Assembly (NCBI RefSeq): GCF_002937115.1
Contig: NZ_NHRY01000059.1
Span: 1-32,584 of the forward strand
Length of the DNA: 32,584 nucleotides
Reading direction: 5' to 3'
DNA from: Rhodopila globiformis
GTDB lineage: Bacteria; Pseudomonadota; Alphaproteobacteria; Acetobacterales; Acetobacteraceae
Both the position numbers and the translations under genes were made by a program. The notes beneath the pieces are model-generated. The model had not been told where the DNA came from. It saw only the letters and a list, made by a program, of their open reading frames with translations, and ran no database searches. Shown piece by piece: positions 1 through 32,584 of this stretch (the first letter of the stretch is position 1; each line of letters begins with the position of its first letter).

Positions 1-188
1 CCAATCGCCGCTCGCCGCGGACCTACGACCGCGACCTCTACAAGGCGCGCCATCTGATCGAAAATTTCTTCGCCAGGCTCAAGCAGTTCCGTGCCATCGC
101 AACCCGCTATGACAAGACTGCCCGCAACTTCCTCGCCGCGGTCCACCTCGCCGCCGCCGTCGTTTGGCTTAATTGACGACACGCCCTA
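1..188 (+). mobile_element. right end of an IS5-type insertion sequence
   Basis: Ten bases after the transposase stop, the sequence GACGACACGCCC (about 175-186) followed by CTA looks like the terminal inverted repeat and TNA target of IS5-type elements. The element would then end near 186-188, about 115 bases before soxB. The left end is outside the window, so neither the inverted repeat nor the target duplication can be verified. Confidence 0.5.
3..176 (+). CDS. IS5-family transposase, C-terminal fragment
   Basis: Reading from base 3, 57 residues end at TGA 174-176. They include RDLYKARHLIENFFARLKQF and end AAVVWLN. This is the C-terminal part of the DDE domain of IS5-type transposases: the E of LIENFFARLK is the last catalytic acid and the R/K residues after it are the usual YREK-type signature. 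The 5' part lies outside the window, so it cannot be said whether the gene is intact. It points towards the sarcosine oxidase operon. Confidence 0.9.
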   Translation, partial: NRRSPRTYDRDLYKARHLIENFFARLKQFRAIATRYDKTARNFLAAVHLAAAVVWLN

Positions 189-303
189 GTCGAACTCGGC
201 CATTTCTTTCTCCCCTTTGTGAGGACTCTATACCGGCTGGTAGGCGGGGGCAAAGCGCGGGCGGCTTCCGCCCGGCCGGCGGCTGTGGCAAAGGATGCCG
301 GCA

Positions 304-1560
304 ATGCCGGTCATTTCGAGATATTCCTGGCTGTCGCTGTTGCGGCATGGGGCGGGCCAGCCCTGGGCGCGGCAGTGGCGGGACGCGGCGCCGAAGGCCG
401 CGTACGACGTGGTCATCGTCGGCGCCGGCGGGCATGGCCTGGCGACCGCCTACTACCTGGCGAAGGAGCATGGCGTGCGCAACGTCGCGGTGCTCGACAA
501 GGGGTGGTTGGGCGGCGGCAACACCGGGCGCAACACCACGATCATCCGCTCCAACTATCTGCAGCCGGAAAGTGCGGCGCTGTATGACCATGCACTTCGA
601 CTGTGGGAGACATTATCACGTGAAATCAATTATAACGTGATGTACTCGGCGCGCGGCGTGCTGATGCTGGCGCATACCCATCACGACGTGCAGGTCTTCA
701 AGCGCCATGTGCATGCCAACCGGCTGCAGGGGATCGACAACGAATGGCTGACCCCGGCGCAGGCGGCGGCGTTCTGCCCGGGGCTGGATATCAGCGACCG
801 GGTGCGCTTCCCGATCCTCGGCGCGGCGCTGCAACGGCGCGGCGGCGTGGCGCGGCATGATGCGGTGGCCTGGGGCTATGCCCGCGCGGCCTCGGCGCTG
901 GGCGTCGACATCATCCAGAACTGCGCCGTGACGGGCATCCTGCGCGACGCCGCCGGCGTGGTCAGCGCGGTGGAGACGACGTGCGGCCCGATTGCCACGA
1001 GCCGCGTCGGGGTGGCGGCGGCGGGGCATACCAGCGTCATTATGGCGATGGCGGGACTGCGCCTGCCGCTGGAATCGTTTCCGTTGCAGGCCTTCGTCAG
1101 CGAGCCGGTGAAGCCGGTGCTGCCCTGCGTCGTCATGTCGAACACCGTGCACGCCTACATCTCGCAGTCGGACAAGGGCGAACTGGTGTTCGGCGCCGGC
1201 ACCGACGCCTACACCTCCTACAGCCAGGCCGGCGGGCTGCACGTCGCCGGCGAGACGCTGCAGGCGGTGCTGGAACTGTTTCCCGCCTTCCGCCGCCTGC
1301 GCCTGCTGCGCAACTGGGGCGGCATCGTCGACACCACGCCCGACCGGTCTCCCATCATCGGCCTGACGCCGGTGCCTGGGTTGTACGTGAACTGCGGCTG
1401 GGGAACCGGCGGCTTCAAGGCGACGCCCGGCTCCGGCCATGTCTTCGCCGCCACCATCGCGACCGGGGTGCCGCATCGCCTCGCGGCGCCGTTCGCGCTC
1501 GAGCGGTTCGTCACCGGCCGCCTGATCGACGAGGCCGCGGCCGCCGCGGTGGCGCACTGA
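304..1560 (+). CDS. soxB: sarcosine oxidase, beta subunit (heterotetrameric type)
   Basis: The beta subunit of tetrameric sarcosine oxidase oxidises sarcosine to glycine and passes electrons through FAD and covalent FMN; the methyl group goes to tetrahydrofolate on the alpha subunit. Visible features are a DAO-type Rossmann start (DVVIVGAGGHGLATAYYLAKEHG), the family signature WLGGGNTGRNTTIIRSNYL, and GGVARHDAVAWGYAR, whose His (about residue 185) matches the covalent FMN site of characterised enzymes. Length, 418 aa, is typical. ATG 304 was preferred because AAAGG lies 9 nt upstream; ATG 295 is the alternative and has that motif touching it. The stop overlaps the soxD start (TGATG). First gene of soxB-soxD-soxA. 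Confidence 0.95.
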   Translation: MPVISRYSWLSLLRHGAGQPWARQWRDAAPKAAYDVVIVGAGGHGLATAYYLAKEHGVRNVAVLDKGWLGGGNTGRNTTIIRSNYLQPESAALYDHALRLWETLSREINYNVMYSARGVLMLAHTHHDVQVFKRHVHANRLQGIDNEWLTPAQAAAFCPGLDISDRVRFPILGAALQRRGGVARHDAVAWGYARAASALGVDIIQNCAVTGILRDAAGVVSAVETTCGPIATSRVGVAAAGHTSVIMAMAGLRLPLESFPLQAFVSEPVKPVLPCVVMSNTVHAYISQSDKGELVFGAGTDAYTSYSQAGGLHVAGETLQAVLELFPAFRRLRLLRNWGGIVDTTPDRSPIIGLTPVPGLYVNCGWGTGGFKATPGSGHVFAATIATGVPHRLAAPFALERFVTGRLIDEAAAAAVAH

Positions 1561-1832
1561 TGCTGCTGATCCCCTGCCCCTGGTGCGGCCCGCGCCCGGA
1601 GAACGAATTCCGCTACGGCGGCCAGGCGCACATCGTCCGGCCGGCGCGGCCCGAGGCGGTCGATGACGACGTGTGGGCCGCCTACCTGTTCCTGCGCGAC
1701 AACCCGCGCGGCCGGCACGCCGAGCGCTGGCGTCACGTGCATGGCTGCGGCCGCTTCTTCAACTGCGTCCGCGACACGGTCAGCGACCGCATCGCCGCCA
1801 GTTACAAGCCGAACGAGGCGCCGCCGCCATGA
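1560..1832 (+). CDS. soxD: sarcosine oxidase, delta subunit
   Basis: The small zinc-binding subunit of heterotetrameric sarcosine oxidase, 90 aa. The zinc ligands known for this family are all in place: C6 and C9 in IPCPWCG, and H59 and C63 in RHVHGCGRFFNC. The family core (EFRYGGQAH, WAAYLFLRDNPRG) is present. ATG overlaps the soxB stop by one base, and its own TGA overlaps the soxA ATG (ATGA), so all three genes are translationally coupled. The role is mainly structural, within the cytoplasmic complex. Confidence 0.96.
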   Translation: MLLIPCPWCGPRPENEFRYGGQAHIVRPARPEAVDDDVWAAYLFLRDNPRGRHAERWRHVHGCGRFFNCVRDTVSDRIAASYKPNEAPPP

Positions 1833-4800
1833 CCCAGCCGTTTCGCACCGCCGCGGACGGACGGATCGATCGCGGGCAGGCGCTGCGCTTCCGCTTCGAC
1901 GGCCGATCGTATGAAGGGTTCGCGGGCGACACGCTGGCGTCGGCGCTGCTGGCCAATGGCGTGCATCTCGTCGGCCGCTCGTTCAAGTACCACCGGCCGC
2001 GCGGCATCGTCTCGGCCGGGTCCGAGGAGCCGAACGCCCTGGTCACGGTGGATCGCGGCCCGGGCCGGGTGACGCCGAACCTGCGCGCCACGCAGGTCGA
2101 GCTGTATGACGGCCTGACCGCCTTCAGCCAGAACCGCGCGCCATCGCTGCGTTTCGACCTGGGCGCGCTGGCCGGCGTGGCCGCGCCACTGCTGCCGGCC
2201 GGGTTCCCCTACAAGAGCTTCATGTGGCCGCGCTCGTTCTGGCGGCGCGTGTACGAGCCGGCGATCCGGCGCATGGCCGGGCTGGGGCGGGCGCCGGCGC
2301 AGGCCGATGCCGACCGCTATCTGCACCAGTATCGGCACTGCGACGTGATGATCGTCGGCGGCGGCGCGGCAGGGCTGGCGGCGGCGCTGGGGGCCTCGGC
2401 CACCGGCGCGCGGGTCATCCTGTGCGACGAGCAGCCGGAATTCGGCGGCTCACTGCTGGCCGAGCCCGACGTGACAATCGACGGTTGGGCGGCGCCGGAC
2501 TGGGTGCGCGAGGTGGTCGCCACGCTCGCCGACAAGGTGACCCTGATGCCGCGCACCACGGCGTTCGGCTGGTATCCCGGCAACCTGATTGGCCTGGCCG
2601 AGCGCCTGACCGACCACCTGGCGCAGCCGGACCCGCGCACCCCGCGAGAGCGGCTGTGGCAGGTCCGCGCTGGCCGGGTCATCCTCGCCACCGGCGCGAT
2701 CGAGCGGCCGCTGGTGTTTCCGGGCAACGACCGTCCGGGCGTCATGCTGGCCGGGGCGGCGCGCACCTACCTGAACCGCTACGGCGTCAGGGTGGGGAGC
2801 CGCGTGGTGATCGCGACGACGGACGACAGCGCCTACCGGGCCGCCGCCGACATGCACCGGCACGGGGTGACGATCGCCGCGGTGGTCGACCAGCGCGCGG
2901 CGCCGGACAATCCGCTGGTGGAGGCGGTGCGCGCGCTGGGCATCCCCGTCCACGTCGGCGCGGCCATCGGCGGCACGGACGGACGCCGGCGCGTGCGGGC
3001 CGTCCGGCTGGCGAACAGCAGGACAGTGATCCCGTGTGACGCCATCCTGATGTCCGGCGGCTGGACCCCATCGGTGCACCTGGCCAGCCAGTCGCGCGGC
3101 AAGCTGGTCTTCGACGTCGCCCTGGGGACGTGGCTGCCGTCCGATGGCGCGGCCGGCGCCTGCGCCGGCACCTTCGACCTGGCGGCCTGCCTGCGCGACG
3201 GCACCGTCGCCGGTGGCAGCGCCCCGGGCAGCTTCGCCGTCGCCAGCCTGCCGGAGATGACGCCGTCGCCGCCCTCGGCGCCGCTGCTGTCGCACCCGAA
3301 GGCGTTCGTCGATTTCCAGAACGACGTCACCATCCGCGACCTGGCGGTGGCGGCGCAGGAAGGCTTCGTCTCGATCGAGCATGTCAAGCGATACACCACC
3401 ACCGGCATGGCGACCGACCAGGGCAAGACCTCCAACCTGAACGCCATCGCCGCGATCGCGGAACTGACCGGGCGGGAGATCCAGGACGTCGGCGTCACCA
3501 CCTTCCGGCCGCCCTATACGCCGGTGACGTTCGGAACCTTTGCCGGGCCGTACCGGGGCCGCCTGTTCGCGCCGGTGCGCCTGCCGCCCGTGGCGCTGGC
3601 GGATGCGGTGGTCGAGGACGTTGGCACCTGGAAGCGGGCGCGCTGCTATCCGCGCCCCGACGAGACGGTCGAGGCGGCGGTGGCGCGGGAATGCCTGGCG
3701 GTGCGCAACGCCGCCGGGATGTGCGACGCCAGCACGCTGGGCAAGATCGAGGTCATCGGACCGGACGCGGCGGCCTTCCTCAACCGGATCTACACCGGCG
3801 ACCTCGCCGCGCTGGAGCCGGGGCAGTGCCGCTATGCGCTGCTACTGGGCGAGGACGGCTTCGTCCGCGACGACGGCATCGTCGCGCGGCTGGCGGTGGA
3901 CCGGTTCCATGTCACGACCACCACTGGCGGCGCGGCCTTCGTGTTGCACCACATGGAAGACTGCCTGCAGACGACGTTCACCACGCTGCAGGCCTGGTTG
4001 ACCTCGGTGACCGAGCAATGGGCGGTCATCGCCGTGCAGGGTCCCCGATCGGCCGCGGCGCTGGCGCCGTTCATCGCCGACATCAACCTCGCCGCCATGC
4101 CGCCGATGAGCGTGCGGGAGGGCCATATCGGCGACATCCCGATCCGCCTGTTCCGCGCCGGCTTCACCGGCGAGCTGGGGTTCGAGGTCAACCTGCCGCC
4201 CGACCACGCGCAACAGCTGTGGGACACGCTGCGCGCGATCGACGTCACGCCTTATGGCACCGACGCGATGCACATCCTGCGCGCCGAGAAGGGCTACATT
4301 GTCATCGGCCAGGAAACCGACGGCACCGTCACGCCGGACGACCTTGGCCTGGGGCGGATGATCGCCACAGGCAAGGGCGACTTCGTCGGCAAGCGCTCGC
4401 TCTCCCTGCCCGACCTGAGCAGGGCTGGCCGGCCGCAGCTTGTGGGCCTGCTGCCGCGTGATCCGGCGGTGGTGCTGGAGGAGGGGGCGCAGGTCACCGA
4501 AACCGGCCGGGCGCCGGCGCTCGGGCACGTCACCTCGTCCTATCGCAGCCCGGCGCTCGGGCGCGGCTTCGCGCTGGCCCTGGTGGCGGATGGACGGGCG
4601 CGCATCGGCGCGACGCTGCGCGTGCCGCAGGGGGGGCGGTCCCAGGGGAACATGAGGGGAAAGACGATCGAGGTCGCGGTCGTCGATCCGGTGTTCCACG
4701 ACAGGCCGGGCCAGCGACTGCGCGTCCGGCCCGGCCCGCGTCCCGCCTTGCTGCCGCTGCTGCCCGCCGTGCCGCATTCGGCCCCGGTGGCGCGTCCGGC

Positions 4801-5392
4801 CGCGGCGGTCGAGATGGTGGCGCTGGCGCCGATGACCCTGCTGGCGGTCCGCGCCGGGTCGCATGCCGCCACCTCCATCGGCCTTGGCATCAGCGTGCTG
4901 CTGCCGACGGTGCCGAACCGCTCGGTCATCGCCCGCGAGCGCGCGGCGCTGTGGCTGGGCCCCGACGAGTGGCTGATCCAGGCGCCGCCCGGGGTGATGG
5001 CCCCAAGCGCGACAACCCCGGGCGCGACAACCCCGGGCGCGACCACCCTGGGGGCGACCACCCTGGCGGCGCAGGCGCGCAAGGCGGCGGAGCCCTATCC
5101 GGCCAGCGTGGTGGACGTCTCGCACGCCACCCGGGCATTGGAAATCGTCGGGCCGCGGGCAGCCTGGTGCCTGAATGCGTTCTGCGCGCTGGACCTCGAC
5201 CTGTCGGCGTTTCCCGTCGGCAGGTGCACCCGCACCGTGCTGGGCAAGGCCGGGGTCGTGCTGTGGCGCGTCGCCACCGAGGTGTTCCGGCTGGAGGTGC
5301 CGCGGTCGTGGCTGCCCTATGTCTGGGCGTGCCTGGAGGAGGCGCGGCTGGAATTCACCGATGACGATCCGCCGGAGCAATTGCCCGGTTGA
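1829..5392 (+). CDS. soxA: sarcosine oxidase alpha subunit fused to gamma subunit (SoxA-SoxG)
   Basis: The predicted protein has 1187 residues, about 200 more than a normal SoxA. In order: an N-terminal ferredoxin-like fold without Fe-S cysteines (RFRFDGRSYEGFAGDTLASA, FKYHRPRGI); a dinucleotide-binding domain (CDVMIVGGGAAGLAAALGA, from C171); a second nucleotide-binding part with ATGAIERPLVFPGNDRPGVM; then a GcvT-like folate domain (about 600-970) that takes up the methyl group. From about residue 995, AVEMVALAPMTLLAVRAGS to the end matches the gamma subunit, including GPDEWLIQAPP, SVVDVSHATRALEIVGPRA and the ALDLDLSAFPVGRCTRT region. No separate soxG follows, so the fusion probably supplies the gamma chain. 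A 15-nt tandem repeat lies in the SoxG part. ATG 1829 overlaps the soxD stop. Confidence 0.93.
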   Translation: MTQPFRTAADGRIDRGQALRFRFDGRSYEGFAGDTLASALLANGVHLVGRSFKYHRPRGIVSAGSEEPNALVTVDRGPGRVTPNLRATQVELYDGLTAFSQNRAPSLRFDLGALAGVAAPLLPAGFPYKSFMWPRSFWRRVYEPAIRRMAGLGRAPAQADADRYLHQYRHCDVMIVGGGAAGLAAALGASATGARVILCDEQPEFGGSLLAEPDVTIDGWAAPDWVREVVATLADKVTLMPRTTAFGWYPGNLIGLAERLTDHLAQPDPRTPRERLWQVRAGRVILATGAIERPLVFPGNDRPGVMLAGAARTYLNRYGVRVGSRVVIATTDDSAYRAAADMHRHGVTIAAVVDQRAAPDNPLVEAVRALGIPVHVGAAIGGTDGRRRVRAVRLANSRTVIPCDAILMSGGWTPSVHLASQSRGKLVFDVALGTWLPSDGAAGACAGTFDLAACLRDGTVAGGSAPGSFAVASLPEMTPSPPSAPLLSHPKAFVDFQNDVTIRDLAVAAQEGFVSIEHVKRYTTTGMATDQGKTSNLNAIAAIAELTGREIQDVGVTTFRPPYTPVTFGTFAGPYRGRLFAPVRLPPVALADAVVEDVGTWKRARCYPRPDETVEAAVARECLAVRNAAGMCDASTLGKIEVIGPDAAAFLNRIYTGDLAALEPGQCRYALLLGEDGFVRDDGIVARLAVDRFHVTTTTGGAAFVLHHMEDCLQTTFTTLQAWLTSVTEQWAVIAVQGPRSAAALAPFIADINLAAMPPMSVREGHIGDIPIRLFRAGFTGELGFEVNLPPDHAQQLWDTLRAIDVTPYGTDAMHILRAEKGYIVIGQETDGTVTPDDLGLGRMIATGKGDFVGKRSLSLPDLSRAGRPQLVGLLPRDPAVVLEEGAQVTETGRAPALGHVTSSYRSPALGRGFALALVADGRARIGATLRVPQGGRSQGNMRGKTIEVAVVDPVFHDRPGQRLRVRPGPRPALLPLLPAVPHSAPVARPAAAVEMVALAPMTLLAVRAGSHAATSIGLGISVLLPTVPNRSVIARERAALWLGPDEWLIQAPPGVMAPSATTPGATTPGATTLGATTLAAQARKAAEPYPASVVDVSHATRALEIVGPRAAWCLNAFCALDLDLSAFPVGRCTRTVLGKAGVVLWRVATEVFRLEVPRSWLPYVWACLEEARLEFTDDDPPEQLPG
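5009..5068 (+). repeat. 15-nt tandem repeat inside the SoxG part of soxA
   Basis: Four head-to-tail 15-nt units begin at 5009, 5024, 5039 and 5054. The first two are identical (GCGACAACCCCGGGC); the last two share GCGACCACCCTGG. They encode ATTPG, ATTPG, ATTLG and ATTLA, a flexible linker between GPDEWLIQAPP and the YPASVVDVSHATRAL segment. The unit length keeps frame, so copy number can vary without frameshift. Confidence 0.9.
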
Positions 5393-5447
5393 CGGCGGCG
5401 TGAGCCATTCTACAACTGCCGTGGTTTCATGGTGACGGATCGGTAAT

Positions 5448-5798
5448 ATGTTGCATCTGCTTCCGCTGGCCCTGGTCATGGTTGCGGCCGTGGCGCTGGG
5501 GCTGTTCCTCGGCTGGCATTACATTCGCGTCGGGCGGCGGCCGGGGCTAAGCGTCGTGCACCTGCTGCTGGGCGCCGTTGCGATCGAGCAACTGATCGTC
5601 ATGGTGCACCAGGGAACGTTCAACGAGCCCTTCGCCTTCAACGTGATCATCGTGCTGGGCGTCGCTCTTGCGCTCGGGCTGCTGTCCACAGTGGTCAGCA
5701 ATCGCGGCCGGCGGACCGGGTACATCGTCGCCGCGCATGCGGCCGTGGGCCTGGCCGGATTTGCGATGTTCCTGATGTGGGTGTCGTCCGCGCCCTGA
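5448..5798 (+). CDS. small four-helix integral membrane protein, unknown function
   Basis: A 116-aa hydrophobic protein with four likely membrane helices, at about residues 3-22, 36-54, 61-83 and 92-112. The helices are separated by short basic loops (HYIRVGRRPG, SNRGRRTG), which would place those loops in the cytoplasm. The family was not recognised. It starts 55 bases after soxA with a poor ribosome site, so it may be read from the sox transcript or separately. A GC-rich hairpin 20 bases after its stop suggests it closes the transcript. No catalytic motif was seen. Confidence 0.7.
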   Translation: MLHLLPLALVMVAAVALGLFLGWHYIRVGRRPGLSVVHLLLGAVAIEQLIVMVHQGTFNEPFAFNVIIVLGVALALGLLSTVVSNRGRRTGYIVAAHAAVGLAGFAMFLMWVSSAP

Positions 5799-5820
5799 TC
5801 GGCCGTGCGGTTCGGCGAGG

Positions 5821-5850
5821 CGGCCCGGCGGCGCCGACCGGGCCGGCTTT
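5821..5850 (+). terminator. GC hairpin, possible transcription terminator
   Basis: CGGCCCGG (5821-5828) pairs perfectly with CCGGGCCG (5838-5845) around a 9-nt loop and is followed by GCTTT. It lies just after the small membrane-protein gene. The T run is short, so termination is probable but not certain. The rest of the 5799-6104 gap shows no gene, only the leader of the next operon. Confidence 0.4.
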
Positions 5851-6104
5851 GGGGCGCCTCTCCCTGGTTCCGGCGACTCGCGGAGGATGGGCGCAGCGCT
5901 TTTTCTGCCGCCGGTAAGGCTTCGTAAAGGATTTTGCTGCAAGACATGCACGCAGCCGTCAGGCGGAGTGTGTCATGTTGCAGGCGATTGTATGTGGTAT
6001 GTGGAAGGGTCCGGGCCAGCCCATCGCCCGGCGCATGCCATCGTCTGTCCCGGTACGGCCCGCCGCGTTACGCCGGGAAGCGATCCCGCCCGGAGGCAGC
6101 GGCC

Positions 6105-7277
6105 GTGTCTGAGGTCCATCTTCCGCCCATCCGGCCCTATCATCCAACCACGTTCCTGGAGCGCGGGGTGGCGCTGCCGTTCACCACGCCGCGCCTGGGC
6201 GGCACCCGCGCCCGCCCGGGAAAGAAGCATTCCGTCGAACTGGTGGTTCCCAACCTGTCGGGCGGGCGCGGGGTGTACATCATGCCCTGGACCAGCCTGA
6301 CGGCGCTGTGCCGGCCGACGCTGCACGACAAGATCTTCAGCCAGAAAATCGCCAACGTCGTCAACGTGACGCCGGGGACCATCCGGCGGATCGCCAGGGA
6401 GATCGCCGCCGAAGGCCTGGCCGGCGAGGAAGCGATGGAGGCGGCCCGGATCGCGACCGATGCGGACAAGGGCGACCGGGTCGTCACCAACTTCCGCCTG
6501 CTGATGCTGCTGGTCGATCAGGTTGGCCGCCGTTTCCGGCCGTCGAGCCTGACCGCCGCCGCGACCGAGGGGCTCGATCCCTCGGCCCGGGCGCGGCTGA
6601 CCGTGGAATGGATTTCGCCGCGCCTGGGCCAGACCGGCACCTGGACGGCGAACGCGCTCGAGGAACTGGCCGATGTCCTGGCGCATATCGGCGTGGGTTC
6701 CACCGGCACCATCGGCCGCATTCCGCGCCTGACCTCCCTGCTTGCGGAGGTACGGGCGGAAATCGCGGACTGGGGAACCGCCAAGCGGGAGGAGGATCAG
6801 GCCGCCTACGCCCGGATGATCTGCGCGGTCGTGGACGTCACGCTGTCGCTGGCACAGACCATGGTATCGAAAGCCCAGGGGCTGCCTGACAACATGGTGG
6901 AACTGCTGCGCAGCTGGGCGACGGACCCCGGCTCTGTGATTGAGCTGGTCAGCCGCCCCGAGTGGCTGCTGGACGGATGGGAGCAGATCTGCCTGATCTG
7001 GCGAAACGCCAGCGACGATGCCATGCGCCGCGCCGCCATGGCCGAGGTCGCAACCCTGATCCCGATCCTGCCGAAAGAGGTCAACGACTGGTGCAGCACC
7101 CAGTACGAGATCGACAGCCTGAACCGGTTCCGCCGGCTGGTGCAACTGAACGAGGACTGGTTCACCGGCAGCCTGGTGTTCGACCTCATCGCCCGCAACG
7201 AGCATTTCCGGGCCATCAGCACCCTGTCCGGGCGCAGTTTTAGGGAGGCGCGCGGCGCATGCAAAACAAGTCACTGA
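6105..7277 (+). CDS. unknown protein, 390 aa, first gene of a two-gene unit
   Basis: The family was not recognised. GTG 6105 was chosen because GGAGG lies 9 nt upstream and because the open frame before it is arginine-rich and looks non-coding. The N-terminal quarter has a proline/glycine-rich, probably beta-strand part (RPYHPTTFLERGVALPFTTP, VELVVPNLSGGRGVYIMPW). The rest is mostly helical, with leucine- and alanine-rich amphipathic stretches such as TPGTIRRIAREIAAEGLAG and LEELADVLAHIG. There is no signal peptide, membrane segment or obvious catalytic motif. Its last 19 bases overlap the next gene, which argues for co-translation and a joint job. Codon use is that of the host. Confidence 0.8.
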   Translation: MSEVHLPPIRPYHPTTFLERGVALPFTTPRLGGTRARPGKKHSVELVVPNLSGGRGVYIMPWTSLTALCRPTLHDKIFSQKIANVVNVTPGTIRRIAREIAAEGLAGEEAMEAARIATDADKGDRVVTNFRLLMLLVDQVGRRFRPSSLTAAATEGLDPSARARLTVEWISPRLGQTGTWTANALEELADVLAHIGVGSTGTIGRIPRLTSLLAEVRAEIADWGTAKREEDQAAYARMICAVVDVTLSLAQTMVSKAQGLPDNMVELLRSWATDPGSVIELVSRPEWLLDGWEQICLIWRNASDDAMRRAAMAEVATLIPILPKEVNDWCSTQYEIDSLNRFRRLVQLNEDWFTGSLVFDLIARNEHFRAISTLSGRSFREARGACKTSH

Positions 7278-8527
7278 AGGCTGTCCAGGCGGACGTGCGT
7301 GCCTTGCGGCAGGATCTGCACGCGGCGGATGACGAAAAAATCCGGCGGGTCATCGCTGTCCTGGACGAGGTCGCGGATCCGCGCGTGAACCAGGCGATCC
7401 TGGACCCGCTGCGGTCGCGCCTGGCGTCGCTCAATCCGTCGCGCCCGCTGCAGTTTTCGCGCCTGCTGTTCATGCCGCTGGATCCGCTGATCGTGCCGGC
7501 ACCCCAGTGGCGGCCGGACGAGCCGTCGGTGCCGCGGACGGCGCTGATGCCGCTGGCCAGGATCGTGCGGGCCGCGCTCGGCAGCGAAAGGATCTTCATC
7601 GACCGCACCATCGCGGGCCGCAGTACCGGCGACACGCAGGCGGTCGCGCTCGCCGGGGAGGCGCTGTGGCCGCGCGCCGCCGAGATCCTGGCGGACGCCC
7701 CGGCGCCCGCGGACTGGGCGGAGACCGGCCTGGCGCCCAAGGTCTATCAGCCGCTGGCCCAGGCCATCGGCGCCGTGCTGCGCCGCGGCCCGCATTTGTA
7801 TCAGCTTCGGCGGGATCATGACGTCGGCATCCAGGACGGCAACGAGCAGGCGATCGACGCCATCCTGCAGGGCATCACGCTGGCGTCCGAGCAGGGGTGC
7901 GCCCTGATCGCGCGGCTGGTCCTGGTGCAGTCGCCCCATGCCGCACCGCTGCTGCGGCGCTTCGTGTCCTCGGGCCAGGACCAGGGGGGCGGCAGGATGG
8001 TGCGGGAGGCGATCGACCGCGGCACCGAGGAGATGCTGTCGGCGATGGAAGACGAAGCCGGATTCGCCAGCGAGATCCAGACCATTGCCCTGGCGAACGC
8101 CGGCCCGCAGGTGCGGCGGATCGTCACCTTCCTGCGGGAAGTCGAGAACGATCCCGGCTTCGCGGCCGATCGGCCGCGGCTGCATGCGATCCGGCAGAAG
8201 CTGGACGATGCCTGCCAGGCGCGGTTTTCCAACGGCCTGAATGCCGAACTGCTGGCGCCGCTGGCCGAGGCGCCCGGGCCGATCGGCGGCGCCGGCCAGA
8301 CCCGGATGGAAAGCTGCAGCCGGGACCTGCGGGCACTCGAGACCGAGGCGCGGAAAGTTGGCGGCGCGGCGCGCTATGACCGCCTGCTGCAGGAGGCGAC
8401 GGACGCGGTGATGGCAGCGGCGGCGGCCGGGACGCTGACGCCGGTGCGCAGGCTGCGGCTGATCGAGATCCTCGCCGGGGCGGAGGCGGCTGCTGAGTTG
8501 TACGAGAAGGAGAACGGGCGGGGGTAG
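7259..8527 (+). CDS. unknown helical protein, 422 aa, second gene of a two-gene unit
   Basis: The family was not recognised. ATG 7259 lies inside the end of the preceding gene and follows AGGGAGG at about 10 nt. The protein is almost wholly helical: an N-terminal charged coiled segment (KAVQADVRALRQDLHAADDE), then FMPLDPLIVPAP, repeated helical stretches (GNEQAIDAILQGITLASEQG, VRRIVTFLREVENDP) and an alanine-rich C-terminus ending ELYEKENGRG. It has no membrane span, signal peptide, Walker motif or metal-binding cluster. The overall look is of a scaffold or partner protein rather than an enzyme; this is inference. Always reading it with the 390-aa gene is suggested by the overlap. Confidence 0.8.
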   Translation: MQNKSLKAVQADVRALRQDLHAADDEKIRRVIAVLDEVADPRVNQAILDPLRSRLASLNPSRPLQFSRLLFMPLDPLIVPAPQWRPDEPSVPRTALMPLARIVRAALGSERIFIDRTIAGRSTGDTQAVALAGEALWPRAAEILADAPAPADWAETGLAPKVYQPLAQAIGAVLRRGPHLYQLRRDHDVGIQDGNEQAIDAILQGITLASEQGCALIARLVLVQSPHAAPLLRRFVSSGQDQGGGRMVREAIDRGTEEMLSAMEDEAGFASEIQTIALANAGPQVRRIVTFLREVENDPGFAADRPRLHAIRQKLDDACQARFSNGLNAELLAPLAEAPGPIGGAGQTRMESCSRDLRALETEARKVGGAARYDRLLQEATDAVMAAAAAGTLTPVRRLRLIEILAGAEAAAELYEKENGRG

Positions 8528-8719
8528 CGCAGGCGGGTGCCGCCGCGGTCCGTTGGCGGGAGGAAGCGGGATCGTCGTGACGGGACTGTCAAGGGAGCGG
8601 CTGCGACCCTGAATGTGGCGGTTCACTGCAACCGGCCGTGCGTTTTGTAATTTCAGAGAAATGGGATTGGCGGCTTCCTATTCCGGCATGCTGCGGCTCG
8701 GGATGGTGCGTCCCCGGCT

Positions 8720-9023
8720 GGGACAGCGTGGTTGATGGCGCATTTCTGTTCGCACAGAGAAGAAGCCGAGTGGGTATGGAGGGCCACAGGGGATCAGGGG
8801 GACGTCGCGCGGCTTGGTGTGGATGGCGCTTTTGTGGCCGGCAGCATCACCGGCCCACCCGTGCGGCGCCAGGCATTGCCGCACGGGTGCACCGGTGAAG
8901 CGGCCTGCTACGACGGCGCCTTGCGCACCAGACCGCGCGACGTCCCCCTGACGCTCTGCGGCCCTCCAAGGCCCTCGGTTATTCTCTGTACGAACAGAAA
9001 TACGCCATCAGCCACGCTGTCCC
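8720..9023. repeat. 300-nt imperfect palindrome with ~110-nt arms
   Basis: The left arm (8720-8829) and the reverse complement of the right arm (8916-9023) align end to end with roughly one mismatch in seven bases. The core matches include CATTTCTGTTCG, GGAGGGCC and CAGGGGGACGTCGCGCGG. The 86-nt loop contains a second perfect hairpin (ACCCGTGCGGC / GCCGCACGGGT, about 8857-8888). It fills most of the 628-base gap 8528-9155, where no gene was found. Origin is open: two inverted copies of an interspersed repeat, a MITE-like element or a structured RNA. Confidence 0.85.
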
Positions 9024-9155
9024 CACTGAGGACGCACTATCCCGAGGCGGCCAATCCGGCGCGGTTGCCGTTGAAACCGCGTGACGGCGGCATACGAAAT
9101 CGCCTAGAGTGCCGGATGCGATCAATCAAAATCAAACAAGAACAGGGAGGAGACA

Positions 9156-10547
9156 TTGACAATAACAGCCACGACCTTGTCAGGCTCCGATACCAGCCTG
9201 ACCGACGCCCAGATCGACGCCTTCCGCGCCAGCATCCGCGGTGACCTCATCCTGCGGGACAGCGCCAGCTATGAAACCGCGCGGCGGGTCTGGAACGGTA
9301 ACATCGACCGCCGCCCGGCGGTGATCGTGCGCTGCACCGGCGCCGCCGACGTGCAACGCGCGGTCAATTTCGCCCGTACGCACGAACTGCTGCTCTCGCT
9401 GCGCTGCGGCGGCCACAGTGCGCCCGGCTACGGAACGAACGACGGCGGCATGGTCATCGACATGGGGCTGATGAAGGGGATCCGCGTCGATCCCGGCAAC
9501 CGCACCGCGACCGCGCAAGGCGGCGTGCAGTGGCGCGAGTTCGACCATGAAACGCAGGCCTTCGGACTGGCGACGACGGGCGGAACGGTCTCGAACACCG
9601 GCATCGCCGGCCTGACGCTTGGCGGCGGCATCGGATGGCTGATGGGCAAGCACGGACTGTCAGTGGACAATCTGCTTTCCGCCGACGTGGTCACCGCGGA
9701 CGGGCAGTTCCGTACCGCCAGCGAAACAGAGAACCCGGACCTGTTCTGGGCGTTGCGTGGCGGCGGCGGCAACTTCGGGGCGGTCACGTCATTGCAGTAC
9801 CGCCTGCACCCGGTCACCGAAACATTCAGCGGCCTGGTCATTTATCCGCTGGATCAGGGGCGCGACGTGCTGCGGTTCTACCGCGACTTCTGCGCCACCC
9901 TGCCGGACGAGGCCGAGGCGTTCGCGGCGCTGTTGACGCACGACGGACATCCTGTCGTCGCGCTGGTGCTCGGCTACAACGGGCCGGTCGAGGACGGGGA
10001 GAAAGTCCTCGCCCCGGCGCGGCAGTTCGGCAGGCCGATAGCCGATCTGGTGGGGCCGATGCCGTATTGCGTGCGGCAGACATTGATCGACGAGCCGTCG
10101 GCGCGGCATGGACTGCACCGCTACTGGCGCTCGGCCTTCGTCGACCAGTTGTCCGACCGCCTGATCGACGGAATGCTGGAAGGGGCAGCCGGCTTCACGT
10201 CGCCACTCAGCATTATCGGGCTGTTCCACGTGCACGGGGCGGCGGCCCGTGTCCCGGCGACTGCGACGGCGTTCTCGGCGCGGCGGCCGACATGGGATTT
10301 CGACATCATCGGGCAATGGAGCGACGCGGCGGAGTCCGCCGGTCACACCGCGTGGGTTCGCGCGCTGTGGGACCGCGTGGAGCCTGAGCTGCTGGGCACC
10401 GTCTATATCAACCACATGATGGGCGACGACCGTCCCGAGCGGGTGCGCGCGTCGTACGGCGAGAACTATACCCGGTTGCGGGACCTCAAGACGCTGTATG
10501 ATCCGATGAACCTGTTCCGGGTCAACGCGAACATCGCGCCGGCGTAG
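9156..10547 (+). CDS. FAD-binding oxidase, berberine-bridge/PCMH type
   Basis: A flavoprotein oxidase of the VAO/PCMH superfamily, 463 aa. The FAD domain starts with RRPAVIVRCTGAADVQRAVN, then LRCGGHSAPGYG, where H87 is the usual covalent attachment residue for the flavin. GLTLGGGIGWLMGKHGLSVDN and DLFWALRGGGGNFGAVT complete the signature. The C-terminus has the BBE motif NYTRLRDLKTLYDPMNLFRVN. The second, cysteinyl flavin link of plant berberine enzymes is not seen at the equivalent site (IAGLTLGGG). Substrate is unknown; sugars, phenolics and alkaloids are all oxidised by relatives. The start is TTG 9156, behind a strong GGGAGGAG; no ATG is better placed. No signal peptide was seen. Confidence 0.88.
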   Translation: MTITATTLSGSDTSLTDAQIDAFRASIRGDLILRDSASYETARRVWNGNIDRRPAVIVRCTGAADVQRAVNFARTHELLLSLRCGGHSAPGYGTNDGGMVIDMGLMKGIRVDPGNRTATAQGGVQWREFDHETQAFGLATTGGTVSNTGIAGLTLGGGIGWLMGKHGLSVDNLLSADVVTADGQFRTASETENPDLFWALRGGGGNFGAVTSLQYRLHPVTETFSGLVIYPLDQGRDVLRFYRDFCATLPDEAEAFAALLTHDGHPVVALVLGYNGPVEDGEKVLAPARQFGRPIADLVGPMPYCVRQTLIDEPSARHGLHRYWRSAFVDQLSDRLIDGMLEGAAGFTSPLSIIGLFHVHGAAARVPATATAFSARRPTWDFDIIGQWSDAAESAGHTAWVRALWDRVEPELLGTVYINHMMGDDRPERVRASYGENYTRLRDLKTLYDPMNLFRVNANIAPA

Positions 10548-10590
10548 CGGCTGCCCGGCCGCTACGGGCGGCTGCGGTCGTTTTCTCTCC

Positions 10591-10895
10591 GTCATGGCCG
10601 GGCGTGTCCCGGCCATCCACCCCCCGCCGTCGAAGCGCAGATGGCCGGGACACGCCCTACGCAATGCACACATCTCGGAAACGGTCCGCCGCGGCGTTTC
10701 CCTTTCGTCATGGCCCGGCTTGTCCGGGCCACCTATTCCAGCACGTGTGCCGCGACAGGTGGCCCGGACAAGCCGGGCCATGACGATGGGGGAACGCTCT
10801 CGGAGCTCGGAGCCCAGGCAAGCACTTGATTTTACGGTCATTTCCGACTCGTTTCAGAGATCTGTGCATCCCGTAGGGACACGCCCGGCCATGAC
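10591..10895. repeat. composite nested palindromic repeat (type 1 enclosing type 2)
   Basis: 10591-10684 is a type-1 repeat: GTCATGGCCGGGCGTGTCC, a GGCCAT hairpin, then GATGGCCGGGACACGCCC and a tail ending ATCTCGGAAACG. 10832-10895 is the same tail and end in reverse, finishing GGGACACGCCCGGCCATGAC. Between them sits the type-2 hairpin (10707-10784). The whole 305 bases are therefore bounded by inverted type-1 ends. The surrounding gap 10548-11065 holds no gene. A second such composite lies at 23690-24143. Confidence 0.85.
10707..10784. repeat. type-2 palindrome with a perfect 28-bp stem
   Basis: Positions 10707-10734 and 10757-10784 are perfect inverted copies (starting GTCATGGCCCGGCTTGTCC) around a 22-nt loop. 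Almost the same 78-nt unit recurs at 18316-18393, with the stem unchanged and differences only in the loop. Such conservation of the arms is what a REP-like or transcript-terminating palindrome shows. Confidence 0.9.
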
Positions 10896-11065
10896 GATAG
10901 GGTGACGACCTGGCTCCGCCCGTCCCTCGTTCCGACCAGGCAAATGCCGGCAGGCGGACTGCGTAACAGCCTCGCCTCCGAACTGCCGGCAACCCGCCAG
11001 GATTTCCTCCCCCGGCCCGGATGGTCTAGCCTCCTCGCAACGCCACCAACAAAAGTGAGGAAACC

Positions 11066-11866
11066 ATGGACTTCCACGGCAAAGTGGCCCTGATCACGGG
11101 CGCCGGCAACGGTATCGGGCGGGCCGCCGCCATCGGCTTCGTCTCCCGCGGCGCCAAGGTCGTGGTGGTGGACCGGGACGAGGCGGCGGGCGAGGCCACC
11201 GCCGGCATCCTGCGGCAGCATGGCGGGCAGGCGCAGTTCGTCGCCGCCGACGTCACCCAGGCCGCCGACGTGCAAAATTACGTCAAGCGGACGCTGGACG
11301 CCTACGGCGCGATTGATTGCTTCTGCAACAACGCCGGCATCGAAGGCAGCGTCGCGCCGACACATCAGTACGACGAGGCAATGTTCGACCGCGTCATGGC
11401 GGTAAACGTCAAGGGCGTGTTCCTCGGCCTGCGGCACGTACTGCCGGTGATGCTGCAGCAGCAGCGCGGCGCGGTGGTGAACACCGCCTCGGTCGCCGGT
11501 CTCGTCGCCTCGCCGGGGATGCCGGCCTATGTCGCCTCCAAGCATGCCGTCATCGGCCTGACCAAGACGGCCGCGGGCGAGGTGGCGCGTGCGGGCGTGC
11601 GGGTGAACGCCGTCTGCCCGGGGCCGATCGATACGCGGATGATCCATTCCCTGGAGTCGATGCTGAATGCCGACGATCCGGCCAGCGTCGGCACCCGCTA
11701 CCAGTCCAACATCCCCATCGGCCGCTACGGCACGCCGGAGGAGGTGGCGAACCTGGTGATCTTCCTGTGCTCGGACCTTGCCTCCAACATCACCGGCGCG
11801 CACTACGTCTTGGATGGCGGCCGGACGGCGACCGGCGGGGCCGTGACCAACAACCTGGTGCGCTGA
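11066..11866 (+). CDS. SDR-family NAD(P)-dependent oxidoreductase (1 of 5)
   Basis: A classical short-chain dehydrogenase of 266 aa. The cofactor site TGAGNGIG (11-18), NNAG (88-91), catalytic S142, Y155 and K159 (AYVASK), and the PGPIDTRM loop are all present. VVVVDRDE places an acid at the end of the second strand, which favours NAD over NADP. ATG 11066 follows GTGAGG at 7 nt. It opens a tightly packed five-gene operon; the next gene begins one base after its stop. The substrate is presumably a hydroxyl or keto intermediate of that pathway, but the sequence does not say which. Confidence 0.9.
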   Translation: MDFHGKVALITGAGNGIGRAAAIGFVSRGAKVVVVDRDEAAGEATAGILRQHGGQAQFVAADVTQAADVQNYVKRTLDAYGAIDCFCNNAGIEGSVAPTHQYDEAMFDRVMAVNVKGVFLGLRHVLPVMLQQQRGAVVNTASVAGLVASPGMPAYVASKHAVIGLTKTAAGEVARAGVRVNAVCPGPIDTRMIHSLESMLNADDPASVGTRYQSNIPIGRYGTPEEVANLVIFLCSDLASNITGAHYVLDGGRTATGGAVTNNLVR

Positions 11867-11867
11867 G

Positions 11868-12602
11868 ATGGCGGGGCTGCTCGACGGCAAGCTCGCGCTG
11901 GTCACCGGCGGCGGCTCCGGCATCGGCGAGGGCATCGCCAGGGCGATGGCGGAGCACGGCGCGCGGGTGATCATTGCCGACGTGAACGAGGCCGGCGCGG
12001 CGCGGGTCGCCGCCGGCATCGGTGGCGATACAGCCTGCTATACGCTGGATGTGGCGGATCGCACGGCCTGCGACGAACTGGCGGGCCGGGTGGGGCCGAT
12101 CTCGGTGCTGGTGAACAATGCCGGGATCATCCGCCGCGGCAAGCTGGAGGCCGGAACGGCGCGGGCGGACTGGGATGCGACCATGGCGGTCAATCTCGAC
12201 GGGCCGTACAACATGGTCACCGCGTTCCTGGCGCAGTTGAAGGCGACGAAGGGCTCGGTAATCAATATCGGCTCGATCCAGTCCTTCGTCGCGCTGCCGA
12301 ATTCGGCCGCCTACACCACGTCGAAAGGTGGCGTGCGGATGCTGACCAAGGCACTGGCGATCGAATTGTCGCCGCACGGGGTGCGGGTGAACGCCATCGG
12401 CCCGGGAATGATCGCCACGCCGCTGAACGCGGCGGCGCGGCAGAACCCGGACTACATGGAGAACTTCGCCCGGCGCATTCCGCTCGGCCGCCTGGGTGAG
12501 CCGGCGGATATCGCCGGGCCGGCGGTGTTCCTGGCCTCGGACCTGGCCCGCTACGTCACCGGCGTGACGCTGCCGGTGGATGGCGGCTTCCTGGCGTACT
12601 GA
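11868..12602 (+). CDS. SDR-family oxidoreductase (2 of 5)
   Basis: A short-chain dehydrogenase, 244 aa. Cofactor motif TGGGSGIG (13-20), D38 in VIIADVN for NAD preference, NNAG (83-86), catalytic S136, Y149 and K153 (AYTTSK), and GPGMIATPLN. The C-terminus LPVDGGFLAY is typical of FabG-like SDRs acting on sugar acids or small alcohols. It starts one base after the first SDR and ends two bases before the hydrolase, so it is the second gene of the operon. Confidence 0.9.
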   Translation: MAGLLDGKLALVTGGGSGIGEGIARAMAEHGARVIIADVNEAGAARVAAGIGGDTACYTLDVADRTACDELAGRVGPISVLVNNAGIIRRGKLEAGTARADWDATMAVNLDGPYNMVTAFLAQLKATKGSVINIGSIQSFVALPNSAAYTTSKGGVRMLTKALAIELSPHGVRVNAIGPGMIATPLNAAARQNPDYMENFARRIPLGRLGEPADIAGPAVFLASDLARYVTGVTLPVDGGFLAY

Positions 12603-12604
12603 CG

Positions 12605-13495
12605 ATGCAGACCGTTCGCACGCCCGTGCTGGAGATCGCCTACCTGGAGTCCGGTCCGCCGGACGGGCCGCCGGTGATCCTGCTGCACGGCTGGCCGTCG
12701 GACGTGCACGACTACGATGGCGTGGCGCCGCCGCTGGCCGCCGCCGGCTTCCGTGTGCTGGTGCCGTGGCTGCGGGGCTTCGGCCCGACGCAGTTCCTGC
12801 ACCCCGCGACGCCGCGCAGCGGGCAGCAGGCGGCGCTGGGGGCGGACGTGCGCGACTTCATGGACGCGCTGTCGATCCCGCGCGCCACCCTGGTGGGCTA
12901 CGACTGGGGCGGCCGGGCGGCCTGCGTCGTCGCGGCGCTGTGGCCGGAGCGGGTCGCCGGGCTGGTCGCGATCACCGGCTATGGCATCCAGGACATCGCC
13001 GCCGCGTCCCGGCCGGCGGCGGCGGAGCAGGAGTTCCGCTACTGGTACCAATGGTATTTCCACACCAGGCGCGGCCGCGCCGGACTGGACGCCAACCGCG
13101 GCGCGATCGCCCGCCTGCTGTGGCAGCTGTGGTCGCCGAACTGGCGTTTTGACGAGGTGATGTTCCAGGCCACGGCCGCCAGCTTCGACAACCCCGATTT
13201 CGTCGATGTCACGATCCACTCGTATCGCCACCGCTACGGCAATGCGCCCGGCGATCCTGCCCATGACGCGCTGGAGGCCAGCCTGGCCGGCCAGCCCGCG
13301 ATCGCGGCGCCGACGATTGTCCTGCACGGCGAGGCTGACGGCGTCGGGCCGCCTGCCACCTCGATCACGCGCGACCGCCTGTTCGCGCGTCTTCTGGAGC
13401 GGAAACTGATCCCGCGGGCCGGGCATTTTTTGTCGCGCGAAAATCCCGCCGACGTCGTGGCCGCTGTCGTCCGCCTGGCGAAGGTGCCGGGATGA
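12605..13495 (+). CDS. alpha/beta hydrolase, epoxide hydrolase/haloalkane dehalogenase-like
   Basis: An alpha/beta-fold hydrolase, 296 aa. The oxyanion motif LLHGWP (26-31) is followed by LVGYDWGGRAA, whose D100 sits at the nucleophile elbow. Asp-Trp-Gly-Gly is the pattern of epoxide hydrolases and haloalkane dehalogenases, not of serine esterases. The acid is probably in LHGEADG (about 245) and the base is H274 in RAGHFLSRENP. The cap region (RYWYQWYFHTRRGRAG) is aromatic and arginine-rich. It is the third gene of the operon, two bases after the second SDR. Substrate unknown; ring or ester opening between the SDR and dioxygenase steps would fit. Confidence 0.87.
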   Translation: MQTVRTPVLEIAYLESGPPDGPPVILLHGWPSDVHDYDGVAPPLAAAGFRVLVPWLRGFGPTQFLHPATPRSGQQAALGADVRDFMDALSIPRATLVGYDWGGRAACVVAALWPERVAGLVAITGYGIQDIAAASRPAAAEQEFRYWYQWYFHTRRGRAGLDANRGAIARLLWQLWSPNWRFDEVMFQATAASFDNPDFVDVTIHSYRHRYGNAPGDPAHDALEASLAGQPAIAAPTIVLHGEADGVGPPATSITRDRLFARLLERKLIPRAGHFLSRENPADVVAAVVRLAKVPG

Positions 13496-13611
13496 CGGGC
13501 CTGGCTGCCCGTGGGATCCGGGTCCATGCGCCGCCCGCCGCCCGCCGGGCCGGTGCGCCGCAGCCCCGAAAATCCCGGGGTTCCGGATCTATTTTCGATG
13601 GAGAAACGGCC

Positions 13612-14493
13612 ATGAAGATCATTCCCAGCGGCCAGACGCTCGGCGCGCGGATCGAGGCTATCGACCTGGCGAACCCGCTGCCCGACGCCGATTTCCGCAC
13701 GCTGCTGCGCGCCCTCGGCCAGTACGGCGTGCTGTGCTTCCCGGACCAGACCTTCGAGACCCCGGACTTCGCCGCCTTCGCTCGCCGGTTCGGCGACCTG
13801 GAGGTGAACGTCGCCAATTCCTATCACGAGCCGGGCTTCCCCGAGATCATGATCCTGTCCAACGAAATCGGCGCCGACGGCAAACCGCTGGGCCTGAACG
13901 ACGCCGGGCAGGGCTGGCACACCGACATGTCGTACAGCCGCGACATCGCCCTGGCGAACATCCTGCACGCCCGGGCGGTGCCGATGCGCCACGGCAAGTC
14001 CGTCGGCGAGACGCAGTTCCGCAACATGCACGCCGCCTATGAGGAACTGCCCGACGAAATGAAGCACACGCTGGAAGGCCGCACCGCCACGCATGATTTC
14101 GAGAAATTCTGGGAGGTGATGCGCCTGCGCCCCGGCTCCCGCCGCGCGAAGCTGACCGAGGAGCAGCGCCGCCGCAAGCCGCCGGTGTCGCAGCCGCTGG
14201 TGCGCATCCATCCGTTGACCGGGCGGAAGGTGCTGTACGCCAATCCCGGCTACACGATGTGGATCGACGGCATGGATCGGCACGAAAGCGACCTGATCCT
14301 GGACTACCTGTTCCGCCACCAGGAGCGGGCGGACTTCCTCTACGCGCATCACTGGGCCGTCGGCGATGTCCTGATCTGGGACAATATCGGCACGGTGCAC
14401 AACGCGGTCGCCGATTACACCCCGCAGGAGCACCGCTATATGCGCCGCGCGCAGGTGATGGCGACGCTCGACTATCCCGCGCTGGTGGCCTGA
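13612..14493 (+). CDS. TauD/TfdA-family Fe(II)/2-oxoglutarate dioxygenase
   Basis: A 293-aa member of the alpha-ketoglutarate-dependent dioxygenases, which hydroxylate substrates such as taurine, sulfate esters or aryloxyacids with release of CO2 and succinate. Iron ligands are visible: H103 and D105 in GWHTDMSY, and H263 in GTVHNAVADY. The 2-oxoglutarate arginine follows in HRYMRRAQV (R275/R278). VLIWDNIGTVHNA is the usual second-ligand context. ATG 13612 was chosen because GGAG lies 8 nt upstream; the open frame before it is non-coding in character. A 116-base gap precedes it, and the next SDR starts one base after its stop. Confidence 0.92.
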   Translation: MKIIPSGQTLGARIEAIDLANPLPDADFRTLLRALGQYGVLCFPDQTFETPDFAAFARRFGDLEVNVANSYHEPGFPEIMILSNEIGADGKPLGLNDAGQGWHTDMSYSRDIALANILHARAVPMRHGKSVGETQFRNMHAAYEELPDEMKHTLEGRTATHDFEKFWEVMRLRPGSRRAKLTEEQRRRKPPVSQPLVRIHPLTGRKVLYANPGYTMWIDGMDRHESDLILDYLFRHQERADFLYAHHWAVGDVLIWDNIGTVHNAVADYTPQEHRYMRRAQVMATLDYPALVA

Positions 14494-14494
14494 G

Positions 14495-15223
14495 ATGTCG
14501 GTCTTCACCGGCAAGCGCATCGTCGTCACCGGCGGCGCCGGCGGCATCGGCGTCGAAACCGTGCGCGCCTTCATGGAGCAGGGCGGCCACGTGATCATGG
14601 CCGACATCGACGAGGCCGCGCTGACACGGGCGCAGGAAAGCCTCGGCCGGGTGCGGCTGGGCACGATCGCCTCGGCGCTGGACACCCCGGCGGAATGCGC
14701 CCGGGTGATCGAGGCCGCCGGCGGCCCGGTGTTCGCGCTGGTGCACCTGGCCGGGCTGTTCGAGCGGGACCCGCTGGACCCGGATGACCACGGCGTGTGG
14801 AACCGGGCGATCGCGGCGAACCTGACCAACGCCTATGACATGGCCGTCGCCTTCGCCTCCCGCGCCGATGCGCGGGAGCCGGCGCGGATCGTGCTGACCA
14901 GTTCCATCGCCTATCGCCGCGGCAGTTCCAGCTATGTGTCCTATTCGGCGGCGAAGGGCGGGATCGTCGGCCTGACCCGCGCGCTGTCGCGCAAGCTGGC
15001 GCCGGACGTGCTGGTGAACGCCGTCGCCCCCGGGATCATCGAGACGCGGATGACCGACGATATCATTGCCGCGCGCGGGGATGACTTCCGTCGGGAGATC
15101 CCGCTGCAACGCTTCGGCAAGCCGGCGGAAATCGCCTCGGTGATCCGCTTCCTGTGCTCGCCGGACGCGTCCTACGTCACCGGTCAGACGATCACCATCG
15201 ATGGTGGGATGACCAACGCCTGA
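14495..15223 (+). CDS. SDR-family oxidoreductase (3 of 5)
   Basis: A short-chain dehydrogenase of 242 aa. Motifs: TGGAGGIG (12-19), D37 in VIMADID, catalytic S136/S137, Y150 and K154 (SYSAAK), and APGIIETRM. The structural NNAG motif is altered to HLAG (84-87), which is unusual but tolerated in SDRs. It follows the dioxygenase by one base, suggesting that it oxidises the hydroxyl product made there. It is the last gene of the five-gene operon. Confidence 0.88.
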   Translation: MSVFTGKRIVVTGGAGGIGVETVRAFMEQGGHVIMADIDEAALTRAQESLGRVRLGTIASALDTPAECARVIEAAGGPVFALVHLAGLFERDPLDPDDHGVWNRAIAANLTNAYDMAVAFASRADAREPARIVLTSSIAYRRGSSSYVSYSAAKGGIVGLTRALSRKLAPDVLVNAVAPGIIETRMTDDIIAARGDDFRREIPLQRFGKPAEIASVIRFLCSPDASYVTGQTITIDGGMTNA

Positions 15224-15349
15224 AGGGACGCCGCGAGCAAGCAGCCAGGGCTTGCAATGCGCATTCAACTACGAAATGGTTCCGATAGAGTGCGTGTTTG
15301 CTGCTGGCCCGTTTGCCTTGGTGGCGGGCCGTTCGGTGATGAGGTCCTC

Positions 15350-15949
15350 ATGGCGACGCCGATCAACCAAAGTTTCTTCGACGACCCGAAGGAATACAAT
15401 CGCCAGGTCGGTTTTGCAGGCGGTTATGGGTCCAACGGTATGCGAGGCGGAATCTGGCCAATGACTCAGGACAAGTTGCGCCCCGGCGAGGTGATCTTTC
15501 GGGTCGGACATTCGACCTTGCCGATGACAAAGAACATGTCCTCGCCCTGGTGGATGCGCGATGAGTCATTTTATGCGATCTGCAGCGCGTCCGAGCGGAG
15601 CGGCACCAGCTTGCCGAGCCTCTATCGGATGAAATGCGCCGTCGCCTATGATTTCGGTGCCGCCGACATCCTGCTTGAGGCCCGCGTCACAGCCTTGCTG
15701 CGCGTGTTCGCCGGTCGCGGCCGGCCGGTCATGGACGAAAGCGACGGGCGGCGGGGACAGGTCTGGTTCGGTGCGTTTGAAATCGCACAGATATTCATTC
15801 CAGGTCTGCGCGATTTCGCAACCGGTTTCCCGACCCGGATCTGTCATGAAGCAATCGAGATTGTAGAGAAACACAGGCTGACCGACTACATCTCCGTCCA
15901 GCGAGGGCGTCAACGCAAGATCAGCAAGCGACTCCTCGCTGGACTCTGA
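15350..15949 (+). CDS. unknown 199-aa protein of different base composition
   Basis: The family was not recognised. ATG 15350 has GAGG 5 nt upstream, and the protein then reads MATPINQSFFDDPKEYNRQV. An upstream ATG in frame (15257) would add a cysteine-rich, arginine-rich leader and is less likely. The middle contains EVIFRVGHSTLPMTKNMSSP and WWMRDESFYAIC; the end is basic (QRGRQRKISKRLLAGL). There is no membrane span, signal peptide or known active site. Codon choice is visibly more A/T than in its neighbours, so it may be a recent arrival. It is convergent with the VOC gene. Confidence 0.7.
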   Translation: MATPINQSFFDDPKEYNRQVGFAGGYGSNGMRGGIWPMTQDKLRPGEVIFRVGHSTLPMTKNMSSPWWMRDESFYAICSASERSGTSLPSLYRMKCAVAYDFGAADILLEARVTALLRVFAGRGRPVMDESDGRRGQVWFGAFEIAQIFIPGLRDFATGFPTRICHEAIEIVEKHRLTDYISVQRGRQRKISKRLLAGL

Positions 15950-16061
15950 ATCGACCTTGGTTCAGCCGGCGGCAGGCTCACTGTTGTTATGCAGGCAGAC
16001 CCATTGACGCCAGCCTGACGCATCAAGCCGGCCCATTCGTGGCCATCGGCAACGGTTCGGG

Positions 16062-16907
16062 CTACACGCTGAACTCGATCGTCACCCCGAACGCCTCGGA
16101 CGCCGGTACCAGCACGCTGGTGCCGATGCGGTCCACCCCGCGGATGCCGCCGGCCTCCAGCGCCGCCTCGGCGGCATCCAGCGACAGCGTGCGGAGGGTC
16201 AGCGCCGCCATGTAGTCCGGCCGGCCGCGACTGTCGGGGGCGGCGTCGCCGAACATTTCCCACAGCGCCCCGGGAGTCACCACGTCGAAGCGCGACAGCC
16301 CCAGGATCAGCGCGCAGCCGTCATCCGTCGGGCGCACCGTGCGCCGGCCGAACATGCGGGCGAACAGGCGGCCGAGCGCGTCGGGATCCTCGGCCGCGAT
16401 CACCGCGCGGGCGACGGCGACCGTCCCGTTGTCGTGGTGCCGCCACTCGTCCCGCCACACAAGGTTAGGCGTACGGTGCTCGCAGAAATACAGCCGGCCG
16501 AACGGCACGCTGGCGTGCGGCAGGTTGGTGGTGCGGAACGCCGCATCCCGTTGCCCGCCGGCAACCGCCACCGGGCGGGAGAAGTCCAGCGGCGGATCGA
16601 CCGCCACCTCCTGCCGCCGCAGCGTCTCATAGGTTGCCGCGGCGTCGTGCGTGCCGAACACCAGCCCGTTCAGTCCCAGCGGCGCCGCCATGATCTCCGG
16701 GCGGCCGGTCTCGCCCGGCGGGACGGCGATCAACTCCAGGTAGTCGGTGCCGAAGATCGCCAGGTGGTTCATCGACCCCAGCGTGTGGTGGCCGCGTGGC
16801 GTCAGGGTGAAACCGAGTCGCCGGTAGGTTTCGGCCGCCTCGTCGATCCGGTCGCGGACGTTGACGACGACATGGTCAAGCGTAGGCACAGGGAAGACAT
16901 GAGGCAT
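16062..16907 (-). CDS. VOC-fold (glyoxalase-like) protein
   Basis: A 281-aa protein of the vicinal-oxygen-chelate superfamily, with a glyoxalase-like double module. The start MPHVFPVPTLDHVVVNVRDR gives the first beta-alpha unit with H12 as a possible metal ligand. MNHLAIFGTDYLELIAVPPG gives the central strand with Glu in the usual ligand position. A second weaker module starts near VAVARAVIAAEDPDALGRLF. Relatives act as dioxygenases, isomerases or dehalogenases; no specific reaction can be assigned. It is transcribed divergently from SDR 4 across a 159-base gap, which probably holds both promoters. Confidence 0.83.
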   Translation of the reverse strand: MPHVFPVPTLDHVVVNVRDRIDEAAETYRRLGFTLTPRGHHTLGSMNHLAIFGTDYLELIAVPPGETGRPEIMAAPLGLNGLVFGTHDAAATYETLRRQEVAVDPPLDFSRPVAVAGGQRDAAFRTTNLPHASVPFGRLYFCEHRTPNLVWRDEWRHHDNGTVAVARAVIAAEDPDALGRLFARMFGRRTVRPTDDGCALILGLSRFDVVTPGALWEMFGDAAPDSRGRPDYMAALTLRTLSLDAAEAALEAGGIRGVDRIGTSVLVPASEAFGVTIEFSV

Positions 16908-17066
16908 TCAAGGTCATCCAGGTTACGGGTCACCGTGGCGGCGCACCGGCCCGCCATCGTCTGACGAGGTTGACACCGGTGGCAAGGAAATGCGGATGGA
17001 GGTTGGGGCACGGTTCGTGCATATTCTCACTCACACGCAATTAACGCAGCGCGAAGGATCCGGATC

Positions 17067-17804
17067 ATGTCGGACGTTCAACCCGTGCTTCTGCTGACCG
17101 GTGCCAGCCGCGGCATTGGCCACGCCACCGTCAAGCGCTTTGGCGGCGCGGGCTGGCGCGTGCTGTCCATTTCCCGCCAGGCGTTCGACCCGCGCTGCCC
17201 GTGGCCGGGCGGCGAGGCGAACCACATCCAGCTCGACCTGGCGGATGTCGACGTTGTGCGGGAAGCCTTGCCGCGGATCAAGGAAATTACCAACGGGCGG
17301 CTGGACGCGCTGATCAACAATGCGGCCGTGTCGCCCAAGCACAGGGACGGCAGCAAGATCACCAGCCTGGAGATGGCCTATCAGGACTGGCTGCACATTT
17401 TCAACGTCAACTTCTTCTCCGCCGTGCTGTTGGCCCAGGGGTTGAGCGACCTGCTGATCCAGTCGCGCGGCAGCATCGTCAACATGACCTCGATCGTCGG
17501 GTCCCGCGTGCATCCGTTCGCCAGCGCGGCGTATGCCACGTCCAAGGCGGCGCTCGCGGCGCTGACGCGGGAGATGGCGAACGACCTCGGCCGCTACGGC
17601 GTGCGGGTGAATGCCGTCTCGCCGGGCGAGATCGATACGGCGATCCTGTCGCCGGGCACCGAGGAGATCGTGCAGCGGGAAATCCCGATGCGCCGGCTGG
17701 GCAAGCCGAGCGAGGTGGCGGACCTGCTGTACTTCCTGTGCTCGGACCAGGCGCTGTACCTCAGCGGCTCCGAGGTGCACATCGACGGCGGCCAGCGGGT
17801 CTGA
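17067..17804 (+). CDS. SDR-family oxidoreductase (4 of 5)
   Basis: A short-chain dehydrogenase, 245 aa. Motifs: TGASRGIG (11-18), NNAA (84-87), catalytic S142, Y156 and K160 (AYATSK), and SPGEIDTAI. Strand two lacks an acid (VLSISRQAF), which fits NADP use better than SDRs 1 to 3. RBS GAAGGA lies upstream of ATG 17067. The gene is monocistronic and divergent from the VOC gene. Its last codons and its stop form the first copy of a 13-nt triplication. Confidence 0.9.
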   Translation: MSDVQPVLLLTGASRGIGHATVKRFGGAGWRVLSISRQAFDPRCPWPGGEANHIQLDLADVDVVREALPRIKEITNGRLDALINNAAVSPKHRDGSKITSLEMAYQDWLHIFNVNFFSAVLLAQGLSDLLIQSRGSIVNMTSIVGSRVHPFASAAYATSKAALAALTREMANDLGRYGVRVNAVSPGEIDTAILSPGTEEIVQREIPMRRLGKPSEVADLLYFLCSDQALYLSGSEVHIDGGQRV

Positions 17805-17830
17805 GCAGCGGGTCTGAGCAGCGGGTCTGA
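17792..17830 (+). repeat. 13-nt tandem triplication across a stop codon
   Basis: Three head-to-tail units of 13 nt (17792-17804, 17805-17817, 17818-17830). The last two read GCAGCGGGTCTGA and the first differs at its first two bases only. Each unit ends in the TGA that closes the SDR gene. The third unit plus following AACCCG forms a small hairpin (CGGGT / ACCCG). Confidence 0.9.
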
Positions 17831-18118
17831 AACCCGACAGAGCTCGCGCGTTTCCGACCTGGTTTGTCGCAGCCGGGCGTAGGGGTTGCGTCGTCCTGCC
17901 AACACGGATGGGGCGGGGGTGCCGCCGCAATCAGGCTGATACGGACGCTTCACAGCGCAACGGCAATGGTAACGATGCCGAAATGGCCGGCCCGGATGGG
18001 CATGGCGGACACCCTCCGCCTTGCGCCATGCCACGGTTGGCAACGACTTGGGGCAGTGTGCCCCGGCCTGCGGTACCAGCGCCATCCGGACCCGTCCGTG
18101 CCCGTTCACCCTTCTGCA

Positions 18119-18289
18119 ATTTTAACACGGAGAAGACGAAGGACAACGAAGCGCCACCGAGACCGGACCAGGCTGGCCTATTCGGACCTCACCAACCACA
18201 TGATCGGGTTGGGGAATCACGCGAAGAATCCGACTCGTTCACACCCCTTCGTGGCCCTCGGTGATCCTCCGTCGTCCTACCATGAAAAT
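18119..18289. repeat. degenerate inverted repeat, ACGGAGGA type
   Basis: The left arm 18119-18157 (ATTTTAACACGGAGAAGACG...) and the reverse complement of 18251-18289 (ATTTTCATGGTAGGACGACG...) align without gaps over 39 bases, with about two thirds identity. The pattern of repeated ACGGAGGA-like words suggests a decayed copy of an interspersed repeat whose arms were tandem ACGGAGGAC units. Confidence 0.6.
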
Positions 18290-18315
18290 ACGCTTCGGGA
18301 CGCTTGTTCGCGAGC

Positions 18316-18393
18316 GTCATGGCCCGGCTTGTCCGGGCCACCTATTCAAGCACTTATGCCGCGACGGGTGGCCCGGACAAGCCGGGCCATGAC
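18316..18393. repeat. type-2 palindrome, second copy
   Basis: Same unit as 10707-10784. The arms 18316-18342 and 18367-18393 are perfect inverted copies; the loop differs at a few bases. It lies in a gene-free region, far from any stop codon, so a terminator role is not obvious for this copy. Confidence 0.9.
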
Positions 18394-18918
18394 GGGGTGG
18401 CACCGATCTCGCCCATTTTCGGCCATTGCGGTGCCGGCGCGCCGGCTGGCTAACTCCGTGTTGAAAATCGGTCGCCAATCCAGGCTCCACCGCCACCCCA
18501 GCCCACCTGCGACGCCGCCGATTCCTCCGCTGCTCGCCGGGAATGTCGCCCAACTGATCGGTGACTCAATGTCTTTCGGCCTGCCGCGAGCCGCAAGGGC
18601 TGGAGCAAAGGGGCTCCGACTCTCCGGCGGTGGGCACACCAGGCGACGCTGGCGCCGACTGGTACGCACGCAGGATTACAGCAAACCGCGGGTCGGTTGA
18701 GACGCACAGGCGGCCCATCTTCACCGTCGCTGATATCGGCAGAAGGCGTACACGGCGGCCCGGAGCCTGTGCCCGGGCTCGCCCCGGGTCGTCGCGATGA
18801 CGAAAGAGCAGTCGCGCCGCCTGCCATCCTCCCTCTCCCCCGGCCTTGCACCCGGGCCGTCGCGCCGCAACATAACCTCGGCCAACCGCGTCCGCGGGCG
18901 CAGAACGAGAGGAAACCT

Positions 18919-21252
18919 ATGCCAGATGGATCGACCATCGGCCGCTATGGCAGCGGCCGCGAGGTGCGGCGTATCGAGGATGCGGGCCTGCTGGCCGGCG
19001 CCGGCCGGTTCACCGATGATTTTACCCTGCCAGGGCAAACCCACCTGTCCTTTCTCCGCTCGCCCGTCGCGCACGCCCGGATCACGTCGATTGACACCGC
19101 GGCGGCACGGGCGATGCCGGGCGTGGTCGCCATCCTGACCGGCGCCGATCTCGTGGCGGCCGGGGTGAAGCCGATTCCGGTGGAGCCGATGTTCCAGCGC
19201 CCGGACGGCTCGCCCGGCGCGATGCCGCTGCGTCACGCGCTGGCGCACGAAACCGTCCGCTTCGTCGGTGAGGCCGTCGTCGCCGTGATCGCCGAAACGG
19301 CGGAGCAGGCGAAGGACGCCGCCGAGGCCGTGATCGTCGAATATGATGAACGGCCTGTCGTGACGGACGTGCAGCAGGCGCTGGCGCCGGACGCGCCGCT
19401 GGTCTGGCCGGCGGCGACCGGCAACATCGCAGCGCAGATGAAGCACGGGGACCCGGCCAAGGCCGATGCCGCGTTTGCCTCGGCCGCGCATGTCGTGTCG
19501 CTCGACCTGGTGAACCAGCGCCTGGTGCCGACGTCGATGGAGCCGCGCGCGGCGCTGGCCAGCGTCGACGCCGATACCGGCCGCCTGACGCTGCGTCTGT
19601 CCAGCCAGATGCCGTCCGGCGCGCGTGACACGCTGTGCGCGGTGCTGGGCCTGCCCGCCGAACAGATCCGCGTGATCGTCGGCGATGTCGGCGGCGGCTT
19701 TGGGATGAAGACCGGACTCTATCCCGAGGACATCGTCGTCGCCGTCGCCGCGCGCCAGACCGGCCGCCCGGTGAAGTGGATTCCCGCCCGGATCGAGGAG
19801 TTCCTGTCCTCCACCCACGGCCGCGACATCGAAAGCCATGCCGAACTGGCGCTGGACGCCAACGGCAAGGTGCTGGCCTATCGCATCCGCACCTTCGCCA
19901 ACGTCGGCGCCTATCCCGGCACCGTCGGCATCATCATCCAGCTGATGATCGGCCCCTGGGTCTCCACCAGCATCTACGACATCCGCACCATCGACTTCGA
20001 CCTGCAGGCGGTGCTGACCAACACGGCGCCGACCGCGGCCTATCGCGGCGCCGGGCGGCCGGAGGCGATCTACCTGATCGAGCGCCTGTTCGACGCCGCG
20101 GCCCGCAAGCTGGCCCTCGATCCGGCGGAAATTCGCCGCCGCAACCTGATCAGGCCCGAGCAGATGCCGTACACCAACGCCATGGGCCAGGAGTACGACT
20201 CCGGCAATTTCCCCTCGATCCTGGCGCAGGGGTTGGCGCTGGCGAAGTGGAGCGAATTTCCGGCGCGCGAGGCGGAGTCCAGGGCAGGTGGCAAGCTGCG
20301 CGGGCGTGGGCTGGCGTCGTTCCTGGAATGGACCGGCGGCAACGTGTTCGAGGAGCGGGTCACCGTCTCGGTGTCCGGGGACGGCGAAATCGAGGTCTAT
20401 GCCTCGACCATGCCAATGGGGCAAGGGATCGCGACGTCCTACGCCCAGCTTGTCGTCGATGTCTTCGGGGTGGAGATCGAGCGGATCCGCATGGTGATGG
20501 GCGACACCGACCGCGGCTCGGGCTTCGGCAGCGCCGGGTCGCGGTCGCTGTTCACCGCCGGCTCCGCGATCAGCCATGCATCGGAGACGGCTGTGGCGAA
20601 TGGCCGCGATCTTGCCGCCGAGGCGCTGGAAGCCTCGGCCGCCGACATCGAGTATGACGCGGGCGTGTTCCGCATCGCCGGCACCGACCGCAGCATCGGC
20701 CTGTTCGAACTGGCGGCGCGGCAGCCGGAGCGGCGGATCCACGTCGATTCGACCAGCAAGGTCGCCGGCCCTAGCTGGCCGAACGGATGCCACGTCGCCG
20801 AGGCCGAGGTCGATCCGGACACCGGCGCGGTGGAAATCGTCAGCTACACTTCGGTGAATGACGTCGGCCGGGTGGTCAACCCGATGATCGTGCGCGGGCA
20901 GCTCGACGGCGGCGCGGTGCAGGGTATCGGCCAGGCGATGGGCGAGCACATGCTGTACGAGCGGGAGTCGGGCCAGGTGATGACCGCCAGCATGATGGAC
21001 TATTTCGTCCCGCGTGCCGACATCATCCGCGGCTTCGTGCACGAGCTGGACCAGTCCATCCCGTGCCGGAACAATCCCCTCGGCGTCAAGGGCGTCGGCG
21101 AGCTGGGCACCATCGGCGCCACGCCGGCGGTGGTGAACGCGGTTGCCGACGCCCTGGCGCGGGCCGGCCACGCGGCGGCCGCGGACCGGATCCAGATGCC
21201 GCTGACGCCGCAGGCGGTCTGGGCCGCGCTGCAGTTGCGTTCCGCCGGATAA
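18919..21252 (+). CDS. molybdenum hydroxylase large subunit (xanthine dehydrogenase/CoxL family), orphan
   Basis: The molybdopterin-binding subunit of the xanthine dehydrogenase/aldehyde oxidase family, 777 aa, usual length for a stand-alone large subunit. GDVGGGFGMKTGLYPED (from 255) and AYRGAGRPEA (near 375) are cofactor-loop motifs; GVKGVGELGTIGA carries the catalytic Glu at about 728. The CO-dehydrogenase loop AYRCSFR is absent, so oxidation of an aldehyde or N-heterocycle is more likely than of CO. The 2Fe-2S small subunit and FAD medium subunit usually encoded beside it are missing here. ATG 18919 follows AGAGGAAA at 5 nt. No signal peptide was seen. Confidence 0.9.
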   Translation: MPDGSTIGRYGSGREVRRIEDAGLLAGAGRFTDDFTLPGQTHLSFLRSPVAHARITSIDTAAARAMPGVVAILTGADLVAAGVKPIPVEPMFQRPDGSPGAMPLRHALAHETVRFVGEAVVAVIAETAEQAKDAAEAVIVEYDERPVVTDVQQALAPDAPLVWPAATGNIAAQMKHGDPAKADAAFASAAHVVSLDLVNQRLVPTSMEPRAALASVDADTGRLTLRLSSQMPSGARDTLCAVLGLPAEQIRVIVGDVGGGFGMKTGLYPEDIVVAVAARQTGRPVKWIPARIEEFLSSTHGRDIESHAELALDANGKVLAYRIRTFANVGAYPGTVGIIIQLMIGPWVSTSIYDIRTIDFDLQAVLTNTAPTAAYRGAGRPEAIYLIERLFDAAARKLALDPAEIRRRNLIRPEQMPYTNAMGQEYDSGNFPSILAQGLALAKWSEFPAREAESRAGGKLRGRGLASFLEWTGGNVFEERVTVSVSGDGEIEVYASTMPMGQGIATSYAQLVVDVFGVEIERIRMVMGDTDRGSGFGSAGSRSLFTAGSAISHASETAVANGRDLAAEALEASAADIEYDAGVFRIAGTDRSIGLFELAARQPERRIHVDSTSKVAGPSWPNGCHVAEAEVDPDTGAVEIVSYTSVNDVGRVVNPMIVRGQLDGGAVQGIGQAMGEHMLYERESGQVMTASMMDYFVPRADIIRGFVHELDQSIPCRNNPLGVKGVGELGTIGATPAVVNAVADALARAGHAAAADRIQMPLTPQAVWAALQLRSAG

Positions 21253-21588
21253 CTATCAGGATGAGGTGACGGCTGGAGGAGGATGTGGCGCCAGGTCCGT
21301 TGGCCAAGCCCCTGACCTTGCGTTTGTTCCCAAGGCGTGCGCGTGCGGCAGGGCTTGTCCGGATCACCCGCCGCGGACGATGGTGTCATATGCAACCGTC
21401 CTTGTCGCGATGCCGGCGGACCGTCATCCCGGTCTGGCGACGCGCCGCCCGGCCCGTTGCCACAGCGCCTGTGGGACCACGCGCCATGGATCAGGAAGAC
21501 GAATTTTCCTCGGCCGGGCGGCGGCATGACTGGAATCGACTGCGCCGGCGCCTCGCCAGACAAAGAAAATCTGTTTATTCTACGGAAG

Positions 21589-21616
21589 TTTACGCGCCCG
21601 CGGCTTTGACTATAAG
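21589..21616 (+). promoter_or_regulatory. possible promoter of the metY-like operon
   Basis: TTTACG (21589-21594) and TATAAG (21611-21616) are spaced 16 bases apart and lie about 35 bases before the start codon. The rest of the 397-base gap 21253-21649 shows no gene and no recognisable SAM-II riboswitch, which would be the usual control for this family in alphaproteobacteria. Confidence 0.4.
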
Positions 21617-21649
21617 GGCGGCGGAATCCGACCCGAGGAGGCAGACGCC

Positions 21650-22942
21650 GTGACCAGCAGACACCCCGAAACCCTCGCCCTGCATGCCGGCTGGCGCCGC
21701 GACAGCGCCACCACGTCCGTTGCGGTGCCGATCTACCAGACCTCGTCGTACCAGTTCGACAGCACCGAGCATGCGGCGAACCTGTTCGGGCTGAAGGAAC
21801 TCGGCAACATCTACACCCGCATCATGAACCCGACCACCGACGTGCTGGAAAAGCGCCTGGCGGCGGTCGAGGGCGGGGTGGCGGCACTGGCGCTCAGTTC
21901 CGGCCAGGCGGCGTCGGCATTCTCGGTGCAGAACCTGGCGCGCGCCGGCGACAACGTCGTCAGCTCGACAGACCTGTACGGCGGCACCTGGAACCTGTTC
22001 GCCAACACGCTGAAGGACCAGGGGATCGAGGTCCGATTCGTCGATCCGCAGGACCCCGAGGCGTTCGCCCGCGCCACCGACGACCGCACTCGCGCCTACT
22101 ATGCCGAAACGCTGCCGAACCCGAAGCTGATCCCGTTCCCGATCGCCGAGGTCGCCGCCATCGGCCGCCGCTTCGGCATCCCGCTGATCATGGACAACAC
22201 CGCGGCGCCGCTGCTGGTGCGGCCGTTCGAGCACGGCGCGGCGGTGGTGATGTATTCCACCACCAAGTACATCGGCGGCCACGGCACCTCCATCGGCGGC
22301 GTGGTGATTGACGGCGGCAATTTCGACTGGGAGGCGCATCCGCAGCGTCAGCCGGCTCTGAACACGCCCGATCCGTCCTATCACGGTGCGGTGTGGTCGC
22401 AGGCGGTGAAGCCGCTGGGGCCGATTGCGTATATCCTGAAGATGCGGGTGACGCTGCTGCGCGACCTGGGCGCGGCGATGTCGCCGTTCAACGCCTTCCT
22501 GTTCCTGCAAGGGCTGGAGACGCTGCCGCTGCGCATGCGCGAGCACAGCCGCAACGCCTCGGCGGTGGCGAATTTCCTGGCCAACCGCAAGGACGTCACC
22601 CGGGTGATCCATCCCGAGCATCACACCGGCCTCGGCGCCGAGCGATCCGCGAAGTACCTGCCGCACGGCCAGGGCGGCCTGGTCGGCTTCGAACTGGCCG
22701 GCGGGGCCGAGGCCGGGCGGACATTCATCGACGCGCTGAAGCTGTTCTACCACGTCGCCAACATCGGTGACGCGCGCAGTCTGGCGATCCATCCGGCCAG
22801 CACCACGCACTCGCAGTTGACGGACTCCGAGCAGATCGCCACCGGCGTCACCCCCGGCTACGTGCGGCTGTCGATCGGGCTGGAGCACATCGACGACATC
22901 CTGAGCGACCTGGCGCAGGCGCTGGACGCGGCGAAGGCATGA
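21650..22942 (+). CDS. Cys/Met-metabolism PLP enzyme, O-acetylhomoserine sulfhydrylase-like
   Basis: A 430-aa PLP enzyme of the Cys/Met metabolism family, likely O-acetylhomoserine aminocarboxypropyltransferase (MetY) or a close gamma-synthase. PIYQTSSYQFDSTEHAANLF and YTRIMNPTTDVLEKRLAAVEGG are the family's substrate and phosphate-binding regions; the PLP lysine is K206 in MYSTTKYIGGHG. LAIHPASTTHSQLTDSEQ is the C-terminal signature. The GTG start 21650 lies 8 nt after GAGGAGG. The reaction would join O-acetylhomoserine with sulfide to make homocysteine. Its stop overlaps the next ATG (ATGA), coupling it to an SDR, an unusual partner for a methionine gene. Confidence 0.88.
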   Translation: MTSRHPETLALHAGWRRDSATTSVAVPIYQTSSYQFDSTEHAANLFGLKELGNIYTRIMNPTTDVLEKRLAAVEGGVAALALSSGQAASAFSVQNLARAGDNVVSSTDLYGGTWNLFANTLKDQGIEVRFVDPQDPEAFARATDDRTRAYYAETLPNPKLIPFPIAEVAAIGRRFGIPLIMDNTAAPLLVRPFEHGAAVVMYSTTKYIGGHGTSIGGVVIDGGNFDWEAHPQRQPALNTPDPSYHGAVWSQAVKPLGPIAYILKMRVTLLRDLGAAMSPFNAFLFLQGLETLPLRMREHSRNASAVANFLANRKDVTRVIHPEHHTGLGAERSAKYLPHGQGGLVGFELAGGAEAGRTFIDALKLFYHVANIGDARSLAIHPASTTHSQLTDSEQIATGVTPGYVRLSIGLEHIDDILSDLAQALDAAKA

Positions 22943-23643
22943 CGGTCCGCGTCGCTCTGGTTACGGGTGGCGCGAAGGGCATCGGCGCCGCCATTGCCGC
23001 GCGGCTGTCGCAGGACGGCTGGCGCGTGGTGGTGGCGGACCGCTATGCCGCTGGTGCCGCGCCGGCGGGCGGGCGGTATGTCGCGTGCGATGTTGGCGAC
23101 GAGGCGGCGGTTGCGGCGCTGGTGCGCTCGGTGGAGGCGGCGGAGCAGCGGCTGGACGCGCTGGTCTGCAACGCCGGCTTCATGATCCGCAAGCCGATAG
23201 CCGATTTGTCGCTGGCCGAGTGGACGTCGGTGCTGACGACCAACCTGACCAGCACCTTCCTGCTGGTGCGCGGGTTCGAGACGCTGCTGCGGGCGGCCAA
23301 GGGGGCGGTGGTGACCATCGCCTCGACCCGGGCGCGGATGTCGGAGCCGGATACGGAGTCGTATTCGGCGTCGAAGGGCGGGCTGGTGGCGCTGACGCAT
23401 GCGCTGGCGATCAGCCTGGGGCCGGAGGTGCGGGTCAACTGCATCAGCCCCGGCTGGATCCTGACCAAGGGACCGGAGCCGACGGCCGAGGACCATGCGT
23501 TCCATCCGGCGGGCCGGGTGGGGAAGCCGGGCGATATCGCCGCCCTGGTCGCATTCCTGGCAGGTCCGGAGAACGGGTTCATTACCGGGACGGAGTTCGT
23601 GGTGGATGGCGGGGTAACCCGGAAGATGATCTATCCGGAGTAG
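22939..23643 (+). CDS. SDR-family oxidoreductase (5 of 5)
   Basis: A short-chain dehydrogenase of 234 aa, at the short end of the family. TGGAKGIG (9-16), D34 in VVVADRY, CNAG (77-80) in place of NNAG, catalytic S129, Y142 and K146 (SYSASK), and SPGWILTKG are visible. The substrate-loop region is shortened (EPTAEDHAFHPAGR). Its ATG overlaps the stop of the PLP enzyme, so both are made from one message. Possibly it prepares or recycles a substrate of that enzyme; this is inference only. Confidence 0.9.
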   Translation: MTVRVALVTGGAKGIGAAIAARLSQDGWRVVVADRYAAGAAPAGGRYVACDVGDEAAVAALVRSVEAAEQRLDALVCNAGFMIRKPIADLSLAEWTSVLTTNLTSTFLLVRGFETLLRAAKGAVVTIASTRARMSEPDTESYSASKGGLVALTHALAISLGPEVRVNCISPGWILTKGPEPTAEDHAFHPAGRVGKPGDIAALVAFLAGPENGFITGTEFVVDGGVTRKMIYPE

Positions 23644-23689
23644 GGCAAGGCGGTTGCCTATCCGGTAGGGCAAGACTGTTGCGTTACCA

Positions 23690-24143
23690 TCATGGCCGGG
23701 CGTGTCCCGGCCATCCACCCCCACCGTCGAAGCGCAGATGGCCGGGACACACCCTACCGCATGCACAGATCTCGGAAACGATGCCCCACCTGCGGCGAGC
23801 GAGGCCATGATAAGGCAATTATCCGCCCGCCTGGACGACGCGTTGTCCCCCGAGATCTTGGCGTCTTGGCGTTGAACAGGAACCGTGCAGCCGCACCGGG
23901 CGGTGATGGCTGCGCCACGCCGATGGTCCGCGCGGTGGAGAGCGTCGATAAAACGCCAAGACGCCAAGACGCCAAGTTCATGGCCGCCAACCCGCTGCCT
24001 GCCGCAACCAAGGGCATGACAGGCGGCCGCACGCGTCCAGGCCATGACGGCAAGCGCCTGGTCCCAACCGTCAGGCAAGCATCTGGTTTTGCGGTCGTTG
24101 TCGAGATGTGTGCATCCGATAGGGATTACGCCCGGCCATGACG
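23690..24143. repeat. composite nested palindromic repeat (type 1 enclosing a GCCAAGAC element)
   Basis: Type-1 repeat 23690-23780 (TCATGGCCGGGCGTGTCC to ATCTCGGAAACG) is nearly identical to 10591-10684. A reverse type-1 end lies at about 24080-24143 (finishing ACGCCCGGCCATGACGG). Between them CTTGGCGTCTTGGCGTT (23857-23873) pairs with three GCCAAGAC-like units (23950-23976). The layout, type-1 ends around a different palindrome, repeats that of 10591-10895. No gene was found in it. Confidence 0.8.
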
Positions 24144-24545
24144 GAGAGACAACGGACCTGGCAGCCGAAGCTCTCCCCGCGCCCGCCTTTCTGATAGCCA
24201 TGGGGACAGGTCCAGCCATGGCGACATGGCAATGACCCAGCTCTGCCTGCCCTCGCCCCTTCTCCTGATCCGCCCCGGAGGAACGACCGTGTCCCTCCTA
24301 CCCGTCGAGTCCTTCCCGATGCTGCATGGAAATGGCTGCATTACGGACTAACCACGGCCGTGTCGGAAAACTTTACAACATCAGCGGCACCAGGCACGAC
24401 GACAATCGTTATTATATTCATGCAAAATATTTTTTCGAAACGGCATGGATTGTGCATTCCCGACGTTGCCTCGGTCCACCCGCGTTGCTGCGGATCATGG
24501 ACCAGAGACTGAAGTTGAACTGAGAAAGAAACGGACCAGACATCG
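24144..24545. other. gene-free leader, AT-rich in its second half
   Basis: From about 24340 the base composition drops sharply in GC (for example TTATTATATTCATGCAAAAT), unlike the rest of the window. A 65-codon open frame at 24326-24523 lacks a ribosome site and is not called. The AT-rich part is likely the promoter region of the following exported-protein gene and may be imported DNA. Confidence 0.5.
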
Positions 24546-24926
24546 ATGGCATGCTTGAAGAAGACCTTGGCTACCCTCGCCGCTGCGGTGGCAATCTGTG
24601 CCCTCGGCCCGGTGGAGGCCTTGGCCGCCGAAATCGACATCATCGAGTCCGCGATACCCGGGGCGGACCCGACGGTCGTGCTGTCGGGCTTCATTCAGAA
24701 CCCTGACGTTATCATGGGGTCTGTTGCCGGCCAGCCTGAAGCAGTCTATATCGGCAACGTAACCGCTGGGCAATTCGCTAGCACGAACACCTCATTACCT
24801 TCTCTGGTGATGGTCCTTGCCGATCCCGGCTCGCCCGTCACCTTAATCTTACTGTGTCAAAAACTGAAAGATAGTCAATGTTATCAATGGGTTATGGGAG
24901 CTCTAGTTTGCGAGAAAACGTCGTAA
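24546..24926 (+). CDS. small exported protein, probably truncated; unknown function
   Basis: A 126-aa product with a clear Sec signal peptide: basic MACLKKT, hydrophobic core LATLAAAVAICALG and a cleavage site after ALA-A (about residue 28). The mature part starts EIDIIESAIPGADPTVVLSG and is acidic and beta-rich up to VMVLADPGSPVTL. From about residue 102 the sequence changes in character (LLCQKLKDSQCYQWVMGALV) and is encoded inside a MITE-like inverted repeat. The original C-terminus has therefore probably been lost. The family was not recognised. The ribosome site is weak, so ATG 24546 is the likeliest but not a certain start. Confidence 0.6.
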   Translation: MACLKKTLATLAAAVAICALGPVEALAAEIDIIESAIPGADPTVVLSGFIQNPDVIMGSVAGQPEAVYIGNVTAGQFASTNTSLPSLVMVLADPGSPVTLILLCQKLKDSQCYQWVMGALVCEKTS

Positions 24927-24965
24927 TTTCAATGTGTTAGGCGGAAACTGACACAGTCGAATTAA
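24844..24965. mobile_element. MITE-like element ending the exported-protein gene
   Basis: ACTGTGTCA (24851-24859) and TGACACAGT (24949-24957) are perfect inverted ends. With flanks (TTAAT on both sides) the match extends to 17 bases with 3 mismatches. The 107-base core encodes no transposase and is AT-rich. ACTGTGTCAAAA-type ends resemble those of IS256-family elements, which makes a non-autonomous derivative possible. Confidence 0.5.
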
Positions 24966-25066
24966 CAGGCTGCGGAAAAAGGCAGATTTAGCAACGCTGG
25001 TAGCGTACGTGAATTGACCCAAACCGCTACATATTGTGGTCCATAAGGTTTTTCCGCAGCCTGCTA
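24963..25066. mobile_element. MITE-like element with 18-bp inverted ends
   Basis: CAGGCTGCGGAAAAA (24966-24980) and TTTTTCCGCAGCCTG (25049-25063) are perfect inverted repeats, extended to 18 bases with one mismatch at each outer side (TTAACAG / CTGCTAA). The 68-base interior contains a nested inverted repeat (GTAGCG / CGCTAC) and no coding capacity. It abuts the preceding element directly, sharing TTAA. Confidence 0.65.
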
Positions 25067-25162
25067 AGCCACTAAGTCCTGCGCACCATTTCGGCTGTCA
25101 TCGCGTTTGGAATAATCAATGCGATGCCAGACATAACGATTCAATAACATTATTGCAAACCT

Positions 25163-25387
25163 TCAATCCTCCACCCCCGGCTTGTCCGTCGGCGCCGGCG
25201 CATCCGGCTGGCGCAGCACCACGAAGCCCGACCGCCGCAGATGCCGCACCAGCCGGTCAGCCGTGATCCGGGCCATCATCTCGTCGGCGTGGGCGACCCG
25301 CTTGCGACCTTCGTAGCGCAGCGCGAACGCGATGCTGTCGGCGATCTCCTCGGCCGTCGCCGGACGCAGCTTGCCGTCTTCGCTCAT
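25163..25387 (-). CDS. small conserved-looking protein behind imuB, 74 aa
   Basis: A hydrophilic 74-aa protein with helices at about residues 11-25 and 32-53 (EEIADSIAFALRYEGRKR, DEMMARITADRLVRHLRRSG) and a proline-rich tail. ATG 25387 follows GGGGGTGA. It starts 11 bases after the imuB stop on the same strand, so it should share the SOS-controlled transcript. The middle part resembles small basic helical DNA- or protein-binding proteins, but no family could be named. Its place is where dnaE2 often lies in imuA-imuB-dnaE2 operons. Confidence 0.75.
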   Translation of the reverse strand: MSEDGKLRPATAEEIADSIAFALRYEGRKRVAHADEMMARITADRLVRHLRRSGFVVLRQPDAPAPTDKPGVED

Positions 25388-25398
25388 GTCACCCCCGA

Positions 25399-27060
25399 TC
25401 AGAAAAACCCGTGCAGGAACCAGCGCATGTCGCCGGTGCCGGCGTCGCTGCCGTTGCCGCGACGGAACAGCCAGAAGCGGCGGCCGTCGTCGTCCTCGAT
25501 CCGGAAGTAGTCGCGCACCAGGAACCATTCGCGGTCGCGCTTCCACCACTCCCCGGCGATCCGCTCCGGCCCATCGGCGTGGCGGACCCGGTGCCGCACC
25601 TGCCGCCAGGTGAAGGACACCGGCGGGTGGTCCGGCAGCAGCGCGATCACCTCGATCGGCTGCGGCGGGTGCAGCAGCCGCACCGGCCGCGGCCAGTCCG
25701 CCGGCCAGCACGCCGATCCGCACACTGACCCGCCGGGCGACAGGACGCCGGTCCGGCGCACCGAACGCTCCGGCACGTCGCTTTCCACCACGGCGATACG
25801 ATAAACCAACGACTCGCCCAGCCGGTTGACCAGGCGATCCACCAGCGGCGCCAGGTCCGGCGCGGCCGGGCCAACCAGGCACGACGCACCCTGGACGAAG
25901 CCTAGAGGCTCGGCCACGGCGACCGCCAGCCGCATCGCCTCCACCCCCGGCCCGGGATCGACCTGCTCCAGCCGCTCCTCGAACATCCGCCCGAGGTGCC
26001 GGGCGTCGCGCACCGGCCGCGCGGTGCCGACGCGCAGGGCCTGGGCGCTACCGTCCACCCGCTCGAAGCGCAGTTCCAGCCGTCGTGCCCCCTGCCCGGC
26101 CCGCTCCAGGTCGGCGCAGACCATGGCAACCAGTCGGGCGATCACCACGCAGAACGCCTCGGCCGTCGCCAGCGGCTCGACGAACCCCAGCCGCGCCTGG
26201 ATCGCCGCCGCCGGCGCGACCGGCACAATCGGCTCGAACACCCGCCCCGCCGCCTGGTCCAGCCGCAGCGCCAGCAGCGGTCCGAACCGCCGCACCAGGG
26301 GCGCCCGCGCCACGGCGGCCAGCGGGCCGATGCGGTCGAATCCCATCAGCCGCAGTTCCGCCGCCACTACATCCGACAGCCGCAACGCCTCCAGCGGCAG
26401 GTCCCCCGGCATCGAAGCACCTGGCGGCACCACGCCTCCGGCCGCATACCGCGCCACCGCATGCGCCACCGCCGGCGTATCGGCCACCGCCGCCCGCGCC
26501 CGCAGTCCCTGCCCGGCCAGCCGCTCGACCAGGTCCCGCAGCAGCGCCGCCTCGCCGCCATGCAGGTGGGCCGTGCCGGACACGTCGATCCACAGCCCGT
26601 CCGGCCGATCGGGCGCCGCCAGCGGCGCATAGCGCAGGCACCACTGCGCCAGCCGCGCCAACTCCGCCGCGTCCCCCGCCGGATCCGCCACCCGCACCAC
26701 CAGCCCCGGCACCAGGGCCTGCGCCAGCGCCAGCGTCATCCCGGGCCGGAGCCCCGGGGCATCGACCGCCGCCAGCGTCCGGCCGGTGACGGTGACCAAA
26801 GGAAGGCCAGGGCTCCGCCCTGGACCCGCAAAGGGGCGAAGCCCCTTTGATCCCATGACGGCGGATGGACAGGAGGGGGCGACCGTGCCGGTTGCAGCCG
26901 CTGCGTTGCCCCCTCCTGTCCATCCGCCATGAAAGGGTTCCAAGGGCCGTCGGCCCTTGGCGGGGTGCGGGGCAGCGCCCCGCTCTTCCTCAAGCCGACA
27001 GTCGCGACGGATGCGGTCGGTCGGCAATGTCGGGAACCAGACCGAGACGACCCGCCGCAT
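25399..27060 (-). CDS. imuB: ImuB, Y-family polymerase-like SOS mutagenesis protein
   Basis: A 553-aa Y-family polymerase relative that acts as clamp-binding adaptor in the ImuA-ImuB-DnaE2 mutasome. It starts MRRVVSVWFPTLPTDRIRRD and continues, after an insertion, with PLVTVTGRTLAAVDAPGLRP and GMTLALAQALVPGL. The palm motif that is SIDE in active polymerases reads LWIDVSGTAHL, so the catalytic acids are lost, as usual for ImuB. The little-finger-like region and a long C-terminal part end WFLHGFF. Residues about 24-83 are an in-frame palindromic element absent from the normal family outline. ATG 27060 lies 71 bases inside imuA. Confidence 0.92.
   Translation of the reverse strand: MRRVVSVWFPTLPTDRIRRDCRLEEERGAAPHPAKGRRPLEPFHGGWTGGGNAAAATGTVAPSCPSAVMGSKGLRPFAGPGRSPGLPLVTVTGRTLAAVDAPGLRPGMTLALAQALVPGLVVRVADPAGDAAELARLAQWCLRYAPLAAPDRPDGLWIDVSGTAHLHGGEAALLRDLVERLAGQGLRARAAVADTPAVAHAVARYAAGGVVPPGASMPGDLPLEALRLSDVVAAELRLMGFDRIGPLAAVARAPLVRRFGPLLALRLDQAAGRVFEPIVPVAPAAAIQARLGFVEPLATAEAFCVVIARLVAMVCADLERAGQGARRLELRFERVDGSAQALRVGTARPVRDARHLGRMFEERLEQVDPGPGVEAMRLAVAVAEPLGFVQGASCLVGPAAPDLAPLVDRLVNRLGESLVYRIAVVESDVPERSVRRTGVLSPGGSVCGSACWPADWPRPVRLLHPPQPIEVIALLPDHPPVSFTWRQVRHRVRHADGPERIAGEWWKRDREWFLVRDYFRIEDDDGRRFWLFRRGNGSDAGTGDMRWFLHGFF
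26801..26991. repeat. palindromic element inserted in frame within imuB (five hairpins)
   Basis: Five successive hairpins: 26807-26823 (stem 7), 26829-26849 (stem 9), 26860-26928 (perfect 21-bp stem around a 27-nt loop), 26940-26960 (stem 10, one-base loop) and 26967-26983 (stem 7). On the minus strand it encodes about 60 imuB residues (EEERGAAPHPAKGRRPLEP and so on), low-complexity and free of stops. It begins exactly where imuA stops. Confidence 0.85.
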
Positions 27061-27862
27061 CGCATGCCTCCGCTATCCAGGAACCGGGTTCGCCGCCGCG
27101 GCATCGGGTCAGGTCCAGGCGCCAGCGGGCGCGGCCCAGGCCGGGGGTTTCGGGCGCCTCGGGCAGCGCGGGCGGCGACGGTAAAACGGCGATCCGCCAG
27201 CGGGTGACGGCGGCCGAGGGCGTGGCCAGCGCCGGATCGTCGAAGCTGGCGCTGCGGCGGATCAGGATCGCCAGGACCCCGGTCCGCTCGGCCGCCAGGT
27301 GCAGCCGGCGCGACGCCACCAGGCTGATGCGCCCGGCCGGCTCGCCCACCACGGCGGCCAGGGCGGCATGGCGCAGGCCTTCCTCCATGACCGCCAGCAC
27401 CGCTTTGCCGGCCTCGACGAAGATTACCCGGTTGGGCTGCAAGCCGGCGCCCGCCAGGCCGGGGGCGAACAGGTCCGCCTGGCGCAGCACCCACAGGACA
27501 GGCCCATCCAGCCGGGCCAGCAGGCCGGCAACGAACAGCGTCGCGGCGGCGGCGTGCTCCGTGTCGGCGCCCGCCGAGGCCGCCTCATGCAGCGCCCCGA
27601 GCGCAATGCCGCCCCCCGGCAGCGCCTGGTCGATCGCCGGGATGCCCAGCGGCAACGACCGCGCCGGCGCGGCGGCATCGTGGCTGCGCTCGATTCGCGC
27701 GATACGCGCCCGCAGTTGGGCGATCGTGGCGACCTGCGCCGCCGGCAGCGGCCTTGACGGCGCCGGCGCGGCATCCTGAGATGCCCCGTCAGGTATCGCC
27801 TGGGACCTTTCCCCGGAAGCCGACTGGCCAGGCCGCACAGGAATGACAAGAGGCATGAACAT
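26990..27862 (-). CDS. imuA: ImuA, RecA-like SOS mutagenesis protein
   Basis: A 290-aa protein of the ImuA family (RecA/SulA-like fold without a good Walker A), partner of ImuB in error-prone repair. AQLRARIARIERS and LPLGIPAIDQALPGGGIALG (the region equivalent to the RecA P-loop start) are followed by GPVLWVLRQADLFAPGLAGAGL and RRLHLAAERTGVLAILIRRS. The C-terminus WRLDLTRCRGGEPGSWIAEA is typical. Start ATG 27862 lies within the LexA box; ATG 27856 follows it. Neither has a ribosome site, so the message may be leaderless or start further in. Its stop (TGA, 26990-26992) touches the edge of the palindromic element. Confidence 0.88.
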   Translation of the reverse strand: MFMPLVIPVRPGQSASGERSQAIPDGASQDAAPAPSRPLPAAQVATIAQLRARIARIERSHDAAAPARSLPLGIPAIDQALPGGGIALGALHEAASAGADTEHAAAATLFVAGLLARLDGPVLWVLRQADLFAPGLAGAGLQPNRVIFVEAGKAVLAVMEEGLRHAALAAVVGEPAGRISLVASRRLHLAAERTGVLAILIRRSASFDDPALATPSAAVTRWRIAVLPSPPALPEAPETPGLGRARWRLDLTRCRGGEPGSWIAEACDAAGRLGLVPDIADRPHPSRLSA

Positions 27863-27871
27863 AAGAAGAAC
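27857..27871 (-). promoter_or_regulatory. LexA (SOS) box of imuA
   Basis: On the minus strand GTTC, seven bases (TTCTTAT), GTTC: the exact alphaproteobacterial LexA consensus GTTC-N7-GTTC. It overlaps the first possible imuA start codon, so LexA bound here should block initiation until DNA damage. This links imuA, imuB and the 74-aa gene to the SOS response. Confidence 0.85.
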
Positions 27872-28365
27872 ATAGACTGGGATTTATCCCTGAGTCGAGT
27901 CTGTCGGTGCATCTTTCGGCACTATTTTTTGCGTCATCGCTGCGATCATTCTTACGGCGCGGCGACGTCGCCGGCCTGGCGCTGGTCGCCGGCGGCGTGC
28001 TGCTGATCGTCCTGGGACACTGACCGGCAGGCTGCGGCAATGGCCGGGGGCGGAGGGGGATCAGGGTTGGCCTCGGTGCCAGGCCGGCCCCGGGATGGGA
28101 CCGTCAGGATGACAAGGCATGCAAACCCGACATGGCCGTCTGCCCAGGCGATAGGGGCTATGCATTATTCCCGGCGCCCCGGCAGTGCAGAAACGGCTTC
28201 CATCCGGCCTGGCGCACCCCACCTGAAGAACAAAGCAGGTTCGCACAGATACGAGGTTGCCTGTGCAAGCCACGTGTGGCATCCGCTGCCCCGCTTCAAA
28301 TGATGACGATCGCGCCACAGGGCGCCGATTTTGTTGGCTTATCGCATGGAAGATGGTCTGGTCCC
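27872..28365. other. intergenic region between imuA and the fused flavoprotein
   Basis: A divergent promoter region without a firm gene. It must hold the imuA promoter (minus) and that of the flavoprotein (plus). A possible 38-codon frame from GTG 27907 to TGA 28021 encodes a C-terminal hydrophobic helix (GLALVAGGVLLIVLGH), but it has no ribosome site and is not called. A 12-base inverted repeat GGGAT-TT-ATCCC lies at 27879-27890 beside the LexA box. Confidence 0.5.
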
Positions 28366-31300
28366 GTGACTGTATCTGACGCTCCGCGCCTTGGCTTTGG
28401 GTTCACCTTTGCCGATATCGCCACCCGCGACGGGTTGATCCGCCTGGACCGCCGCTTCCTGGAACAGCTGGCGGCGCAGGAACCGGATCTGCACCGGCGC
28501 CTGCTGGCCGCCCGCGCCGCCCCGGACGAGGTGGCCGGGCGCGTCGAGTCCGACCTGGCGGTGGCGCTCGGCCCGCACCTCGACGGCTTCGTCGCCGAGT
28601 TGTTCGGCATCACGGCGGAAACCGAGGCGCTGGCGGCGGAAACCCACCGGCTCGATCCGGTGCATGCCTGCAAGCGGCTGTTCGTGCAGCGCCAGGCGGT
28701 GAAGAAATACGCCGACGCCGCCGGCCTCGACGGCGCGGCGCTGCGCGTGGACCTGGAAGCGCGCATGGGCGAGCCTCTGACGGAAACCGCCTTCGCGCAT
28801 CACGTCGCCCAGTGGGAAGCCGACCCCGAGGCGCTGGATGTGGCGATGCGCTACGCCGCCTGGGCGACGCTGACGGACGCAGGCCAGGCCTGCCACCGCG
28901 GCGGCACCCTGTTCCACGTGCCGCACCGCGTCGATCCACAGCACCTGGTGCCGGTGCAGACGATCGAGCGCGACGGCGTTACCATGCTGCGCCTGCCGGA
29001 GCATGACTGGCGGCACCGCGACGGCTTCGCCCTGACCGACGAGGGCATGAGCAAGCAACAGGCGCTGGACCAGGTCAACTACTGCATCTGGTGCCACACC
29101 CAGGGCAAGGACTCCTGCTCCAGAGGCCTGAAGGACCGCAAGACCGGCGCGTTCCAGAAGTCGCCGTTCGGCGTCACCCTGGCCGGCTGCCCGCTGGACG
29201 AGAAGATCTCGGAAATGCACACGCTGCGCGCGCAGGGCAGCGTGCTGGGCGCCTTCGCCATGATCGCCATCGACAACCCGATGATGGCGGCGACCGGCCA
29301 CCGTATCTGCAACGACTGCATGAAGGCCTGCATCTACCAGAAGCAGGAGGCGGTCGACATCCCGCAGGCCGAGACCTCGATCCTGAAGGACGTGCTGGCG
29401 CTGCCCTGGGGCTTCGAGATCTACGCACTGCTGACGCGATGGAACCCGCTGGACATCCGCCGTCCGCTGCCGCGCCCCGACAGCGCGCGGAAAGTGCTGA
29501 TCGTCGGGCTGGGGCCGGCCGGCTTCACCCTGGCGCACCACCTGATGAACGACGGCCACACCGTGGTGGCAGTGGACGGGCTCAAAATAGAGCCGCTGAC
29601 CATTGACGTGGCGACGCCGATCCGCAATGTCGAGACGCTGTACGAGAACCTGGACGACCGCGTCATGGCCGGGTTTGGCGGCGTCGCCGAGTACGGCATC
29701 ACCGTCCGCTGGAACAAGAACTACCTGAAGCTGGTCCGCCTGCTGCTGGAGCGCCGGGCGGAGTTCGCGCATTTCGGCGGCGTGCGCTTCGGCGGCGGCG
29801 CCACGATGTCGATCGACGACGCCTGGGCGATGGGCTTCGACCACATCGCGCTGTGCATGGGCGCCGGCAAGCCGACGGTGCTGGACATCCCGAACGGCCT
29901 CGCCCGCGGCGTGCGGCAGGCGTCGGACTTCCTGATGGCGCTGCAGCTGACCGGCGCGGCGAAGAAGTCCTCGATCGCCAACCTGCAGTTGCGCCTGCCG
30001 GTGGTGGTCATCGGCGGCGGCCTGACCGCGATCGACACCGCGACCGAGAGCCTGGCCTACTACGTGCGGCAGGTGGAGAAATTCGCCCTGCGCTACAAGG
30101 TGCTGGTCAGCGAGAAGGGCGAGGCCGCGGTGCGGGCGCGCTGGACGCCGGAAGAGGCCGGGATCGCCGATGAGTACCTCACCCACGCCGCCGCCCTGCG
30201 CGCCGAGCGCGAAGCCGCGGCGAAGCAGGGCCGGGAGCCGCGGCTGGCGGTGCTGCTGGACAGCTGGGGCGGCGCCACCGTCGCCTATCGCCGCCGCCTG
30301 GTCGACAGCCCGTCCTACACGCTGAACCACGAGGAAGTGGCCAAGGCGATGGAGGAGGCGGTGCGCTTCGCCGAGGGCCTGACGCCGACGGCGGTGGAAA
30401 CCGACGATTACGGCCACGCCTCCGCCCTGACGCTGAAGCGCGCCGACGGCTCCGAGGTGACGCTGCCGGCCCGCGCCATCCTGGTCGCCGCCGGCACCCA
30501 GCCGAACACCGTGCTGGCGCGCGAGGACCATCGCATCCAGCTCGACGGCCGCTACTTCCAGGCGGTGGACGAGTTCGGCCACAAGGTCGAGCCGGTGCGC
30601 GGCCTGGCCAAGCCGGAGCAGGCGCACGTGCTGATGCACCGCGCCGAAAACGGCCGCTTCATCAGCTTCTTCGGTGACCTGCACCCGAGCTTCTTCGGCA
30701 ACGTGGTGAAGGCCATGGGCGGCGCCAAGCGCGGCTATCCGGTAGTCTCCCGCGCCCTGGCGGCGCTGCCGGCGAGTGCGGTTTCCGGCGCCGAAATCAT
30801 CGCCCAGGCGCGCGATACCCTGCTTGCGACGGTGCACGCGGTGAACCGCCTGACGCCGAATATCGTCGAGGTGGTGGTGCGCGCCCCGGCGGCGGCGCGG
30901 TCGTTCAAGCCCGGCCAGTTCTACCGCCTGCAGAACTACGAGGTGCTGGCGGCATTCGACGACGAGCCAGGCATCGGCCGCACCCGGCTGAACATGGAAG
31001 GCCTGGCAATGACCGGCGCCTGGACCGACCCCGAGGCCGGGCTTGTCGGCGTCATTGCGCTGGAGATGGGCGGCAGCTCCGACCTCTGCGCCATGCTGAC
31101 GCCGGGCGAGCGGGTGGTCCTGATGGGGCCGACCGGCACGCCGACGGAGATCCATGCGGATACGACGGTGGCGCTGGTGGGCGGCGGGCTTGGCAACGCC
31201 GTGCTGTTCTCCATCGGCGCGGCGACGCGGGTCGCCGGGTCGAAGGTGATCTACTTCGCCGGCTACAAGGCGGTGCGCGACCGCTACAAGGTGGCGGAGA

Positions 31301-31827
31301 TCGAGCGCGCCGCCGACGTCATCGTCTGGTGCTGCGACGAAGCACCGGGCTTTGTCCCGAACCCCGCGCGGCCGCAGGACCGCACCTTCGTCGGCAACAT
31401 CGTGCAGGCGATGGTGGCCTACGGCTCCGGCGAACTGGGCGAGCAGGCGGTGCCACTGAAGGACGCGGCGCATATGATCGTCATTGGCTCCGACCGGATG
31501 ATGCAGGCGGTGCGGGCGGCGCGGCACGGCGTGTTGGAAGCGTACCTGAAGCCGTGCCACCACGCCATCGGCTCGATCAACTCCCCCATGCAGTGCATGA
31601 TGAAGGAGGTGTGCGCCCAGTGCCTGCAGCCGCACACCAACCCGGAGACCGGGGAGCGGACGGTGGTGTTCTCCTGCTTCAACCAGGACCAGGCGCTGGA
31701 CTGGGTGGACTTCCCGGCCCTGCATGAGCGGCTGATGCAGCAGGGCACGCAGGAGAAGCTGACGGCGCAATGGATCGACCGCACGCTGCGGCGGCTGGCG
31801 ATGCGCGGCGAGGTGGCGGCGGAGTAG
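28366..31827 (+). CDS. fused Fe-S flavoprotein, GltD/NfnB-like plus PyrK/NfnA-like, 1153 aa
   Basis: Residues 1 to about 230 form a helical domain not recognised. Next come cluster-type cysteines C240, C243, C251 and C275 (GCPLDEKI) and C315, C318, C322 (RICNDCMKAC), as in the N-terminal Fe-S domain of GltD/NfnB. Then an FAD/NAD(P) module: KVLIVGLGPAGFTLAHHL (from 376), VVVIGGGLTAIDTATE and ILVAAGTQPNT. From about 820 an FNR/PyrK-like module follows (KPGQFYRL, ALVGGGLGNAV) with 2Fe-2S ligands C1077, C1083, C1086, C1104. It could move electrons between NAD(P)H, flavins and an unknown partner in the cytoplasm. GTG 28366 was chosen to begin next to the conserved-looking PRLGFGFTFAD; ATG 28300/28303 are alternatives. 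Confidence 0.85.
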   Translation: MTVSDAPRLGFGFTFADIATRDGLIRLDRRFLEQLAAQEPDLHRRLLAARAAPDEVAGRVESDLAVALGPHLDGFVAELFGITAETEALAAETHRLDPVHACKRLFVQRQAVKKYADAAGLDGAALRVDLEARMGEPLTETAFAHHVAQWEADPEALDVAMRYAAWATLTDAGQACHRGGTLFHVPHRVDPQHLVPVQTIERDGVTMLRLPEHDWRHRDGFALTDEGMSKQQALDQVNYCIWCHTQGKDSCSRGLKDRKTGAFQKSPFGVTLAGCPLDEKISEMHTLRAQGSVLGAFAMIAIDNPMMAATGHRICNDCMKACIYQKQEAVDIPQAETSILKDVLALPWGFEIYALLTRWNPLDIRRPLPRPDSARKVLIVGLGPAGFTLAHHLMNDGHTVVAVDGLKIEPLTIDVATPIRNVETLYENLDDRVMAGFGGVAEYGITVRWNKNYLKLVRLLLERRAEFAHFGGVRFGGGATMSIDDAWAMGFDHIALCMGAGKPTVLDIPNGLARGVRQASDFLMALQLTGAAKKSSIANLQLRLPVVVIGGGLTAIDTATESLAYYVRQVEKFALRYKVLVSEKGEAAVRARWTPEEAGIADEYLTHAAALRAEREAAAKQGREPRLAVLLDSWGGATVAYRRRLVDSPSYTLNHEEVAKAMEEAVRFAEGLTPTAVETDDYGHASALTLKRADGSEVTLPARAILVAAGTQPNTVLAREDHRIQLDGRYFQAVDEFGHKVEPVRGLAKPEQAHVLMHRAENGRFISFFGDLHPSFFGNVVKAMGGAKRGYPVVSRALAALPASAVSGAEIIAQARDTLLATVHAVNRLTPNIVEVVVRAPAAARSFKPGQFYRLQNYEVLAAFDDEPGIGRTRLNMEGLAMTGAWTDPEAGLVGVIALEMGGSSDLCAMLTPGERVVLMGPTGTPTEIHADTTVALVGGGLGNAVLFSIGAATRVAGSKVIYFAGYKAVRDRYKVAEIERAADVIVWCCDEAPGFVPNPARPQDRTFVGNIVQAMVAYGSGELGEQAVPLKDAAHMIVIGSDRMMQAVRAARHGVLEAYLKPCHHAIGSINSPMQCMMKEVCAQCLQPHTNPETGERTVVFSCFNQDQALDWVDFPALHERLMQQGTQEKLTAQWIDRTLRRLAMRGEVAAE

Positions 31828-31930
31828 CGCAGGATCGGCCTGCCCGGATCGGCGCGTGGACCGGCCGCACCGGCGGCGTGCGCCCACTGCCGATCCGTGC
31901 TCTACTCTGCTTCCGTCAGAGGAGTGCGCG

Positions 31931-32404
31931 ATGCCGGTTTCCGATTTCACCGCCCGCCTGGGCACTGGCGAAGACCGCAGCCTGGCCGCTTGGCGCGGCA
32001 AGGTGCTGCTGATCGTCAACGTCGCCTCGCAATGCGGTTTCACGCCGCAGTACGCCGGGCTGCAGGCGCTGTATGACCGGTATGGGCCGCGCGGGTTCGA
32101 AATCCTGGCCTTCCCCTGCAACCAGTTCGGCCACCAGGAGCCCGGGACGGACGCCGAGATCGCAGCCTTCTGCGATCGTACCTACCATGTGACGTTCCCT
32201 GTCTTCAGCAAGATCGAGGTGAACGGCGCCAACGCGCATCCGCTGTATGCCTGGCTGAAGCAGGAGAAGGGCGGGCTGCTGGGCGCCGCCATCAAGTGGA
32301 ACTTCACCAAGTTCCTGCTCGACCGCAACGGCGAGGTGCAGGGCCGCTACGCGCCGACGGCGAAGCCCGAAAGCCTGGCGAAGGACATCGAGGCGCTGTT
32401 GTAG
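31931..32404 (+). CDS. glutathione peroxidase family protein, Cys type
   Basis: A 157-aa thiol peroxidase of the glutathione peroxidase family, reducing hydrogen and lipid peroxides, in bacteria often with thioredoxin. NVASQCGFTPQY carries the peroxidatic Cys (C35); FPCNQFGHQEPG supplies the second Cys and the catalytic Gln; KWNFTKFLLD supplies the Trp and Asn of the active-site tetrad. ATG 31931 follows AGAGGAG at 7 nt. There is no signal peptide, so it is cytoplasmic. It lies 103 bases after the fused flavoprotein on the same strand and may be co-transcribed, but the gap allows its own promoter. Confidence 0.95.
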   Translation: MPVSDFTARLGTGEDRSLAAWRGKVLLIVNVASQCGFTPQYAGLQALYDRYGPRGFEILAFPCNQFGHQEPGTDAEIAAFCDRTYHVTFPVFSKIEVNGANAHPLYAWLKQEKGGLLGAAIKWNFTKFLLDRNGEVQGRYAPTAKPESLAKDIEALL

Positions 32405-32460
32405 GCGCGGCGCCGCCGCCGAGGTCCCGGCACATTTCCGCCCCGGCCGATATTGCTCTA

Positions 32461-32584
32461 GTACACCTCGCCGGAAGAACGAACCCCATTTCGACGGCCG
32501 CTCACGCAGCGAGCGGCTTGCCGGTCATGGTCCACTTGAACGGCTTGGCGAGGGTGCGGTTGAAGTAGGCGATGAAGGCCTCGA
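32461..32584 (-). mobile_element. end of an IS630-type insertion sequence
   Basis: Downstream of the transposase stop, the sequence CTAGTACACCTCGCCGG (near 32457-32473) looks like an IS630-type terminal repeat with a TA target dinucleotide. The element would then end near 32460. The other end is outside the window, so the inverted repeat cannot be checked. Confidence 0.4.
32502..32584 (-). CDS. IS630-family transposase, C-terminal fragment
   Basis: The last 26 residues read EAFIAYFNRTLAKPFKWTMT then GKPLAA and stop (complement of 32502-32504). FIAYFNRTLAKPFKW is the conserved C-terminus of IS630-type (Tc1/mariner-like) transposases. The remaining gene lies beyond the right edge of the window. 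Confidence 0.88.
   Translation of the reverse strand, partial: EAFIAYFNRTLAKPFKWTMTGKPLAA

Follow-up and report, generated by a model that had tools for sequence, protein, structure and literature searches.

A palindromic repeat of the Acetobacteraceae read in frame within imuB and apparently inverted in place in a related species

Several families of bacterial palindromic repeats are described as lying close to or within genes. REPs have been reported close to the ends of ORFs, as suppliers of stop codons, and inside dnaE2 and other repair genes (PMC3733652), and in-frame insertions of RPEs and MITEs are likewise already in print (PMC2229807). Template switching has been reported both to homogenise the arms of inverted repeats and invert their spacers (PMC8604942) and to create and maintain hairpins (PMC8794818). 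Our literature searches brought up no report that we recognised as dealing with the element family described below or with a repeat within imuB.

The locus considered here lies in a 32,584-nucleotide stretch of the Rhodopila globiformis genome (NZ_NHRY01000059.1; hereafter the window, its genome being G000 in our labels). An ORF and a profile match identify imuB on the minus strand (25399..27060; 553 aa) as coding for a Y-family polymerase-like protein with an insert near its N-terminus, and the end of the minus-strand imuA (26990..27862; 290 aa) overlaps the start of imuB by 71 bases. The insert is a palindromic element at 26801..26991 (covariance-model match 26800-26990); the minus-strand imuB frame stays open across its whole length and reads it as residues ~24-87. 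It comprises an outer hairpin H1 (26807..26823), an inner hairpin H2 of type x, labelled ...GATCCC (26829..26849), a central hairpin H3 with a long stem (26860..26928), an inner hairpin H4 of type y, labelled ...GAACCC on the minus strand (26940..26960), and an outer hairpin H5 (26967..26983). Among copies the sequence of H3 varies while its pairing is mostly retained. Folding the minus strand as overlapping pieces yields five hairpins with uninterrupted stems, and all five are also present when the plus strand is folded whole; when the minus strand is folded entire, its best structure instead joins the two outer hairpins to each other (z -9.06; none of 200 shuffles did as well). Taken as a whole, the element is a quasi-palindrome, with a 75% match to its reverse complement. 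An Rfam scan of 26700-27100 returned 25 matches up to E 5, none over the gathering score of its family; an RNA-family identity was accordingly rejected and the microRNA matches were read as chance hairpins. The folds and the ORF bear out an earlier note, made from the window's sequence, which described a five-hairpin palindrome within an open imuB frame. That note also placed the left boundary of the repeat at the imuA stop: the TGA (26990..26992, minus strand) does stand at the element's edge, so that imuA is spared by the in-frame insertion as proposed, but this edge is the left one only in the coding orientation, being the high-coordinate end.

The match of the Pfam IMS domain to this ImuB begins as late as profile position 43 of 148, which fits an interrupted N-terminus, and the remainder of the protein resembles Y-family polymerase-like ImuB. 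An AlphaFold2 model (overall mean pLDDT 71, pTM 0.46) places residues 30-32, 34-75 and 80-83 at pLDDT below 50 between a helix at 12-28 and a strand at 88-92, the inserted segment being predicted to be mostly disordered. Two relatives (G046 and G019; L054 and L055) have a long Pro/Ala-rich linker at the same position of ImuB without the element; the insert lengthens a connector that is already long without it in these species. As to other features of these proteins, ImuB of G042 (L048) is without the stretch directly behind the insert that other species have, and a second ImuB-like match in G003 (C186:5126-6718) is aligned from residue 38 and contains two TGA codons. DNA polymerase III alpha gave two matches in the window's genome (G000:C254:4776-5570 and C70:22223-22987), neither on the window's contig; DnaE2, if present, is therefore not beside imuAB here.

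A DNA search of the genome recovered the element at seven places, each on both strands, bearing out the expectation of further copies. The six outside imuB are intergenic and lie between GMC oxidoreductase-like and dnaA, thiD-like and MCE-like, thiS-like and aroQ-like, two ABC transporter, gltD-like and dioxygenase-like, and prfC-like and RNA methyltransferase-like genes; both their intergenic placement and these names are readings of the ORF table made without a search, the thiS and prfC labels being guesses from the flanks. Within the genus, a covariance model built from 29 full-length copies found matches at E 0.001 in 27 of 33 genomes. With stricter filters and 12 or 13 candidates scored per genome, it matched 118 of 200 genomes of the Acetobacteraceae at 1e-5, spanning 66 of 102 genera, and two of 190 genomes drawn from the class, one of them the present genome. 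The window's imuB copy shares 0.89-0.90 identity with three of the copies elsewhere in its genome (0.81 and 0.58 with two more) and 0.72-0.74 with the imuB copies of four relatives. Being closer to those three than to the relatives' imuB copies, it could have undergone replacement, gene conversion or reinsertion. The prfC-labelled copies of this genome share 0.89-0.91 identity with those of G006 or G008 and 0.76 with that of G041. For 26801-26991 together with the copies on C52, C245 and C263 of G000, likeness within the genome exceeds orthologous likeness to G006 and G008 at imuB and dnaA, as is seen in concerted evolution.

Two further structural features were observed. A small hairpin is nested in the element's own hairpins (G008:C38:2164-2188 and G000:C157:7568-7592); it adds 24 bases, is in frame in imuB of G008, and was matched in three of the seven genomes searched. 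Further, the sequences flanking the element look mutually inverted-repeat at L016 (by eye), L107, L114, L092 and L214, as if the palindrome had grown outwards or the element had landed in the tip of a hairpin. Flanking inverted repeats scored above the 95% point of mismatched pairings at seven of 48 sites in the genus, where the null includes related flanks (maximum 47), and at nine of 20 in other genera, with some sites badly cut by trimming.

Among the relatives, 30 ImuB loci were fetched and the N-terminus was read in 28 (L062 and L064 being left out). The element is present in nine of these, at full length in G000, G008, G041, G006 and G010 and in part in G023, G015, G012 and G042; by our own reading four more (G005, G018, G020 and G021) hold probable remnants, 14 have no element, and G013 was placed in neither class. 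The frame is kept in all 13 loci with an element or remnant. By comparison, the 49 full-length elements outside imuB have 90 stop-free frames of 294 and lengths that are a multiple of three in 13 cases. In the ImuB tree, in which the rows of G000, G042, G019 and G050 were cut at residue 60 rather than at the anchor so that the G000 row includes part of the insert, the 13 loci and G013 form one clade of 14 with support 100/100. Thus, the in-frame insertion is real in imuB but, contrary to the impression given by the earlier note, not special to this genome, as related species share it. Neither of the two outcomes that the note named as refuting it was encountered: the ImuB homologues found in other families do not match the inserted residues, and other copies of the repeat do exist in the genome.

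The placement of the element relative to stop codons was examined in the genus set of 69 elements located in 67 loci, 51 of them at least 160 bases long. The gene 3' ends facing these full-length copies, as judged by codon score, number 47, with orthologous sites counted repeatedly; in 27 the stop codon lies at 0 to +2 of the element's edge and in 40 at -11 to +2. The contact is looser among 20 elements of three other genera, where 10 of 24 facing ends have the stop at -12 to +3. Whether the element is there or not, the C-terminus of DnaA is LLES or a near variant of it (28 of 30 fetched loci looked at) and that of GltD is LPR (23 of 30); this indicates that the element begins at the native stop. 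In 22 of 28 loci the imuA frame meets its first stop at a distance of 59 to 74 bases downstream of the imuB ATG. Since the imuA stop is inside imuB, an element placed there is read as imuB.

The pairing of the element is well kept. Across the 29 copies 95.7% of cells pair, versus 83.0% in shuffles, and 29 of 52 pairs show two-sided changes, in 185 cells versus 53.7 in shuffles, the structure having been derived from the same alignment as these counts. Among 574 cells of the central stem, mismatches are G-U in 15, A-C in 10 and other in 17; within these small counts there is no clear preference for the RNA-tolerated G-U over A-C, which leans towards upkeep at the DNA level. Oriented copies carry one x-type and one y-type inner hairpin and therefore have a direction. 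In imuB this direction is y-x in five species and x-y in four, some of these elements being partial, and two groups of the ImuB tree each contain both orientations, namely G010/G012 (support 100/100) and G000/G006/G008/G041 (100/99). The label changes forced on that tree also count losses to remnants, and the orientation claim hence rests on these two named groups.

One case is that of G041, with G041, G006 and G008 all matching metagenome-assembled contigs by length. Compared as they stand, its imuB copy and that of G006 are identical at 142 of 206 columns; when one is inverted, they show 185 matches and 13 substitutions without an internal gap. The flanks on either side of the element, in contrast to it, align directly (160/180 and 272/304). 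Once inverted, the G041 imuB copy shares 0.93 identity with its G006 counterpart and 0.92 with that of G008, against 0.82 with the dnaA copy of its own genome. Judging by these alignments, the whole imuB element was inverted in place in this one species with the frame intact. The dnaA copy of G041 shows 0.87 and 0.86 identity to G008 and G006 when inverted, against 0.66. Template switching, we infer, would explain both the upkeep of the palindrome and its inversion. Neither this inversion nor the contact of other copies with stop codons figures in the earlier note.

We also asked if the inserted residues are themselves constrained. The imuB inserts of G006 and G008 differ by only 10 substitutions and three gaps: a 24-base hairpin added in frame, a +1 change in one arm and a -1 change near the end of the other, so that the 69 bases between the latter two are read in a different frame. 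Differences by codon position number 15/17/14 in the insert and 18/23/64 in the rest of the gene; the flat counts of the insert are mostly a consequence of the frame shift and do not amount to an independent test, and the comparison as a whole concerns one close pair, the remnant pairs being too short to judge. The proposal in the earlier note that the repeat has been domesticated as coding sequence is not supported: the residues vary in this close pair, are mostly predicted to be disordered and, if the remnants are read rightly, have shrunk in four species to a handful of residues with the frame preserved.

The reading that we favour, at a probability of roughly three in four, is that the imuB insert is a copy of an Acetobacteraceae palindromic repeat behind the imuA stop, which is tolerated rather than used and is upheld by template switching. 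A palindromic family of ~190 bases, confined in our searches largely to the Acetobacteraceae, lies in this genus mostly right behind stop codons; as the imuA stop falls within the overlapping imuB, the element there is read in the imuB frame. The landing site would be the connector by which helix A of the polymerase-like fold leads into the strand after it, a place at which disordered residues may be tolerated, and those copies that preserve the exit frame would survive. A process acting on DNA, most likely replicative template switching between the arms, would maintain the palindrome by mending mismatches and could invert the element entire. The family, its position at stop codons, the kept frame, the covariation and the one in-place inversion can be read from the sequences compared; what we infer from them is that the insert is tolerated without serving a function, that template switching is at work, and how the element first spread.

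The kept frame in 13 of 13 loci, the strong RNA fold directly behind the imuB start, and the long element-free linkers of G046 and G019 at the same place would also be expected had the insert been recruited, with its residues or its mRNA structure serving ImuB, for instance as a partner-binding linker or a translation brake. We regard this as improbable, given that the middle of the insert is read in different frames in G006 and G008, the inverted copy of G041 encodes a different peptide, four species retain remnants alone, and G-U mismatches are not clearly preferred over A-C. More improbable still is that imuB translation starts within or behind the insert, leaving the element as an untranslated leader. 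An in-frame ATG is indeed found within the insert of G000, G006, G008 and G010, but it is absent from that of G041, G023, G015, G012 and G042, three of which are also without GTG and TTG; moreover, element-free species also conserve, in the imuB frame, the stretch upstream of the insert position, although part of this stretch overlaps imuA.

The history and placement of the element admit other accounts as well. Instead of one old, invertible insertion, a mobile element seeking stop codons might have inserted repeatedly and independently at imuA in either orientation, an account in keeping with the nearness of the window's copy to others of its own genome, with both orientations inside two supported groups of the ImuB tree, and with a dnaA stop that carries copies in at least five species. 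We consider it possible, if rather unlikely, as the G041 imuB copy, once inverted, is nearer to its counterparts in G006 and G008 than to the dnaA copy of the same genome, and the remnants suggest an old event. It is also conceivable that the element terminates transcription in both directions and took the place of native terminators, its placement behind stops reflecting selection for termination: at 14 of the 51 full-length sites both neighbours face it by their 3' ends, and in the element-free dnaA gap of G015 we noted by eye another hairpin. Yet the imuAB copy sits within two overlapping genes, so that ending transcription there would be to the detriment of imuB, and at nine of the 51 sites both neighbours face it by their 5' ends; hence, we hold this account to be unlikely.

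A search for further coding cases yielded one doubtful example. A codon-score scan for intragenic insertions flagged none of the 69 located elements and missed the imuB copies too, whose short 5' flank overlaps imuA. A second scan flagged none of 89 elements on both sides, its four N-terminal cases being three imuB copies and L128. Both scans, whose sensitivity is poor, missed a frame of G042 found by eye: at L088:492-3299, a single open frame of 936 aa spans an NAD-dependent epimerase domain (66-286), the element and, from ~429, domains of the TPR and glycosyltransferase 41 types. As there is an in-frame ATG inside the element, this may be either a gene fusion or a pair of genes of which the second begins within the element, and we treat it as doubtful. 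L141 and L102 were rejected as intragenic insertions, appearing by eye to be start extensions, and L112 of G006, considered as the same site as L088, proved to be another locus.

Taken together, we tentatively propose, while judging the odds to be against it in this full form, that an Acetobacteraceae palindrome settles at stops and inverts by template switching, thereby rewriting a 60-residue segment of imuB in frame in one step, and that elsewhere it may join two genes, as in G042. The imuB case also yields a testable rule, namely that a palindrome which settles at a stop codon is turned into a segment of protein where two genes overlap. An inversion inside a coding region would further provide a natural series for weighing template switching versus RNA selection as the keeper of perfect bacterial palindromes, and the ImuB series would bear on how much disordered sequence a subunit of a translesion polymerase accepts.

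The element resembles the REPs of the GTAG and CGTC superfamilies, which are palindromes at the 3' ends of ORFs whose termini often give stop codons and which also occur within ORFs, among them DNA repair genes and dnaE2, the gene of an error-prone polymerase (PMC3733652); it shares their preference for gene 3' ends, with 40 of 47 stops at -11 to +2 in the genus. It differs in its size of ~190 bases, its five hairpins and the lack of the GTAG/CGTC tag at the hairpin foot: near the 102 ends of the 51 full-length elements GTAG was found 13 times, CGTC once, GGAAGG 55 times and AAGG 80 times. In PMC3733652, CGTC repeats are not reported from the Acetobacteraceae. The Y1 (RAYT) transposase PF01797 was matched in eight of 33 genomes searched, including G006, G007 and G013 of the genus, and gave no match in G000, G008 and G010, all carriers of the element; mobilisation by RAYT was rejected, this genome being without such a match. 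Compared by description rather than by sequence, the element is like the RPEs in being a dispersed palindrome (seven copies in this genome) found in frame within a conserved gene (imuB, in nine of 28 loci) and tolerated as an added protein segment; RPEs are 105-146 bases long and known from 19 reading frames (PMC2229807), whereas the present element is known from imuB and one doubtful second case. With ERIC, RU-1 and other MITEs it shares the form of a palindrome of ~100-200 bases that lacks a transposase, lies near genes and is sometimes fused to ORFs (PMC2229807, PMC2759123); TA occurs near both edges in 17 of the 51 full-length elements, a target-site duplication itself not being demonstrated, and the parts of these two papers available to us mention no in-place inversion of such an element. 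Hence, with intragenic palindromes already known, it is the element family, the position at an overlapping stop and the in-place inversion that make the imuB case a variant of them.
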